Part shown: one piece after another, positions 1 through 64,000 of the stretch
How positions within the stretch are numbered: the first letter of the stretch is position 1
Layout of the letters: every line of letters starts with the position of its first letter
Assembly (NCBI RefSeq): GCF_013388945.1
Contig: NZ_JACAEH010000004.1
Coordinates: 186,001-250,000 of the forward strand
Length of the DNA stretch: 64,000 bases
Reading direction: 5' to 3'
Origin: Nitrososphaera sp.
GTDB taxonomy: Archaea; Thermoproteota; Nitrososphaeria; Nitrososphaerales; Nitrososphaeraceae
Translations under genes and position numbers: made by a program
Notes under the pieces: generated by a model
What the model was told of the DNA's origin: nothing
Database searches by the model: none
The model's input: the letters and a program-made list of their open reading frames with translations, nothing else

Positions 1-1
1 G

Positions 2-2527
2 CAGGATTTCTGGATGGCCGGGATGTTTTACAAGACTGGCGATAACCCCGGAGACGAATTGATTGTACATAAAGCAGCAACTAATGAAGGCAGTTATGCG
101 CTCTTCATCAATCCTTCCAACATCCTGCGTGCGGTAATATCAGATGGAACACTGGAAATTCAAACTGGCGGGACAACCATCTCGCCAAATGCATGGTATA
201 TCTGGGGTGTCAGCTATGAGCGCGGAAGCAGAATGACATTATACCTATACAATGTTTCAACTTCAACTCTTACGGCTGACTCTGCATATATCTGGCTAGT
301 TAGATCTGCAACAAATAGTGGCAAGTTTACAGTGGCCAGCACTTCCGCTACCCCCGGCAGTTTCTTCCCAGGCTACATGGACAACCTCATCCCGCCACAG
401 ATGGACAGCAAGCTCTCTCTGAACAGGTTCTACCGTCTAATCAGTCAGTTTATCTTTGGCACCGAGAACACTTACATTCCTGTTCCCATCGATCCCAGCA
501 CAACATGGATAGACTGGAACGGAAACGACGTTCCTGACGTAGCTGCCAACGACATAACTGATATTGGCATCCAGGGATGTACTCCTTCTTCAAACCAGTT
601 TGACCGTGCGATTCCCCTCCGTGACCACAATGACTGGCGGGATATCGTTGCAAGCTTGAACTTTAGATCCGCAAATCCAGCAGCGGTGTCAACCGGCTCG
701 GCTATTCTGACGCATGGTCTGGCCATAAACGATCTGGTGGACTTTAGAAAGAACGGCATTTATGCCATCGACGCGGCAATCCAGAATATTGGCAACAGCT
801 ACTTTAACGGCTCTGCGGAGATCATCAAGGCGAATTACAGAAAGGACCTTCTCGCGGGCGGTGGAAGCGTCCTATCGTTTGTCAGTTCCGGCGACATACA
901 GAAGGCGGTTGCCAAGCTGGAAACAATAAGGGAGACGATGGACGGGCGGGCCGGAGGCAACCCTGCAGGGGACAAGATAAAAGTCAGCGCCCAGAACCTA
1001 GTCCTTCCCATACTGGACAACAACATAGCGGCGCTCAAATTAGAGCTGGACGCGCCCTACAAGGCTCCACACACGTTCCAGGTAAAGTCCTACTCAGGCA
1101 GCAAGGTCTACACGATAACCGGCAACTCCACCACCATCACGTCGGCGGTGAATACCTTCACGTTCAACAACGCGACAAAAACCATAGACCTCGACTTCAT
1201 AGGAAGCGGAGACGTACTCCTAGAGATTCCAAGCGAACTGGTCACGACAGTCACGGACGTTTCAAGAGCAGGACAGGAGATTGCGTTCACGTACACGAGC
1301 CCAAGCCCCACGGTCAAGGTGCTGATAAAAGATCTTCCCTACTATGCGAGATCGACTACCGTGAACGGGGGCGGCGTCGTCCAGCCGAAAAGCCCGCTGG
1401 ACGTGTCCCCGACGCAGGACGTCGGGCCCGCAGGGGAAGTCACCGTCAAGGTGTCTGACTGCGACGTCAATGCAAGCCCCAGCTTGAGGGATACAGTGAC
1501 AGGCAAGGTGGAAGTGGATACTGACAGGGGAAGCAGCGCCGACCTGACCGTAACGGAAACAGGTGCGAACACCTGCGTGTTCATCGGCACGATAACCCTG
1601 AACCCTGATTCCCACGCCGGCAGCCAGGGCTCCGGCACGGGCCATGCAACCATCAATGTGATCCCAGGCGATATCGTGAGCGTGAGGTACGAGTATGTTG
1701 AAGCGGGGACGAACACGGTCGCAGCAAGGGTATTTGAGGTCGAGAGCGAAGACCCCACGATGGAGACCGGCGCGACTATCTACACTGCAGGTGACATCAT
1801 CGGGCTAACAGTCACCGACTTTGACGCAAACACCGATCCAGCATTGTTTGACTCTATAGAGGTGAGAGTGACGTCGGACAGTGACGCCGTGGGCTTTGAC
1901 GTCATGGCAGTGGAAACAGGGCGCGACTCGGGAAGGTTTACTGCAGCCGTGCCCACGTCAACGAGTTCCAGCAGCGGATCCATCACTGTCAAGACCGGCG
2001 ACAAAGTGTACTTTGAGTACACGGACCGCTTCTCGGCAGACTATGCAGATAGACTTGGGAACCTTGCCGACCCGAGCGAGGACTTTGTTCTGGAGGTCCA
2101 GATTGCTCCGGATGGGATAACTTCCACGACTCCAAGCGCCCCGCAACCCGAGGATCTGACAGGCAACCCACTTAATGAAATCCTGGTAGGCACGCAGGTG
2201 GTCATCTCGTCTACCATCACCAACAACGCCAGCGTCGCGCAGCCGTTTGCCGCCGTGGTAGAGGTGAAGGATGCCGACGGATTCACGATCTTCCTGTCAT
2301 GGCAGACAGGCATCCTGCCGGCCAGCGGTCACACAGATGTCGGACTGTCATGGACGCCTGCGGCTCCGGGCGACTACACCGTCAAGGTATTTGTCATCGA
2401 CAGCATCGCCAGCACGAGCCCCACCGTCCTATCGCCAATAGCGCAATCGACTTTCACCGTGAGCGCAGCTGTGCCCATGAACTTGCCGCCGATGTCGCCG
2501 CCATCTGGAACAATCGTCGAGCCCTGA
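2..2527 (+). CDS. Large secreted surface protein, 5'-truncated
   Basis: The reading frame is open to the left edge, so the true start lies outside the window; the first ATG inside is at 14. The first 130 or so residues look like a LamG/concanavalin-type beta-sandwich. Two homologous modules of about 120 residues follow, near residues 476 and 597, each opening with a variant of a V-x-D-x-D-x-N motif (DCDVNASPSL and DFDANTDPAL). The last 110 residues resemble a CARDB-like adhesion fold, ending in a Pro-rich tail with no membrane anchor. Composition is Thr/Ser/Asp-rich, as expected for an exported archaeal cell-surface protein. The role (surface layer or adhesion) is inferred; I do not recognise the exact family. 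Confidence 0.75.
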   Translation, partial: QDFWMAGMFYKTGDNPGDELIVHKAATNEGSYALFINPSNILRAVISDGTLEIQTGGTTISPNAWYIWGVSYERGSRMTLYLYNVSTSTLTADSAYIWLVRSATNSGKFTVASTSATPGSFFPGYMDNLIPPQMDSKLSLNRFYRLISQFIFGTENTYIPVPIDPSTTWIDWNGNDVPDVAANDITDIGIQGCTPSSNQFDRAIPLRDHNDWRDIVASLNFRSANPAAVSTGSAILTHGLAINDLVDFRKNGIYAIDAAIQNIGNSYFNGSAEIIKANYRKDLLAGGGSVLSFVSSGDIQKAVAKLETIRETMDGRAGGNPAGDKIKVSAQNLVLPILDNNIAALKLELDAPYKAPHTFQVKSYSGSKVYTITGNSTTITSAVNTFTFNNATKTIDLDFIGSGDVLLEIPSELVTTVTDVSRAGQEIAFTYTSPSPTVKVLIKDLPYYARSTTVNGGGVVQPKSPLDVSPTQDVGPAGEVTVKVSDCDVNASPSLRDTVTGKVEVDTDRGSSADLTVTETGANTCVFIGTITLNPDSHAGSQGSGTGHATINVIPGDIVSVRYEYVEAGTNTVAARVFEVESEDPTMETGATIYTAGDIIGLTVTDFDANTDPALFDSIEVRVTSDSDAVGFDVMAVETGRDSGRFTAAVPTSTSSSSGSITVKTGDKVYFEYTDRFSADYADRLGNLADPSEDFVLEVQIAPDGITSTTPSAPQPEDLTGNPLNEILVGTQVVISSTITNNASVAQPFAAVVEVKDADGFTIFLSWQTGILPASGHTDVGLSWTPAAPGDYTVKVFVIDSIASTSPTVLSPIAQSTFTVSAAVPMNLPPMSPPSGTIVEP

Positions 2528-2539
2528 GCAGGTTGACAG

Positions 2540-3985
2540 CTACCAGTCAAACCTGTAGGCGTCAAAGGCAGGGATGTCCGACCCTGCCCACTCGACCTCG
2601 GTCTTTTTGCCCGTGTACTTGACAGCGGCAGGCGTGGAAGCGTAGGTCTTGTCGCCTGTCTCCGGCGAGATCTTGGCCACCTTCTGCTTCACCACGAGGT
2701 CCCTTGGCGCTGCCAGGTGGAACCTGAATTTCTTGCAGTCCGACGCAAACCTGTACAGGAAATGCCTGTCGGGCTCTTCCCAGTCGTACTCCAGCTTTAC
2801 GAACCGCCCTTTCTGGTCCGGCTTGAGCGGCTTTGCAAGCTTGACAAAGAACTCTTTTTTGAGTGGCTTGTTCACGTCCAAGCTCTGCAGCGAGAGCTCG
2901 CGGCCTGCCTCGTCTGTCACCTTCAGGTTCAAGTCAGGAAAGTCCCTCGGCACGTCGCCTTCCAGGTAGTAGAACACCCTGTCGACCGGCTCGGACGACT
3001 TGTTCACGACGTGCCACACCCACGTGTGGTGCGTCATCATTGTTTTCGGGTCGACTATGTCAAGCAGTATCTCCACCTTTTCGAAAAAGAACGCCGCAAT
3101 GCTCTTGCCAAACTCCCTTGCCGCCTGGCTCTTTTCCACCCTCCTTGCAAGCGGGTTCTTTTTTGTGCCTATCTCCGTGCCGTATATGTTGCCGTACACG
3201 TTGTAGATCATTATCTTCTCGCCGTGCTTTATCGGGTAGTTTCCAAGCGGGTGCAGTATCCTGCCGTACTCCGGCCTGAGCCTGCGTATGTCGTTTGCTA
3301 TCCTGTCAGAAGCAAGGATGCTCCTTGCCCTGCCGAGGTCCATTATGCGCCGTGCGTAGATGATGCCCGGACCCCACACGTTCTTCTTGCCGTTCAAATC
3401 AACGATTGGGTAGACAGGCCCCGTGTCGAGACCGACGCGAACGTCTATCCTGTTCCTCTGGCTCTTGTCCAGGTTGTACTCCGTAAGCGCCCGGTGGAGC
3501 TCTATCGCCAGAAGCAGCGGCTTTTCCGGGCTGTCGGCAAAGCCTATTGCCACGCCGTCGCCGGTGGGCAGGATTATGGTGGACTTGGCGCTTCTGTGCT
3601 TGAACGCGCTCGTCCTGTGTATCAGCTTGTTGAGCGCGATTATCTTTCTCGTCTGGTCGTCAGTCGTTATGTCCGGGTTTGCAGACGCAACGATGTCTGT
3701 GAAGAACCAGTGGTAGCCTTTTGTGTACTTGGGCGGCTCAAACTCGGTGTTGACGCTTTTCAAAGAGCGCGACAGGCGCGAGATGAAATTCATCGGGCAC
3801 GCCTTCAGAATCTCAAAGGTGCTCATCGCAGGCGTCACGGCCGCGTTAGCGCCGGCCTTGCCTATCTGCTCTATAATCCAGTACTTGTCCTTGTCAAGCT
3901 TTTCCATGAGGCCCATTATCTCGGCTATCTCGGCGTTCTTCTGGACCGACCCCACCTTGGACAAGCGCGTAGCTAAAAAGCCCAA
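2540..3985 (-). CDS. Class III adenylate/guanylate cyclase-like protein
   Basis: The 481-residue protein has a nucleotidyl cyclase homology domain at about residues 90-265. The two expected metal-binding aspartates are visible: D97 in FFTDIVAS and D143 in PTGDGVAIGF. The later V-R-V-G-L-D-T-G-P strand is also typical. This family makes cyclic nucleotides from NTPs. The C-terminal 200 residues form a beta-rich domain that I do not recognise and that may be sensory. It is the last gene of a three-gene minus-strand cluster, 7 bp after the preceding gene. Substrate (ATP or GTP) and activity cannot be read from the sequence. Confidence 0.8.
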   Translation of the reverse strand: MGFLATRLSKVGSVQKNAEIAEIMGLMEKLDKDKYWIIEQIGKAGANAAVTPAMSTFEILKACPMNFISRLSRSLKSVNTEFEPPKYTKGYHWFFTDIVASANPDITTDDQTRKIIALNKLIHRTSAFKHRSAKSTIILPTGDGVAIGFADSPEKPLLLAIELHRALTEYNLDKSQRNRIDVRVGLDTGPVYPIVDLNGKKNVWGPGIIYARRIMDLGRARSILASDRIANDIRRLRPEYGRILHPLGNYPIKHGEKIMIYNVYGNIYGTEIGTKKNPLARRVEKSQAAREFGKSIAAFFFEKVEILLDIVDPKTMMTHHTWVWHVVNKSSEPVDRVFYYLEGDVPRDFPDLNLKVTDEAGRELSLQSLDVNKPLKKEFFVKLAKPLKPDQKGRFVKLEYDWEEPDRHFLYRFASDCKKFRFHLAAPRDLVVKQKVAKISPETGDKTYASTPAAVKYTGKKTEVEWAGSDIPAFDAYRFDW

Positions 3986-3992
3986 AGAGCTA

Positions 3993-4307
3993 TTAAAGGT
4001 GTTTTACAGCTGTTTGCCCTACAACAGAGACAGGCTCTGCCTGTTTGACCACGCAAGGTACCTTTACCACCACAGAGTAGTTTTTCGCCACCACGCACAG
4101 CACCTCCGCCTCGTCGCCAAACGCGTCCACGCCGTAGCAGGCCCCGTCGTTGCAGGTGATCTGGACGTTGCAGTGGCGTACGCCGTTTCTCAGGTATCCC
4201 ATCTGTACTGAAATCTCGCTCACGGCCCCCGGCCTGGACGGGTCGCCGCCCCTTTCGTTCAGCACGGACGTGAAGGCGTCTATGCTATCTTTGAACATCC
4301 TCTCCAC
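3993..4307 (-). CDS. Hypothetical protein, 104 aa
   Basis: A small protein with no recognised domain. It contains four cysteines (in HCNVQITCND, VLCVV and VPCVV) and alternating hydrophobic stretches that suggest a small beta-rich fold. Its start overlaps the end of the upstream zinc-ribbon gene by 23 bp, and the cyclase gene follows 7 bp downstream, so the three are probably co-transcribed and translationally coupled. No signal peptide or membrane segment is visible. Function unknown. Confidence 0.6.
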   Translation of the reverse strand: MERMFKDSIDAFTSVLNERGGDPSRPGAVSEISVQMGYLRNGVRHCNVQITCNDGACYGVDAFGDEAEVLCVVAKNYSVVVKVPCVVKQAEPVSVVGQTAVKHL

Positions 4308-4686
4308 CTTTCCTTTCCTGCCACAGGAGGAAGGCGAGCTTTTTCTTTATCTTGCCGTACTTGCCCTTGCCCGGGAACGATATCACGTTCCTGCACTTGC
4401 CGCAGCGCACCTTGTTGCGGTGCCGCAGGTCCAGCGCGTACAGCGGCAGCAGCTTGCAGATGGGGCACCAGTAGTGCGTGAGGAACACCCTCTGGACCGG
4501 CGTCATGTCCTTGTAGCTGAATCCCTCGTTTTTGGACAGGATGCTGGCCTTTCTGTCCAGCATCCTGTCAAGCGATTCCTCGCCGGAATCAAAGTCCAGC
4601 ACTACCCCGTCGGAAGGGCGCTGATCCCGCGGTATTTCCCCGACGTAGTAGTGGGACATGTACCAGCATTCGTCAGCGCGAATCAT
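4285..4686 (-). CDS. Zinc-ribbon protein, first gene of the cyclase cluster
   Basis: A 133-residue protein starting MIRADECWYM. The C-terminal half carries a two-knuckle zinc ribbon (CPIC then CGKC, about 20 residues apart) followed by a very basic Gly/Lys stretch, which suggests nucleic-acid or protein contacts. A longer reading from a TTG at 4713 exists, but the ATG at 4686 is preferred. It overlaps the next gene by 23 bp and heads the cyclase cluster. No closer family was recognised. Confidence 0.6.
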   Translation of the reverse strand: MIRADECWYMSHYYVGEIPRDQRPSDGVVLDFDSGEESLDRMLDRKASILSKNEGFSYKDMTPVQRVFLTHYWCPICKLLPLYALDLRHRNKVRCGKCRNVISFPGKGKYGKIKKKLAFLLWQERKGGEDVQR

Positions 4687-4848
4687 ATTGGTTAGTAAAA
4701 GGCGTTGGCGCAACCTAGCAAGGGCTTGTGCCTTGTATCACGGCTTTTCTAGCACTAGTTTTCGTTGGATACAAATCATACCGGATAATTGATCCGGGCC
4801 GTAGCTAAATGCGCGATTTGCGGTACTTATTTTGAAGATTTTGCAATG

Positions 4849-5205
4849 CTAGCGGATGAGTGCAGGCACGCGCGCCCAGGTGCTTATCACCGCAAGCTCT
4901 ATCGAGACAAGCGCAATGGTTGCAAGCGACGGGTTGAGGTACGGGATCTTTTTGGATGCAAAAAGCCGGGCCAGCTCTGCGCACCTGTTCCTTATCGTCA
5001 CCTCGGTGATGCCAGCTGCCTGGGCCAGGACTACCTGCGTCTTTTCCTCGTCCACGTCTCGAAACGTCGGGCAGCCGCAGATAGTGCACGGCTCCGGGTC
5101 GTCTGCTTCCCTGTTCCATCTATGAGCATGCCTGCACGCACAGACATTGCTCATTGGTAATACATCGCAGAGCCTGGCTATTTCCTTTGCCGCGGCCGCG
5201 TTCAT
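4849..5205 (-). CDS. Small zinc-binding protein with a TFB-like HTH segment
   Basis: A 118-residue product. After Cys/His pairs (CACRHAH, then CTICGC) that could bind zinc, residues near 60-85 read QAAGITEVTIRNRCAELARL. This closely matches the last helix-turn-helix of the second cyclin repeat of archaeal transcription factor B (typically AGVTEVTIRNRYKEL). Full TFB proteins are about 300 residues, so this is either a mini-TFB-like DNA-binding protein or the remnant of a tfb paralogue. An internal ATG at 5154 (MSNVCACRH) is an alternative start. It diverges from the small zinc protein at 5261. Confidence 0.5.
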   Translation of the reverse strand: MNAAAAKEIARLCDVLPMSNVCACRHAHRWNREADDPEPCTICGCPTFRDVDEEKTQVVLAQAAGITEVTIRNRCAELARLFASKKIPYLNPSLATIALVSIELAVISTWARVPALIR

Positions 5206-5260
5206 CCCTGCTTGCTTTTCGTCCAGTCAGGTTTAACTGCGACGGAGTGCTACATGAATC

Positions 5261-5422
5261 ATGGCAGGGGTGGAAGCCCTACCCGCCGAGATAGACGACC
5301 ACAGGAAGCTCTTTGGCAAGGAGCCATGGGAAGTCGTCTACGACCCGCGTGATTACTGCATAATCTGCAACACGAGGGTGGACGAATACGGATACTGCGC
5401 CTGCGGCGGTGCCGCGGACTAG
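5261..5422 (+). CDS. Small zinc-finger protein, 53 aa
   Basis: ATG at 5261 to TAG at 5420 gives a 53-residue acidic protein. The C-terminal part contains CIIC followed by CAC, a plausible zinc knuckle, in a context rich in Asp and Tyr (VVYDPRDYCIICNTRVDEYG). Its stop overlaps the stop of the convergent dehydrogenase gene through a shared CTAG. It is one of about ten tiny Cys-rich proteins in this window. Function unknown. Confidence 0.55.
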   Translation: MAGVEALPAEIDDHRKLFGKEPWEVVYDPRDYCIICNTRVDEYGYCACGGAAD

Positions 5423-6237
5423 GCCAGTCCTGTCAGCTTTTCGCTCAGCTTCCAGAGCTTTTTTGCAGTCTCTTCGCCGTACGACGCTTCGGAGGACCTC
5501 TCCTGCTTCCTCTTTACAAAATACCCGCCTGCCATGCCGGCCACCTCGTCCGACGACGCAAGGTACACTGCCGTGTCAGCACCCTTTTCCGGGCTGAGAA
5601 AGAACGGGCCTGCCGCTTTCCAGACCATGCCGTACGAGCCTCCCTGCACTAGCTTTGTCCTGACAGCTCCGGGGTGGAAGCAGTTTGCAGCCACCTGCGT
5701 GTCGTCAAGCCTGCGCGCAAGCTCGCGCGTAAACAGTATGTTTGCAAGCTTGGACTGGCTGTACGCGGAAATGCCGCTGTAGCGCCTCTTCTCGAACTGG
5801 ATGTCATCAAAGTCTATCTGGCCGGCCCTGTGCGCGGAAGAGCTGGTTGTGATTATCCGCGACGGCGCGCTTGTCTTTAATTTTTCAACAAGCAGGCTGG
5901 TCAGGAGAAACGGTGCGAGGTGGTTCACCGCAAGCGTGCATTCGATGCCGTCCTGCGTCACCTTCTTTTCTGCCAGGAAAACGCCGGCGTTGTTCACCAA
6001 GACGTCGAGCCTGTCGTACCTCGACGCAAATTCTGCGGCCAGCCTGCGCACCTCTTTTTGTAAGGAGAGGTCGGCTACAAAATACGACGCGCTATTTGTC
6101 TCCTGCATGGCGCTTTCGCATTTTTCCCTGCTCCTGCCTGCGACTGCCACGGTTGCGCCGAGCCTTGACAGCCCGCGCGCTATTTCTTTTCCAATCCCGG
6201 ACGTGGCGCCGGTGACAAGACAGACCTTACCCTGCAT
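5419..6237 (-). CDS. Short-chain dehydrogenase/reductase (SDR)
   Basis: A 272-residue classical SDR. The N-terminal Rossmann motif TGATSGIG is followed by the basic segment GRSREK, which favours NADP(H). NNAG and the catalytic Ser with YSQSK (Tyr/Lys) are all present. The sequence resembles the retinol dehydrogenase/WW-oxidoreductase branch, so it probably reduces a carbonyl or oxidises an alcohol on a hydrophobic substrate; the actual substrate is unknown. It lies 15 bp downstream of cdc48 on the same strand and may be co-transcribed with it. Confidence 0.85.
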   Translation of the reverse strand: MQGKVCLVTGATSGIGKEIARGLSRLGATVAVAGRSREKCESAMQETNSASYFVADLSLQKEVRRLAAEFASRYDRLDVLVNNAGVFLAEKKVTQDGIECTLAVNHLAPFLLTSLLVEKLKTSAPSRIITTSSSAHRAGQIDFDDIQFEKRRYSGISAYSQSKLANILFTRELARRLDDTQVAANCFHPGAVRTKLVQGGSYGMVWKAAGPFFLSPEKGADTAVYLASSDEVAGMAGGYFVKRKQERSSEASYGEETAKKLWKLSEKLTGLA

Positions 6238-6252
6238 CTATGGTTCTCCGGT

Positions 6253-8475
<2,223 letters not shown>

Positions 8476-8658
8476 CTAGGCGTGGCACATGACTTTCTTC
8501 AGCTCCTTCGTGCGGTAGAACGTGTTGCACGGGCTGCAGATCCACACCGGGTCCCTGCTTGCCATCCAGTACCCGCCGTCGAAGTATTTCTTGTCAAGGT
8601 CGTTTCCGCACTTGGGGCATGCAAACATGGAGGAAAACGCGTCGCGTGTGTATATCAA
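8476..8658 (-). CDS. Small zinc-ribbon protein, 60 aa
   Basis: A 60-residue protein with two CxxC knuckles (CPKC at about 14-17 and CSPC at about 41-44), giving a four-Cys zinc ribbon, and a Tyr/Lys-rich tail. It sits between the RNR gene and cdc48 on the same strand, 36 bp before cdc48. Such ribbons usually mediate nucleic-acid or protein contacts. Function unknown. Confidence 0.6.
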   Translation of the reverse strand: MIYTRDAFSSMFACPKCGNDLDKKYFDGGYWMASRDPVWICSPCNTFYRTKELKKVMCHA

Positions 8659-8679
8659 CAGAATATGGAAAAAATTTTG

Positions 8680-8722
8680 TTTTTGTGCTAATTTGAAAAA
8701 GTAAGGCGGGGTGTTTACCCCG
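8680..8722 (-). terminator. Probable terminator after nrdJ
   Basis: On the minus strand a hairpin GGGGTAAACACCCC spans the nrdJ stop codon. It is followed within a few bases by CTTTTTC and then further T runs. A stem plus T-rich tract at the end of a long gene is a reasonable transcription terminator. Confidence 0.5.
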
Positions 8723-11441
8723 AGGCGCAGCTGCTAAAGCCGCACTCGATGCAGATGTTGCACCCTTCCGTGATGATGAGCCTCGCCTTGCACGACGGGC
8801 AGACCTCTTCCTCGTTTGAGGTCAGCACCTGCATTGCCGCCGGCTGCGTCACCTTCTTGGGGACTTCCATCGGGACGACTTCTGCCCTTGGTATGCTCCC
8901 GTCGTCGACGCCGGACTCTTTCAGGATTTTCTGCATCTGCTCAAGCACGTACGGCTCCCTGATGCTGGCCTCGACATAGTCTGCGACGTACCTGCTAGGC
9001 TTGACTGCAAAGCTCTTCTCGCCCGTGTTCTTGCCGGTGATGTGCAGTACCTGCTCCTGCCTAGAGCCATCGCGGAACACGGTCACGCCCTTTAATCCCA
9101 GCTCGTGCGACAGCAGGTACGAGCACTTGACGTCCTCTGCCGTCACGTCGCCGGGCATGTTTATCGTCTTGGCGATTGCGTTAGAGATCCACTTTTGCCA
9201 GACGCCCTGCGCCATGATGTGGTCCATCCAGTGGATGTCTATAGCAGTCACGAACGTCTTTTGCATCCAGTCCGGAATTTCTGCAATGCCGCGCACAGAG
9301 CCGTAGTTGTTCGCAATCTTGGTCAGTATCTCGTCAGAGTACAGGCCGTTTTCCTTGAGCGCGTTCTCGAACACCTTGTCCGTGTAGAAGAACCGGCCTA
9401 CAGTCACGCGCTTTTCGTAGACGAGCGCGAACACCGGCTCGACGCCGTTTGCAGTGTCTGCTATCATCGACAGCGTCCCTGTGGGCGCTATCGTCGATGT
9501 CCACGAGTTGCGGATTCCGGACTTCTTTATCTTTTCAATGAGCGTGGCCCAGTCGTAGGTGTGCGTCTCCTGCGGCAGTTCATAATAGCCGGCAACCGGT
9601 ATCCTGCCCTTGACATAGTCGGTGTCCTTGAACATGGAGAACGGGCCTCTTGTTTTTGCAATCGCGACAGACTCGTCCATGCTAAGATATGAAACAGCTT
9701 CGGCAAGCTTGTTCATGAACTCGTATCCTCCCTTCGAGTTGTAGGGTATCCTGAGCAGGAAAAGCAGGTCTGCGATGCCCATGATGCCGAGGCCTATCCT
9801 GCGCGTGGCGCGCGTGTTGACTTCTATTTCTTCTACAGGGTACTTGTTCATGTCGATGATGTTGTCCAGGAACCTTGTCGACAGCCTGACTGCCTGCTCG
9901 TAGCGCTGCCAGTCAAACTCGTACATGCCGTCGGCCTTGCGCTTGACAAAGTTTGCCAGGTTTATCGAGCCGAGGTTGCATGACTCGTACGGGTAGAGCG
10001 ACTGCTCGCCGCACGGGTTTGTAGCGCGCAGCGGCCCGCCCTTTGCGCCTATGCAGGGGTTGTACTTGTTGATGTTGTCAAAGAAGATGACTCCAGGCTC
10101 GGCGCTCTTCCACGCAGACAGCGCTATCAGGTCGATGAGCTGCTGTGCGTCTATCTGCCTTACCGGCTCGCCAGTGCGCGGGTTGCGCAGCGTGTACTTG
10201 TGGTTGCCTTCCTTGTTTACAAGCGACTTCCAGAAGTCGTCCCAGATGCCGACAGAGACGTTAAAGTTCTCAAACACTCCCGGCTTTGTCTTTGCAGTCA
10301 CGAACTTTTCGACATCAGGGTGCCAGGCTTCAAGGATGCCCATGTTGGCGCCCCTGCGCTTGCCTCCCTGCTTCACCACGTCGGTGATGGTGTCGATTAT
10401 CCTCATGAACGACGTGGGCCCCGACGCCACGCCTGACGTCGACGCGACGATGTCGCCTTCAGGCCTGAGGTCAGAGTAGTTGATGCCGACCCCGCCTCCT
10501 GACTTGAATATCATTGCCGCGTCGGTGGACGACTTCATTATGCGCTCCATGTCGTCGGGCATGTCCAGCACAAAGCAGGCGGAAAGCTGCCCCAGCCTTG
10601 CCCCTGCGTTCATGAGCGTGGGTGTGTTGGGCAGAAAGTCCCTCGAGACCATGAGGTTGTAGTATTCCCTGATGCGCTCGGCGTGCCCTGCCAGCTTGCC
10701 CTCGGCAAGGAGCTTCAGCAGTTCCTTGAAGCTGACCTTCATCTGCCCTGCCTTTGCAGCGTGCACGTAGGCACGCACCATCGCCTCAAAGTGGTAGCGG
10801 TTGAGCCAGTATTCGCCTATCTTGAACTTGCTGTCAAAGTCGGCAAGCTTGGCATAGTATTTTTCTGCCTCCTCGGCATCCTGCCTCTGCCCGCCTGCCA
10901 GACTGAATACCTGCGGGTCGTGTATGATATCGGCGATGCCGACGAGCGTGGCTACACGCTCGAACATCTGCTTGGGGCCCTCGATTATCTCGTTCTGGTC
11001 GTCCCTCAGCAGGTAGCGTGCTGCAAGCACCCGGAGCGAGTTGACGTCAAACGCCTTGTCGACCTCGTCGAGGTCCTTCTTGTTCAGTATCTTCATCTTC
11101 TCCTCGCGTATCTTGCGCCTCTCGTGCCTGTACAGTATGTACGACTTGGCCGTGTCTGCAAGGCCTTCCTCTATCAGTATCGACTCCACCATATCCTGCA
11201 CGTCTTCAACGGTGGCGACTGCCTTCTCTGCGCCAAAGCCCTGCTGCGCCATCTTCTGCACTACCCTTGTGCCGAGCCTTTCTGCCAGCGGATAATCCGG
11301 CCTGCCTGTTGCCACGAGCGCCTTGTAGATTGCATTCGCTATCTTTGACTGTTCAAAAGTAACTATGCGTCCGTCGCGTTTTCTGATCTTTGTGATTAAA
11401 GAAGTCTCTTTCGAGTTGTTAAACTCAGTAACTCCCGCCAT
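8715..11441 (-). CDS. nrdJ: Adenosylcobalamin-dependent (class II) ribonucleotide reductase
   Basis: A 908-residue reductase that makes deoxyribonucleotides using a B12-generated thiyl radical. An N-terminal ATP-cone (about residues 15-110) gives allosteric control by ATP/dATP. The barrel contains the first redox Cys (LSACFVLDMPDDM), the N-P-C-G-E-Q active-site motif near residue 475 and the following ESCNLGSINL. The C-terminal tail carries CPSC and CNICIECG cysteines that re-reduce the active site or bind zinc. No intein is seen. Cobalamin demand fits the cbiE gene at 39.9 kb. The upstream neighbour is an HTH/ATP-cone protein that may regulate it. Confidence 0.95.
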   Translation of the reverse strand: MAGVTEFNNSKETSLITKIRKRDGRIVTFEQSKIANAIYKALVATGRPDYPLAERLGTRVVQKMAQQGFGAEKAVATVEDVQDMVESILIEEGLADTAKSYILYRHERRKIREEKMKILNKKDLDEVDKAFDVNSLRVLAARYLLRDDQNEIIEGPKQMFERVATLVGIADIIHDPQVFSLAGGQRQDAEEAEKYYAKLADFDSKFKIGEYWLNRYHFEAMVRAYVHAAKAGQMKVSFKELLKLLAEGKLAGHAERIREYYNLMVSRDFLPNTPTLMNAGARLGQLSACFVLDMPDDMERIMKSSTDAAMIFKSGGGVGINYSDLRPEGDIVASTSGVASGPTSFMRIIDTITDVVKQGGKRRGANMGILEAWHPDVEKFVTAKTKPGVFENFNVSVGIWDDFWKSLVNKEGNHKYTLRNPRTGEPVRQIDAQQLIDLIALSAWKSAEPGVIFFDNINKYNPCIGAKGGPLRATNPCGEQSLYPYESCNLGSINLANFVKRKADGMYEFDWQRYEQAVRLSTRFLDNIIDMNKYPVEEIEVNTRATRRIGLGIMGIADLLFLLRIPYNSKGGYEFMNKLAEAVSYLSMDESVAIAKTRGPFSMFKDTDYVKGRIPVAGYYELPQETHTYDWATLIEKIKKSGIRNSWTSTIAPTGTLSMIADTANGVEPVFALVYEKRVTVGRFFYTDKVFENALKENGLYSDEILTKIANNYGSVRGIAEIPDWMQKTFVTAIDIHWMDHIMAQGVWQKWISNAIAKTINMPGDVTAEDVKCSYLLSHELGLKGVTVFRDGSRQEQVLHITGKNTGEKSFAVKPSRYVADYVEASIREPYVLEQMQKILKESGVDDGSIPRAEVVPMEVPKKVTQPAAMQVLTSNEEEVCPSCKARLIITEGCNICIECGFSSCASG

Positions 11442-11707
11442 CCCGCCCTATACACCGATACCACTCATACTTTAACTTTCCATGTGAAAAAAATGCATAC
11501 GATGCGTAACGAAAAATACACTTCTGTTTTTTATTGAATGACAATGCAGAATTCAAGCTCAAGTCGTGCAAGAATTTGGCGAAATAAAACAAAGTTTTCA
11601 TTTGTTGTACACAAAGCTGTTGCGGCGGCGCGCCATGTAAGCGTTTACAGCTGACTATCATAATTTTACAGAAAAAAGATACGGCGGGGGGAGCAGCTGC
11701 GCTGCTG

Positions 11708-13765
11708 CTATGCGAGCCTGTGCGGCGACTTGCAGGACTCGCACTTGTCTGCCGACGCCTTTGATTTCTTGCCGCACGTCGCGCACACGGCAAGCGCAAA
11801 GCGCGGGCGCGAAAAGGCAAGCTCTGATGCAGACTCTATCGCACTCTTCACGTCAGCCGCAGAAAGGTCCGTGACGTCGATGGTTGCCGCCAGGCCCCCG
11901 TTGAGAAGTTTGTCTATTGCAGAACACTCTTTTGCCAGGCCCGAGCCCTTTGAAAGGAGCTCTTTACCGCTCAATGTCATTCCCTGGGAATAACTGGTAA
12001 TATTCTGCGACTGGGAGAGCGAGACCCTGCCGTACTTGTCCGAGTCTATTGTGGCAAAGCGCGCTCCAGAGCCATCTGCCACCATCGACACCGCGGCCTC
12101 GTCGCCAAGCTGCTTTGCCTGCGACTGCGCCACTTCGACTGCTGTTTTTAGAACCTTCTGCATCACCTCCGTCCCGCCGTGCGCCGCGTCGTGGCCCAGT
12201 ATGCTGTACACGGCCTCGTGCGCGCCTGTCAGGTTCACGATGACGCCGGTGGTTGCGCGTTGCAAAGATTGCGTGGCAGCCGAGAACGCCGGCAGCATTC
12301 CGCGCTTGGCGTTTTCAAGGACAAGCTTTTTGCGCATCGCCGAAGCCGCAAGCGACGGCTTTATCGCAAGCGCGAGCTTTGCGCGGAAATAGGTCTCGTC
12401 CCTGTTTGACTCGTACGCAAGCCGCGGGAGGTTTATGGAAAGCGAGTGCAGCGTCATTGCCGCAGCAGGGTTCTTGCCTCCGGCAGCTTTTCTGATGCCG
12501 CTTGCAGCACGACCAGATCCGATTGTAACGATGCCGCCGGCGCGAACCGCCGCGGCGACGTGGTCGGCGCTCTCCTTTTTCAGCGCGCCAAGCGAAAGGC
12601 CTATGCGCGGAAGTGGAGTGACGTCGACGTATTTCTTGTAGCCGTCCAAGAGCGCGTTCACCTGCCTGGCGTCTGTCTCCTGCGGCACCGCGATTGTGGT
12701 CGCAGGTCCCGGGCCGGACGCAGAAGACGCGACGAGCGCGCGGCCAAACCTGGACGCAAGGTCGTCAGCGTCCTTGGACTTTGCGAGCGCGGGTGCGACT
12801 CCCTCAAGCACTACCTCGGCTGATGCCTCGTATGCAAGCAGTGGAATGAGCACGGGCAGCGCTGTCAGCATGTCGTCTGCGCCCTTGAGCGACGCAAGCC
12901 TTGCGACAGCGGGGAACCTGCCCTGCAGGTCAAAGCTGTCAAGCTCTGACAGGTCCACAAATATCGTGTCAGGCAAGAGACCCCACGTGCCTGATGAGGC
13001 GATGTTTATCTCGCCGGCAAGGTGCATATCGGCGATGTCCTTTGGCAGTGTGTTAAAGACGAAATACTCTGAAAACACCGCGTCGGCAGTCCTGCCCATG
13101 ACGCCCTGCGCGCCGTTCCTTGTCGCGTCCTCGCTTGCAAGCATGCCGGCGATGTCTGACACCGGCAGGCCGACTCGCGCAAGCTTGTTTCTGTATTCTT
13201 CGTGGCCGTGCTCTATCAATACTGAATTGACAGTCTCGCGGATAAGCGACGACGTGAGGTACGCCGTCTGGAACTTGTAGATCTTGTTCTCGACTTCCTC
13301 GGTTATCTTTTGCGCCTGCTCGAGCGGAAGGCTTGCCTCCCTCACAAGCGACTGGATTATCTTGTGCGAGTTGAATTCCTCTATCGTGTGGTTGCTTGTC
13401 CTGACGTACATCTTGCCGCTCTCGATTATCGAGCGCTCCTCAATCTGCCTGGCAAGGCTCAGCACGAGCTTGCCCAGGTTTGTTATCGTGTAACGGCGCT
13501 CCGCCTTGTTGAGCGCCACCAGCAGCTGCCTCAAAAGCTTCCTGAGGTGGTAGGCGAACTTGCCCGACTCTTTCTTTGACTTGAACCCCGCCAGCGCCTT
13601 CAGTTCCGAGTACGTAAGCGGCCCTTTTGTGTTCAGAATCCGCAGTATATCTATCCTGTTTGGGCTTGCCATCACGGAAAATATCATCCGGACGCGCTTT
13701 GACGCCGATTCCAGGACCCCGCCCTTCCGGGCGCTTTGAGAATAGTCTAGGCTCTCCGTTTCCAT
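11708..13765 (-). CDS. HTH - ATP-cone - degenerate NrdD-like fusion protein
   Basis: A 685-residue protein in three parts. Residues about 20-100 form an ArsR-like winged helix (SPNRIDILRILNTKGPLTYS). Residues about 115-205 form an ATP-cone (IIESGKMYVRTSNHTIEEF onward). Residues about 210-685 resemble the anaerobic class III reductase NrdD (LPKDIADMHLAGEINI) and end in a CxxC...CxxC zinc motif. Only five cysteines exist: one in AKECSAI and four in the zinc site. There are no redox cysteines in the barrel and no C-terminal glycyl-radical motif, so it cannot be a working reductase. Being 266 bp upstream of nrdJ, it may sense nucleotides and control transcription. Confidence 0.75.
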   Translation of the reverse strand: METESLDYSQSARKGGVLESASKRVRMIFSVMASPNRIDILRILNTKGPLTYSELKALAGFKSKKESGKFAYHLRKLLRQLLVALNKAERRYTITNLGKLVLSLARQIEERSIIESGKMYVRTSNHTIEEFNSHKIIQSLVREASLPLEQAQKITEEVENKIYKFQTAYLTSSLIRETVNSVLIEHGHEEYRNKLARVGLPVSDIAGMLASEDATRNGAQGVMGRTADAVFSEYFVFNTLPKDIADMHLAGEINIASSGTWGLLPDTIFVDLSELDSFDLQGRFPAVARLASLKGADDMLTALPVLIPLLAYEASAEVVLEGVAPALAKSKDADDLASRFGRALVASSASGPGPATTIAVPQETDARQVNALLDGYKKYVDVTPLPRIGLSLGALKKESADHVAAAVRAGGIVTIGSGRAASGIRKAAGGKNPAAAMTLHSLSINLPRLAYESNRDETYFRAKLALAIKPSLAASAMRKKLVLENAKRGMLPAFSAATQSLQRATTGVIVNLTGAHEAVYSILGHDAAHGGTEVMQKVLKTAVEVAQSQAKQLGDEAAVSMVADGSGARFATIDSDKYGRVSLSQSQNITSYSQGMTLSGKELLSKGSGLAKECSAIDKLLNGGLAATIDVTDLSAADVKSAIESASELAFSRPRFALAVCATCGKKSKASADKCESCKSPHRLA

Positions 13766-13872
13766 TGCACCCCGCTATCAGTGCAAATGATTAAAACTAC
13801 TTTGTAAAAAGGTTTTGACTAAACAGTGATGCCGGCCCTACGTGGGCAAATTTGACCGAAAAGTCAAGCTTT

Positions 13873-14466
13873 TCAGCCTTCGACCATCACGGCCTGCTTC
13901 TCTTCTTCCTTCTCGTGCACGGGCATGTTTGCCGGGATCTCGGGCAGTTTCGCTTTTGCCTCGCTCTCCAGCGCGCCCTCTATCTGGTTCAGGATGTCGT
14001 AGGCGTCCTGGTCCATAGGCGTCGATATCCGGCCCACGTCAGAGCGCATGTTGGCGCTTGTGAGCACGTCCGTCGTGACTGATGACACCTCCGAGAGCGC
14101 CTGGCCTGCCTGTGGCATAGCCTTGGTGAGGTCTGCGTGTATGCCCTTTATCATCTCGACAGTCGGGTCGATGGTGTCAAGTATCATCGCAAACTCGTTG
14201 AGGGTGCTGAACCTTATCACCAGCGCCTCAAGCGCCATCCCCGTGTGCTGCGTGGTCCTGCGCACCTTCTTGAGGTTTGCAAGCTCGTTTGCCAGGATCC
14301 TCGCCCTGCCGTTGTTGCCCGTCTTGATGCTGGCGGTCAGCTGGTCGAGGTAGTACGACTCCATCGAGGCGAACCTGCTGTCAAGTGCCTTGAGCCTCGA
14401 GAGCTGGCTGTACACAACCGAAGTGGCGTTGTTTATCTGGTTCACTAGGTGTTGGCGCTCGACCAT
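13873..14466 (-). CDS. cdvB: CdvB / ESCRT-III (Snf7-like) protein
   Basis: A 197-residue all-helical, charged protein with the Snf7/ESCRT-III pattern: a long N-terminal hairpin (QLSRLKALDSRFASMESYYL), the conserved R-A-R-I-L-A-N-E-L-A-N-L-K-K-V segment, and an acidic C-terminal helix followed by a Pro-containing tail (KLPEIPANMP) suited to binding a MIT-domain ATPase. In archaea with the Cdv system it polymerises at midcell during division. No CdvA or CdvC is in this window, so it may be one of several CdvB paralogues. Confidence 0.85.
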   Translation of the reverse strand: MVERQHLVNQINNATSVVYSQLSRLKALDSRFASMESYYLDQLTASIKTGNNGRARILANELANLKKVRRTTQHTGMALEALVIRFSTLNEFAMILDTIDPTVEMIKGIHADLTKAMPQAGQALSEVSSVTTDVLTSANMRSDVGRISTPMDQDAYDILNQIEGALESEAKAKLPEIPANMPVHEKEEEKQAVMVEG

Positions 14467-14551
14467 CGGCCTCTGGCTGCTGGCGCCGCATATTTGGTTA
14501 AGGGCTGGTGTTGAAGCTTGTCTACAAACAGCTAGCGAAAAGCTGATCTAC

Positions 14552-14716
14552 TTACCTCTTTGTCGCAGTCACCGTAAATTCGGAAGGATTGAGAGCGGCG
14601 CCGCATACGGGGCAGCGGTTGTTAGTCGCGCGCAGCGCGTCCTTCACCGATTTTAGCATGCGCATGGTGTAGATAACGGAGCCGCACTTGCCGCAGACGA
14701 CGTCAGCTGTCATCAT
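14552..14716 (-). CDS. Small zinc-ribbon protein, 54 aa
   Basis: The minus-strand ATG at 14716 (a second ATG follows directly) reads to TAA at 14552. The product has CGKC near the N terminus and CPVCG near residue 35, an ideal two-knuckle zinc ribbon. The short helix between them (MRMLKSVKDALRATN) resembles rubredoxin-like or ribosomal zinc ribbons. It is the first gene upstream of cdvB on the same strand. Partner unknown. Confidence 0.65.
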   Translation of the reverse strand: MMTADVVCGKCGSVIYTMRMLKSVKDALRATNNRCPVCGAALNPSEFTVTATKR

Positions 14717-14831
14717 GTATGAAACTTATGTAAAGGAGCTGAAATAAGAAAAGTCTCCTTGATGTTTTTTTACAATTGAAATGAATAAACTAGACTTTTC
14801 TTCCGCAATGCTCTAAAGCCGGCTTCACAAA

Positions 14832-15305
14832 ATGCCGGCGATGACTGCCGGCGCCGTAGCCGCGGGTTTTGTTGTCGGGATTGCGTTCCTGATTATTTTT
14901 GCCGTTGTTAGGATACCACCTCATCCGATACTTGCAACGTCTTGGGCATTCCCCGACTTGGACGACTATTTGCCGTTGTTGCAGATTAGAATAGACGGGT
15001 TAAAAGAGGTGTATAGTGTTGGAGAGAAGCTTGATTTTGCAGTCGCACAAAAAGGAGGAGGCTGCGCGTACCCGGAAATGATCATGATCAAAGATCTGGA
15101 ACGCGGCGGTGTGGTGTGGGAATTCAATGGCACGCAGGCAAGTTTCCTATTGTTCTGCCCAATCGTGACAAATTATGCGGACTTTGAGATTACCTGGCAT
15201 TCAAGGGACATAGACCCGCTTGTCATGAACCAGACCGGTACGTATGCAGTAGTGGCAAAGAACGAACACCTCACAGTGCAAAAGGAATTTGTGGTTGTAG
15301 GGTAG
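14832..15305 (+). CDS. Membrane-anchored extracellular beta-domain protein
   Basis: A 157-residue protein. One N-terminal membrane segment (residues about 5-28, AVAAGFVVGIAFLIIFAVV) is followed by a roughly 110-residue beta-rich ectodomain with one likely disulfide pair (GGGCAYPE and LLFCPIV). The pattern, with YSVGEKLDFAV at the start and a strand ending KEFVVVG, is that of a small Ig-like fold. Such proteins are common but poorly characterised in ammonia-oxidising archaea. It is convergent with the DUF35 gene, ending directly beside it. Confidence 0.6.
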   Translation: MPAMTAGAVAAGFVVGIAFLIIFAVVRIPPHPILATSWAFPDLDDYLPLLQIRIDGLKEVYSVGEKLDFAVAQKGGGCAYPEMIMIKDLERGGVVWEFNGTQASFLLFCPIVTNYADFEITWHSRDIDPLVMNQTGTYAVVAKNEHLTVQKEFVVVG

Positions 15306-15695
15306 CTACGCCTTTTCCAGCAAGAGTCCGTGCTTTGCGTCAAAGCCCTTGACGCGCACCGCAGCGCCCACAGGAAGCTCTGCCGGCGTCTTTACGCCGG
15401 GCAGAAATCCCGAAGCGCGCACGCTTGTGTTGTTTACCTTGAACACCACCCACGCATACGAGCCGGCGTCCTCGAAACCTTCAGGCGCCACTGCCTGGAT
15501 AGTGTACGTTACCACGGTGCCTGCGCCTTCAAGCTCGACGTCTTCAAACTTGCCTGCAGAGCACTTTTCGCAGAACATGACGGTCTCCAGCATAAGGTGG
15601 CCGCACTTGCTGCACTTGTGCGCCAGTATCTTTTTCCTGCTTGCCGCCTCGATGAACCTCTCGTGCGTCCCGTGCTTGACTTCCACGACGGTCAC
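15306..15695 (-). CDS. DUF35-type zinc-ribbon/OB-fold acyl-CoA-binding protein
   Basis: A 129-residue protein with an N-terminal rubredoxin-like zinc ribbon (CSKCGHLM then CEKCSAG) and a C-terminal OB-fold (GTVVTYTIQAV; AWVVFKVNN). In archaea DUF35 proteins bridge acetoacetyl-CoA thiolase and HMG-CoA synthase, channelling acyl-CoA. Its start overlaps the thiolase stop by 4 bp, so the pair is translationally coupled and probably forms one complex. Confidence 0.88.
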   Translation of the reverse strand: MTVVEVKHGTHERFIEAASRKKILAHKCSKCGHLMLETVMFCEKCSAGKFEDVELEGAGTVVTYTIQAVAPEGFEDAGSYAWVVFKVNNTSVRASGFLPGVKTPAELPVGAAVRVKGFDAKHGLLLEKA

Positions 15696-16858
15696 CTCCT
15701 GTCTACCTTCTTGAAGATGTGCACAGCAGCACTTGCGCCGGTCGCGCCAAAGTTGTGCGTCAGCGCTATCTCGGCGTTTTTGACTGTGCGCTCGCCGGCC
15801 TTGCCGGTGAACTGATCGAATACTTCAACGACCTGGCCCACGCCCGTCGCCCCTATGGGGTGGCCCTTTGACTTTAATCCGCCGGACGGGTTTACCGGGA
15901 TCTCGCCTGTAAGCCTCGTCGCGCCGTCCCTGACTGCGTGCGCGGCCTTGCCCTTGGGGAAGAAGCCCAGGTCCTCGATGTCGATTATCTCTGCAATCGT
16001 AAAGCAGTCATGCACCTCTGCAAAGTCGATATCCTTTGAGGTGATGCCGGCCATCTTGTAGGCCTGCCTTGCTGCAGCTACAGTACTTGGGATGGTCGTG
16101 ATGTCCTCGCGTGCCTGGACGGCTGCCGGCGACGCGCCGCGGCCAGAGCCAATGATTTCCATGTAGGGCTTGCCTGATTTCCTTGCAAAGTCTTCCGAGC
16201 AGAGTATAACTGCAGACGCGCCGTCTGAGAACGGGCAGCAGTCCAGCAGTTTCAGAGGCGACGCCACGACCGGCGACTTCAATACATCATCTACTGTGAT
16301 CTTTTTCCTCACGTGCGCCTTCGGGTTCAAGATGCCATTGTCGTGGTTCTTGACGGCCACGTGCGCAAGGTCCTCTTCTGTCGCCTTGTGCGTGGTCATG
16401 TACGCCCGGGCCATCGACGCAAAGAGCCCGGGGAACGAGGCGCCGTTTCCGCCCTCGTAGAAAAAGTCAGAGCAGTACGAGAACAAAGTTGTGCTGTGCG
16501 CGGTGCCCGTGTGCGTCACCTTCTCGACTCCGAGCGCAAGCACGCAGTCGTAAAAGCCGGCCGCGACATTGGCGTAGGCTTCCCTGAACATGACAGAGCC
16601 CGAGCCGCATGCAGACTCGATGGTGAGGCCCGGCACGTGCGATATGCCGAGGTTGCTCATGATGACAGGCGCCATGTGCACCTGCTTGTCGGCCACGCCG
16701 AAAACGTTTGAAATGTATCCTGCCTGGATCTCCTTCGGGGTTATGCCTGCTGACTCGATGGCGTCCTTTGCAGCGCCGAGCGCGATCTCGATGATGCTCT
16801 CGTTGAGCTTGCCGTATTTCGTGCTGCCGGCCCCAAGGACGCAGACTTTGTTGGTCAT
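15692..16858 (-). CDS. Thiolase (acetyl-CoA C-acetyltransferase family, archaeal type)
   Basis: A 388-residue thiolase. The nucleophilic Cys sits in ESACGSGSVM (about residue 85), and the C-terminal GHPIGATGVGQ carries the catalytic His. The EVHDCFTIAEI segment is typical of the SCP-x/archaeal branch, which lacks the second active-site Cys of bacterial thiolases. It condenses or cleaves acetoacetyl-CoA. In this lineage the enzyme could serve the mevalonate route to lipids or the 3-hydroxypropionate/4-hydroxybutyrate carbon-fixation cycle; the window does not decide which. It is coupled to the DUF35 gene. Confidence 0.9.
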   Translation of the reverse strand: MTNKVCVLGAGSTKYGKLNESIIEIALGAAKDAIESAGITPKEIQAGYISNVFGVADKQVHMAPVIMSNLGISHVPGLTIESACGSGSVMFREAYANVAAGFYDCVLALGVEKVTHTGTAHSTTLFSYCSDFFYEGGNGASFPGLFASMARAYMTTHKATEEDLAHVAVKNHDNGILNPKAHVRKKITVDDVLKSPVVASPLKLLDCCPFSDGASAVILCSEDFARKSGKPYMEIIGSGRGASPAAVQAREDITTIPSTVAAARQAYKMAGITSKDIDFAEVHDCFTIAEIIDIEDLGFFPKGKAAHAVRDGATRLTGEIPVNPSGGLKSKGHPIGATGVGQVVEVFDQFTGKAGERTVKNAEIALTHNFGATGASAAVHIFKKVDRR

Positions 16859-16883
16859 GTACGGGAAACTACTCGTTTTGCAC

Positions 16884-16891
16884 TATAAATA
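16884..16891 (-). promoter_or_regulatory. TATA box of the thiolase operon
   Basis: The plus strand reads TATAAATA here, and the minus strand reads TATTTATA. It lies 26-33 bases upstream of the thiolase ATG at 16858, the spacing expected for an archaeal leaderless transcript. A plus-strand role for the topoisomerase gene is less likely because that start is 60 bases away. Confidence 0.55.
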
Positions 16892-16950
16892 GCTTCTAAA
16901 CTCTCTCTGTGTAGAGATCAGCATCAACGTTTAATCTTAATACCGCGTGC

Positions 16951-18966
16951 ATGCAATTGCTTTTGTTGTACACGCTGGTCGTTTGCGAAAAGCCGAACGC
17001 GGCGCGCAGGATTGCAAAGGCGCTCGGCGACGCAAGAGAAACCAGGGTTGCCGGCGTGAGCGTGTTTGATGTCGACTTTCAAGACAAACACTACAAGGTC
17101 TGCTCCGCCATTGGTCATCTGTACGGCATTTCCGACGGCACAAAGAACAGGAGCGTCTATCCTGTTCTTGACCTAGAGTGGGCGTCCATCGAGGGCAAGT
17201 CTAGGGTGATAAACGTTATTTCCAGACTGGCAAAGGACGCGGACAGCTTTGTGCACGCGTGCGACTATGACCAGGAAGGCGAGGTGATAGGGCACAGCAT
17301 TCTGCAGTATGCGTGCGCCGGCGCCTACAGCAAGTCAAAAAGGGCAAAATTCTCGACTCTCACCGACGAGGAGATAAGAGGGTCGTTTGCAAGCCTGCAG
17401 GAGCCCGGCGCAGGCCTTGCAGAGGCCGGGAGGTCGCGCCACCTGCTTGACTTTATCTACGGCGTGAACCTTTCGCGGGCGCTTGCGCAGTCGTTCAAGG
17501 CCGGCAACAAAGGGTATCGCAATTTATCGATAGGCAGGGTGCAGGGTCCGACGCTTGCGTTTGCGGCAGACAGGGAGCAGGAGATCCGGCTCTTTGTCCC
17601 CGACCCGTACTGGGTCGTGACGGCGGATTTTGAAAAGGACGGGCAGGTTTTCAGTGCGCGCTATGAAAAGCCAAAAATAGAGAAGCTTGCAGAGTCTCAG
17701 GCCGTTGTCGGCGCGTGCACGGGAAAGGACGGCACAGTAAAAGCTGTCGACAGGAAAAAAATCCCGCTCAGGCCGCCGGCGCCGTTTAACACCGGCGACC
17801 TGCAGCGCGAGGCGTACAGGCTGTTCAGGGTCTCGCCCGGCTACACCCTTGCCATAGCCGAGAAGCTGTACCTGAGGGCCCTCATCTCGTACCCGAGGAC
17901 GTCGAGCCAAAAGCTGCCGCCGTCGATAAACTACCGCAAGATCCTCTCGGGGCTTGCGCGCTCGTCGCTCTACAGCTCTGCAAGTTTGCTGCTGTCAAAA
18001 AGCAGGCTTGTACCGCATGAGGGCCCGATGACAGACCCCGCGCACCCGGCAATCTATCCCACGGGCATGTTTGGCAAGCTGTCTGGTCTTGAATTCAAGA
18101 TATACGACCTGATTGTGAAGAGGTTCCTTGCGACGTTTGGCGACGCGGCGGTGACAGAGAGGACCGACGTCGCAATCGACGTGCACGGGCATTTGTTTGT
18201 CGCCGAAGGGAACGTGATGCTGTACGAAGGCTGGACTGCATTTTACAAGCCGTATGCAAGGATCGAGCAGGCAGCGCTGCCCGAGCTTGCAGCCGGCGAC
18301 GCGCTGCAGAACAGGCAGGTAGCAATGGAAGAAAAATTCACGCAGCCGCCACCGCGCTACAGCCAGTCAAGCCTGCTCGCAAAAATGGAGCTGGAAAAGA
18401 TAGGCACAAAGGCAACGAGGGCCGACATAATCGCGACGCTTTTCAAGAGAAAGTACCTGGAGCAAAAGCGCGGAGGCATCGAAGTCACGGACCTCGGCTT
18501 TGCAGTGGTAGAGTCGATGAGGGCGCACGTGCCCGACATCGTCTCGACGGACCTGACAAGAGAGATGGAGGAGCAGCTGGAAAAGGTGGAGCAGGGAGCC
18601 GAGTCCGTCGCCGTTATCGAATATGCAGTCGACAGGCTTGTCGGGTCACTTGAGGCGTTCAGGCAGGGCGCACAGGAAATCGGCCTAGAGATAGGCGCGG
18701 CTTCAAAGCCCGACAATGTGCTCGGCGCATGCCCGGTCTGCAAGACAGGCAGCCTGCGCGTGATAAGGTCGAAAAAATCGGGCAAGCGGTTTATCGGCTG
18801 CTCAAACTATGCGCACGGCTGCAGGGCGTCAGCGCCCCTGCCGCAGAAGGGGATTATCAGGGTCGCAAAAGCTTGCAAATGCGGCTGGCCGATTGTCAGG
18901 GTTATTTTTGCGCGAAGGGCCAAGCCGTGGCAGATCTGCACCAATGTGCAGTGCCCGCACAAGTAG
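16951..18966 (+). CDS. topA: DNA topoisomerase IA
   Basis: A 671-residue type IA topoisomerase that relaxes negative supercoils by single-strand passage. The Toprim domain starts with VVCEKPNAARRIA (about residue 10) and has the acidic DYDQEGEVIG near residue 105. The catalytic Tyr is in LISYPRTSSQ near residue 313. The C terminus carries two Cys clusters, CPVC...GCSNYAHGC near residue 593 and CKCGWP...CTNVQCP near residue 645, which are C4 zinc ribbons. There is no helicase domain, so it is not reverse gyrase, consistent with a mesophile. Confidence 0.95.
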   Translation: MQLLLLYTLVVCEKPNAARRIAKALGDARETRVAGVSVFDVDFQDKHYKVCSAIGHLYGISDGTKNRSVYPVLDLEWASIEGKSRVINVISRLAKDADSFVHACDYDQEGEVIGHSILQYACAGAYSKSKRAKFSTLTDEEIRGSFASLQEPGAGLAEAGRSRHLLDFIYGVNLSRALAQSFKAGNKGYRNLSIGRVQGPTLAFAADREQEIRLFVPDPYWVVTADFEKDGQVFSARYEKPKIEKLAESQAVVGACTGKDGTVKAVDRKKIPLRPPAPFNTGDLQREAYRLFRVSPGYTLAIAEKLYLRALISYPRTSSQKLPPSINYRKILSGLARSSLYSSASLLLSKSRLVPHEGPMTDPAHPAIYPTGMFGKLSGLEFKIYDLIVKRFLATFGDAAVTERTDVAIDVHGHLFVAEGNVMLYEGWTAFYKPYARIEQAALPELAAGDALQNRQVAMEEKFTQPPPRYSQSSLLAKMELEKIGTKATRADIIATLFKRKYLEQKRGGIEVTDLGFAVVESMRAHVPDIVSTDLTREMEEQLEKVEQGAESVAVIEYAVDRLVGSLEAFRQGAQEIGLEIGAASKPDNVLGACPVCKTGSLRVIRSKKSGKRFIGCSNYAHGCRASAPLPQKGIIRVAKACKCGWPIVRVIFARRAKPWQICTNVQCPHK

Positions 18967-18996
18967 AAAATTCCTCTCTAATTCTATTGCATTAGC

Positions 18997-19161
18997 TTGA
19001 TAAGAAAAGGCGCGAATTTTTCTCCAGTGATATACGAGAGCGACCACTCTCACATGTGCGAATACTGCAGCGAGCGGTTCTCCTGCCCGCTTGACAAGCA
19101 CGAATGCAGGATAGGCTGGCGCACCAGCCACAACGACCATTATCTGGCGCTGACTGCCTAG
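18997..19161 (+). CDS. Small Cys/His-rich protein, 54 aa
   Basis: The frame is open from TTG at 18997 to TAG at 19159; GTG at 19027 or ATG at 19054 are alternative starts. The core reads CEYCSERFSCPLDKHECRIGW, a cluster of four Cys plus His residues that could bind zinc, followed by a His/Asn-rich tail. It shares a CTAG at its stop with the convergent nitrilase. Coding nature is inferred from the Cys/His pattern. Confidence 0.5.
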   Translation: MIRKGANFSPVIYESDHSHMCEYCSERFSCPLDKHECRIGWRTSHNDHYLALTA

Positions 19162-19970
19162 CGCACCGAAAGCCGGTAAATGTCTGTCCGGCGGTTCTTG
19201 AGCAGAGGCAATGACTGCCTGACCTCTTTTACCTTGTTCATGTCAAGCTCCACCACCTCCATACCCTCGCCCTGCCCCATGTCAAGCAACACCGCACCAA
19301 ACGGGTCGACGACCATGCTGCGCCCGGAGTATATGTTGCCCACCTGGTCGGGCGCGACGACGTACGAGCCATTCTCTATCGCCCTGGCTTTTAGCATCGT
19401 CTGCCAGTGCTCCTCCTTCATGGGGCCTGCAACCCACGCCGAGGGCGCGACGAGTATGTCTGCGCCGCTTACAGTGAGGAGCCTCGAGAGCTCTGGAAAC
19501 CTGAGGTCGTAGCATATCATGACGCCAATCTTGCCGGCAGAAGTTTTCGCCGGCTTCTCTATCTTTTTACCTGCGACCAGTTTTTTTGATTCCTTGAACC
19601 CAAGCGCGTCGTACAGGTGCAGCTTGCGGTACACCGACGTAATTGCGCCGGCTGGTGATATGACCACTGCCGTGTCAAACACGCGGCTTGTCGTCTTGCT
19701 TTTTTCATAGATGGTTGCGACGACTCCAATCCTGTTTTTCCGGGCAGCCGAGCGCAGCGTTGACACAAAGCCGCCCTGCACAGTCTCTGCAATTTTTGAC
19801 AGCTCTGCCGGTGACTGGGTTTTCGGCGAAAAGGCCATCTGGAACTCGGGAAAGCACACGAGGCCGGCCTTCTTTGCAGAAGCTTCAGCGATGTAGCCGA
19901 TAGATTTTTTCAGGTTCTCCTGCTTGTCCTCCGACGACCTCATCTGCACTACAGCCACGGATGCCAACAA
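19158..19970 (-). CDS. Carbon-nitrogen hydrolase (nitrilase superfamily)
   Basis: A 270-residue enzyme with the Glu-Lys-Cys triad of the superfamily: E42 (CFPEFQ), K116 (YRKLHLYD) and C153 (MICYDLRFPEL). The layout and the LRFPEL motif match the Nit1/Nit2/omega-amidase branch, whose members hydrolyse deaminated glutathione or alpha-ketoglutaramate-like amides, a metabolite-repair role. Exact substrate is uncertain. The tautomerase gene lies 24 bp upstream on the same strand. Confidence 0.88.
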   Translation of the reverse strand: MLASVAVVQMRSSEDKQENLKKSIGYIAEASAKKAGLVCFPEFQMAFSPKTQSPAELSKIAETVQGGFVSTLRSAARKNRIGVVATIYEKSKTTSRVFDTAVVISPAGAITSVYRKLHLYDALGFKESKKLVAGKKIEKPAKTSAGKIGVMICYDLRFPELSRLLTVSGADILVAPSAWVAGPMKEEHWQTMLKARAIENGSYVVAPDQVGNIYSGRSMVVDPFGAVLLDMGQGEGMEVVELDMNKVKEVRQSLPLLKNRRTDIYRLSVR

Positions 19971-19994
19971 AGACGGGTCGCGCTGGCACAGATA

Positions 19995-20171
19995 TTAAAG
20001 CTGCTTGCCTGCCTGGAACCAGTTTTCCTTGGGGTTCTCGTCGAACACGAGGATGACGTGCTCTGGTTTTGTCTTTAGTATGCTGACAGCCGCGTCCGTG
20101 ACTGCCTTTGCAAAATCGTCTTTCTGCTGCTGCGTCCTGCCGGGGTACATTGACACGGTGATGAGAGGCAT
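19995..20171 (-). CDS. 4-oxalocrotonate tautomerase-family protein, 58 aa
   Basis: The minus-strand ATG at 20171 gives MPLITVSMYPGRTQQQK and so on, ending GKQL at a TAA. Pro2, which becomes the catalytic N-terminal proline after Met removal, the early beta strand and the length near 60 are hallmarks of the 4-OT family. The mid segment KPEHVILVFDENPKENW matches the typical second strand. The substrate is unknown. It sits between the XRE regulator and the nitrilase on the same strand. Confidence 0.8.
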   Translation of the reverse strand: MPLITVSMYPGRTQQQKDDFAKAVTDAAVSILKTKPEHVILVFDENPKENWFQAGKQL

Positions 20172-20185
20172 GGAAAAACTGGTGC

Positions 20186-20509
20186 CTACGACTGATTTAT
20201 AGTTACGTCAGGCGCAATCGGCGGCATCACGGCCCCTGCTTGCTCGCTCTTTGCGTTTGCCTGTGCAAGGTCATACAGCGACTGCAGGTAGCGCTTGATG
20301 AAGTTTGCGCCAGGCGACGGCCTGCGGCCCTTCTCGTAGTCGCTCAGGACTGACGGCGTTATCGCCATCTTCTTTGCCAAATCGGCCTGCTTGACTCCGA
20401 ATTTTTTGCGCCAGTATTTCAGCTGAAGAGGTGGGTTGTCGCTCAGGACTACCGAGCCCGCTATCCAGGTCAGCTCGTCCCTTGGAATGCCGTTATCAGG
20501 ACCTGACAA
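20186..20509 (-). CDS. XRE-family transcriptional regulator
   Basis: A 107-residue protein, taking a TTG start at 20509; ATT at 20488 would also fit the family. An N-terminal segment (PRDELTWIAGSVVLSDNP) precedes a Cro/CI-type HTH (KQADLAKKMAITPSVLSDYEKGRRPSPG). This arrangement matches an archaeal XRE regulator family found widely in methanogens. It is divergent from the UDG gene and 14 bp upstream of the tautomerase. Longer upstream extensions run antisense into the UDG gene and are rejected. Confidence 0.75.
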   Translation of the reverse strand: MSGPDNGIPRDELTWIAGSVVLSDNPPLQLKYWRKKFGVKQADLAKKMAITPSVLSDYEKGRRPSPGANFIKRYLQSLYDLAQANAKSEQAGAVMPPIAPDVTINQS

Positions 20510-20574
20510 ACGTAGAACGAACGATTCGACGGGTGATAAAAAGATTATTCTGGGTGCCAGCCCAGCTACTGCCC

Positions 20575-21237
20575 GTGCGCAAAAACGAGCTGGAGCTTCT
20601 GAACGGGCGCGTTGTAAGGTGCAAGGAGTGCCCGAGGCTTGCAGCATACATCCGCAAGGTGGGCAGGGAGAAGGTGAAGCGCTTTGCTGACGAGAAATAC
20701 TGGGGCAGGCCATTGCCAAGCTGGGGCGACCCGGGTGCGCGGCTGCTCATAGTGGGCCTTGCTCCTGCTGCGCACGGCGGCAACAGGACCGGGAGGATGT
20801 TCACTGGCGACAGCTCGGGCGACTGGCTTGCAAGGGCGATGCACGAAAGCGGCTTTGCAAACAAGCCGGCAAGCGTCGCCCTAGGCGACGGGCTCGTGCT
20901 GAGAGACGCGTACATAACGGCCGCGGCGAGGTGCGCGCCGCCTGACAACAAGCCCCTGCCGGAGGAGCTTGCAAACTGCTCGAGATACCTGTCTGCAGAG
21001 CTTGGCATCCTGAGAAACGTGCAGGTGGTGCTTGCGCTCGGCAAGATAGCGTTTGACGCCTATTGCAAAGCTTCCGGCGCAAAGGGGCTTGCATTTTCTC
21101 ACGGCGCGCGCTTTAGCGTTGCGGGCAGGACCCTGCTTGCTTCATACCACCCGAGCAGGCAGAACACGAACACGGGCAGGCTTACCTGGGAGATGTGGTC
21201 AGGGATCTTCAAGACAGCAAAATCGATGCTGTGCTGA
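20575..21237 (+). CDS. Family 5 uracil-DNA glycosylase (UDGb)
   Basis: A 220-residue protein read from GTG at 20575; GTG at 20554 is an alternative. Motif GLAPAAHGGNRTGRMFTGD and the C-terminal SYHPSRQNTNTG are diagnostic of family 5 UDG, which removes uracil and some other deaminated bases. Cys residues in CKECP near the N terminus, plus later ones (ARCAPP, NCSRYL), fit the 4Fe-4S cluster of families 4 and 5. The start matches the short N terminus of characterised homologues. It ends one base before the convergent tfe gene. Confidence 0.9.
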   Translation: MRKNELELLNGRVVRCKECPRLAAYIRKVGREKVKRFADEKYWGRPLPSWGDPGARLLIVGLAPAAHGGNRTGRMFTGDSSGDWLARAMHESGFANKPASVALGDGLVLRDAYITAAARCAPPDNKPLPEELANCSRYLSAELGILRNVQVVLALGKIAFDAYCKASGAKGLAFSHGARFSVAGRTLLASYHPSRQNTNTGRLTWEMWSGIFKTAKSMLC

Positions 21238-21909
21238 TCACTTTTTCTTGTGCTTTTTCTTTTCCTTCTTCTTTTCTTTTTTCGGAACCTGCTTTTTCGG
21301 CTTTGGTTTTGGCTTGGGCTTTGCCTTTGCCGCCTTTTTTTCTTTCTTGGCGGGCTCTTGCTCGGCAGCTTCTGCCGCAGCGCTTGCAGCGGCCGCGGCG
21401 GCCTTGGCGTTTGCGATGTCAGTCGTTATCTGGTCTATCTTGTACCGCAGCGCTTCTTTGACCCTGCTGTTGTCGACCATGTTGAGCGGCCCCTTGCAGT
21501 TGGGGCACTTGAAGAACAATTCAACCGCGGCGTCGAATTTGACGCGCGGGCAGTCGTGGTTGCCGCAGTGGTAGAATTCCGTGGAATCCTCGTGCTCGAG
21601 GCGCTTGTAGAGCCGGTCGAGGATCTTTTTCTTCTGGTTCTCGATAAAGTTGTCGACGTGGTCCTGCTTGGCGCGCCAGCGGTAGACGAACCAGCCCTTC
21701 TTCTCGTCTTTTACCCTGATGCCGGTTATCAGCGCCTTTCCAAACATGTCGTACAGTACCTTGCGCACGATGTTTATTTTCAGGCCGGTCGCGCTTGCTA
21801 TCTCCTCGTCGGTGACGTCCTCGGTGTTGAGAAGCGCCCTTGCTACCTTGACGTACTCCTCACCGCCTATGAGGCCGGCTATCTTGACAAAAGAGTCCTC
21901 GTATTCCAT
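21238..21909 (-). CDS. tfe: Transcription factor E (TFE-alpha) with a basic C-terminal tail
   Basis: A 223-residue protein starting MEYEDSF. An N-terminal winged helix (about residues 10-85) is followed by a zinc ribbon (CGNHDCP then CPNCKGP), the TFIIE-alpha layout that stabilises the open promoter complex with RNA polymerase. After about residue 165 an Ala-rich helix leads to a tail of some 45 residues almost entirely Lys, Pro and Ala. Most archaeal TFEs end near residue 180, so the tail is an addition. ATG 21909 is preferred over 21936 because the TATA-like box lies at about 21942-21949. Confidence 0.92.
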   Translation of the reverse strand: MEYEDSFVKIAGLIGGEEYVKVARALLNTEDVTDEEIASATGLKINIVRKVLYDMFGKALITGIRVKDEKKGWFVYRWRAKQDHVDNFIENQKKKILDRLYKRLEHEDSTEFYHCGNHDCPRVKFDAAVELFFKCPNCKGPLNMVDNSRVKEALRYKIDQITTDIANAKAAAAAASAAAEAAEQEPAKKEKKAAKAKPKPKPKPKKQVPKKEKKKEKKKHKKK

Positions 21910-21941
21910 CGCGTGCAATGGGATAACTGAAGTCAAATTCT

Positions 21942-21949
21942 GATATATA
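21942..21949 (-). promoter_or_regulatory. TATA box of tfe
   Basis: The AT-rich GATATATA (minus strand TATATATC) lies 33-40 bases before the ATG at 21909. It would be too close for the alternative ATG at 21936, so it helps decide the start. Confidence 0.45.
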
Positions 21950-21969
21950 GTTATTGAGGATTGTTGAGA

Positions 21970-22914
21970 TTAGACCGACCCGTACAGCTGGTAGACCTTG
22001 CCCGTGTAGTCGCTCATGTACTCCCACACCTCGGTGCTGACGACAAGAGGCTTGAAGAGCCCCTTCTGCTCGTCGGCAAGCGCCTCGTAGACGAATTCGC
22101 CCACGACCACCTGCCCTGGCATGGCAAGCGTCGTCATCTTGGCAGTCACGCTTATCGTGTAGCCCAGTATGTCGAGGTGGGGCTTGCGGATTACCCTTCC
22201 GTCCTCAAGCGTTGTCGTGTCCCAGCCGTACTGGACGACGACGTTGTCGCCGACGTCAATCCCGACGCGCACGTTCAGCTCGGGGTAGTCGTACTGGTTG
22301 AGGATGGGGTTTATCCCCTGCTGCATCACCTTTATCATCGCGTTTGCGCACGCGACCGCGTTCTGGCAGGGCACGCGCAGGTTGTCCCAGTCGGCAAGAA
22401 AGAACGCCAGGATGGCGTCGCCGACGTATTTCAGGATAAAGCCGCCGTACGCCCTTATCACAATCGACATCTCTTGCGTGAACGCCTGCACGATGTTCGC
22501 AAGCCTGTCTGCCGGGAGCGTCATCGACAGCTTTGTCGAGCCCACCAGGTCGATGTGCAGTATGACAAACTCGACCTTGGACTTTGCAAACTTTTCAAGT
22601 ATCGCCTGGGTCTCCTCGCGGCTCAGGTCAAACTCGGGCTCGAATTTCAGCGCCTTCCAGACGCGCTCCTGTGCCTGCTTGACCGCCTCTTCCTTGTCCA
22701 CGAGGCCGTCTAGTGGAAACGACGAGAGCGTCGGCGCGCTTGTGACTGCGGTGGCGGACCTTGCCTTCTTTTCCTCCTCTTTCTGGTAATCGGAGATGAC
22801 GGCGTCCACCTGCTCCTTGGCAATGTCGAGCTGCAGCGCTATCGTGTCGGCGTCTATGCCTGATATGTGCAGGTTGATTATGGTCTGGCGCTGGTAGCCC
22901 GTGTCGTCGGACAT
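21970..22914 (-). CDS. Class III nucleotidyl cyclase with N-terminal HTH-like segment
   Basis: A 314-residue protein. Residues about 5-45 look like a short helix-turn-helix (INLHISGIDADTIALQLDIAKEQVDAVI). Residues about 120-310 form a cyclase homology domain with LHIDLVGSTKLS and YVGDAILAFF carrying the two metal aspartates, and VRVGIDVGD later. It likely makes a cyclic nucleotide or has kept the fold for sensing. A TATA-like TTTTAATA at 22939-22946 suggests a leaderless transcript, and a palindrome ATAGTCTAT lies at 22957-22965. Second cyclase of the window. Confidence 0.8.
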   Translation of the reverse strand: MSDDTGYQRQTIINLHISGIDADTIALQLDIAKEQVDAVISDYQKEEEKKARSATAVTSAPTLSSFPLDGLVDKEEAVKQAQERVWKALKFEPEFDLSREETQAILEKFAKSKVEFVILHIDLVGSTKLSMTLPADRLANIVQAFTQEMSIVIRAYGGFILKYVGDAILAFFLADWDNLRVPCQNAVACANAMIKVMQQGINPILNQYDYPELNVRVGIDVGDNVVVQYGWDTTTLEDGRVIRKPHLDILGYTISVTAKMTTLAMPGQVVVGEFVYEALADEQKGLFKPLVVSTEVWEYMSDYTGKVYQLYGSV

Positions 22915-22956
22915 GCCACATCAGAGTAGCGCGACGAGTATTAAAACAGAGATTCC

Positions 22957-22965
22957 ATAGTCTAT
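22957..22965. promoter_or_regulatory. ATAGTCTAT palindrome upstream of the cyclase
   Basis: A 9-bp perfect palindrome (odd centre) 10 bp upstream of the putative TATA box of the cyclase gene. The same core occurs in the two pst/phoU promoters at 54477 and 59293. Whether it is functional here is uncertain. Confidence 0.3.
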
Positions 22966-23041
22966 TGATATCAAATACCCATAATTTGGCAGAACCAGAA
23001 CAGAGATTATTAATAATGAGCGCTGCGTAGATAAAGGTGGG

Positions 23042-23221
23042 ATGGCGGGCAAGGTAGAAGAGGAAAGGGTTCTCCTGACTCTGACAAACATCAGGTATCT
23101 GGTGGAGGGGCTGGACGCGCTGCTCATGATGGACCTTGACGGCGAAAAGCGCGCCAAGGTGATACGCTTGCGCGACGAGCTTGTGTCGCAGCTCAACAGC
23201 ATATTCAACGACTATTCGTAA
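23042..23221 (+). CDS. Small helical protein, 59 aa
   Basis: ATG at 23042 to TAA at 23219. The product is strongly helical and charged (EEERVLLTLTNIRYLVEGLDALLMMD, then KVIRLRDELVSQLNSIF), like a short coiled coil. It ends inside the 3' end of the convergent response-regulator gene (17-bp overlap). It could be a partner of the receiver protein, but this is inference from position only. Confidence 0.5.
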   Translation: MAGKVEEERVLLTLTNIRYLVEGLDALLMMDLDGEKRAKVIRLRDELVSQLNSIFNDYS

Positions 23222-23570
23222 ACGCGGCGCGCACCTTGGCAATGACCTCGTTTATCGACAGGGGCTCCTTTCTTATCACGTCGTCCCTGTCAAGCGAGCC
23301 CAGCAAACGCAGCACGTCGCCGGAAGGCGTTATGAGAAACACAAAGCGCACGCGCACGTCGTGCTGCGTTATCTCCCGGTAGAGGTCGAGGCCGTTCATG
23401 CGGGGCATCACGAGGTCGGTCAGCACCACGCCGTAATGGATCTGGTCTGCAAGCTCCAGCGCCTCTTTCGGATCCTGTGTATGGTCCACCGCGTAGCCGT
23501 CGATTCGCAGGTACGTCTTCATCAGCTCGGCGGTGTGGCGCTTCTGGTCCACGAGCAGGACTGCCCGCAC
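23205..23570 (-). CDS. Stand-alone response-regulator receiver (CheY-like)
   Basis: A 121-residue receiver domain with no output domain. The phospho-acceptor Asp is in VVLTDLVMPRMNG, and the conserved Lys is in IRKEPLSI. The N-terminal acidic pocket is reduced to one Asp (LLVDQKRH instead of the usual DD/DE pair), which may weaken metal binding. No histidine kinase is in the window. Divergent from ctaA. Confidence 0.82.
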   Translation of the reverse strand: MRAVLLVDQKRHTAELMKTYLRIDGYAVDHTQDPKEALELADQIHYGVVLTDLVMPRMNGLDLYREITQHDVRVRFVFLITPSGDVLRLLGSLDRDDVIRKEPLSINEVIAKVRAAFTNSR

Positions 23571-23643
23571 GGGGTAATTTCCCGTTTTTCGCCTTTAAAT
23601 CTCGTGGTCAACTTATCTAGAGTCGGTCTGGCAAGGTTAATAA

Positions 23644-24129
23644 TTGGAGCCGGGCAAACGCAATCCGGTGACGCAAGAGGGAGCCGGACCGGAGCTGAAA
23701 AAGCCGGTCGTCGTTCTTGCCTTTGTTTCTATAGGGCTGGTCTATTCAACGATGCTCGTCGGGGTTTTCCTGAGCTCCGGCCCCATAACAGAAAACGGCA
23801 TAGTGTGCACCGAGTGGCCGCTGTGCCCAAACGGCTTTGGGCCCCCTGAAGACCGGTATCTGATGGAGTACGTCCACCGGCTGATTGCCGCTATAACAGC
23901 TGCAGTGGTCTATGCCACGGCAGTCATCGTCCCGTCGAGGGCAAGGCTGGCCAAGAAGGTCGCCCTCATCGCGGCTGGTCTGGTGTCGCTGCAGATGTTG
24001 CTCGGGCTTCTCACGGTTCTGACGATACTAGAGCCGCTCGTCGTCGCGTCGCACCTTTCGACCGGCATCTCGCTTTTTGCATTCGGGCTCCTCACATTCT
24101 GGTGGGCCGGCGTCTGGAAAATGCGCTAG
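23644..24129 (+). CDS. ctaA: Half-size heme A synthase (CtaA/Cox15 type)
   Basis: A 161-residue membrane protein from a TTG start with four predicted membrane helices (residues about 18-38, 75-95, 100-130 and 133-155). His residues in EYVHRL and VASHLSTG are the expected heme ligands, and a Cys pair (VCTEWPLCPNG) lies in the first external loop. Bacterial CtaA has eight helices; this matches the single-half archaeal form, which may dimerise. It converts heme O to heme A for terminal oxidases. Confidence 0.82.
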   Translation: MEPGKRNPVTQEGAGPELKKPVVVLAFVSIGLVYSTMLVGVFLSSGPITENGIVCTEWPLCPNGFGPPEDRYLMEYVHRLIAAITAAVVYATAVIVPSRARLAKKVALIAAGLVSLQMLLGLLTVLTILEPLVVASHLSTGISLFAFGLLTFWWAGVWKMR

Positions 24130-24266
24130 CGCCAGTGCACGCGCGAGTTTTCCGTAAACTCCCTGTCGTCGTCTGCAAGCGCGACTTTTTTGTGGCACTC
24201 GTCGCACAGCAGGTATTTTGAATCCTGCGGCAGCTCTTTTTTGCATCTCCCGCAGAACTTTTTCAC
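24126..24266 (-). CDS. Small zinc-ribbon protein, 46 aa
   Basis: Read from GTG at 24266: VKKFCGRCKKELP, then LLCDECHKK, giving a four-Cys ribbon with an added His, and an acidic tail (ADDDREF). Longer forms up to 24311 extend toward the DP1 gene and lack better signals. It shares its last bases with the ctaA stop (4-bp overlap). Confidence 0.55.
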   Translation of the reverse strand: MKKFCGRCKKELPQDSKYLLCDECHKKVALADDDREFTENSRVHWR

Positions 24267-24343
24267 GGCATAGCTTTTGCAGAGGCGGGATAAAACGCTA
24301 TAGAAAAGCAATTAAGGGCCGGCCCGCAAGGGTACGCGGTTTC

Positions 24344-25813
24344 TTGGTACTGCAAAGTGAGATAAAGAGTGCCCTTTCGTATGCCACAAGCAAAGGGTAC
24401 CAGATCCACCCCGACGCCTTTGCGATGCTAAAGGGCCTGCAGGGCGACCTGCTAAAGGCAGTGCAGGACATCATCAGGCAGAAAAAGTCCGGCAGTCCTG
24501 TTATTGTTGTTGACGACGTGAAAGGATTGATTGCGCCTGAAAGCGCGGCTGAAGCGCCGCCGGCCGAGCAGAAATCGGAGGTGCTGATGGACTCGTCGCC
24601 GGCGGTAAACACCGGCGAGGGCGTCGACGGCTATGCGCTACTGTTCAAGAGCCGCTATGAAAAGACGATGCGCATCCTGGCGCAGAGGCCTGACAGCAGG
24701 AGGATAGCCAAGATATCGACTGTAAAACAGAACGGCCGCTCCGGCAGCGTCAAGGGCGAGAGGAGCCTCGGCAACGCCGGCACCCAGATTATCGCCGGGC
24801 TCTTGATGTCGAGGCGGCAGAGGAAGAACGGCATAGAGCTTGAGATAGACGACTATACCGGCAGGATGCAGGTTATTGCAGCGACAGAAGATGCGAGAAA
24901 GGCCGCGTCGGCGCTTGCGCTCGACCAGGTCGTTATGCTCGAGCTTGAAAACGCCAAGGGCGTGCCCGGGCTTTCCATAAAGAGCGTGTTTTCGCCGGAC
25001 ATCCCCGACCACCTGCCGAGCAGGAGCAAGTCGGAGGCGTACGCGGTGCTCATATCCGACATGCACGTCGGGAGCAAGTATTTCATGGAGCAAGAGTTTC
25101 TGCGATTCTTGGACTGGCTGTCGTCTGACGACGACGTGGTGCGCAAGATAAGTTTCCTGTGCATCGGTGGCGACGTAATAGACGGCATCGGCATCTTTCC
25201 AAACCAGGACAAGGAGCTTTTGATGATGGATGCGGCAAGCCAGATGGGCCACGCCACGAAGTTGCTGTCGAAGATCCCAAAGCGAATAAAGACGTTCATA
25301 ATCCCCGGCAACCACGACCCGGGCCGGCGGGCGCTTCCGCAGCCGGGATTCCCGCAGGCCACGTCGGGCGGGCTGTACGGCCTTGAGAACTGCGAGGTCC
25401 TCGGCAACCCGGCGATGGTAAGCCTCAACGGCGTCAAGGTCCTCATGTTCCACGGGCAGAGCCTCGACGACGTGATAGCGACGACGCCAGGCCTCAGCTA
25501 CCAGCGGCCTGCAGAGGCGATGAAAGTGTTGCTGAAGGCGAGGCACCTCTCGCCCACCTACGGCGAGCGCACGCCCATCGCGCCCGAGGCCGAGGACATG
25601 ATGGTGATGACAGAGATCCCGGACATACTGCATTCGGGGCACGTCCACGTGACCGACGTTGACAGCTACCGCGGGACGCTTGTTGTGAATTCCGGCGCGT
25701 GGCAGGCGCAGACAAAATTCCAGCAGACGATGGGCATCACGCCGTCGCCCGGCATCGCTATCGTCGTCAATTTAGCTACGATGCAGCCGTTCAAAAAGGA
25801 CTTCAATCAATAA
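24344..25813 (+). CDS. dp1: DNA polymerase D small subunit (DP1), exonuclease
   Basis: A 489-residue protein taken from TTG at 24344, because the family N terminus (LQSEIKSALSYATSKGYQIHP) begins there. An OB-fold lies near residues 130-220, followed by a calcineurin-like phosphoesterase domain with ISDMHVG (about 235), GGDVID (273), PGNHDP (320), FHGQS (368) and GHVH (431). This is the Mre11-like 3'-5' proofreading nuclease of PolD. The large subunit is encoded at 29762. Its 3' end overlaps the convergent orc1/cdc6 gene by 11 bp. Confidence 0.94.
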   Translation: MVLQSEIKSALSYATSKGYQIHPDAFAMLKGLQGDLLKAVQDIIRQKKSGSPVIVVDDVKGLIAPESAAEAPPAEQKSEVLMDSSPAVNTGEGVDGYALLFKSRYEKTMRILAQRPDSRRIAKISTVKQNGRSGSVKGERSLGNAGTQIIAGLLMSRRQRKNGIELEIDDYTGRMQVIAATEDARKAASALALDQVVMLELENAKGVPGLSIKSVFSPDIPDHLPSRSKSEAYAVLISDMHVGSKYFMEQEFLRFLDWLSSDDDVVRKISFLCIGGDVIDGIGIFPNQDKELLMMDAASQMGHATKLLSKIPKRIKTFIIPGNHDPGRRALPQPGFPQATSGGLYGLENCEVLGNPAMVSLNGVKVLMFHGQSLDDVIATTPGLSYQRPAEAMKVLLKARHLSPTYGERTPIAPEAEDMMVMTEIPDILHSGHVHVTDVDSYRGTLVVNSGAWQAQTKFQQTMGITPSPGIAIVVNLATMQPFKKDFNQ

Positions 25814-27074
25814 ATTCTGAAAGCACCGGGTCGTCCTTGAGCGCGGCCTTTATGGTCGCAAGCGGGACCGTTGCCTTGATCTTTTGCGACCGGCCGTACC
25901 GCCCCTGGTTTATGATGTCAGTCGATATCAGGCCGAGCTGGTCCATCCTGCTTATTATCTGGGTCATCCTGCGCTGTGTGAGAGGGTCGTGGTCGGCCTG
26001 CCTGCATAGCGACGAGTAGATTTCGTATACCTCGCCGGTGTTGCCGTTCTTTGATCTTGTTATCGCCACCAGAACCAGCTTTTCGTGCAGCGTCGCGTTC
26101 TGGATGAAATCAAGGTTTTCGTCCTTCTCTATCTTTTCCTGCGCGGCGCGCACGTGCTTTTCTTCCACCTTGGCCGCGTGCGCCCGCTCGGCAAGCTCTG
26201 CTGCAACGCGCAGAAGGTTGATGGCCATCCTGGCGTCGCCGTGCTCCCTGCCTGCAAGCGCCGCGCACAGGTTGGTGGCGGCGTCGGTTACTGCGCCTTC
26301 GTTGAACGCTATCTTGATGCGCTCTGCAAGTATCTGCCTGAGCTGCTCGACAGAGTAGGAATTGAACACCATCTCCTCTTCAGACAGGCTGCTCCTGACG
26401 CGCGGGTCGAGCTTGTCCTTGAACGTGAGGCTGTTGGATATGCCGATTAGAGTGATGAACCCTCCTTTGGCCATGCGCTCGTTTGCCCTCGTGAACGAGT
26501 AGAGCACGTCGTCGCCGTTCTTGTCTACAAGCGAGTCAATCTCATCTATCACCAGAATCACGTGCATCTTGTTTTTCTGGATGAACTGCAGGATCCTGTC
26601 GGTGGCCTCGCCCATGGAAAGCCCGGTAAAGTGCACTTTCTTTTCCTGCCTGTTTATTCCGAGGTTCTCTGCGATTTCGTAGAGGATCTTGTAGGCGCTG
26701 TTGGCAAGTTTCGCGTTTATGACGGGCACCGTTATTTCGACGCCAAGCTCGCCGGCTTTTTTTATCAGCCTGTCAACGACTGACTTTACCACCGCCGTCT
26801 TACCTGTCCCCGGTTTGCCGAACAAAAGCAAATTCGACGGGCGCCCCGGCTCTTTTTTCAGGACAGTTGACAGCGTTTCTGCAAGGCCCCGCGCTTCTTC
26901 GTCCCTGAACGGAAGTCTGTCAGGCACGTAGTCTATAGTGAGTGCCTGCCTGCTCTTGACAAGCGACTTGCCGCTTGCGGCCCTGTCAAAGATGTTGTCG
27001 ATGTCGCTCGTGCACCCGCACCCCTGTCTTTCCTTTCGAAATGTCTTGTTTGTTAAGGTTGCCTTAACACTCAT
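25803..27074 (-). CDS. cdc6: Origin recognition protein Orc1/Cdc6
   Basis: A 423-residue initiator. The AAA+ domain carries GKPGTGKTAVVKS near residue 90, VIDEIDSLVD near 176 and an R-A-N-E-R-M sensor region. The C-terminal winged helix (about residues 325-415) includes LTQRRMTQIISRMDQLGLIS for DNA contact. A Cys cluster near the N terminus (GCGCTSD) is unusual. It binds ORB elements, and two near-consensus ORBs lie 195-275 bp upstream of its start, so the gene abuts its own predicted origin. Confidence 0.95.
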   Translation of the reverse strand: MSVKATLTNKTFRKERQGCGCTSDIDNIFDRAASGKSLVKSRQALTIDYVPDRLPFRDEEARGLAETLSTVLKKEPGRPSNLLLFGKPGTGKTAVVKSVVDRLIKKAGELGVEITVPVINAKLANSAYKILYEIAENLGINRQEKKVHFTGLSMGEATDRILQFIQKNKMHVILVIDEIDSLVDKNGDDVLYSFTRANERMAKGGFITLIGISNSLTFKDKLDPRVRSSLSEEEMVFNSYSVEQLRQILAERIKIAFNEGAVTDAATNLCAALAGREHGDARMAINLLRVAAELAERAHAAKVEEKHVRAAQEKIEKDENLDFIQNATLHEKLVLVAITRSKNGNTGEVYEIYSSLCRQADHDPLTQRRMTQIISRMDQLGLISTDIINQGRYGRSQKIKATVPLATIKAALKDDPVLSEFID

Positions 27075-27268
27075 GTTAACAGGGCGTTTTTAAACCGACG
27101 AATCAACCCTAGCTACTAAACGTATCAGCTGGTACGAGCTTGATAGGTGAGATGATGAGACGCGCTGTGGACAGGAAAGTAAGGGGTGGCTGTCTAGTTG
27201 AAAAAAGGCGCCGGTAACAGGCCTGTCAATAAAGTGATCATGGGCCATGGAAAGGAGCCCAAAAACGA

Positions 27269-27288
27269 CCCCTTTGTTTCCACTGGAG
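27269..27288 (-). promoter_or_regulatory. ORB element 1
   Basis: The minus strand reads CTCCAGTGGAAACAAAGGGG. This matches the archaeal origin recognition box consensus (TCCAGTGGAAAC, a short spacer, then a G run) as I know it from Sulfolobus and Pyrococcus. Confidence 0.88.
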
Positions 27289-27301
27289 CGTTAAGGTGGT
27301 G

Positions 27302-27405
27302 GTTAACAATGTTAACGGGCGCAAGGGAGACCCCTCCATTTCCACTGGAACCAGAAGGGCCGACTTTTCTACGGCAAAACAGGTTAACCGGGCAGGCTTG
27401 TTAAC
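27302..27405. repeat. GTTAAC repeats in the origin
   Basis: The 6-bp palindrome GTTAAC occurs at 27302, 27311, 27383 and 27400, with a fifth copy at 27075 in the cdc6 start region. The first two are tandem, 9 bp apart. Chance expectation in 330 bp is about 0.1, so they may be protein-binding or unwinding elements. Confidence 0.6.
27331..27350 (-). promoter_or_regulatory. ORB element 2
   Basis: The minus strand reads TTCCAGTGGAAATGGAGGGG, with the dyad TTCCAGTGGAA fully intact and the G run kept. It lies 62 bp from ORB 1 and points the same way; two GTTAAC sites lie between them. Confidence 0.85.
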
Positions 27406-27513
27406 GAATCAGGCACGCGTCCCATGCACAGCTAACAACAGCTAGCTAAATTGTTATCATGTTTGACACAAGCTCTGTTAAGTGTTAAGGTGTTAGCTGG
27501 TGAACTACTTCCG

Positions 27514-27960
27514 ATGCCAGGGCGTAAAAAGTTCCGCATAGAGCTGGAGGACGCCGAGGGGAGCAAGTACAACCTCTCTCTAGAGGGCAATATCTCCAAG
27601 GACAAGATAGTCAAGATAATGGAGTTCATGGACCTCCTCAACATGGAAGGCGAGGTGCCCCGTGACATCGAGATATCCAAGCCTGCGTCGGTGGGCGACA
27701 GGATATGGGCGCTTGTCGATGCGAAATTCCCGTACGGCAGCTTCACCTCGTCTGACATCCTTGAATTATACGAGGACTCGTACAACGAGCCGATAAAGCT
27801 GAGCATAATCTCCACTTATCTCTCAAGGTATGCAGAACGTGGCAGGCTCGTGCGAACCCGCCAGGGAAAAGAGTGGGTGTATAAAACCACTAGGCAGCCC
27901 GCTGCAGGCCGGGTGCCTGAGCAGGTCTCTCCTTCAGCCTCGCTTGACCCGCTTCAGTGA
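27514..27960 (+). CDS. Conserved-looking protein next to oriC, possible winged helix
   Basis: A 148-residue protein from ATG at 27514 (MPGRKKFRIELED). The N-terminal 40 residues look like a small beta unit (FRIELEDAEGSKYNLSLEGN). The middle and end (GDRIWALVDAKFPYGSFTSSDILELYEDSY...SIISTYLSRYAERGRLVRTRQGKEWVYK) have the helix pattern of a winged helix with a basic wing. It faces away from the origin and overlaps the convergent gene by 71 bp. A role in replication is inferred from position only. Confidence 0.65.
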   Translation: MPGRKKFRIELEDAEGSKYNLSLEGNISKDKIVKIMEFMDLLNMEGEVPRDIEISKPASVGDRIWALVDAKFPYGSFTSSDILELYEDSYNEPIKLSIISTYLSRYAERGRLVRTRQGKEWVYKTTRQPAAGRVPEQVSPSASLDPLQ

Positions 27961-28504
27961 TTGCGTAGCGGAACGGCTTGCTGTTCAGGTCTCTGCTCAC
28001 GAGGCCGGCGTCGTGCAGCTTTTTCATGAGGCGCGCCGTGTGCTCGCGGGTCCTGCCAATAGCGCTCTGCACGTCGCGTGAAGTGCGGGGCCTCTCCATC
28101 AGCAGCTTCAGGATATAGTCTGTGGTGCCGTTCTGCGCCTCATCTGTGACCTGCGGATGCTGCGTGACTGCAACAGGCTCACTCACGGGCTGCGCGTGAG
28201 TCGGGGCCGGCTGTGACGGCGTCACGGTGGCGTGAGGTTGCGTGAGTGACTGGGACTTTGCCTCGACGATGTCAAGCCGGGCACGCATCTCCGCTATTAC
28301 ACGGTCATAGTCCTTGAGCCTGCGTGAATATTCCATCACGACTGCTTCGACCACGGTGTCGTCGGCGTGATAGTCACGCTTTGCGCCGCGACGAAGCTTG
28401 TTCACTGACATCACTGTGACAAGGCCGACGCCGTAGGAGAGCACGCCGTATATCACGTAGTCAAGGTTGATCGTGATGCCTACATAGGGTAACTCTAGGA
28501 ACAT
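27890..28504 (-). CDS. Membrane-anchored winged-helix DNA-binding protein
   Basis: A 204-residue protein. Residues about 14-35 (LDYVIYGVLSYGVGLVTVMSV) form one membrane helix followed by a basic stop (RRGAKRD). Then come a helical segment (about 50-85), a Pro/Gln/Thr/Val-rich linker (about 88-128), and a C-terminal MarR/ArsR-like winged helix (SRDVQSAIGRTREHTARLMKKLHDAGLV). It would hold DNA at the inner membrane face. The gene itself is filled with TCACG motifs, and its TATA-like box (28533-28541) is followed by one at 28528. Known families do not give a precise function. Confidence 0.72.
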   Translation of the reverse strand: MFLELPYVGITINLDYVIYGVLSYGVGLVTVMSVNKLRRGAKRDYHADDTVVEAVVMEYSRRLKDYDRVIAEMRARLDIVEAKSQSLTQPHATVTPSQPAPTHAQPVSEPVAVTQHPQVTDEAQNGTTDYILKLLMERPRTSRDVQSAIGRTREHTARLMKKLHDAGLVSRDLNSKPFRYAITEAGQARLKERPAQAPGLQRAA

Positions 28505-28660
28505 ATCACGACTTTGCCACCGAAAACCGTGATTTAATGTTACAGACCAAACTTTGTTTACAACTTGGACATTCTTTTTACAAGCGTGTCCATCACGGAT
28601 ATCACGTCGGCCAGGCGTGTTTCGTCGATGATGTCACTGGAATCTGCGCTCAATATCACG
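27997..28660. repeat. Dense cluster of TCACG/ATCACG motifs
   Basis: I count 19 copies of TCACG or its complement: 27997, 28077, 28163, 28183, 28195, 28222, 28231, 28241, 28323, 28336, 28366, 28374, 28453, 28472, 28506, 28528, 28593, 28602 and 28656. Chance expectation is about 1.3. From 28336 onward nine of ten are ATCACG. They occur in both orientations, in two genes and in the 53-bp gap between them, so codon use alone does not explain them. Confidence 0.7.
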
Positions 28661-28929
28661 CCCAGTTGCTCTGCCAGGCGGGCCAGAGTGCCCAGCGCTT
28701 CGGGCTGGAGCACGCCCGTCGATTGCAGAAGGAGCACGCTGTAAAGCACGCCTGCCACCTTGTCCCTGCACTGCTTCACCTGCCTGTAATACGCTCCTGA
28801 ACTGATGTTCTGCGCCCGGCCGCGCCTGTTCAGCTGGTTGGAAATTATCGCCAGCTGGCGCGGTGTAAATAGAGAATTTGCAACAAGCTGATTCAAAACT
28901 GCGTTAGATTTCGATCCTGACCCGGCCAT
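28558..28929 (-). CDS. Small putative DNA-binding protein near oriC, 123 aa
   Basis: A basic, helical protein. Residues about 18-50 (NSLFTPRQLAIISNQLNRRGR) look like a helix-turn-helix of a type seen in small archaeal regulators. The C-terminal half is helical (YYRQVKQCRDKVAGVLYSVLLLQ, then two more helices), suitable for dimerisation. It lies 53 bp upstream of the membrane-anchored winged-helix gene on the same strand, so the two may form an operon. A perfect dyad sits 7 bp before its start. No exact family recognised. Confidence 0.62.
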   Translation of the reverse strand: MAGSGSKSNAVLNQLVANSLFTPRQLAIISNQLNRRGRAQNISSGAYYRQVKQCRDKVAGVLYSVLLLQSTGVLQPEALGTLARLAEQLGVILSADSSDIIDETRLADVISVMDTLVKRMSKL

Positions 28930-28930
28930 G

Positions 28931-28955
28931 GCAGCTATACAGTTCTGTATACTGC
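28931..28955. promoter_or_regulatory. Palindromic operator before the 123-aa gene
   Basis: The arms TATACAG and CTGTATA (28936-28942 and 28945-28951) are perfect and separated by TT. The dyad extends outward as GCAG/CTGC with one unpaired base. It lies between the divergent 123-aa gene and GGGP synthase and could control both. Confidence 0.55.
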
Positions 28956-29011
28956 GCCGTAATTAAACATTGCATACATTTTAAAATGCCCGGGCCCACT
29001 GTCAATGAGGC

Positions 29012-29761
29012 GTGACTGGCAAGGTAGAGCAGCAGCTCAAAAAAGAGATCGAGAAGCACGGCACGATATGCCTGCCGCTCATCGACTCTGAAAATTCAAC
29101 CAACGCGGCTTCCATCGCCAAAAAGGTGGAGGAGGCCGGCGCGTCCGGCATCCTAGTCGGGGGCTCGTCGGCAATCGACCAGTTTGAACTCGCAAACGTG
29201 GTCTCTGAAATCAAGAAAAACGTCACAATACCCGTGATATTGTTCCCCGGCAACGTCACAGGCGTGTCACCAAAGGCGGACGCTATACTGTTCAGCTCGC
29301 TCCTCAACTCGGAAGACCCGTATTTCATCACGGGCGCCCAGGCGCTTGGCGCCCTTGCAGTCAAAAAGCACAGCATCGAGCCCCTGCCGACCGCGTACAT
29401 CATTGTCGGCGAGGGGACAGCGGCCTGGTTTGTGGGCAGGGCCCGGGCGATACCCTTCAACAAGCCCAACCTTGCAGTGATGTATTCTCTTGCCGCTCAA
29501 TACATGGGCATGAGGTTTGTCTACCTCGAGGCAGGCTCGGGCGCGTCCCAGAACGTCCAGCCAGAGATGGTGGCGGCCGTGAGAAAGTACTACGAGGGCA
29601 CCCTCATCGTCGGGGGCGGCATAAGGAGCCCCGAGACGGCGGGCCAGATTGCAAAGGCCGGGGCCGACGCCATCGTCGTCGGGACCATGATAGAGAAGGA
29701 CGGCCAGTGGCAGCAAAAGTTATCTGCAATGATAAAGGCAATGCGGCAGGCCCGGAAGTAA
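29012..29761 (+). CDS. Geranylgeranylglyceryl phosphate synthase
   Basis: A 249-residue TIM-barrel enzyme from a GTG start. Typical parts include GASGILVGGS, FPGNVTGVSPKADAILFSSLLNS, YLEAGSGA and the phosphate-binding LIVGGGIRSPE and ADAIVVGT. It joins geranylgeranyl diphosphate to sn-glycerol 1-phosphate, the first committed step of archaeal ether lipids. The stop abuts the DP2 start (TAAATG), so lipid synthesis and replication genes share a transcript here. Confidence 0.93.
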   Translation: MTGKVEQQLKKEIEKHGTICLPLIDSENSTNAASIAKKVEEAGASGILVGGSSAIDQFELANVVSEIKKNVTIPVILFPGNVTGVSPKADAILFSSLLNSEDPYFITGAQALGALAVKKHSIEPLPTAYIIVGEGTAAWFVGRARAIPFNKPNLAVMYSLAAQYMGMRFVYLEAGSGASQNVQPEMVAAVRKYYEGTLIVGGGIRSPETAGQIAKAGADAIVVGTMIEKDGQWQQKLSAMIKAMRQARK

Positions 29762-32700
29762 ATGCTTGCAGAAGGACAGGCCCGCCTTGCGGACATCAGC
29801 ATGCCGGCATATTATCGCCGGTACCAGCATAACATCTTGGAAAACGTGCAGAAAAACTACGAGCACGCGCTCTTGGCTAGACGCAAGGGCATAGACGTCG
29901 CCGGCGTAGTGGAACCCAAGATTGCTTTCGATCTGTCAGACAGGGTCGCAAAAATGCACAACATCGACATTGCCGACCGGCTGCGCGCGCTCTTGGGCCA
30001 GACGACGAAAGAAAAGGCCGCGCTGAAAATTGCAGAAGAAATAGCGCGAGGCGAGTACGGCTCTGGCGACTTGAAGACGCGCCTTGACAACGCGGTTCGC
30101 GTGTCGCTTGCAGTAGTGACAGAGGGCGTGACGGTTGCGCCCCTGCAGGGCATATCCGACGTCACGATAAAGAACAACGCCGACGGCTCTCAATACCTCT
30201 CTGTCTCGTTTGCCGGGCCGATAAGGTCTGCCGGGGGGACGGAGGCTGCTCTCACGATGCTCATAGCCGACCACGCAAGGAAGGTTGCAGGCCTCTCGCC
30301 ATATATCGCCAACTCGTTTGACGACGAGACGGGCAGGTTTGTAGAAGAACTGCGCATCTACGAAAGGGAGGTCATGGGCTTCCAGTTCAAGGTGCTCGAC
30401 GAGGACGTCGTGAAATGTATAGCAAGCCTGCCGGTAGAGCTTGACGGCGTGGACACCGATCCAGTCGACGTGGTGGGCCACAAGGGGATGAAGAGGATAG
30501 CGACAGACAGGGTGCGCGGAGGCGCGCTTCGCGTCATGAACGACGGGCTGATAGGCAGGAGCAGGAAGCTCCTGAAGCTTGTAGAAACTCTAAAGCTGGA
30601 CGGCTGGCAGTGGCTCAAAGAACTGAAAGGCGCCATACAGACAGGCGACGACGACGCGGCGCACCACAGGATGTCAGAGGTCATCACCGGCAGGCCCGTG
30701 CTTTCGATGGTGAAAAAGGCCGGCGGCTTTAGGCTGCGGTACGGCCGGGCGTGCAACACCGGCTTTGCAACGACAGGCATCCACCCTGCAGTCCCGGCGC
30801 TTCTCAACTACGCGATCGTCGCCGGCACCCAGATCAAGATGGACATACCCGGCAAGGCCTCGACCATAGCGCTTGTAGACACCGTCGAGCCTCCAATTGT
30901 AAAGCTGGACGACGGAAGCGTGCTTGCCGTGACAAGCGTGGATCAGGCGGAAAAAATCAGGAAACACGTGGCAAAGATCCTGTACCTGGGCGACATGCTC
31001 ATCAGCTACGGCGACTTTCTGGAAAACAACGCGCAGCTGCCGCCTGCAAGCTATGTCGAAGAGATATGGGCGCTCCAGCTGAAGCAGAAACTCGCCTCCG
31101 ACATCGACACTGACCGCGACAGGCTGGTGCAGCTGGCAGAGAACCCCGCAATCATCCCAACAGTCAGCGAGGCGTTTGAGATAAGCAGAAAGCTCGGCAT
31201 TCCCTTGCACCCGCGCCACTCGTTCTATTTTGACATCGTTACCGTGCAAGAATTGCTGTTGCTAAGGGACCGCATGAAGCAGGGCACGCTGCCAAACGAG
31301 CCGGCGGTAAAGGAAGCCCTGGAAAAGCTAGGCACAAGCCACTCTGTTTCTGGAGACAGCATAGTTCTTGACAAAGAACATGCAGAGTCGCTTTCGATCC
31401 TTTTGTCGGGCCAGCCGGCAGAGGCCAAGGACGCAGTCGAGCTCGTGACAAAGATGTCGGGCATAACCGTGATGCCCAAGTTCGCCTCGTCCATAGCAGT
31501 CAGGGTCGGCAGGCCGGAAAAGGCCGCCGAGCGCAAGATGAAGCCTCCCGTGCACGTGCTCTTTCCTATAGGCAACAAGGGCGGCCCGACGAGGGACATA
31601 CTCAAGGCGGCGGCCGACGGCACGCTTTACACCGAGATTGCAAACCGGCACTGCGACGTATGCAACCTGCCTTCGCTTGGGACCCACTGCCGGTCCTGCG
31701 GCGCCCCGACGATGCTCCGCAACCTCTGCCCCGTATGCAAAGACGAGGTGGAAGAAGGCGACAGGTGCCCGCGCTGCGGAAAGGAGGGCAAGACCTACAG
31801 CTCGGCAAACTTTCCACTCAAGGAGATGATAGAGGCGGCGCAGAGAAAGGTGGGCGCAAAGGCGCAGGATCCGCTCAAAGGCGTCAAATCATTGATGAGC
31901 AAGCACAGGGCGGCAGAGCCGCTTGAAAAAGGGATACTGCGCCAAAAGCACGGGCTTTATGCGTTCAAGGACGGCACGATACGCTTTGACGCCACCAACG
32001 AGCCCCTGACTCACTTCAAGCCTGCGTGGATAGGCGCAAGCGTCGAGAAGCTGAGGGAGCTCGGCTACGTGCGCGATTACCAGGGCAAGGAGCTTGTTTC
32101 GCCGGACCAGCTGGTAGAGCTGATGATGCAAGACGTCGTCATCCCGCGCGACTCTGCAAAGCACCTGGTCAACACTGCCAAGTTCATCGACGAGGAACTG
32201 GTAAAGCTGTACGAGTGCGAGCCGTTCTACAACGTCGACACCATCGACGACCTGGTGGGCCACATGGTGGTGGGGCTTGCGCCGCACACGTCAGTCGGCG
32301 TGATGGGCAGGATAATCGGCTTTTCAGACTCGCAGGTCTGCCTTGCGTCGCCTATATGGCACTCGGCAAAGCGCCGGGACTGCGACGGAGACGCCGACTC
32401 GGTCATGCTCCTAATGGACGCTTTTTTGAACTTCTCGTTTGATTTCTTGCCGGACAAGATAGGTGGGCTGATGGACGCGCCGCTTCTCATACAGCCGACG
32501 GTCCTGCCGCACGAGGTGCAGCGCCAGGCGCACAACGTCGACATCGCAAGTTCGTATCCGCTTGAATTCTACGAGGCGACGTGGAAGCAGGCAAAGGCCG
32601 CAGAAGTAGCAAACATGATAGACATCGTCAAGAACCGCATAGGGGAAGAGTCGCAGTTTTTCGGGTACAACTTTACGCACATGACAAGCGGGCTTACGAC

Positions 32701-33136
32701 AAAGGAGCAGAGGAGTGCGTATTCGACGCTCAACACGATGGATGAGAAGCTAAAGATGCAGTTTGACACCGCGAAATTGATAAGCGCAGTCGACGCCGAC
32801 GAGGTCGCCGCGATGGTGCTGACCACGCACATTTTGCCGGACATCATGGGCAACATGAGGTCCTACTCGTCGCAGACGTTCAGGTGCACAAACTGCGGCG
32901 AGAAGTTCAGGCGCATGCCGCTTGTGGGCAAGTGCACCGAATGCGGAAACGAGCTGACGCAGACGGTGACAAGGGGCGCGGTGGAAAAATACCTGGGCAT
33001 AGCGACAGGATTTTGCCAGGAGTACAGGATAAACGACTACCTGAAAAGCAGGGTGGACTCGCTTGCCACCGAACTGAAACTGATTTTCAAAGAAGAAAAG
33101 AAGATGCAGTCCAGCCTGACAGAGTTCATGGGCTAG
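29762..33136 (+). CDS. dp2: DNA polymerase D large subunit (DP2)
   Basis: A 1124-residue catalytic subunit, typical in length and without an intein. The double-psi-barrel active site includes RRDCDGDADSVMLLMDA near residue 872, with the metal-binding aspartates. Zinc sites appear at CDVC...CRSCG (about 629), CPVC...CPRCG (about 657) and CTNCGEKF...CTECG (about 1042). The subunit extends primers together with DP1. Its ATG follows the GGGP synthase stop directly, and its last four bases overlap the convergent E1-like gene. Confidence 0.97.
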   Translation: MLAEGQARLADISMPAYYRRYQHNILENVQKNYEHALLARRKGIDVAGVVEPKIAFDLSDRVAKMHNIDIADRLRALLGQTTKEKAALKIAEEIARGEYGSGDLKTRLDNAVRVSLAVVTEGVTVAPLQGISDVTIKNNADGSQYLSVSFAGPIRSAGGTEAALTMLIADHARKVAGLSPYIANSFDDETGRFVEELRIYEREVMGFQFKVLDEDVVKCIASLPVELDGVDTDPVDVVGHKGMKRIATDRVRGGALRVMNDGLIGRSRKLLKLVETLKLDGWQWLKELKGAIQTGDDDAAHHRMSEVITGRPVLSMVKKAGGFRLRYGRACNTGFATTGIHPAVPALLNYAIVAGTQIKMDIPGKASTIALVDTVEPPIVKLDDGSVLAVTSVDQAEKIRKHVAKILYLGDMLISYGDFLENNAQLPPASYVEEIWALQLKQKLASDIDTDRDRLVQLAENPAIIPTVSEAFEISRKLGIPLHPRHSFYFDIVTVQELLLLRDRMKQGTLPNEPAVKEALEKLGTSHSVSGDSIVLDKEHAESLSILLSGQPAEAKDAVELVTKMSGITVMPKFASSIAVRVGRPEKAAERKMKPPVHVLFPIGNKGGPTRDILKAAADGTLYTEIANRHCDVCNLPSLGTHCRSCGAPTMLRNLCPVCKDEVEEGDRCPRCGKEGKTYSSANFPLKEMIEAAQRKVGAKAQDPLKGVKSLMSKHRAAEPLEKGILRQKHGLYAFKDGTIRFDATNEPLTHFKPAWIGASVEKLRELGYVRDYQGKELVSPDQLVELMMQDVVIPRDSAKHLVNTAKFIDEELVKLYECEPFYNVDTIDDLVGHMVVGLAPHTSVGVMGRIIGFSDSQVCLASPIWHSAKRRDCDGDADSVMLLMDAFLNFSFDFLPDKIGGLMDAPLLIQPTVLPHEVQRQAHNVDIASSYPLEFYEATWKQAKAAEVANMIDIVKNRIGEESQFFGYNFTHMTSGLTTKEQRSAYSTLNTMDEKLKMQFDTAKLISAVDADEVAAMVLTTHILPDIMGNMRSYSSQTFRCTNCGEKFRRMPLVGKCTECGNELTQTVTRGAVEKYLGIATGFCQEYRINDYLKSRVDSLATELKLIFKEEKKMQSSLTEFMG

Positions 33137-34473
33137 GCGCTACTGACAAACGTGTTGTAGATCTCGACGGCGTCCTTCTCGTCCTTGGCGCCAACTATAG
33201 TCGCGGCGCCGCTTGAGAGGAAGCTGACAGACATCCTGTTGTTGTTTGTCGCCGTGATGCCGAGGTTCCCTCGCGTCCTCACCTGGTATCCAAGGGTCTC
33301 GGCCCTCTTGCTGATGCCAGAGAGGTTGACCGGCACGGGGTTTGCCGGCGTTATAGTCCAGGTCCTCTTGCCGCGGTCCCTGCCGCACAATTCCTCGATT
33401 ATCAGCTCCTGCGCAGTCACCTGCTGGCCGTTTATCGTCCTTGTGGTCCCGCACGCGGGGCACTCGTCCTGCCTTGCAATCTGGACCTTTTCAAACGACA
33501 GCTCGTTCAGGTCGATGTACATCAGCTTGTTGACAAGCGTCGGCTCCTTGCCGATGATTATCTTCACAGCTTCTGACACCTGGATGCCGCCTACAAGGTA
33601 CAGTATCGACGGGTGCACGCCTTCCGTGCTGCACGCCGGCATCTCTTCTTCATTGAGGGCCGGGAACAGGCAGCGCAGGCACGCGGTCTTGTTCGGGATT
33701 ATCGTGGTGACGGAGCCGAGCATCCCGAGCGCGCCGGCGTAAATGAGCGGAATGCTGTACTTGATACACGCGTCGTTCAGCGCATACCTTGCGTCGACGC
33801 TGTCCAGCGCGTCTATCACGATGTCAAAGCCCTTGACAACGTTTTCTGCCGTGTACTTTGTCACAGAAGTAGGAACGGGCTCTATCTCGACGCCGGGGTT
33901 CAGCTTGCGCAGTCTTTCCGCCGCGGCTTCAACCTTCACCTTGCCGATGTCCTCCTCGGTGTACAGGTGCTGCCTGTGCAGGTTTGTCACCTCAATCACG
34001 TCCCTGTCGACGATGCGGAGCTTGCCCACGCCCATCGCGACCAGCTGGGTGACGACGGGGTTGCCGATGCCGCCTGCGCCTACCACGCACACCCTTGCCG
34101 CTCTCAGCTTCTCCATGCCCTCAAAGCCGATCTCTTCGAGCATCACCTGCCTCGAGTAGCGCTGCAGTTCGTCGCTTGTGAGCTCGGCGCCGCCTGCCAC
34201 TGCCGGCAGGATGTACACCGCGTCGCCGTCCTTGAGCGCGGTGGTCATGCCGCCGGAAAAGCGCATGTTCTTGCCGTTGACATAGATGTTGATGAGCGAC
34301 CTTGGCTTGCCGTTGTGGTCAAACACTCTGCGTTTAAAGTCGTCGCCCATCTGCTCCGACACCTTGTTGAACGCGTCTTGGAGGTCAGACGCCTCTACCG
34401 GGAGCTTTTTCTCGCCCTGCCCCTTGTTCAATACCGAAGGAACCGTGAATTCCACTTTTGCCATTTCCATCAC
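33133..34473 (-). CDS. MoaD/ThiS-E1 fusion (sulfur carrier plus ThiF/MoeB adenylyltransferase)
   Basis: A 446-residue fusion. Residues about 5-95 form a ubiquitin-like MoaD/ThiS fold ending in AVAGG, the diglycine that is normally a free C terminus. Residues about 100-340 form an E1-like domain: GAGGIGNPV nucleotide loop, CLRC and CPAC zinc pairs, and MPACSTEGV with the likely catalytic Cys. A C-terminal extension of about 90 residues is not recognised. Separate proteins of this kind activate a carrier for molybdopterin, thiamine or tRNA thiolation. Overlaps thrC by 4 bp. Confidence 0.88.
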   Translation of the reverse strand: MMEMAKVEFTVPSVLNKGQGEKKLPVEASDLQDAFNKVSEQMGDDFKRRVFDHNGKPRSLINIYVNGKNMRFSGGMTTALKDGDAVYILPAVAGGAELTSDELQRYSRQVMLEEIGFEGMEKLRAARVCVVGAGGIGNPVVTQLVAMGVGKLRIVDRDVIEVTNLHRQHLYTEEDIGKVKVEAAAERLRKLNPGVEIEPVPTSVTKYTAENVVKGFDIVIDALDSVDARYALNDACIKYSIPLIYAGALGMLGSVTTIIPNKTACLRCLFPALNEEEMPACSTEGVHPSILYLVGGIQVSEAVKIIIGKEPTLVNKLMYIDLNELSFEKVQIARQDECPACGTTRTINGQQVTAQELIIEELCGRDRGKRTWTITPANPVPVNLSGISKRAETLGYQVRTRGNLGITATNNNRMSVSFLSSGAATIVGAKDEKDAVEIYNTFVSSA

Positions 34474-35687
34474 TTTATCATTGCCGACACGACTGCGGCG
34501 TCAGGCTTGACAGCAGAGAGTTTTGGCAGCAGGCCTATAATCGCTTCTGTGGCCTTCAGCCCGTTGCCTGTAACATAGCACACGACCTTCTCGTCCTTGT
34601 CTATCTTGCCCTCGTCCACCAGCTTTTTCAGGACGCCTACAGACACGCCGCCTGCCGGCTCTGTGAATATTCCTTCTGTCTGCGACAATAGCATTATGCC
34701 GTCTGTTATCTCCCCGTCGTTCACTTCTTCGGCGATGCCGCCGTACTGCTTCAACCGCTTCAGGACGTACAGCCCGTCGCCGGGGTCGCCTATCGCAAGG
34801 CTCTTTGCTATAGTCTCCGGGCGCTCCACCGGGATGACTTCGTCGGATCCTTTCTTGAACGCGTCGACTACCGGCGCGCACCCGTGCGGCTGTGCCGCGA
34901 CTATCTTCAGGTTCTTTATGCTGTCCACAAGGCCGAGCTGGTGCAGTTCTTCAAAGCCCTTGCAAATAGCGTTGAGCATCGCGCCCGAGCCCACCGGGAT
35001 TATCAGCCTGTCGGGGACCTGCCAGCCGAGCTGCTCGGCTACCTCGTACGCCAGGGTCTTTGACCCTTCCACGTAGTAGGGCCTCATGTTGATGTTGACG
35101 ATGCCGTAACCTTTAGAGTCGCCGATTATCGAGGCAATCCTGTTGGCGTCGTCGTAGGTGCCTTCCACTGCGACAAACTCGGCGCCGTACGAGAGCGCCT
35201 GCGCTATCTTTGCGTGCTCGATGTCAGAGGGCGCAAAGATGTAACAGGGGATTCCCGCCTTTGCCGCGTGCGCTGCGGTAGCAGAGGCAAGGTTTCCGGT
35301 CGACGCGCAACCCACCGCTTTCAAGCCAGTTTCTTTTGCCCTTGACACGGCGACTCCGGCCGGTCTATCCTTGAACGAAAAAGTGGGATTTACAGAATCG
35401 TTTTTGATGTATACGTCCTTGAGCCCAAGGCGCGCGCCCAGCTTGTCAGCATACTGCAAAGGAGTCAGGCCTGCGTGCAGGCTGACTATGTTGCTCTTGT
35501 CCTTTATCGGCAGGAGCTCGAAATAGCGCCAGTACGTCTTTTCCCTTGACTCAAAAGTGTGCCTGTTGACCTTTGGCTCGAGGTAGTGGACGTCGAGCGG
35601 GCCAAAGCACTCTTCACACACATAGCGGAACTGCGGCTCGTACTCCTTGCCGCACTCTCTGCACTTTAAGAACCTGATATTGCCCAT
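34470..35687 (-). CDS. thrC: Threonine synthase
   Basis: A 405-residue PLP enzyme. The N terminus carries a zinc-ribbon-like CREC...CEEC pair, as in class II threonine synthases of archaea. The PLP Lys is in NPTFSFKDRPAG (about residue 104); SVNPTFSFKDR and the later GSGAMLNAI phosphate loop support threonine synthase. It converts O-phosphohomoserine to threonine. Its stop overlaps the start of the MoaD-E1 fusion (ATGA), so the two are coupled. Confidence 0.92.
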   Translation of the reverse strand: MGNIRFLKCRECGKEYEPQFRYVCEECFGPLDVHYLEPKVNRHTFESREKTYWRYFELLPIKDKSNIVSLHAGLTPLQYADKLGARLGLKDVYIKNDSVNPTFSFKDRPAGVAVSRAKETGLKAVGCASTGNLASATAAHAAKAGIPCYIFAPSDIEHAKIAQALSYGAEFVAVEGTYDDANRIASIIGDSKGYGIVNINMRPYYVEGSKTLAYEVAEQLGWQVPDRLIIPVGSGAMLNAICKGFEELHQLGLVDSIKNLKIVAAQPHGCAPVVDAFKKGSDEVIPVERPETIAKSLAIGDPGDGLYVLKRLKQYGGIAEEVNDGEITDGIMLLSQTEGIFTEPAGGVSVGVLKKLVDEGKIDKDEKVVCYVTGNGLKATEAIIGLLPKLSAVKPDAAVVSAMIK

Positions 35688-35847
35688 GACTTACGCACCT
35701 TTCTCTGAAAGTTTATTATTAGAACTTCACTGGTCACATTTTAGTATTGCTTAACTTTTTTGCCCTTGCATATCGTGACACTTAACTGCCGTTTTTAGCT
35801 CAGATTTTTATCCTCTTGGCTGGAAAAGCTATAGAAATTGTGTGATA

Positions 35848-36183
35848 TCACGCTTTTTCAACCATATTGTGGAAGCATGTGCGCTCCCCGGTGTGGCACA
35901 TAGGCTTGTTCGAGTCGACTATGTACAATAACGCGTCAGAGTCGCAGTCGACCCGTATCTCGGAGACCGGCTGGACGTTGCCCGACTCCTCGCCCTTCAT
36001 CCAGAGCTTGTTCCTCGAGGTGCTGAAGAACCAGGCGTTGCCCGTCTCGATGGTCTTGGCTAGGGCCTCCCTGTTGGCGTAGACGAGGGTTAGCACGTCC
36101 TTTGTCTTTTTGTCCTGCACGACCACCGGTATGACCCCGCCGCGCTTGGCAAAGTCCACGTCGTCTGCAGACTTGACGTTCAT
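35848..36183 (-). CDS. hisI: Phosphoribosyl-AMP cyclohydrolase
   Basis: A 111-residue enzyme of histidine biosynthesis (third step). Diagnostic parts are WFFSTSRNKLWMKGEESGN, VDCDSDALLY and CHTGERTCF, with zinc-binding Cys and metal Asp residues. ATG at 36183 is chosen because AAAGGAG lies just before it and the length then fits the family; the reading from 36276 adds an unlikely tail. No other his genes are in the window. Confidence 0.93.
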   Translation of the reverse strand: MNVKSADDVDFAKRGGVIPVVVQDKKTKDVLTLVYANREALAKTIETGNAWFFSTSRNKLWMKGEESGNVQPVSEIRVDCDSDALLYIVDSNKPMCHTGERTCFHNMVEKA

Positions 36184-36253
36184 GTGCTCCTTTGGGGCAA
36201 AGGCGGAAATAAACCTATACTGCCTAAATATCTCAAAATGCAATAGAGTGTCA

Positions 36254-36823
36254 TTGAAGGTGTTTCTTGCCATCATTTCTGTATCGCTATTTTCAATCTC
36301 TATGCCCTTGGCGCATGCAGAAGATGCTTATGATTGTGGTCGCGTTTTCACCGGGGGCCTAGGGATGCACCAGCCTCCCGAATGGAAGTATGATATGCCA
36401 TACGGGTGGACGATGGACATCGACGGCCAGAAATACGACATTCTTTACGGTGGGCACATCGCTAACGTCACGGCAGATATCGACAGACGTTCAATTGCGT
36501 TTGACGGAAGGTCCGAAGGCAGTACACTCGAACTCAGACTTTCAAGGGCACTAATTGATTCGACGCAGGATAACCGTGACATCCCGTTCATCGTGCTTGT
36601 GAACGGGCAACCAAGCGTCAATGCCACGCAAGGCATCGTACCGTCAACCGGCGACAGGATGGTGTGCATACCTCTTTCAAATTTTGGTCCATGGTCGAGA
36701 GTAGAGGTAATCGGCACCAGCATCGCTCCAGAGTTCGATATGCTTGCTATTGTTATCGCCTCAGTAATGGCGGTAGCAATTGTTGCGTCTAGAGGATTCA
36801 AGCAAAGAATGCCAAAACTTTAG
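36254..36823 (+). CDS. Secreted surface protein with PEFG-like C-terminal sorting signal
   Basis: A 189-residue protein from TTG at 36254. A signal peptide (FLAIISVSLFSISMPLAHA) is followed by a beta-rich ectodomain. Near the end APEFDMLAIVIASVMAVAIVA leads to SRGFKQR: a PEF motif, one membrane helix and a basic tail. This resembles the PEFG-CTERM signal recognised by the thaumarchaeal archaeosortase. The usual Gly is Asp here. It is convergent with nothing nearby and divergent from hisI. Confidence 0.7.
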   Translation: MKVFLAIISVSLFSISMPLAHAEDAYDCGRVFTGGLGMHQPPEWKYDMPYGWTMDIDGQKYDILYGGHIANVTADIDRRSIAFDGRSEGSTLELRLSRALIDSTQDNRDIPFIVLVNGQPSVNATQGIVPSTGDRMVCIPLSNFGPWSRVEVIGTSIAPEFDMLAIVIASVMAVAIVASRGFKQRMPKL

Positions 36824-36847
36824 GTGTACGCAGCCTGTATCAAACAC

Positions 36848-37006
36848 ATGTTTGATGCGTTGCTCACACAGATCCCCTGCGAAGGGCCCGCATGCAACGC
36901 CGTCAGCGCTGCAATAATAGCCGCGTACGCTGCAGCGGTAACTGCGGCAATAGTCGCGATAATTTACTTTGTGAAAAAGCGCGCGTCTGACCGCAGCCTG
37001 CGCTGA
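36848..37006 (+). CDS. Small single-span membrane protein, 52 aa
   Basis: ATG at 36848 (a GTG at 36824 directly after the upstream stop is possible). A short polar N terminus with two Cys (IPCEGPACN) precedes one membrane helix (VSAAIIAAYAAAVTAAIVAIIYFV) and a basic end (KKRASDRSLR). It probably belongs with the upstream sorted surface protein. Coding status is likely but not certain. Confidence 0.45.
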   Translation: MFDALLTQIPCEGPACNAVSAAIIAAYAAAVTAAIVAIIYFVKKRASDRSLR

Positions 37007-37047
37007 ATGCAGACAGAGATATATGCCCCCGTTGCAGAAACGCTGTC

Positions 37048-38423
<1,376 letters not shown>

Positions 38424-38523
38424 GCCCTGTGATGCCAGAAATTGGCTTAATAGTGTATGGCTCGGCGTGGAACAATAACGAGCGTTCATGAGTAGAATTA
38501 ATATTAAGCAAATGTCGATACGC

Positions 38524-38558
38524 TTTCAGTCTATCTGCCCAGATTAGACTGGCTGAAA
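38524..38558. other. Long imperfect hairpin between tiaS and ferredoxin
   Basis: The arms CAGTCTATCTG and CAGATTAGACTG pair over 11 bases with one bulged T and a CC loop, and TTTC/GAAA flanks can extend it. It lies in the 290-bp region between tiaS and the ferredoxin gene. It could be an operator or part of a small RNA. The remainder of this gap shows only the ferredoxin TATA box. Confidence 0.35.
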
Positions 38559-38673
38559 AGATGCAGGTTCGAGCGTTGTACACGCCACGACCATTGGCCG
38601 TATCCCTCGTACCGCAGGCCTGCAATCGTTCAGTCTTTCTCGATTATATCGGTGTTATAAAAATAGCATACAG

Positions 38674-38681
38674 TTTAAATA
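38674..38681 (+). promoter_or_regulatory. TATA box of the ferredoxin gene
   Basis: A perfect archaeal box TTTAAATA, 33-40 bases before the ATG at 38714, implying a very short leader. Confidence 0.6.
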
Positions 38682-38713
38682 GATTCGAGCAGTTTTCACC
38701 GTCGGTGAACTAG

Positions 38714-39007
38714 ATGCCAGTAGCAATACTTCCTGACGTTTCTGAACAGCACTGCATCGGTTGCGCACTCTGTGTAGAAATCTGCACCGCTCTCGGTCCA
38801 GACGTGCTCAGAGTCAAGCCGGTGGAAGGATGGAAGAGGGGTAAGGCATTCGTGTTCTATCCAGAAAGGTGCATCTCCGACGGAGCTTGCATCGGCGTGT
38901 GCCCGACAAAGGCCATATTCTGGATGAGGCCGATGGACTACACCCCAGGACAGCCAATCCCACTGAAGAAGCACGGCCTCTTCGTGAAGGGTTGGGAAGA
39001 AGGCTAA
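38714..39007 (+). CDS. Two-cluster ferredoxin
   Basis: A 97-residue ferredoxin. The first cluster motif is complete (CIGCALCVEIC). The second reads CISDGACIGVCP, in which the usual second Cys is replaced by Asp or Gly, as in proteins with a 3Fe-4S or labile cluster. The tail is longer than in simple ferredoxins (PMDYTPGQPIPL onward). It would carry electrons for 2-oxoacid oxidoreductases or other redox enzymes. A strong TATA box and T-rich terminator frame it as a single-gene unit. Confidence 0.9.
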   Translation: MPVAILPDVSEQHCIGCALCVEICTALGPDVLRVKPVEGWKRGKAFVFYPERCISDGACIGVCPTKAIFWMRPMDYTPGQPIPLKKHGLFVKGWEEG

Positions 39008-39010
39008 ACG

Positions 39011-39031
39011 CCTCTTTTCTTTTCTTTTTTC
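39011..39031 (+). terminator. T-rich terminator after ferredoxin
   Basis: Four T runs interrupted by single C residues begin within 10 bases of the ferredoxin stop, the common archaeal termination signal. Confidence 0.6.
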
Positions 39032-39070
39032 ATTTAACGCTTTAATACCTCACTTTCTACTCGCTTAACC

Positions 39071-39559
39071 GTGGTCGACTGGGACGAACAGATCAAGGCG
39101 CACCTTTTCTGGATCTGGGGCGAGGAGGACGGCTTTATGAAGCGCGGAAAGGAAGGCATGCTCGTCATAACAGACAGGAGGCTTGCCTTCATATCAAAGA
39201 CGGAGATGAAATATCCGGCGCACGACACGCATTCCCGGCGCCAGCTCAACCGCTTCCAGGCCGGCGAGAACGTCTTCCGCCCTGCAGAAGGCTATGGCAT
39301 AAAGGACCTTGAAGCAGACCTTGACAAGAGCCCCGACAACCTGGAGGTGCCGTACAGGCAGATAATGGATATATCGTCGGAGGAAAAGAGGTGGGGCACG
39401 CTCCTCAAGGTCAAGATAAACCTGGGCGACAAGGCAAAGACCATGAAGTTCTCTATAGTCAAGGGCTGGGTTAAATACCCCGCAAAGGACCCGATCGAGT
39501 TCCAGAAGAAGATGGACTGGTCGCCCCTCATCTCGCTCGTGAAGACCGCCTCGACGTAG
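39071..39559 (+). CDS. PH-like domain protein, unknown function
   Basis: A 162-residue cytosolic protein from GTG at 39071. The segment GMLVITDRRLAFIS resembles the strand pair found in bacterial PH-like domains (where LTxxRL is typical). The rest is charged with a Trp-rich start (WDEQIKAHLFWIWG). It precedes an Lrp-type sensor gene in the same direction, 55 bp away. No firm function. Confidence 0.55.
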   Translation: MVDWDEQIKAHLFWIWGEEDGFMKRGKEGMLVITDRRLAFISKTEMKYPAHDTHSRRQLNRFQAGENVFRPAEGYGIKDLEADLDKSPDNLEVPYRQIMDISSEEKRWGTLLKVKINLGDKAKTMKFSIVKGWVKYPAKDPIEFQKKMDWSPLISLVKTAST

Positions 39560-39614
39560 GGGTAAACCGTTATATTGGCATCCGGTGCCGCGTGTTTCCA
39601 GTAACAACCGGTTT

Positions 39615-39845
39615 ATGACAAAGGCATTCGTTTTAATCAGCACCGAGACCGGTGTTGAGCCGCTCCTTCAGGAGGAGATAAAGCAGCTCGACGGCGTGAA
39701 GGAAGTCTACCAGCTTTTTGGCGAGTACGACATCCTGGCAGTCGTCGAGGAAAACAGCGACAGGGACGTGCAAAAGACGATATCGTGGGAGCTCCGCAAG
39801 ATAAAGGGAATCCGCGGGACCAACACGATGATAGTTGCAAAGTAA
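39615..39845 (+). CDS. Stand-alone Lrp/AsnC ligand-binding (RAM) domain
   Basis: A 76-residue protein from ATG at 39615. It has the beta-alpha-beta-beta-alpha-beta pattern of the RAM domain (KAFVLISTETG, VKEVYQLFGEYDILAVVE, IKGIRGTNTMIVAK) with no HTH. Such proteins bind amino acids or pair with full Lrp regulators. It is 28 bp upstream of cbiE and may share its transcript. Confidence 0.82.
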   Translation: MTKAFVLISTETGVEPLLQEEIKQLDGVKEVYQLFGEYDILAVVEENSDRDVQKTISWELRKIKGIRGTNTMIVAK

Positions 39846-39873
39846 TTATTGAGCCTGCCCCAACACAGTCTGG

Positions 39874-40590
39874 TTGCCCAAAAAACTGTTCATAGTAGGC
39901 GTGGGGCCGGGTTCGCCCCTGTACCTCACCGACGCGGCCAAGGATGCCGTCCGCAGATCGAAATACGTCGTCGGCTACAAGTACACACTCTCAACTATAG
40001 AAGGCGTAATCGACCGGAAAAAGCAGCAGGTGCTTGAGGTGACCATGAAGTCGCAGGAAGACGTCTACCAGGACGTCTACAAAAAGATGAAGGACGGCGA
40101 ATACTGTACCGTGCCTTTCACCGGTGACGCCAACTTTTCAGAATCCGAAGTCGTCGACCGGCTCCTGGAAATATTTGGCGACGAAAACGTCCAGATAATA
40201 CCCGGCATAAGCTCTATCCAGATAGCGGCTGCAAAGTCGCGCGTGCCAACCGACAAGGCGCTTGTCATCACCTTTCATGTAACGGGCGACATCGAGCAGA
40301 AAAAGAAGGACCTAGTGCAGGCAGTGAAGGACGGGAAAAGCGTCATACTGCTCCCGAGGCCCTGGCCCCGCGACCTGTCAAAGCACTTCATGCAGTCAGA
40401 CATTGCCAAGTTCCTGAAGGCAAACGGCATCGACACTTCAAAGCTCAAGGTGTGGGTGTTCGAGCACCTCACGACTGACAAAGAGACGACGTTCAAGGGC
40501 GTCGCAAGCGACCTTGAGGGCAAAGAGTTCTCGGACCTGTCTGCGATGGTCATAGACCAGACAAAGAGGCAGACCTACCTTGAATTCTAA
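39874..40590 (+). CDS. cbiE: Cobalt-precorrin methyltransferase (CbiE-like)
   Basis: A 238-residue SAM-dependent tetrapyrrole methylase from TTG at 39874. The glycine-rich start KKLFIVGVGPGSPLYLT, the middle IIPGISSIQIAAA and the FTGDANFSE loop are class III methyltransferase features. The closest match in memory is CbiE (precorrin-6Y C5-methylation). It belongs to the B12 pathway that the class II reductase in this window depends on. No other cbi genes are seen nearby. Confidence 0.78.
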   Translation: MPKKLFIVGVGPGSPLYLTDAAKDAVRRSKYVVGYKYTLSTIEGVIDRKKQQVLEVTMKSQEDVYQDVYKKMKDGEYCTVPFTGDANFSESEVVDRLLEIFGDENVQIIPGISSIQIAAAKSRVPTDKALVITFHVTGDIEQKKKDLVQAVKDGKSVILLPRPWPRDLSKHFMQSDIAKFLKANGIDTSKLKVWVFEHLTTDKETTFKGVASDLEGKEFSDLSAMVIDQTKRQTYLEF

Positions 40591-40646
40591 TTGTTGTATA
40601 AGACTACCGATTACAAGATAGTCGTCCGCTCTGGTTCTGAATCGTG

Positions 40647-40654
40647 TTTATATA
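40647..40654 (+). promoter_or_regulatory. TATA box of the 40-aa zinc-ribbon gene
   Basis: TTTATATA, 26-33 bases before the ATG at 40680, indicates a leaderless mRNA and supports the reality of this tiny gene. Confidence 0.6.
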
Positions 40655-40679
40655 TTTAGAACATCATTCAGATCTTGAA

Positions 40680-40802
40680 ATGTCAATGGAAAAGTCTGTT
40701 GGCATGGGGCAGGACAAGACCTCGACAAGGTATTGCGTAGAATGTGGAGCCAAAATGCCCAAGTCGCAAAAGACCTGCCCGGCTTGCGGCGAGACCCAGT
40801 AA
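40680..40802 (+). CDS. Tiny zinc-ribbon protein, 40 aa
   Basis: ATG at 40680 to TAA at 40800. The product ends YCVECGAKMPKSQKTCPACGETQ, a compact four-Cys zinc ribbon (CxxC, 12 residues, CxxC) with a polar N terminus. It has its own TATA box and a T-rich terminator, so it is a complete, probably well-expressed unit. Function unknown; probable protein or RNA contact. Confidence 0.72.
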   Translation: MSMEKSVGMGQDKTSTRYCVECGAKMPKSQKTCPACGETQ

Positions 40803-40807
40803 GGGCC

Positions 40808-40825
40808 TTTCCCCTTTTCCTTTTT
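40808..40825 (+). terminator. T-rich terminator after the 40-aa gene
   Basis: TTTCCCCTTTTCCTTTTT follows the stop codon by six bases, a typical archaeal poly-T terminator. Confidence 0.55.
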
Positions 40826-40861
40826 GTAAAACTTAAAGCCTGTGGCCGTTTCAAGTCCTGC

Positions 40862-41131
40862 ATGAACGAATACCCCGTTTCCCAGACCTTCAAGGTGCTC
40901 GACGGCCACGACCTTTACAGGAGCGAGAACCTGATAGTGGCACTTGTAGTGGTGGAGAGCCAGTACGGCCGGGACCTCCGGCTTTATCGCTGGCTCAAGC
41001 GCAACGACCAGTGGAAGGTCGACCTCTGCAGGATGAGCGTCAAGAGGTGGAAATGGAACGAGGTGGCGACAAAGGCGCAGGAGTTCATCACAAAGTACAA
41101 CATCGGCCAGTCCGGGCCGTCAGAAGACTAG
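40862..41131 (+). CDS. Small conserved-looking protein, 89 aa
   Basis: ATG at 40862, reading MNEYPVSQTFKVLDGHDLYRSENL and on. It is beta-then-helix, with aromatic and charged residues (LYRWLKRNDQWKVDLCRMSVKRWKW) that suggest a compact nucleic-acid or protein-binding fold. Upstream in-frame codons back to 40733 cross the previous gene and are not used. It overlaps the convergent SpoIIM-like gene by 4 bp. Function unknown. Confidence 0.6.
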   Translation: MNEYPVSQTFKVLDGHDLYRSENLIVALVVVESQYGRDLRLYRWLKRNDQWKVDLCRMSVKRWKWNEVATKAQEFITKYNIGQSGPSED

Positions 41132-41667
41132 GACGCAAGCTCGAGGTTCAGGCCGCCTAATTCCTGTATCATCCACCATTCTACCACGGCGCCGGCAAAC
41201 AAAACCACCGCCGCAATCCCAAGCTCTATCAGGGTCGGCAGCGCATACTCGCGCCAGTTCTTTTTCTTTGCAAACTGGTAGACTAGCAGGCCGCTCCTTG
41301 ACATCGCAAGGCCGTACGTGAACACTTCCATTATGCCAAACGGGGTCAAAAGTATCACCTGCGGGGGCACGCCTGCAAGCGCTGGCTCGTTTTCTGCAAT
41401 GGCGGAAAACACGTTGCCGGTGGCATAGCCGGAAAATGCCCCGATGCCCACACCCAGGCCGGGCACGAACATCCCGAGCGCTATGCGTATGTTGTTCAGG
41501 AATATGCCGTACTCGTCGATGTCCGCTATCTGGTCGGAAAACTCCTCGCGCACCTGGCTTGCCTCCTCCGGCGTCATCTGGACTGCAGCGCCGGCCGAAT
41601 ACGCCGCAAAAAACACCGCTGCGCCTATTGCTACATACAGGGTCCGCCGGCGGATCTCAAAACGCAA
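41128..41667 (-). CDS. SpoIIM-like membrane protein
   Basis: A 179-residue protein from a TTG at 41667 with about four membrane helices (residues about 10-30, 63-85, 100-125 and 145-165). The segment IFLNNIRIALGMFVPGLGVG and later PFGIMEVFTYGLAMSRS match the archaeal SpoIIM/DUF95 family. Members are integral membrane proteins with no defined biochemical role. It diverges from the antiporter gene with starts touching. Confidence 0.78.
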   Translation of the reverse strand: MRFEIRRRTLYVAIGAAVFFAAYSAGAAVQMTPEEASQVREEFSDQIADIDEYGIFLNNIRIALGMFVPGLGVGIGAFSGYATGNVFSAIAENEPALAGVPPQVILLTPFGIMEVFTYGLAMSRSGLLVYQFAKKKNWREYALPTLIELGIAAVVLFAGAVVEWWMIQELGGLNLELAS

Positions 41668-43043
41668 TGCAGTTCATTGGCGCAGATTCTATAATTAGTT
41701 TTGTCGTAATCCACGCCTACACCGGGCCGCCTCAAGCGCCGACAAGCTTGTTTTTATTGTGGACAAGCTTTAGCTATGCGGTGAACCATACCTCCGGCAT
41801 CACCTCTTTTCTGCCGCAGTTCTTTGCACCCGGAAATGGACCGACCGATTTTATCGTGCAGGACTTTGCCATAATCATGATAATAGCGGCGGTGATGATA
41901 GCCATCACCTACAGGCTGAAGCAGCCTATGGTGATAGGCTACATTCTTGCCGGCATAATCATAGGACCATTCACGCCGCCGTTCAGCCTGGTAAGCAGCA
42001 TAGATACCATCAACGCGCTCGCGGAAATTGGCATCATCATGCTGCTTTTCGTTGTTGGGACAGAATTCCCAATGGCCAAGCTGCGGGCCGTGGGCAGAAT
42101 CTCGATTGTAGTAGCGCTCGCAGAGTCTGTCGGAACGCTCTTCATCGTGTTCTTTACGGCCCAGTATCTTGGGTTCAGCTTCTTTGACTCGTTGTTCTTG
42201 GGCCTCGCGCTTTCAATCACAAGTACCGTGGTCACGGTCAGGGTTCTGGAAGAGCTCGGCATGATAAAGGACAGGTCTTCCACCCTGATACTTAGCATAT
42301 CAATAGTCGAGGACATCATGGCAATCAGCATCCTCGCGGTGCTGCAGTCTGTAGCAAGCGCCGGCGGCGATCTTTCCATCACAAATATCCTTGTGTCCAT
42401 AGGCATAGTAGGCGCGTTCGTGGGCGGCGTGCTCTTTCTGGGATCGCGCTACTTACCCGGAGTCATAGACAGGGCAGGCAAGACCAACGACTACGCGCTC
42501 CTGCTAATAGTGATACTCGGTTTTGCCTTCGGGCTTTCGTTTCTGGCCAACGGCATAGGCCTTTCGGTGGCTACGGGCGCGTTCCTGGCAGGAGTAATCG
42601 TGGCAGAGTCTAAAAGCTCGGCTGTAGCCAGGATACTTACCCTTCCACTGCGTGACATGTTCGCTGCGATATTCTTCATCTCCATAGGCGCACTCATGGA
42701 CATCTCGCTCGTGCCCGCGTTCATCGCGCCTGCCGCCATATTGATACTCACCTCTTTTGGCTCAAAGTTCCTGATAGTGACAGGGATACTGGCAAAGTCA
42801 AAGTACGACACTGTCACCGTGCTTAGGACAGGCTTTGGCATGTCCGCTGCAAAGGGAGAGCTGTCGCTGGTCGTGGTAAAGGGAGGCCAGGACGCGGGCG
42901 TGCTCAGTTCCTCCATACTCCCGCTGCTTGGTGTCATAACCATAGTCACCACCTTCATGGCTCCCTACGTGATCAGGTTCGGTCACAAGTTAAGACTCTC
43001 AGAAGAAAGGTCGGCCAAAAAAGAAGACGAGCCGTACGGCTAG
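41667..43043 (+). CDS. CPA2-family monovalent cation/proton antiporter
   Basis: A 458-residue membrane protein from ATG at 41667 with about 12 helices. The conserved family features are QPMVIGYILAGIIIGP, AEIGIIMLLFVVGTEF, SITSTVVTVRVLEELG and LSISIVEDIMAISIL. It resembles KefB/NapA-like proteins that exchange Na+ or K+ for H+. No TrkA-N or RCK regulatory domain follows; the tail is short and acidic. It ends in a 4-bp convergent overlap with the aquaporin gene. Confidence 0.85.
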   Translation: MQFIGADSIISFVVIHAYTGPPQAPTSLFLLWTSFSYAVNHTSGITSFLPQFFAPGNGPTDFIVQDFAIIMIIAAVMIAITYRLKQPMVIGYILAGIIIGPFTPPFSLVSSIDTINALAEIGIIMLLFVVGTEFPMAKLRAVGRISIVVALAESVGTLFIVFFTAQYLGFSFFDSLFLGLALSITSTVVTVRVLEELGMIKDRSSTLILSISIVEDIMAISILAVLQSVASAGGDLSITNILVSIGIVGAFVGGVLFLGSRYLPGVIDRAGKTNDYALLLIVILGFAFGLSFLANGIGLSVATGAFLAGVIVAESKSSAVARILTLPLRDMFAAIFFISIGALMDISLVPAFIAPAAILILTSFGSKFLIVTGILAKSKYDTVTVLRTGFGMSAAKGELSLVVVKGGQDAGVLSSSILPLLGVITIVTTFMAPYVIRFGHKLRLSEERSAKKEDEPYG

Positions 43044-43720
43044 AACTTTCTTTTTGCAAAAAAAGCCACAATAGACGAGCCGGCAAAAGTCGCCGACCAG
43101 TACAGCCAGAGATCGCCGACTGCTCCTGACAACACGGCCGGCGCAAACGAACGCGCGGGGTTCATCGACGCGCCTGAAATGAAAGAAAGGAAAAGGATGT
43201 CAAGACCGACCATCCCGCCTATGGCAACTCCACTGAATCCTTTCAGCCCCTTCGTGTAGACGACTGCATAGATTACCGCCATGAGGAACCCTGTTGCGAG
43301 AACTTCAACCGCTACTATGAGGGGGAGCGGGAACGAGTAGTCCGGGGCGTTTGCGCCAAGGTTCGCTTCCGTGCCGACAAACGCCATCACAAACAGGCTG
43401 CCCAACACTGCGCCTATCATTTCCGCGCCGAGATACACCGGAAGCTGCGCCTTTGAAATGTGACCTGTGATAAAGAACGCGACAGTCACAGCAGGGTTAA
43501 AGTGCGCCATCGAGACCTTGCCAAACGCGTAGACGCACGCCGCGACTGCTATCGCCGGCGCAACGGCTGCAAAAGGCGTCCCGTACGCCCCGCCTGCCTG
43601 CGCGTCGATGACGACAGACCCTGTCGCAAAGACCACCACGAAAAAGGTGCCGGCAAGCTCTGCGACGAATCTTTTCCTGTTTGCAGAAAGGCTAGCGGCT
43701 ATGCTCGAGGTTCTTGACAA
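43040..43720 (-). CDS. MIP-family channel (aquaporin/aquaglyceroporin)
   Basis: A 226-residue channel with six helices and the two family signatures HFNPAVTVAFF and ASMNPARSFAPA. Its start overlaps the arsC gene by 29 bp, placing it third in the arsM-arsC-aqp operon. In some bacteria (for example AqpS of Sinorhizobium) a channel replaces the ArsB pump and lets As(III) leave the cell; the same role is inferred here from position, with water or glycerol transport the alternative. Confidence 0.88.
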   Translation of the reverse strand: MSRTSSIAASLSANRKRFVAELAGTFFVVVFATGSVVIDAQAGGAYGTPFAAVAPAIAVAACVYAFGKVSMAHFNPAVTVAFFITGHISKAQLPVYLGAEMIGAVLGSLFVMAFVGTEANLGANAPDYSFPLPLIVAVEVLATGFLMAVIYAVVYTKGLKGFSGVAIGGMVGLDILFLSFISGASMNPARSFAPAVLSGAVGDLWLYWSATFAGSSIVAFFAKRKF

Positions 43721-44096
43721 GCTCTTTTACTCTTCTCTCAATGTCGTCGCGGATCTCGCGGACCTTCTCGATGGGCTTGCCCTTCGGGTCCTCAATCCCC
43801 CAGTCGACAGGGTTGTTCAGGAAAAGCAACGGACACTCTGCCTTGTCCATGCAGCCCATGTTCACCGCTTTTTCAGAGTCGCGTATCATGTCCTCCGTGA
43901 TTATCTTTGACTTTTGCGAGCTGATGTCGACGCCTGCCTCCTTCATCGCCTGGACTGCAAGCGGGTTTATCTGCGACGCAGGCTTGGTGCCGGCGCTGAC
44001 TGCGCGAAAGCCCTTTGGCGCATACTTGTTGAAAAAGCCTTCCGCCATCTGGCTCCTGCCAGCGTTTTCCACGCAGACAAAGAGTATGGTCTTCAT
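43692..44096 (-). CDS. arsC: Arsenate reductase, LMW phosphatase type
   Basis: A 134-residue enzyme of the low-molecular-weight phosphatase fold. The P-loop is VCVENAGRSQMAEGF (C-x5-R), and the downstream DWGIEDPKGK gives the catalytic Asp. Proteins of this type reduce As(V) to As(III) with thioredoxin or another thiol. Only one further Cys pair is possible (MGCMDKAECPLLF), placed as in thioredoxin-coupled ArsC. It is coupled to arsM by a 4-bp overlap. Confidence 0.88.
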   Translation of the reverse strand: MKTILFVCVENAGRSQMAEGFFNKYAPKGFRAVSAGTKPASQINPLAVQAMKEAGVDISSQKSKIITEDMIRDSEKAVNMGCMDKAECPLLFLNNPVDWGIEDPKGKPIEKVREIRDDIERRVKELVKNLEHSR

Positions 44097-44818
44097 TTCA
44101 CGGCCCTCACGACAACGCTTGTTATCTTTCTGCCGTCGCCTTCCTGCATGTATGGCTGTTCCTGCAGAACGCTCACATCGGAAAATCCGGCCTTCTTGAT
44201 GCTTGCTAGGTAGTTTTCAAGCGTCAGCGCGCCGTCGATGCAGCTGCACCATTTTTCCGCGTCGACGCTTTTTGCCTCGCTGTCAGTCACAAGGTCGGAG
44301 ATGACCATCCTGCCGCCCTTTTTCAAGATCCTGCGCACCTCGGAAAACGCGCGCACCTTGTCTGTCGTTAGATTGATGACGCAGTTGCTGATCACAGCGT
44401 CAGCCGTGCCGTCGTCGACCGGTATGCGCTCCTCGATGTCGCCCTTGCGGAACTCGACGTTGTCATAGCCGGCGGCATTCTTTCTTGCCCTTGAGAGCAT
44501 CTCGTCTGTCATGTCGATGCCAATCGCCCTGCCTGTTTTGCCAATAGTTTTTGAAGCCAGAAAAATATCAATGCCCGCGCCCGAGCCGAGGTCCACCACC
44601 GTTTCGCCTTCCTTCAGGCCGGCAAAGTTGAGCGGGGCGCCGCATCCCACGCCAAGGACCGAGCCTTCGGGCACGCCTGCAAGCTCTTTGGCGTCATAGC
44701 CTACCATCTCCGCGGCCTGCCTTGGAGTCCCGCAGCCGCAGTCGCCGGGCGCGCAGCACGACTCGTTCAAAACCGCGACCCTGCCGTATTTCTCGCGTAT
44801 CTTTTCCTTTATCTGCAC
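44093..44818 (-). CDS. arsM: Arsenite S-adenosylmethionine methyltransferase
   Basis: A 241-residue enzyme. The N-terminal NESCCAPGDCGCG holds a Cys cluster, VVDLGSGAGIDIFLAS is the SAM site, ISNCVINL has the conserved Cys, and WCSCIDGAL carries the As(III)-binding Cys pair. These match ArsM, which turns As(III) into methylated forms. It is the first gene of the ars operon and starts 61 bp from the divergent HxlR regulator. Confidence 0.93.
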   Translation of the reverse strand: MQIKEKIREKYGRVAVLNESCCAPGDCGCGTPRQAAEMVGYDAKELAGVPEGSVLGVGCGAPLNFAGLKEGETVVDLGSGAGIDIFLASKTIGKTGRAIGIDMTDEMLSRARKNAAGYDNVEFRKGDIEERIPVDDGTADAVISNCVINLTTDKVRAFSEVRRILKKGGRMVISDLVTDSEAKSVDAEKWCSCIDGALTLENYLASIKKAGFSDVSVLQEQPYMQEGDGRKITSVVVRAVK

Positions 44819-44826
44819 GCCTATGC

Positions 44827-44862
44827 TTTACCGGGGAAACTATTTAAGCTGTCAAGGGTAAA
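44827..44862. promoter_or_regulatory. arsM/HxlR control region with inverted half-sites
   Basis: TTTACC (44827-44832) and GGTAAA (44857-44862) form an inverted repeat flanking TATTTAAG (44841-44848), which reads as a TATA box on the minus strand for arsM. A dimeric regulator bound here would cover the TATA box. HxlR autoregulation is plausible. Confidence 0.45.
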
Positions 44863-44879
44863 CCGTTGCAGTTGGTGTA

Positions 44880-45254
44880 ATGGTGGAAACCAAGCTCCCG
44901 ATGGCCCCGGCCTGCGGCTTTTCCGGCTACGACGCCTCGTCGCTCATGTCCGAGACTGCGAAACTGAGAAAGATAATCACAAAGCGCGGGACGCTTGAGA
45001 TACTGATACCGCTCTGCTGCACAACCGAGCCCGTGCGCTACAAGCAGTTCCGCGGCACGATAAAGGGCATATCGAGCAAGACGCTTGCAAGCAGGCTGAA
45101 GGAACTTGAAAAGCTCGGCATACTGCAGAGGCAGGCCTACAACGAGATCCCACCCCGCGTAGAATACAGGCTGACCGCAAAGGGCCAGGAACTGGTCGAG
45201 TCGGTGCTTAACCTGCTTGAATGGATGCGAAAGTGGTCAGGCGCAAAGAGGTAG
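44880..45254 (+). CDS. HxlR-family transcriptional regulator of the ars operon
   Basis: A 124-residue winged-helix protein. The core FRGTIKGISSKTLASRLKELEKLGILQR and IPPRVEYRLTAKG are typical HxlR. It has a vicinal Cys pair in LIPLCCTTEP near the predicted first helix and another Cys near the N terminus (PACGFS), candidate As(III) ligands. Its divergent position next to arsM suggests that it is the arsenic sensor. Family members elsewhere sense aldehydes or redox stress, so the ligand remains inferred. Confidence 0.85.
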   Translation: MVETKLPMAPACGFSGYDASSLMSETAKLRKIITKRGTLEILIPLCCTTEPVRYKQFRGTIKGISSKTLASRLKELEKLGILQRQAYNEIPPRVEYRLTAKGQELVESVLNLLEWMRKWSGAKR

Positions 45255-45776
45255 CGGCGCAAACCTGTAGAGGCTCGCCATCTCCATCGCCTTTTCGCGC
45301 TCTTTTCTCCTGCGCTGTTCAAGCATCAGGCCGGCGATGTTGCGCGACCTTTCAAGGTGGTCAAACACTATAGTGGTCAGGCCTATCTTTGCAAGGAGCT
45401 TGCCTATCACAAAGACGATGCGCCGCATGACAAGGTCGCGGATTTCCGCAATTCCACGCAGCTGCTCGACTGTAGATTTCGAGTCGCTTCGCACCTGGAT
45501 GACAAGGCGCTTTCTGTTTGCGCGCGTCCTCCTTATCTGCACGAGGTTGTCCCTCAGCGCGAAATAGATGGCGAGGAGCTCCATCCTCTGCACCCCGAAG
45601 CGCTCGTTTTTTAGCGCGGGGCGGACGGACATTATCTTGCTGCTTTCGGTGTGGTGGTTGTACCAGGCTATGTAGCCGGAAGGCGAGGCGTCAGCGTCTA
45701 TAACTATTGTGTGCTGCCGCAACACGTACTTACTATATGCGCCGGCCCGTATATGTGCATATTCAACGGGGAGCAT
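45237..45776 (-). CDS. RNase H-like protein
   Basis: A 179-residue protein. The pattern VIDADASPSGYIAWY (first Asp), QRMELLAIYFAL (Glu) and VRSDSKSTVEQL (second Asp) reproduces the RNase HI acidic triad, with FDHLERSRNIAG in the position of the last motif (His and, for the usual Asp, Asn). It would cleave the RNA strand of RNA-DNA hybrids. The C-terminal basic stretch (RRRKEREK) is extra. It overlaps the HxlR gene end by 18 bp. Confidence 0.78.
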   Translation of the reverse strand: MLPVEYAHIRAGAYSKYVLRQHTIVIDADASPSGYIAWYNHHTESSKIMSVRPALKNERFGVQRMELLAIYFALRDNLVQIRRTRANRKRLVIQVRSDSKSTVEQLRGIAEIRDLVMRRIVFVIGKLLAKIGLTTIVFDHLERSRNIAGLMLEQRRRKEREKAMEMASLYRFAPLPLCA

Positions 45777-45819
45777 GTGCGACTATAGAAAATACTTCTT
45801 GCACATAGATTGCGTAAAA

Positions 45820-45897
45820 GAGGTTGATGGTGTGGCCCCGAAGCGTCATCGGTGGCAACGGTTCTGCTGTCGGGGTTTCCAGTCAACCTCAATAACA
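45820..45897. ncRNA. Candidate structured RNA (possible H/ACA-type)
   Basis: Lower stem GAGGTTGA/TCAACCTC (45820-45827 with 45883-45890) and upper stem CCCCGA-AGC/GCT-G-TCGGGG (45836-45844 with 45866-45875) are separated by an internal loop of 8 and 7 nt. An apical ATCG/CGGT helix is possible. ACA lies at 45895-45897, just after the lower stem, as in H/ACA guides, although 19 nt from the upper stem rather than the usual 14-16. It sits in the gap between the RNase H gene and the next zinc protein. Strand is likely plus if H/ACA. Confidence 0.4.
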
Positions 45898-45987
45898 GGC
45901 AGGCTTGACTCTGCGGCGACTGCACAAAAGCCTATCCTATGTAAAACACCGGCAACAATATAGCTCCAGCTGATCTATGCGGCAGGC

Positions 45988-46173
45988 ATGGGCAAGCGTG
46001 AAATATCATTTTTGAAAAGTTTTTTCATGCCCGACAGCATGTGCCGCAGCTGCGGCGCCGAGCTCCCTGTGGCGTCGGTATGCAGGGGCTGTGGCGGCCT
46101 GCTTTTCCGCGGCTGCAAAAGGTGCCAGACAGTCGCCGACGCGTCGCACGCCGAGTGCCGGGTCAGGACCTGA
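45988..46173 (+). CDS. Small Cys-rich zinc protein, 61 aa
   Basis: ATG at 45988, reading MGKREISFLKSFFMPDSM followed by CRSCGAE, CRGCGG and CKRC with one more Cys near the end. Seven cysteines in 45 residues suggest one or two zinc sites. The Phe-rich N terminus could be an amphipathic helix. It ends within the 3' end of the convergent CHAD gene. Function unknown. Confidence 0.58.
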   Translation: MGKREISFLKSFFMPDSMCRSCGAELPVASVCRGCGGLLFRGCKRCQTVADASHAECRVRT

Positions 46174-46957
46174 CGCTTTTCGCAAACTTGTCAAACAGCC
46201 TGTCCCTCTCGGCCTTTTCACCCTGCATGACCGGGATTGCCTCCTTCTTCCCAAGCGACGACAGGTACTGCACCGTGATGTCGATGTCGTGTATCTGGCC
46301 GAGCATGTCCTGGAGCTCCTTGAACCTTTCCTCGGCAGGCTTTTTCCCGTTCAATATTTTTGACGCCTTTTTCTCGTGGGGCTTCCTCTGGCGTGCGGGC
46401 ATGGCCTCTAGCACGTAGCGCAGCTTTTTCAGGTCCTTGCGCAGCCGGTGGAGCTCCTCGACGTTCTTTCTGTCGGCTGTCACGACCGGGAGTTCTTTCT
46501 TTACCTTACCGAGCAGCCTGCCTGCCACCTCGTCCATCCTTGATTCTAAATCACCGTCCTTGAGCCCCTTCAGGGATGCGGCAGGCATGGCAGAGACGCG
46601 CCTTGCCATCCTGACTGCGCCTGCCACCTCTGATTTTCTTTTTCTGTCAAGATCCGCCGCAAGCTGGACGAAAAGGTCTCCCTGCGCGCGGGCGGCAATC
46701 CTTCCCCGGATTATGTCATAGTCGCGCACGCGGCTGTTTGACCTGAAAAACTGCTTGTGCGCGTCTATCTGCTTCCGGTTGCGCCTGCGCAGCTTTTTTG
46801 GCATGAGCATAAAAGTCGCCTCGAGCCGCCTGAGCGCGGTCCTGACGTCGTGCACCTTCTCGTCGTTCTCAGGCTCCCCCATGTACTCTTCAAGGCGCTC
46901 TTTCACCCTCTTTGCGCTCTTGTCAAACTGCCTGGCAAAAAGCGCCGCGGAGCCCAT
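46163..46957 (-). CDS. CHAD-domain protein (polyphosphate-associated)
   Basis: A 264-residue, strongly helical and basic protein. Conserved His and Arg/Lys patches (VHDVRTALRRLEA, LHRLRKDLKKLRYVLEAM) mark the CHAD domain, known to bind polyphosphate through a basic groove. No CYTH domain is attached. It is the last gene of the sixA-ppx-tmk-tmk-CHAD cluster, 2 bp after the second kinase-like gene, which supports a polyphosphate role. Confidence 0.88.
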   Translation of the reverse strand: MGSAALFARQFDKSAKRVKERLEEYMGEPENDEKVHDVRTALRRLEATFMLMPKKLRRRNRKQIDAHKQFFRSNSRVRDYDIIRGRIAARAQGDLFVQLAADLDRKRKSEVAGAVRMARRVSAMPAASLKGLKDGDLESRMDEVAGRLLGKVKKELPVVTADRKNVEELHRLRKDLKKLRYVLEAMPARQRKPHEKKASKILNGKKPAEERFKELQDMLGQIHDIDITVQYLSSLGKKEAIPVMQGEKAERDRLFDKFAKSVRS

Positions 46958-46959
46958 CG

Positions 46960-47679
46960 TCAGCCCTTGCCCTGGACTGACGCAAGGAAGGCGTCTATGC
47001 GTTTTTGCAGGTCGGCGTTTATCTCCGGTATCGGCCTGTTGCCGTTTATTATCACGAGGCTGTAGCGCTTCTTCATCTTGCGGAACTCCTTGGCTATCAT
47101 CCCCTGGTATATCAGAAACGACTCGAACATGTCGTCTGAGAGCCCCATGTCGGCGCCTGACTCGTAGTAGTCAAGGTAGGCGTTTTTCTGGAACACCCTG
47201 TGCACCAGCTCCTCCGGCTCGACGTCGAGGTAAAAGACGAGGTCCGGGACGAGCGCAAAGCTGAACAGGTTGTGCGACCAGCGCCTGCTGATTCCGCGGA
47301 CCGCCTCCCTTGCCATCAGCGTGTAGATGTACCGGTCAGCAAGCACGATGTACCCGGCGCGCAGCGCCGGGATTATCTTGTTTTCAAGCTGGTCGGCAAA
47401 GTCTGCCGCGTAAAACAGGCTGAGCGTCTTGCGTCCGGCAAAGTTGCGCTTGGCTTCAAGTATCCCCTCGCTTATCAGCTCCGACCTCTTTAATCCGACG
47501 TTTATGACCGCGTGGCCGGCCGCTTCAAGGTGCGCGGTTATCATGCCTATCTGCGTGCTCCTGCCAGACGCGTCGGGGCCTTCTATGACTATGAGCCGGC
47601 CTTTTATCTCGCTGTCGTCGACGTAAGGTATGCCGTGGCCGTAGAACCTGAGAGTCCTGGCCTGCGACGCGCGCTTCAC
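46960..47679 (-). CDS. Thymidylate kinase-like protein A
   Basis: A 239-residue P-loop kinase of the Tmk fold with an N-terminal extension of about 25 residues. The P-loop is EGPDASGRST, in which the usual Gly-Lys-Ser is Gly-Arg-Ser, so the invariant Lys is replaced by Arg. The base-site DRYIYT motif is present. It is a paralogue of its upstream neighbour and 4 bp overlapped with it. In this operon a polyphosphate or nucleotide phosphotransfer role is more likely than dTMP supply, but this is inference. Confidence 0.8.
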   Translation of the reverse strand: MKRASQARTLRFYGHGIPYVDDSEIKGRLIVIEGPDASGRSTQIGMITAHLEAAGHAVINVGLKRSELISEGILEAKRNFAGRKTLSLFYAADFADQLENKIIPALRAGYIVLADRYIYTLMAREAVRGISRRWSHNLFSFALVPDLVFYLDVEPEELVHRVFQKNAYLDYYESGADMGLSDDMFESFLIYQGMIAKEFRKMKKRYSLVIINGNRPIPEINADLQKRIDAFLASVQGKG

Positions 47680-48362
47680 TTTGCCGGCGCCTCCTTTTGC
47701 AGGTTCTTGAACATCGACTTTGGCAGAGTCTCGAGCACCTTCTGCCTGACCTGCCTCTGCTGCTCCTCGATGTCAGTCGTGCCGTCGATTACTGCGAAAT
47801 TCTCCGGGCCTATCATCGACTCGTACTGCTCTACTATCCTGCCCTGGAATATGCGATAACTCTCGTACGGGTCGTTGCTCAGGTTCAGGTCCATCCCTGC
47901 CTCGTAATACTTCAGCTTCGGCCTGTTCTTGACTATCCTGTCAAACGCGACATCCACCGGCACTCTGAAATAAAAGGCGATGTCGGGCCTGACCGCAAAG
48001 TCGTACATCTGGCGCACCCAGCGCGGGTGGCAGCCGCGCACCACGTCGCGGGCAAACGCCGTGTAGATGTACCTGTCGGCAAGCACCACGTAGCCGGCGT
48101 GCAAGAGAGGCAGTATGTGCCTTTCATAGCGGTCCGCAAAGTCGGTAGCATGGAGCAGGCTGAACGTTATTGGCGTCAGCAGGCCCTTCTTCTTGCCCTT
48201 TGACGTTATCTCCTTGACAGTCTCCGACGAGTTCCACTCTGTGAAATATACCGGCACTCCGGCGTATTTCAGCCACTTTTCAAGCAGCCGTATCTGCGTC
48301 GACTTGCCCGAGCCGTCCACGCCCTCCACTATTATCAGCTTGCCCGGTATCGCTTTTTTCAT
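47676..48362 (-). CDS. Thymidylate kinase-like protein B
   Basis: A 228-residue Tmk-fold kinase starting MKKAIPGKLI. The P-loop EGVDGSGKST is intact, and DRYIYTAFARD matches the phosphate-acceptor motif. The KKGLLTPITFSLLHATDFADRY segment is shared with protein A (LFYAADFADQ), showing they are tandem duplicates of which this copy kept the canonical Lys. It overlaps ppx by 4 bp upstream and protein A by 4 bp downstream. Confidence 0.83.
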   Translation of the reverse strand: MKKAIPGKLIIVEGVDGSGKSTQIRLLEKWLKYAGVPVYFTEWNSSETVKEITSKGKKKGLLTPITFSLLHATDFADRYERHILPLLHAGYVVLADRYIYTAFARDVVRGCHPRWVRQMYDFAVRPDIAFYFRVPVDVAFDRIVKNRPKLKYYEAGMDLNLSNDPYESYRIFQGRIVEQYESMIGPENFAVIDGTTDIEEQQRQVRQKVLETLPKSMFKNLQKEAPAK

Positions 48363-49876
48363 GCTATCACCCTGACAGACGCCGGCTGGCCCTTTGGAGC
48401 GTTGTTGACCTGGCAGCTGACAGCCACGTTGAACGCGCGCTCGAAATTGCGGAGCGCGTCGGCCACCAGCATCGCCGGCACCGGCTGCTTGCCCTGTAGT
48501 ATCCTGATGCCCACCTTCTTGCCTGATATCGAGAGCCGGGCCATCGCCTTTGACCTTTCGAGGATGGTCGAGAGCACGATGCACGCCGAGATCTTTTCAA
48601 TAGAGCGCATGTTCTGCGGCTCCAGGATGGAGCGGTAGCGCGCAAACAGCCAGTCAACCGTCTTTTCCTTTTTCGTGTGCACTATGGCAAGGGCAAGTAT
48701 CAGCTGCTCCCTGTGAGTCAAAAACGCGTTGTCCTCGTCTATTATCAGGTGGAACAGGTTGCTCAGGTTCGTTACAGAGGGCAGGTCTGACATCTGCTTG
48801 AGCGCGTGGCTCAGAATCACTCGCTCTTTTTCGCGCATCAGGCCCGACGACACGAGCGGCCTGACAAGCGAGAACGCGTACTGCGACAGCGGCTCCACCT
48901 GGCAGGCAAACGTGACGTGGGCCTTGGCGCGCTCGCTCGAGATGCTACCACTGTAAAACGTCTTGGCGTCGCGCAAAAATGCCGACAGTATGCCTTCCCG
49001 GAGGCCGCGCGCGCTCACCACAATCTTGTCAAAGCCGAGCTTTTGCATCAAAAGCGAAATTATGGTCGAGCCGGCGACAATCGTGTCGACCCTGTTGCTT
49101 CCAATAGCCTTGGCTTCTGCAAGCTCGTCTGCGTCCATGCGGTACAGCTCCCTTGCTATCGCAGACACGGAAGGGTAGTCGAGCCGGTAGTTGTGTATCT
49201 TGTCAAGCTCATAGTCGGACAGTTCCTGCTCGTAGCGCGCGATTGCGCGCAGCGTCCCGCCGACGCCCACAAGCGTGGTGTCGATGCTCATGCCAAGCTC
49301 CTTTTTCTCCGGCAGCACGTCGAGTATGTGGTCCTCCATCTTGCCGTACGCTTTCTTTGAAAAGACTCCATTTTCGCTGTACCTCTGCGAGAGCCTCAGC
49401 GCGCCGAGGGGGTACGACCTGACCTTTTTGATGGAGTAGTTTTCAGTGTATACCATCTCAAGCGACCCGCCGCCCAGGTCGAAAAAGAGCGACGTAGGCA
49501 CGCACGTCGACTCGAGCGCGCCTACATAAGAATAGAATGCTTCTTCCTGGCCCGTCAGAACCTTGAACTGAAAGCCCGTCTGGTCCCTGACCAGCCTCAG
49601 AAAATCAGCCTTGTTGACCGCGTCCCTGACGGCGCTTGTTGCCACCGGCAAAACGTGCCGTATAGAGTCAAAGCCTATCACGTCGCGGAACAGCTTGAGC
49701 GCTTCAATTGTGCGCTCGACCGGCTCGCCCTTCAAATAGCCCGCCTTTGTCAATCCCTCTCCCAGTTTCACCTTCACCCCTTCCTGCTGGTATGCAAGGT
49801 AGCTGCCGTCCTTTCTGACGTCATAGTTTACCATCTTGACAGAGTTGAAGCCAAGGTCGATGACAGAGACTTTCAT
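48359..49876 (-). CDS. ppx: Ppx/GppA exopolyphosphatase-family phosphatase
   Basis: A 505-residue protein from ATG at 49876 (MKVSVIDLGFNSVKM). The sugar-kinase/Hsp70-type fold shows phosphate loops VIDLGFNSVK and FFDLGGGSLEMV and the catalytic Glu region (LTGQEEAFYSYVG). A helical C-terminal half (about residues 310-505) resembles the HD-like region of Ppx. It would hydrolyse polyphosphate or pppGpp. It is tightly coupled to sixA upstream and kinase B downstream. Confidence 0.9.
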   Translation of the reverse strand: MKVSVIDLGFNSVKMVNYDVRKDGSYLAYQQEGVKVKLGEGLTKAGYLKGEPVERTIEALKLFRDVIGFDSIRHVLPVATSAVRDAVNKADFLRLVRDQTGFQFKVLTGQEEAFYSYVGALESTCVPTSLFFDLGGGSLEMVYTENYSIKKVRSYPLGALRLSQRYSENGVFSKKAYGKMEDHILDVLPEKKELGMSIDTTLVGVGGTLRAIARYEQELSDYELDKIHNYRLDYPSVSAIARELYRMDADELAEAKAIGSNRVDTIVAGSTIISLLMQKLGFDKIVVSARGLREGILSAFLRDAKTFYSGSISSERAKAHVTFACQVEPLSQYAFSLVRPLVSSGLMREKERVILSHALKQMSDLPSVTNLSNLFHLIIDEDNAFLTHREQLILALAIVHTKKEKTVDWLFARYRSILEPQNMRSIEKISACIVLSTILERSKAMARLSISGKKVGIRILQGKQPVPAMLVADALRNFERAFNVAVSCQVNNAPKGQPASVRVIA

Positions 49877-50394
49877 GATTCCACCCTCTTCATGATCCTC
49901 GGGGTGAGCAGCCACCGAAGCTCGCCTTTCGGATTTGGCCTGAATGAAGTGACGCCGACGCGCGCAAGGCCCGCCTTTTTCATCACTATCCTGCCCTTCT
50001 GGCCGTCAAACGCAAGCTCGCTCACAAGTGTGCTGAGGTAGGGCTCGTGGCCCACGACCATGACAGAAGCCTCGGGCTTGAGCTTGGCAAGCCTCTCGTA
50101 CAGTTTGGTTCTGCTCCCCTCCGGCTTTAATTCGTCCCAGTCCTGCAACCTGTTTTTTATCTTTAACTTTTTGGCGACGATGGCGGCCGTCTGGTGCGAC
50201 CTTGCAAGCGGGCTTGTGGCGACGATGTCGGGCCTGACGCCGAGCTTTGCGATCGCGCCGGCTATCTCCTCCACCTCTTTTTCGCCGGCTACAGTCAGCG
50301 CCCGCTCTGAATCCTTGCTGCCAGCGGCAAGCCTCTTGCCTGCCTCGCCGTGGCGCAGGACATAAAGCTCCACGTGCGCTGGTACTGGAGGCAT
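49873..50394 (-). CDS. sixA: SixA-like histidine phosphatase
   Basis: A 173-residue protein from ATG at 50394. The RHG motif (VLRHGEAGKR) and the second His (VVGHEPYLSTLV) place it in the histidine phosphatase superfamily, SixA branch, which dephosphorylates phosphohistidine or small phosphoesters. A TATA-like TTTATAAT lies about 40 bp upstream, so this is the likely first gene of the polyphosphate cluster. Its stop overlaps the ppx start by 4 bp. Confidence 0.88.
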   Translation of the reverse strand: MPPVPAHVELYVLRHGEAGKRLAAGSKDSERALTVAGEKEVEEIAGAIAKLGVRPDIVATSPLARSHQTAAIVAKKLKIKNRLQDWDELKPEGSRTKLYERLAKLKPEASVMVVGHEPYLSTLVSELAFDGQKGRIVMKKAGLARVGVTSFRPNPKGELRWLLTPRIMKRVES

Positions 50395-50467
50395 GTATAT
50401 CAAACTTGTCTATATAGAGATAGTATCAAAATTATAAAAAAGAAGGGGAGGCCCTTCCGCCTGCCCC

Positions 50468-52171
50468 TCAGTTGTCGCCGTTTGGACGCCGGTCCTGAAG
50501 CTCCAGGAACAGCAGCTGGCCGCCCTCTTTCAGGTCGTGGTCCCTGATGCGCGAGTCTGCGTTGACCGTGTCCTGGTCGGTTATGCCGTGCGCCTGCACG
50601 TCAAAGAGAAAGAGAGTGCCTTTCTTCTGCCCAAACAGGCTCGAGACGTCCACGATGCCCGAGGTTTCCCATCCGCCAGCGTCGGCGGCGATCTTGTCTA
50701 CGGGCGCGCCGGCGGTAGTCGGGTCGAGCACGACGCTCCTGTCGATCTCCGCTATGCGCGTTATCGTGCCCTTCTTGGGGTCGAGCTTGACGATGCTTGC
50801 CTCGTTCGGGTTGGCCGCGCCGGCCCCGAAGAGGACCTCGCCTGTCAGGGTGTCATCCTCGGCCTTGTCTTCCTGCACGTAGACGAACCCGTTGTCCGCC
50901 CAGTCAAGGTTGTCGGGCGAGCGGAGCTGGCGCGCAGGGTCGGCATCGCCGTCGTAGGCTATGGTGACCTTGCCAGTCAGCTTTTTGACGTCGGTGTCGA
51001 TCAGGTATATGGTGCCAAACGTGTCGGCTCCGTTGCCTGCCGGGTTGACAGCGTACGTGTCAACGCCCGTTGAAGCCAGCACGACCTGCCTGCCGTCCCT
51101 GGGGTTGGTCGCCACGTCCTCGGGGCGGGAGAAGCCAAACGCGCCAAGCGCCTCGGCCTGGGTCCACAGGTTCCTCTGGGTCGGGTTTCCGTACTCGTCG
51201 TAGCCGGTGGAGCCGTTCTCAGAGGGTGCGCCCTTGCTGGTGTCCAGCTTCATCCACTTGCCTTTCAGCGAGCCGGAGGTGTTAAAGTCAAGGGGGGTCC
51301 TCTCGCCGGTGTCAGACACCCAGACGTAGAGGCTGCCGCCGCGCAGGCCGTTCCTTTCAAGGAAGTCGCTGCTGTCGGGCTTTTTCTCGCCGACGTAGAG
51401 ATACAGGGGCGCCGCTTCGTCCTGCCCGTCGCCGTCCGCGTCAAAAGGCGACGTGTCGTCAGACAGTATGAACGCGACAAGCTTGCTGGAGCCGGTGTCT
51501 ACCTGCGTGCTGCTCTCCCATGATCCGCGGCCCAGGTCGGGCACGTGCCAGATGGAGTGGGTCTCGGGGTCGATTGCCCAGAAGGCGCCGCCCACGGGGT
51601 TGAAGCTTCCGCCGTCCTCCTCGTTGGTCATGAAGATGCGGTCCTCTATCCCGCGCTTGCCGCCAAACTCGTATGGCTCAAAGAGGTTTGCAGAGCAGAA
51701 GCGGCTGAAACCGGGGAAGTCGTTTGAAAGCAGGCTCGCGTCGGCGGCGATGTTGCCGTTGGCGTCGTAAATCCTGTTGTAGGCAACGCCGCTGTCGACT
51801 ATCTGGCGCGTGTCCTTGTTGATGTCAAAGTACGAGACGCGCGCCCCCGTGAGGCTGAACGTGCCGCCCATCCCGTTGTCGACCTGGTAAGAGTTGCCGT
51901 CGCCGGCGCCCAGCTCGTGGTTGGCAAATACGCGGACCGTGCTCTTGTTCAGCTCATAGGCTCCGAGCCCGTCAAGCACGCCCACAGAAACGTAATCGCC
52001 GATAGCCTGGCCTATCGTGTGGATTTCTGTTATGGATTCGCATTCGGGGCCGTCGCACTGTGCCATTTCCGGAAGACCTGCCGCCTCTGCAGAGTTTTGC
52101 AACGCCGATGACAGGGGCATCAGCATTGCAAGCACCGCAAAAACGGACAGAATTCGTTTCGTGTTTGTCAT
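50468..52171 (-). CDS. Exported PhoX-like alkaline phosphatase
   Basis: A 567-residue secreted protein. The signal peptide covers about residues 1-30 (LSVFAVLAMLMPLSSALQNSAEA). The body is a beta-propeller of the DUF839/PhoX type with RVFANHELG, FMTNEEDGG, FSRPEDVA, RSPDNLDWADNGFVYVQED and metal-binding Asp/Glu sites; a DADGDGQDE loop looks like a calcium site. PhoX enzymes release phosphate from organic esters. Located upstream of the pst genes, it probably belongs to the phosphate-starvation response. Confidence 0.8.
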   Translation of the reverse strand: MTNTKRILSVFAVLAMLMPLSSALQNSAEAAGLPEMAQCDGPECESITEIHTIGQAIGDYVSVGVLDGLGAYELNKSTVRVFANHELGAGDGNSYQVDNGMGGTFSLTGARVSYFDINKDTRQIVDSGVAYNRIYDANGNIAADASLLSNDFPGFSRFCSANLFEPYEFGGKRGIEDRIFMTNEEDGGSFNPVGGAFWAIDPETHSIWHVPDLGRGSWESSTQVDTGSSKLVAFILSDDTSPFDADGDGQDEAAPLYLYVGEKKPDSSDFLERNGLRGGSLYVWVSDTGERTPLDFNTSGSLKGKWMKLDTSKGAPSENGSTGYDEYGNPTQRNLWTQAEALGAFGFSRPEDVATNPRDGRQVVLASTGVDTYAVNPAGNGADTFGTIYLIDTDVKKLTGKVTIAYDGDADPARQLRSPDNLDWADNGFVYVQEDKAEDDTLTGEVLFGAGAANPNEASIVKLDPKKGTITRIAEIDRSVVLDPTTAGAPVDKIAADAGGWETSGIVDVSSLFGQKKGTLFLFDVQAHGITDQDTVNADSRIRDHDLKEGGQLLFLELQDRRPNGDN

Positions 52172-52213
52172 TGGTTATACCAGTTGAGGTCTGGATAAAA
52201 GCAGAGTCCGAAC

Positions 52214-52276
52214 GAATCATGTTGGCGTCCGTACGCCCATTACCCGCGCCGTACGCCTCATGCACGAGTATGATTC
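52214..52276. promoter_or_regulatory. Repeats upstream of the PhoX-like gene
   Basis: CCGTACGCC occurs twice in direct orientation (52229-52237 and 52249-52257, 20 bp apart, about two helix turns), flanked by an inverted pair GAATCAT/ATGATTC (52214-52220 and 52270-52276). A cooperative binding site is possible. Confidence 0.35.
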
Positions 52277-52335
52277 ATGGATTGCCCCGCGGCAGGGCTA
52301 TAGATGCAGCATTCTCGCTGCTGAAACTAGATAAT

Positions 52336-52569
52336 CTACCTTCTGTCCTGCCTTGAAAAGGAGAGCACGAGGCCGGCTGAAGGGGAGATCTTCAGCCGGT
52401 ATTCCTCGTCCCTTGCAAGAGGGATGAGCGAAACAGAAGAACCGGGGCACGACGGGCACGACACGTCGCGCTCGGCAAGCACGGTCGCGCTCCAGAAGCA
52501 CGACTCGCAAAGAGCAAAGCGCTTCCTGGCAAGCTTTTGTGTCGTCACCGCGTTTGCGTGCATCGTCAT
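52336..52569 (-). CDS. Small zinc-ribbon protein, 77 aa
   Basis: A 77-residue product. ALCESCFWSATVL followed by CPSCPGS gives a four-Cys zinc ribbon with the hydrophobic/aromatic spacing common to a family of small proteins in ammonia-oxidising archaea. A beta-rich tail (EYRLKISPSAGLVLSF) follows. The plus-strand ORF across this region (52424-52660) lacks such a pattern and is rejected. Function unknown. Confidence 0.6.
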   Translation of the reverse strand: MTMHANAVTTQKLARKRFALCESCFWSATVLAERDVSCPSCPGSSVSLIPLARDEEYRLKISPSAGLVLSFSRQDRR

Positions 52570-52926
52570 TTATTTCGGGGACTCGGCTCATAACCGTTGC
52601 CAACAGCTAACACGTAGAGCGCGCGTGCAAAACGGCTTTCCGTTATTCTATATTGGATAGCCTTTTTTCCAGAGAAGGACAACACGAGACAAGTTGAGGT
52701 TGGGAGCCCCGGCACCGGCAGTTCCCCCGCTCATCCCAAAACGGCGCCCGGGGTTACAACCATCAACGCAAGATTATGTCTTTTTGTGAAATAATTTTCA
52801 GGCCGCGCTGAACGCGGAAACACTAGAGTATAGTTCTATATGATTTCCATATGCCTATGTTGCCATACATGTTTCTCGTGAATTATATACGCTAACCATT
52901 AATCGGCTCTCTCGTTTCCCCGAATC
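52570..52926. other. Gene-free stretch before pstS
   Basis: 357 bp with no convincing gene. It contains the pstS TATA box TTATATA at 52883-52889 (38-44 bases before the ATG), a GC-rich part (about 52700-52760) and AT-rich strings such as TATAGTTCTATATG near 52831. No clear hairpin RNA was recognised. Confidence 0.5.
52883..52889 (+). promoter_or_regulatory. TATA box of pstS
   Basis: TTATATA, 38-44 bases before the ATG at 52927. The second TATA-type string at about 52838 is less well placed. Confidence 0.5.
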
Positions 52927-54441
52927 ATGCACGGCTTTGAACGTACCATGTTAGTAGGCCTATTTGCCGGCATGCTTTTGGCGTCATTTTTGCCAATGTC
53001 AATGTCGACGCAGGCCTACGCACAAAAGAGCGTGACCATTAACGGAGCAGGTGCAACTTTTCCCTTCCCGTTAATCGACACGTGGAGAGTTGAATACAAG
53101 AAGGTTGACGCAAGCGTTAACCTGAACTATGCTTCAATCGGAAGCGGCGGAGGCATCAGGCAGTTCACCGAGAAAACAGTCGACTTTGGAGCAAGCGACG
53201 CGCCGCTGACCGCAGCGCAGACTTCTGCACTCCCCGGCACAGCAGTCCACATACCCGAGACCATAGGCTCTGTGGTGGCAGCCTACAACATACCCGGCAT
53301 ATCCAGCAAGGGCATGAAGCTGACCGGCCAGGTGCTTGCAGACATTTACCTCGGCAAGATAAAGAGGTGGGATGATCCTGCCATCAAGTCGCTCAACCCC
53401 AACCTGCCGCTTCCAAGCAGGGACATCCTGGTGGTGCGCAGGTCTGACGGCTCTGGCACTACCTTTGTCTGGACCAGCTACCTGTCGCAGGTGAGCGAAG
53501 AATGGAAGTCGAAGGTCGGATCAGGCACGTCGGTGTCGTGGCCCACCGGCAGAGGAGCCCCGGGCAACGAGGGCGTGGCAACCACCATCAGGGGAGCCAA
53601 GTACTCCATAGGCTACGTCGAGCTCTCGTACGCGCTGACCACCGGCATGAACTATGCGTTCATCAAGAACCCGGCGGGCAACTTTATCGAGCCGACGCTT
53701 GAAACCACCAAGGCGGCCGTCGGAGCTTCAGCAACCAGCCTTCCTCCAGGCGACGCCTCGTGGTCAAACGTGGCACTGCTGAACGCACCTGGCGACAAGT
53801 CGTACCCGATAGCGAGCTTCTCCTACCTGCTCCTCTACAAGGAGATGAGCACGAGCCCCAAGGTAGACAGCAAGGAGAAGGCCAAGGCTGTCATCGACTT
53901 TATCGCGTGGGCAATCAGCCCTGACGGTCAAAAGTACGCTGCAGAACTGCAGTACGTGCCTCTGCCGGACGAGGTGGTCCAGCTGAACCAGAGGACTCTG
54001 GCATCGCTGACGTACAACGGCGAGCACCTGTACACCGCACCGGGCCAGTCTTCAACAACAGGCTCCACGACAACCTCAACGTCGACAGAGCAGACCGTGA
54101 CCTACAAGGCAAAGCTGACGCTGAGCGCCTCGATGGTCAGCAAGACCGGCTCTTTGACGATGTCGCTGCGCAACCCGGCCACAAGCGACGCCCAGATCTA
54201 CGGCTTCCAGGTGACGCTTGACGGCGCTGGCATCACCAAGGCGACGGCGCCCAGGGGCTGGACTGCAGAGTTTGACGGCGACACGGTGATCTTTAGCACC
54301 GAGACAGCGCCGATAAACAAGGCCAAGTCGGGCCTGTTCAGGGTGACTGCAGACACCACGGTCAGCAGCATCGACTGGGAGACCTACGACCTGGACGGCA
54401 ACGTCATAAACGCCAAGACCACGGCGGTAAGGGTAAGGTAA
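52927..54441 (+). CDS. pstS: Phosphate-binding protein PstS with extra C-terminal domain
   Basis: A 504-residue exported protein. A signal sequence (about 1-33) precedes the PstS domain (about 35-370): INGAGATFPFPLIDTW, IGSGGGIRQFTEKTVDFGASDAP and RSDGSGTTFVWTSYLS bind phosphate. A Ser/Thr linker (about 375-390) leads to an added beta-sandwich of about 110 residues, absent from ordinary PstS. It captures phosphate for the Pst importer. A second PstS follows, fused to PstC. Confidence 0.95.
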   Translation: MHGFERTMLVGLFAGMLLASFLPMSMSTQAYAQKSVTINGAGATFPFPLIDTWRVEYKKVDASVNLNYASIGSGGGIRQFTEKTVDFGASDAPLTAAQTSALPGTAVHIPETIGSVVAAYNIPGISSKGMKLTGQVLADIYLGKIKRWDDPAIKSLNPNLPLPSRDILVVRRSDGSGTTFVWTSYLSQVSEEWKSKVGSGTSVSWPTGRGAPGNEGVATTIRGAKYSIGYVELSYALTTGMNYAFIKNPAGNFIEPTLETTKAAVGASATSLPPGDASWSNVALLNAPGDKSYPIASFSYLLLYKEMSTSPKVDSKEKAKAVIDFIAWAISPDGQKYAAELQYVPLPDEVVQLNQRTLASLTYNGEHLYTAPGQSSTTGSTTTSTSTEQTVTYKAKLTLSASMVSKTGSLTMSLRNPATSDAQIYGFQVTLDGAGITKATAPRGWTAEFDGDTVIFSTETAPINKAKSGLFRVTADTTVSSIDWETYDLDGNVINAKTTAVRVR

Positions 54442-54463
54442 CCCTTACCATCCTCTCTTTTTC
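54426..54463 (+). terminator. Hairpin terminator at the end of pstS
   Basis: GGTAAGGGT (54426-54434) and ACCCTTACC (54441-54449) form a 9-bp perfect stem around the stop codon, followed by TCCTCTCTTTTTC. This may limit read-through and keep pstS more abundant than downstream genes. Confidence 0.6.
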
Positions 54464-54487
54464 TATATAGTTCACAATAGACTATTG
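54464..54487 (+). promoter_or_regulatory. pstSC promoter with TATA-proximal palindrome
   Basis: TATATAG (54464-54470), six bases, then ATAGACTAT inside the 13-bp palindrome CAATAGACTATTG (54475-54487). The AbrB-PhoU gene promoter at 59280-59301 has the same layout. A repressor bound here would block the preinitiation complex. A small leader hairpin GTCTC/GAGAC lies at 54524-54541. Confidence 0.55.
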
Positions 54488-54549
54488 CTTCTCAGGTGAC
54501 AATTGTAAAATAACCTCCAAGGCGTCTCTCACTAGCGAGACAGGGGCTT

Positions 54550-56754
54550 ATGGCGAGATCGGCAAGACGCGTGCACTGGGCGACAACGTTTCTCGTCGCG
54601 GCCTCGATAACACTTTTGCTCGTTTATGCCGGACCGAGCGCTGCATCGCAGGTCCAGCTCACCGGCGCCGGCGCGACCTTTCCATTTCCCCTGATAGACA
54701 CCTGGCGCGTCGAGTACCAGAACGTCAAGTCCGACGTGAACATCAACTACCAGTCGATTGGAAGCGGCGGAGGCATCAAGCAGTTCACCGAGAAAACAGT
54801 CGACTTTGGCGCGACAGACGCGCCGCTTTCGTCGTCGGAAAGAGAGGCCGCGCCCGGGGCGGTCCACATACCCGAGACCATAGGCTCTATCGTGGTTTCG
54901 TACAACATACCGGAAATACCGGGAAGCGGGCTCAGGCTCTCCGGCCCGGTGCTCGCAGACATTTTCCTTGGCAAGATAACAAGGTGGGACGACCCGCAAA
55001 TTCAAGAGATGAACCCTGACGTCCAGCTTCCGTCAAGGTCCATAGTGGTGGTGCACAGGTCAGACGGCTCGGGCACCACCTTTGTCTGGACCGACTACCT
55101 CTCAAAGGTGAGCCCTGAGTGGCGCGACGCGGTAGGAACCGGCAAGTCGGTGCAGTGGCCCACCGGCGTGGGCTCGCCCGGCAACGAGGGCGTGTCAAGC
55201 TCCATCAAGGCAACGCCTTACACGATAGGCTACGTCGAGCTGTCGTACGCCATCACCACCGGCATGACGTTTGCACACCTCCAGAATAGGGAGGGCAACT
55301 TTATCGAGCCGTCTTTTGATTCGGTGAGCGCGGCCATCGCCGCTTCTGCCGGCTCGCTTCCTGCAGGCGACGAATCGTGGGAGCACGTCTCCACCACGGA
55401 TGCGCCCGGCGAAAATTCCTACCCGATTTCCAGCTTTTCCTACCTTCTGCTTTACAAGGAGATGGGCGACAACCCCACCATGACAAGAGAAAAGGCAAGG
55501 GAGGTCGCCGAGTTTGTGCAGTGGGCGGTGACAGACGGCCAGGCATTCGCTTCAGACCTTGGCTACATCCCGCTTCCAGACGAGGTGGTAGAGCTCGACC
55601 AAGAAACGCTTGCCTCGCTGACATTCAGGGGCGAGCCGGTGCTTGGATCGGAGCAGGAGGTTCCTGCCTCTCAATCAACGGCAGGGCTAGAGATCGCGCT
55701 TTTGATAGCAGCCGCTGCCGGCGCTGTCATCTTCTTTTACCTGCGCCGCCGGACGCGCCCGGCACCTGTACAGGGCAAGAGCAAGACGGAGAAGCTCTCT
55801 GCAGGCCTGCTCTTGCAGCGTCCCCGCGGGGACAGGACCTTCCGCTTCATAGTGATAGCCGGCGCGGGCTATTCGCTCTTGATGCTCGGGCTGGTGGCGT
55901 TTTCCGTGGCCGAAGGCTCGGCGCCGGTCCTTGCGTACGAAGGCCTCGGCTACTTTTTCGGGACAGACTGGAACCCGGTGGAAGGCCGGGAATCCTACGG
56001 TGCATTGCCGTACATCACCGGCACGCTTGCAAGCGCCGCGATAGCCATGGTAATAGGCGTCCCCGTAAGCCTTGGCATCGCCGTCTTTATCTCTGAAATC
56101 GCGCCTGCAAAGATAGGCACGCCCATAGGGTTCATAGTCGAGATCCTTGCGGCAATCCCGAGCATCGTCTACGGTCTCTGGGCGCTTCTGGTCTTCAGGT
56201 TCTGGATCCTAGACCTGGTAGAGCAGCCGCTGTACGACAGCCTGGGCGAGTCTCTTTCCATATTCGGCCAGTCGCCTTTTGGCCTCGACATACTTACTGC
56301 CGGCATCGTGCTTTCCATCATGATAATCCCCATCATCTCCTCCATATCCAGAGAGGTGCTCAGGGCCGTCCCACACACGCAGCGCGAAGCCGCTTACAGC
56401 CTGGGCGCGACGCGCCTTGAAGCCGTCTGGCACTTTGTGTTCCCGTACGCCAGGGCAGGCATACTTGGCGCGGCTATTCTGGGCCTTGGGCGCGCGGTCG
56501 GCGAAACCATACTTGTCACGATGGTTATAGGCAACGCCGTGGGGCTGGACGCCATCCCGACGACGCTTTTCAGCTCGAGCCAGACGCTTTCAAGCCTCAT
56601 CGCCAACGAGTTCAACGAGGCCGCGTCGCCGCTGCACGTGTCCGCGCTTATCGGCCTGGGCCTGACGCTTTTCATACTCACCATGGGCATAAACGTCGGC
56701 GCGCAGTTCCTCGTTTCTAGGATGGTCAAGGTCGCGCCGGGAGGAAGGGAGTAG
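54550..56754 (+). CDS. pstC: PstS-PstC fusion (binding protein joined to permease)
   Basis: A 734-residue fusion. A signal/anchor segment (about 10-34) precedes a full PstS domain (about 36-365; TGAGATFPFPLIDTW, SDGSGTTFVWT). A membrane helix near 378-398 takes the chain into the cell, and PstC follows from about 430 with six helices and the permease loop (LGATRLEAVWHFVFPYARAGI). Normally these are separate proteins. Tethering guarantees a binding protein per channel; the separate pstS upstream may supply additional capture. Confidence 0.93.
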   Translation: MARSARRVHWATTFLVAASITLLLVYAGPSAASQVQLTGAGATFPFPLIDTWRVEYQNVKSDVNINYQSIGSGGGIKQFTEKTVDFGATDAPLSSSEREAAPGAVHIPETIGSIVVSYNIPEIPGSGLRLSGPVLADIFLGKITRWDDPQIQEMNPDVQLPSRSIVVVHRSDGSGTTFVWTDYLSKVSPEWRDAVGTGKSVQWPTGVGSPGNEGVSSSIKATPYTIGYVELSYAITTGMTFAHLQNREGNFIEPSFDSVSAAIAASAGSLPAGDESWEHVSTTDAPGENSYPISSFSYLLLYKEMGDNPTMTREKAREVAEFVQWAVTDGQAFASDLGYIPLPDEVVELDQETLASLTFRGEPVLGSEQEVPASQSTAGLEIALLIAAAAGAVIFFYLRRRTRPAPVQGKSKTEKLSAGLLLQRPRGDRTFRFIVIAGAGYSLLMLGLVAFSVAEGSAPVLAYEGLGYFFGTDWNPVEGRESYGALPYITGTLASAAIAMVIGVPVSLGIAVFISEIAPAKIGTPIGFIVEILAAIPSIVYGLWALLVFRFWILDLVEQPLYDSLGESLSIFGQSPFGLDILTAGIVLSIMIIPIISSISREVLRAVPHTQREAAYSLGATRLEAVWHFVFPYARAGILGAAILGLGRAVGETILVTMVIGNAVGLDAIPTTLFSSSQTLSSLIANEFNEAASPLHVSALIGLGLTLFILTMGINVGAQFLVSRMVKVAPGGRE

Positions 56755-56755
56755 C

Positions 56756-57664
56756 ATGTCAAAGCGCCAGGAACGCATGAAGATAATCCAGAACGCGGTA
56801 GAGAGGACCAACGCCCGCCGCAAGCTGATGAACACGGTCTTCACCTACGTCACCATCGGCTGCGTGGCGCTTGCCATGATTCCGCTTGGCAGCATACTGA
56901 TAGAGGTGTTCAAGAACGGCGCCGGCGCCATCAACGCCGAGTTCCTGACGCAGCCCCAGGGCTCAATAATAACGGGCGATGGAGGCATAGGCCCTGCTAT
57001 CCAGGGCACGCTTTTGGTCATGGGGCTCGCCTCTCTCATAGGGATACCGGTCGGCGTCCTCACCGGCATCTATCTTTCCGAGTACGCCCGCGACAGCAAG
57101 TTTGCCCGCGCCGTCAGGTTCTTCAACAACGTCATGACCGGCCTGCCGTCAATAGTCATCGGCATCGTGGGGTTCATCCTCCTTGTCGTAACCGTAGGCT
57201 CGTTCAACATCATGGCGGGCGCGTTTGCGCTTTCCATAATAATGATACCGATCGTGGTGGGCGTAACGGAAGAAACGCTCAAGCTGGTGCCAAACTCGGT
57301 GCGGGAAGCCGGCCACTCGCTTGGGATTCCCAAGTGGAAGGTCACCATATTCATCACGCTCATGGCTGCAAAAAGCGGCGTCCTGACCGGCATCGTGCTT
57401 GCCATGTCAAGGATCGCCGGCGAGACGGCGCCGCTCATTATGACCATCCTTGGCACCAGCCTGTTCTTCCAGTGCCTGGACTGCCCCGTCGATGCGCTCC
57501 CACTCAGGATATGGCGCCTTGCTTCGCTCCCCTACGAACACGCAGAAAGCTTTGGCTGGGGCGCCGCGCTCATACTGATACTTATAGTGCTGTCGCTTTC
57601 AATGGTGCTCCGGTTCTTCGTGCTCAGGCGCTCGGGCGGCAGGGCGCCCTCGCTCAAGCTCTAG
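56756..57664 (+). CDS. pstA: Phosphate permease subunit PstA
   Basis: A 302-residue inner-membrane permease with about six helices. The cytoplasmic coupling loop is EAGHSLGIPKWKVTIFITLMA, and TGLPSIVIGIVGF and SRIAGETAPLIM are typical PstA motifs. The ATG lies one base after the pstSC stop. It pairs with the PstC part of the fusion to form the phosphate channel. Confidence 0.95.
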   Translation: MSKRQERMKIIQNAVERTNARRKLMNTVFTYVTIGCVALAMIPLGSILIEVFKNGAGAINAEFLTQPQGSIITGDGGIGPAIQGTLLVMGLASLIGIPVGVLTGIYLSEYARDSKFARAVRFFNNVMTGLPSIVIGIVGFILLVVTVGSFNIMAGAFALSIIMIPIVVGVTEETLKLVPNSVREAGHSLGIPKWKVTIFITLMAAKSGVLTGIVLAMSRIAGETAPLIMTILGTSLFFQCLDCPVDALPLRIWRLASLPYEHAESFGWGAALILILIVLSLSMVLRFFVLRRSGGRAPSLKL

Positions 57665-57744
57665 GGCAACTCGACAGGCGTCTATATTGCCCTACATATT
57701 TCATTTAGGCAACCATTATGTAGCTTGAAGCCAAAGAGAGTCGG

Positions 57745-58563
57745 ATGACGAGCGAGGAGTATTTAAGTAGTCAGGATTATCAGCTTGCCAAGACCGTGGC
57801 AAAGCCTGGTTACAAGGTTTCCGTCCAGCGCCTCAATTCCTGGTTCTTTGAGAAAAAGGCACTCAAAGAGATAAACCTCGATGTAAAGGAAAACACGGTA
57901 ACAGCGCTCATCGGGCCCTCCGGCTGCGGCAAGACCACACTTATTCGCTCATTGAACCGCATGAACGAGATGACCCTTGGCGCAAGGGTGGAAGGAAGCG
58001 TTTTCTTGGACGACGTTGACATTTACGACAGGACGGTAGACCCTGTCATCATAAAGAGGCGCATCGGCATGGTGTTCCAGAAGCCAAACCCGTTCCCCAC
58101 GATGTCAATCTACGACAACGTCGCGGCGGGCCTGAGGCTGAACGGCATCAGGGACAAGCGCCTGATAAACGAGATAGTCGAAGAGAGCCTGAAAGGGGCC
58201 GCGCTCTGGGACGAGGTCAAGGACGAGCTGGGCAAGCCCGGCATAAGCCTCTCCGGCGGCCAGCAACAGCGCCTCTGCATTGCGCGTGCGCTTGCCATGC
58301 AGCCAGAAGTGCTCTTGATGGACGAGCCCACGTCGGCGCTTGACCCCATAGCGTCAGCGAAAATAGAGGAGCTGATGCACGACTTGAAGAGGGACCTGAC
58401 GATAATCATAGTCACCCACAACATGCAGCAGGCGGCCCGGGTCTCCGACTTTACCGCGTTCATGTACCTGGGCGAGCTCATCGAATACGGCCCGACCACC
58501 AGGATATTTGAGAACCCCGATAAAGAGCTGACCGAGCGCTACATCTCGGGCAAATTCGGTTAG
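57745..58563 (+). CDS. pstB: Phosphate import ATPase PstB
   Basis: A 272-residue ABC ATPase. Walker [11 protein letters not shown]-loop VFQKPNPFP, signature LSGGQQQRL, Walker [13 protein letters not shown] and switch His in VTHNM are all present. It energises the PstC/PstA channel. There is an N-terminal extension of about 25 residues. It is 80 bp downstream of pstA and 37 bp upstream of phoU. Confidence 0.96.
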
Positions 58564-58600
58564 AAAAGCACAAAAGAGTGCCAATTTGTAGGTCTCATTG

Positions 58601-59260
58601 ATGACCCGACTGCTCGACTACGGCCTTGGAAGCCTCAGCAACCTCATCATGAAGATGGCCGACCTTTCGGTGCGCTCTGTCGACACTGCGATAGAGCTGT
58701 ACGAAAAGGGCGACGGCGACAAGTCGCAGCTTTTCGAGTGGTCGGAGCAGCTGCGCGTTTTGCAGGACGAGATAACCGAGCTTGCAGTGGAGCTCATCGC
58801 GCGGTACCAGCCTGTCGCAACCGACCTGCGCTTCATCAGGTCGTGCATCGAGATATCCTACGGCTTTTCGCGCTTTGGGCGCTACGCCTACGACATCGTC
58901 GACGTGATAGGGGCTATGGGCTCGATAGCGCACTGCGACAAGAGCGCTGTGATGGAAATGGCCAAGACGACGACTGAAATGATCCACCAGAGCGTCCAGG
59001 CGCTGCGCACACGCGACAAGACTGCTGCCGAAAAGCTCTACCAGATGGACGACACTGTAGATGCATTATACCGAAAGCACCTGCGCGAGGCGATAACCCC
59101 GAGCACGAAAAAGGGCACAAACGACATGGTCAAGGACCCGCGCTGCTACGTCTCGACGCTTTTGATACTGCGCTACCTTGAAAGGATGGCAGACCACGCC
59201 TGCTACGTGGGCGACGCGGTCAACTACATAGTCACCGGATCGTCAAGCCCGCGCCGGTAG
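58601..59260 (+). CDS. phoU: Phosphate transport regulator PhoU
   Basis: A 219-residue all-helical protein with the PhoU repeat: acidic D/E-x3-D metal motifs (DEITELAVELIARYQP and MDDTVDALYRKHLREA). It probably binds metal and restrains the Pst transporter when phosphate is sufficient. ATG at 58601 is used; a TTG codon precedes it directly. The AbrB-PhoU gene follows 70 bp later. Confidence 0.9.
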   Translation: MTRLLDYGLGSLSNLIMKMADLSVRSVDTAIELYEKGDGDKSQLFEWSEQLRVLQDEITELAVELIARYQPVATDLRFIRSCIEISYGFSRFGRYAYDIVDVIGAMGSIAHCDKSAVMEMAKTTTEMIHQSVQALRTRDKTAAEKLYQMDDTVDALYRKHLREAITPSTKKGTNDMVKDPRCYVSTLLILRYLERMADHACYVGDAVNYIVTGSSSPRR

Positions 59261-59279
59261 TATATAGAACACGTGCAAG

Positions 59280-59301
59280 TATATAGCCCACCATAGTCTA
59301 T
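59280..59301 (+). promoter_or_regulatory. AbrB-PhoU promoter with TATA-proximal palindrome
   Basis: TATATAG (59280-59286), six bases (CCCACC), then the palindrome ATAGTCTAT (59293-59301). Spacing is identical to that before pstSC. The start codon at 59331 is 30 bases downstream. Confidence 0.52.
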
Positions 59302-59330
59302 TCTCGCAAACCGTTTATTCATACCGCGGG

Positions 59331-60428
59331 TTGTCTCATCCGTTGAAGACAGCAACCAGGCAGGAGGCCGTGTCCGGCGACCACCGGGAAGTCCGCAAGG
59401 TGCAGTTCACCGGCAGGTCCACTTATGTTCTATCATTGCCAAAAAAGTGGATAGAGGAGATGCGCGTAAAGGCAGGCGACCAGGTCACGCTTGTGCGCGA
59501 AGCTGATAATTCATTGTCCATAGTCCCGATAAGCGCCGGCCCGGCAGACTCGCTTTCAGAGGCAACGGCCATAATCATGCCCGGCGACGGCAGCAACACG
59601 CTCAAGCGCAAGGTAGTTTCTATGTACCTGGCAGGCTACAACGTCATTCATTTGAAGCTAAAGGCTGGCAGGATAAACCCTGCTTTGCGCGACGCGGTGA
59701 GGGAAGTCGCCCGGCGCAACCTCGTGGGCACCGAGATGATAGCCGACGCGTCTGACATCATAACTTTGCAGGTGCTTCTGTCGTTGCCCGAGCTTTCCGT
59801 GAACACGGCGATAAGGCGCATGTACCTTATCGCGTCGTCGATGCACAAGGATTCCATGACCGCGCTCTTGGAGCTGAACCACGAGCTTGCAAAGGAAGTG
59901 ATAAAGTCAGACGACGAGGTGGACCGCTTTTCGCTCTATGTGCTTCGCAACCTTGTCATGGCGACGCAGAACGGACGCGTGCTCCGGGAGATGGGCCTGA
60001 AGAACCCGTCTGACTGCCTGAGCTACCGCGTCGCCGTAAAGAGCATCGAGCGCGTGGCAGACCACGCCTGCGGCATTGCAGAGATGGCGGCAAAGCTGAA
60101 GGAAAAGCTGCCAAAAGAAACGACGCAGAAGGTGGAAAAGATGAGCTACCTTGCACTCACCGTGCTTGGCGACTCTGTCGAGTCGCTGCTCCGGCGCGAC
60201 TACCAGCTTGCAGACAGGACAGTCGACGCGGTGGAGGGCATACACGCCCTGGAAGAAGAAGCGGCGGCTGCGATAGAGAAGGACAGGGTGAAGGACCCCG
60301 CAAGCGTCAAGCTCGTGCTTGAAGACATTCGCAGGACGGCAGAATACGCAAGCGACATCGCAGAGGCCGCGCTCAACGAGACGATAGACGAGGTAATAGA
60401 GAGGCAGACTGCCGCCAAGGCAAAATAA
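59331..60428 (+). CDS. AbrB-PhoU fusion regulator
   Basis: A 365-residue protein from TTG at 59331. Residues about 20-65 form an AbrB/SpoVT DNA-binding barrel (RKVQFTGRSTYVLSLPKKW...VKAGDQVTLV). The rest is a double PhoU domain (VAVKSIERVADHACGIAEM and VLEDIRRTAEYASDIAEAAL). The combination suggests a regulator that reads phosphate status through PhoU and binds DNA through AbrB. It is a candidate for the factor binding the shared palindrome, including in front of its own gene. Confidence 0.86.
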   Translation: MSHPLKTATRQEAVSGDHREVRKVQFTGRSTYVLSLPKKWIEEMRVKAGDQVTLVREADNSLSIVPISAGPADSLSEATAIIMPGDGSNTLKRKVVSMYLAGYNVIHLKLKAGRINPALRDAVREVARRNLVGTEMIADASDIITLQVLLSLPELSVNTAIRRMYLIASSMHKDSMTALLELNHELAKEVIKSDDEVDRFSLYVLRNLVMATQNGRVLREMGLKNPSDCLSYRVAVKSIERVADHACGIAEMAAKLKEKLPKETTQKVEKMSYLALTVLGDSVESLLRRDYQLADRTVDAVEGIHALEEEAAAAIEKDRVKDPASVKLVLEDIRRTAEYASDIAEAALNETIDEVIERQTAAKAK

Positions 60429-60445
60429 AAAGAAGAAAGGGCCGC

Positions 60446-61174
60446 TCAGCTTGTGAGCGGGAATACCGCCACCATTATCTGGGCGCTGTCGTACGCCGAA
60501 CCATCGCCTTCAAGCTTTACCTTGAAGCTCCCGTTCTTCCAGCCCGCGTCAACAGCGGTGCTTCCAACCTGCATGGTTGCATACGGTATTGAAGTGGAGT
60601 TGGTCCAGACAGGGTTTGCCATCATCTGCGTGTGCCACGCCTGCCACTGCGTCGAGTTTGTCGTAGCAAGCTGCTGCGCCATCTGCGTGTGCCACGCCTG
60701 CCACTGCGCGTTGCTCCACGCCGGGTAGCTGGACATCGATGTCGCCGACATGCCACCCATCATGCCCATTCCACCCATTGCACTGCCGTGGCCCATCATT
60801 CCGCCGCTTGCAGTCGAGCCGTGCATCAAAGACATCATTGCCGCCGGGTCGGTGTTGGCGACTATCACGACGCCCGGAGCCAAGCCTGTCCCCGTGTACC
60901 TCAGAGAAACGCTCACCTGGCTGTCGCCGGTTATCGATACGCCTGTCACTCTTACGTTGCTGACGACGCTCGAGCCGGAGCTGCTAAACATCCCGCCGTA
61001 CTGTGTAGTACTGCCGGTTGCCATCATGCCACTGCCCATCGCGCCCATGTCCATCCCCTGATGCTGCATCTGCGCGGACGCAGAGCTCCCGAGGGCGGAA
61101 AACAGGGCTGCAAAGGCCATGACCGCGGCCAGCCCGGCTATTGTTCCTGCCAGAAACAACTGTCGATTGTTCAT
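60446..61174 (-). CDS. Exported Met/His-rich protein, possible copper binder
   Basis: A 242-residue protein. A signal sequence (LAGTIAGLAAVMAFAALFSALG) is followed by Met-rich parts (MQHQGMDMGAMGSGMMATG; a second run with MMGHGSAMGGMGMMGG), which often bind Cu(I). The repeat QWQAWHTQM appears twice. The end is beta-rich without a C-terminal anchor. Ammonia oxidation in this lineage needs much copper, so a periplasmic copper carrier or buffer is plausible but unproven. Confidence 0.65.
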   Translation of the reverse strand: MNNRQLFLAGTIAGLAAVMAFAALFSALGSSASAQMQHQGMDMGAMGSGMMATGSTTQYGGMFSSSGSSVVSNVRVTGVSITGDSQVSVSLRYTGTGLAPGVVIVANTDPAAMMSLMHGSTASGGMMGHGSAMGGMGMMGGMSATSMSSYPAWSNAQWQAWHTQMAQQLATTNSTQWQAWHTQMMANPVWTNSTSIPYATMQVGSTAVDAGWKNGSFKVKLEGDGSAYDSAQIMVAVFPLTS

Positions 61175-61231
61175 GGCAAGCGTTTGCCCGCTCTGCCATT
61201 AAGCGGGGCGTGTACACCGGCTTGCACTGCA

Positions 61232-62374
61232 CTAGCGGGGATACTGCGTCCAGCTGACCTTCTTTCGCGACTCGGAGGCCGCGCCGTCGGGCTTTCTCAT
61301 GATGAACAGATACTTGAAGCCGCGGAGGTAAAAGTTGAAGCGCAGAGCCCTGCCGTGCCACAGCTGCGTGTTGGAGCTCTGTCCGCGCCTTGCAAGGCAG
61401 ATGACGTCTACGGGCTCAAAGTGCCGTGCAAGCCTCTCGTAAACCCTGAACCCTACAGGCGTGAACTTTTTCTTGACCCACTGGTCGCCAATAACCCAGC
61501 CGATTACCTTGCCGGGCTTCATGACGCGATTGCACTCGGCCATCACCTTTTCAAGCTCGTCGTAAAACTCGTCAGTTTCTGCAGAGATCCGGCCGATGTT
61601 AGCCGGCTGGTCGTTGTAGTCGATGTTGTCGCCGTAAGGCGAGTCGATGAACACCATGTCGACGCTCGAGTCAGGAAGCGGGATCTTCCTTGCATCGTTC
61701 TGCACTATCTCGGGCCTCACGGGGTTCACGTCAAAGGCCCTGCATTTCCTGCCTTCCTCGTTGCACACGTCAAGCGTTGTGCCGCTTCCTGCCATCGGGT
61801 CAAGGACAAGGTCGCCGGGCTCGGTGTAGCGCTTGACCATGTTGTATATTGCAAACGCAGGCGTGACCCCGGCATACTTGTTGTCGCCCTTGGGGGTCTT
61901 GCCGTAGCTCTGCCGGGGGTAGTCCCAAAGCGTCGTGGACTCGAGCCGCGGCTTTTCTTCTTCATGCTTGAACGAGGCTATCTTGCCGTTTGGGTTCTTC
62001 ATGTATGACAACAGCGCGCCTGCGGCCTCTGGCGTCAATGAATCACGCCACGACACTTCCATCTTTGCGAGGATCTTTTTTGCGTTCTTGGCAGATATGG
62101 TGGCGCCGTCCCTGGCTACCCTGACCTGGTACGGGTATCTGCCGCCCCAGGCCTCTGGCTCGATGTCCTTTTTCCCGTCGGATTTTGCCAAAAACGCGCC
62201 GTGGATGGTATCGGTGTCGAGGTTGAGCAGGAAAAGCGGATCGCCCTTTTTCACCGCAAGGACGCGGTCGCCGTAAAGCTTGCCTGACGCAAACAGCATG
62301 CGGTCAAAGCACTCGCGCTCTGTCTTGCCCGTGCAGGCGAAAATGTGCCCAGGCCTTCCGGCTCGCATCTGCAC
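61232..62374 (-). CDS. DCD-domain plus DNA methyltransferase fusion
   Basis: A 380-residue protein. Residues about 8-90 follow the DCD (development and cell death) pattern: IFACTGKTERECFDRMLFAS, DPLFLLNLDT, IHGAFLAKS and RYPYQVRV. Residues about 150-370 form an N4/N6-type methyltransferase with DPMAGSGTT (SAM site) and IDSPYGD (catalytic motif, with Ser for the usual Pro). No restriction enzyme gene is adjacent, so it may be an orphan methylase or act on RNA. Confidence 0.8.
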   Translation of the reverse strand: MQMRAGRPGHIFACTGKTERECFDRMLFASGKLYGDRVLAVKKGDPLFLLNLDTDTIHGAFLAKSDGKKDIEPEAWGGRYPYQVRVARDGATISAKNAKKILAKMEVSWRDSLTPEAAGALLSYMKNPNGKIASFKHEEEKPRLESTTLWDYPRQSYGKTPKGDNKYAGVTPAFAIYNMVKRYTEPGDLVLDPMAGSGTTLDVCNEEGRKCRAFDVNPVRPEIVQNDARKIPLPDSSVDMVFIDSPYGDNIDYNDQPANIGRISAETDEFYDELEKVMAECNRVMKPGKVIGWVIGDQWVKKKFTPVGFRVYERLARHFEPVDVICLARRGQSSNTQLWHGRALRFNFYLRGFKYLFIMRKPDGAASESRKKVSWTQYPR

Positions 62375-62442
62375 AGTTGCCTGCCCTTTCAGATTTAACG
62401 CTTCCGCCGAATCTTTTTACATCACTTTGCCGCAAGTATGAC

Positions 62443-62625
62443 ATGACCCTTTGCTACATATGCAACACTCGCACAGCGACGCTTGACTGCGTAGACTGCA
62501 GGAGGCCGGTGTGCAAAAAGTGCACCAGGGACTTTCCGTTCTCCCCGGGTGTCTGCCTCGAGTGTGCCACGAAGGTCAAGACGGGCCTTGGCGGCATAAG
62601 GAAGGACAAGGGCGAGATCTTTTAA
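62443..62625 (+). CDS. Small B-box-like zinc-finger protein, 60 aa
   Basis: ATG at 62443, reading MTLCYICNTRTATLDCVDCRR, then CKKC and CLEC. Eight Cys in four pairs match a B-box or treble-clef-like double zinc site. A basic tail (KVKTGLGGIRKDKG) follows. It precedes the Nudix gene by 12 bp and may be co-transcribed. Function unknown. Confidence 0.7.
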   Translation: MTLCYICNTRTATLDCVDCRRPVCKKCTRDFPFSPGVCLECATKVKTGLGGIRKDKGEIF

Positions 62626-62637
62626 TCCGGCGCGCCG

Positions 62638-63201
62638 GTGCACAACTGCGTGAAGAACGCGCCGGCCGGCTGGAAACTAAAGTCGTCAAAAAAGGTGTAC
62701 GACAACTTTTACCTCAAGGTGTACGAGGACGTGCTGGACCTTGCTGGCAGGGACAAGCTGTACATCCGCGCAAGGCGCCCCGACTACTCGACAATAGTGC
62801 CGTTTTCACATGACGGCCGGATACTGACGATAAAGAGCTACCGGCACCTGGTGGACTCGTGGCAGCTCGAGGTGCCTGCAGGCTATATCGAAAAGGGCGA
62901 GACTGCAAGGCATGCTGCAATCCGCGAGCTTGAAGAAGAAACAGGCTACCGGGCAAAGAAGATGGTGCACGTCGGCAGTTACACGCTTGACTATTCTATG
63001 TTTGCCCAGACAGGCAACGTGTTTGCGGCCTACGGCATAGAAAAGTCTGGCAGGCAGAATCTGGGCAGGATGGAAAAGATAGAGATAGAATTCGTTCCAA
63101 TCGAGAAAATGAAGCAGATGCTGCTGAAAGGCAGGATACTGAACGCGGCGTCCATAGTGGCGCTCTATCAGGCGATACAATACCACGAATCTAGGAAATG
63201 A
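62638..63201 (+). CDS. Nudix hydrolase, ADP-ribose pyrophosphatase-like
   Basis: A 187-residue protein from GTG at 62638. The Nudix box is complete: GYIEKGETARHAAIRELEEETGY matches G-x5-E-x7-R-E-U-x-E-E-x-G. SWQLEVPAGYIEKGE and the overall length fit ADP-ribose or nucleoside-diphosphate sugar hydrolases. It would clear toxic nucleotide metabolites. Confidence 0.9.
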   Translation: MHNCVKNAPAGWKLKSSKKVYDNFYLKVYEDVLDLAGRDKLYIRARRPDYSTIVPFSHDGRILTIKSYRHLVDSWQLEVPAGYIEKGETARHAAIRELEEETGYRAKKMVHVGSYTLDYSMFAQTGNVFAAYGIEKSGRQNLGRMEKIEIEFVPIEKMKQMLLKGRILNAASIVALYQAIQYHESRK

Positions 63202-63230
63202 CTTAAATCCTATTTCAACGAAATAACGTT

Positions 63231-63773
63231 ATGTCATCTGTAAACGAGAGCCCAAACCACTTCATGGTGCTCGACGCGATCTCGAGAGGGATGAAGAATG
63301 CCGGCAAGATAGCCAAGGCCACCCGGCTTGACAAGGCCACCGTGGACATGGTGATAAGCGACCTCGCCGCGCAGCGCCTGATTGTCATTGTTGAGAAGAG
63401 GGGCTTTTTTGGCGGCAAGCAAGAGCTCCAGATAACCGAGACTGGCACGCGGGTGCTGGTAGCCAAGAAGCAGGAGCTTGAGAAAAAGTTCCAGCAGTTC
63501 CAGCAGTGGTATTCAAACGGCCAGATGCAGCAGCTGCAGAATTCCATGCAGATGGACAGGATGTGGCTGCCGTTCATGCTGTTTTCCGGAATCATGAACG
63601 CCATGTTCTTCATGTCCATGATGTCCTTCATGGGAGCTGCCATGACCCCGGCTGAAAGCGCGGCAGCTGGCGACGCCGGCGCAGACGTGGGTGCCGACGG
63701 GGCTGCAGACGGCGGCGGGGATGTCGGTGGAGATTTCGGCGGTGACTTTGGCGGCGGGGATTTCGGCTTCTAG
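63231..63773 (+). CDS. HTH protein with Met-rich and Gly/Asp-rich C terminus
   Basis: A 180-residue protein. Residues about 10-65 form a winged helix (MKNAGKIAKATRLDKATVDMVISDLAAQRLIVIV). A Gln-rich coil (KKFQQFQQWYSNGQMQQLQNSMQM) leads to a hydrophobic Met-rich segment (FMLFSGIMNAMFFMSMMSFMGAAM) that could contact a membrane. The end is a Gly/Asp-rich tail (GGDFGGDFGGGDFGF). Such tails can drive assembly. Target unknown. Confidence 0.7.
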   Translation: MSSVNESPNHFMVLDAISRGMKNAGKIAKATRLDKATVDMVISDLAAQRLIVIVEKRGFFGGKQELQITETGTRVLVAKKQELEKKFQQFQQWYSNGQMQQLQNSMQMDRMWLPFMLFSGIMNAMFFMSMMSFMGAAMTPAESAAAGDAGADVGADGAADGGGDVGGDFGGDFGGGDFGF

Positions 63774-64000
63774 CCGCCCCTGGACTTTTTGTAAGCCTGA
63801 GGGGCGACGACTGCAAAAGAGCCGGCCAATAGCGCAAGCGGCACCGACAGCAGTATAGAATACTGGTAGAGCGCAAGGTCGACTGTCTCTGCGACCAGGA
63901 TGCACGCAGACTCGGTAGTCACGAGTATCACGGCGCTTGCCTTCAATATCGACCAGAGCTCCGGCTCTCTTTGAAGGCGCGCCAGCTTTTTCAGTCCGCT
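63770..64000 (-). CDS. C-terminal part of a membrane protein (truncated by the window)
   Basis: The minus strand is open from the right edge to TAG at 63770, giving the last 76 residues. Two hydrophobic helices (SILKASAVILVTTESACILVA and YSILLSVPLALLAGSFAVVA) precede a basic end (YKKSRGG). The start lies beyond the window. The family cannot be told from this part. It shares a CTAG with the convergent HTH gene. Confidence 0.6.
   Translation of the reverse strand, partial: SGLKKLARLQREPELWSILKASAVILVTTESACILVAETVDLALYQYSILLSVPLALLAGSFAVVAPQAYKKSRGG

Follow-up and report, generated by a model that had tools for sequence, protein, structure and literature searches.

The window, i.e. the whole 64,000-nucleotide stretch of DNA analysed here, carries a predicted replication origin with the gene order DP1-like gene, cdc6, origin DNA, A, B, C, GGGP synthase (GGGPS) and DP2. 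The replication initiator gene cdc6/orc1 (25803..27074, minus strand), recognised by its Cdc6_C and Cdc6_lid matches, adjoins the predicted origin. Two ORB-like elements, TTTCCACTGGA, are placed by motif position at 27277 and 27339 (27277..27349, plus strand). Gene A (27514..27960, plus strand; longest open reading frame from 27451) encodes about 148 residues with a winged-helix-like C-terminus, is convergent with gene B and overlaps its end. Gene B (27890..28504, minus strand) encodes 204 residues, and gene C (28558..28929, minus strand), its upstream neighbour in most lineages, encodes an all-helical protein of 123 residues. Two motif clusters, GTTAA and CGTGA, are found side by side at the predicted origin. 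The GTTAAC/TGTTAA cluster (27051..27488, no strand assigned) occupies the cdc6–A intergenic origin DNA. No other 5-mer clusters more strongly in the window, and throughout the class this cluster is conserved in its position, with up to 5 copies per 100 bp per locus. It adjoins a second, separate cluster, the ATCACG/TCACG array (27997..28660, no strand assigned), which covers gene B, the B–C gap and the 3′ part of gene C. GC skew in two genomes (G015 and G058) gives no information on the origin position. In Nitrosopumilus maritimus a single origin has been mapped experimentally, according to work cited in PMC4010727.

The original prediction described nineteen TCACG/CGTGA in about 660 bp, and our recount returns the same number. 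These 19 sites start at 27997–28656, while 1.46 per 660 bp are expected from the window mean (Poisson P ~3e-15). The further details agree as well: nine of the last ten sites are ATCACG, the sites occur in both orientations within gene B, the B–C gap and gene C, and the two ORB-like elements, placed by the prediction about 650 bp away, lie about 660 bp from the array. A cluster scan of all 512 canonical 5-mers at every position of the 64 kb gives two far outliers, GTTAA at 27052 (log10 P −18.1) and CGTGA at 27997 (log10 P −14.5). The whole window holds 142 TCACG/CGTGA, and the runner-up 660-bp stretch contains 8. This second-best local concentration, at about 1137–1800, is remote from the origin. 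Over 400 kb of the contig that carries the window, the array is the single TCACG outlier, with 19 sites followed by stretches of 8, 6 and 6, and in 400-kb samples of three genomes it is the top cluster in each. No comparable density is found at unrelated loci of these samples, so that the cluster is local; uniqueness within the genome is based on these three samples together with triple-site pattern searches in ten genomes. To be noted, a repeat-rich region in another genome (G058 C1:1450001-1470000, about 9400–12200 of that locus) has high CTCAG and ATCACG counts and a strong GC skew and is unrelated to B.

TCACG is the GC-rich form of the array site in this genome. The core in the relatives is A-H-A-T-C-A-C-R, which reads YGTGAT on the opposite strand. 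Of 80 loci from named GTDB species of the class, 79 have their best 800-bp ATCAC window at the array on B, and the eightieth is a tie. These loci contain 7–20 ATCAC per 800 bp compared with about 2–3 expected, and the species include members of Nitrosopumilus, Nitrosarchaeum, Nitrosotenuis and Nitrosocosmicus. The array is present at B in all Nitrososphaera genomes with enough sequence, and close relatives that keep both proteins are never without it. It is also found in sister classes of the phylum. A k-mer enrichment with no prior choice of word returns ATATCAC and ACATCAC, an unbiased scan of families f19 and f22 of the class gives ATCAC as the top 5-mer, and the top words in lineages lacking C are ATCAC and TCACA. 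The preferred flanks are A-H-ATCAC-R; an EM position matrix of the sites collapsed to a strand-symmetric form and was set aside. At the genus level about ten sites are fixed in place and others are gained or lost, at 61–74% DNA identity. Same-strand site pairs are phased at 10.5 bp within the class (R 0.29–0.30), and a jitter test on all pairs gives P<=0.0005; shared descent confounds both values. Helical phasing was also looked for in other orders and none was seen. One locus (L040 of G008, 9618–10420) carries an expanded array at B and C, with 25 TCACG and 24 ATCAC in 800 bp. From this distribution the array appears to be very old, older than the class Nitrososphaeria.

Part of the cluster falls on the repetitive Pro/His/Val linker of B, and one conserved TCACG coincides with S-R-E-H codons, as would be expected if the array were a by-product of codon usage or of a repetitive protein sequence. 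The recoding tests rule out such an artefact, and we regard its probability as practically negligible. Gene B of the window contains 14 TCACG, where its codon and amino-acid composition predicts 3.1–5.3, and none of 5000 recodings reached 14. When synonymous codons are shuffled or redrawn over 39 loci, B has 199 sites against 66–88 expected and C has 127 against 34–63. GGGPS is also in excess (96 against 46–51), and the controls cdc6 (46 against 51) and DP2 (57 against 54–59) show no excess. Furthermore, the non-coding DNA has sites too. Selection acting directly on the DNA thus maintains a dense array of AHATCACR half-sites, and this array is tied to gene B. As it recurs at the orthologous locus, exceeds the codon needs and tops the 400-kb samples, the array is no sequence accident.

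Gene B is the predicted reader of the array. The original prediction described the cluster as covering a gene for a membrane-anchored DNA-binding protein, and in our analysis B indeed combines a predicted N-terminal TM helix with a coiled coil, a disordered variable linker and a C-terminal winged helix. The TM helix spans approximately residues 14–36 (28397..28465, minus strand). The sequence NKLRRGAKR follows it directly, and the winged helix is therefore predicted to lie inside the cell. A TM-like hydrophobic segment is present in 78 of 78 class orthologues and in none of the B proteins of families f27, f29 and f48. Of 61 relatives, 50 carry an orthologue of B, and among the good genomes of the class B is present in 121 of 124, usually as one strong match; a search of viral contigs for B found none. 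The profile of B matches the recognition helices of CRP/Vfr and CAP in the PDB, with a chain E-value of 4e-4 (weak, 0.1, for the single stretch by itself), and in Pfam the HTH_Crp_2 match is below threshold (E 0.004). A single-sequence structure prediction of B was too poor for use (pLDDT 41.8). In particular, residues R153-E154-H155-T156-A157-R158 (codons at 28031..28048, minus strand) align as an RExxxR recognition helix with the spacing of R180-E181-R185 in CRP, and R153, E154, H155 and R158 of this REHTAR stretch are invariant in the alignment. In the RETVGR helix of CRP, R180, E181 and R185 read G2 and G4:C4 of TGTGA (PMC11253593), and base contacts of CRP are also reported in PMC12531629. 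The array site, YGTGAT, would therefore match the predicted DNA-reading face of B. B shares with CRP/FNR this recognition helix and the TGTGA(T) half-site; it differs in having a TM helix and a coiled coil, and no Pfam match to the cNMP-binding sensor domain is found. CRP-type TGTGA-N6-TCACA palindromes were searched for as an alternative form of the array and not found: the N6 arrangement is not enriched, and orientations and spacings are mixed.

Natural variation among the relatives separates the array from its other neighbours. In f22 genomes cdc6 lies at least 5 kb off and C is inverted, and the array is still on B (4.5x, P 6e-17). At the f27 and f48 loci ATCAC is enriched 2.8x (P 3.5e-30) although B has no TM helix there; C is not detectable at these loci and cdc6 is absent from the fetched region. 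At three f29 loci C, cdc6, GGGPS and DP2 are all in place, R153 of B is replaced by K or E, and the array is gone (1.1x). The four loci of this family (L297–L300) have a B without TM helix, and K or E stands at the first arginine of RExxxR in three of them. GAAAGA-type words are enriched at these four loci instead of ATCAC. Anagrams of ATCAC remain near 1x, except TCACA, which overlaps the same site. Exceptions are L277, L278, L297, L304 and family f18, with an intact recognition helix and a weak or no array. The array thus follows gene B and not cdc6. An origin element bound by Cdc6 is ruled out by this decoupling, a test of linkage alone, in which a relocated cdc6 leaves the array behind at B.

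The motif, the recognition helix and the natural variation agree in pointing to B. Since the array is present in lineages lacking C, and is missing at three loci that have C and cdc6 but in which K or E replaces the first arginine, B is, as judged from sequence, very probably the reader. C or A might take this role instead, which we consider very unlikely. C is a class-wide conserved family beside the array, with invariant S..T..Q..I and GAYYR..Q motifs, and its modelled helices 23–33 and 44–70 could form a helix-turn-helix. No relative of C is found in Pfam, NCBIfam or the PDB, and a Foldseek search with a good model (pLDDT 84.6) gives no match. However, C and the array are doubly dissociated, with an array and no C in f27/f48 and C without an array in f29, which disfavours C. 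A sits beside B nearly everywhere, but it is present both with and without the array, and the CRP-type, GTGA-reading RExxxR is found in B only. To be noted, A is convergent with B almost everywhere, even in lineages without nearby cdc6 or C (L284–L296), so that A and B look like a conserved pair.

B and its array can be compared with several known systems. The likeness to ParB–parS lies in the origin-side cluster of sites, the reader gene on or beside the cluster and the sites within genes. B differs in being a predicted membrane protein and no ParB/Srx protein, and a 16-bp palindrome there stands against an array of short half-sites here. No ParB family is matched by B in Pfam or NCBIfam, and the PDB search gives only a sub-threshold helix-turn-helix match to ParB chains (E 0.065). 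There is also no parA beside B, whose neighbours are A, C, cdc6, GGGPS and DP2; the nearest AAA_31 matches are elsewhere in the genome. ToxR and CadC are membrane-bound one-component regulators with a TM helix and a winged helix in one chain. B shares both elements, but its topology is opposite, with the winged helix C-terminal, and it is accompanied by an origin-side array of 10–25 sites. TubR and AspA are winged helix-turn-helix centromere binders of plasmids, which bind arrays or spread from a site. AspA is also treated in PMC5120986. B is likewise a winged-helix protein; it has no TubZ or ParA/ParB neighbour, and no sequence match to these binders in the PDB. In Bacillus, Noc and RacA attach sites of the chromosome to the membrane or the pole, and the Noc sites are scattered. 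The membrane tie proposed below is alike, whereas the proteins and motifs are unrelated. Among archaea, SegAB has been reported from Crenarchaea and Euryarchaea, and SegB of Sulfolobales binds the 13-bp palindrome TCTAGA-S-TCTAGA with a ParA partner (PMC5120986, PMC12284271). This archaeal system resembles the present one in having its sites near the reader genes and mostly intragenic. B differs from it in fold, motif (AHATCACR) and neighbourhood, and no AAA_31 ATPase that could form a SegA–SegB pair is found among the neighbours of B.

An array of 10–25 half-sites on the origin side, with a predicted membrane protein as reader, suggests a tether or centromere. We give about an even chance (roughly 0.5) to the reading that the array is a protein-binding array read by the B protein encoded within it and acts as a centromere-like or anchoring site. 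In this mechanism the winged helix of B would read GTGA via its CRP-like RExxxR helix, a step that is strongly indicated. The N-terminal helix would place B in the membrane, the coiled coil would dimerise or cluster it, and the flexible linker would reach the DNA, so that origin-side DNA could be kept at the membrane by many B molecules. Once replicated, origins might be positioned for segregation by such a centromere or anchor, and C and A may be partners in this. The sites between C and B probably also allow B to control its own genes. The B proteins of f27 and f48, which keep the array and have no TM helix, indicate that membrane anchoring would not be the sole role and that an anchor of its own is not needed everywhere. 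The original prediction of a parS-like or anchoring array for B thus stands for the local clustering, the conservation in relatives and the matching recognition helix; binding by B and a role in segregation or anchoring are what we infer.

The main rival explanation takes B as a one-component regulator, possibly membrane-bound, and the array as its own extended operator for the C and B genes with no part in chromosome positioning. It draws on the position of the array, which is always at B's own gene. In Nitrosopumilales-type loci the site density peaks at the C–B junction and the start of B, in lineages lacking C it peaks upstream of B, and two genus-wide conserved sites fall in the C–B gap. 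However, 10–25 sites over 700–900 bp, many of them inside the genes C and B, and also inside GGGPS in some lineages, are far more than an operator. The excess at synonymous positions of C and B also speaks against it, as do two loci (L260 and L262) with the array in the body of B, 3′ of its start. Autoregulation as the whole explanation therefore seems doubtful to us. Sites of the parS type can also regulate, and for this reason anchoring and autoregulation may both be true in part. The array could alternatively control replication initiation, with B holding the origin at the membrane or titrating a factor and thereby timing or limiting firing, comparable to sequestration or datA in bacteria. 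For most of the class, and for several families outside it, the array does lie within about 1 kb of the ORBs and of cdc6, but it remains at B where cdc6 is at least 5 kb away or outside the fetched region, and it is lost in f29 loci with cdc6 and C unchanged. We judge this to be unlikely. The other reading of the original prediction, a cluster of methylation motifs close to the origin, comparable to GATC at oriC of E. coli, is not supported and is extremely improbable. The local density beside the origin would fit it, but the site is non-palindromic and follows gene B rather than the origin. Furthermore, one core is kept throughout the class and beyond it in other classes, a span over which restriction-modification specificities would be expected to change, and we reject the methylation cluster on this conservation and asymmetry.

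The reader–array pair on the origin side of these archaea is real, ancient and undescribed: among the open-licence papers searched, none describes B, C or the array. It is a tentative proposal, somewhat short of even odds, that B and the ATCAC array form an undescribed chromosomal centromere or anchoring system which predates the class Nitrososphaeria and is common to its sister lineages. A membrane-anchored CRP-type winged helix would here hold origin-side DNA in archaea without reported SegAB. The nature and clustering of archaeal centromeres were named as an outstanding question in a 2016 review (PMC5120986). The locus bears on how chromosomes are inherited in archaea outside Sulfolobales: it offers a specific site, a reader whose contact residues are predicted, and two genes as candidate partners, with conservation in both soil and marine ammonia-oxidising archaea. 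The small proteins and the short DNA make each step accessible in vitro. As regards ParA-like ATPases, Nitrosopumilaceae and the present genome have only AAA_31 matches of Mrp-like length, and several complete Nitrososphaeraceae genomes carry ParA-like ATPases away from the B locus.
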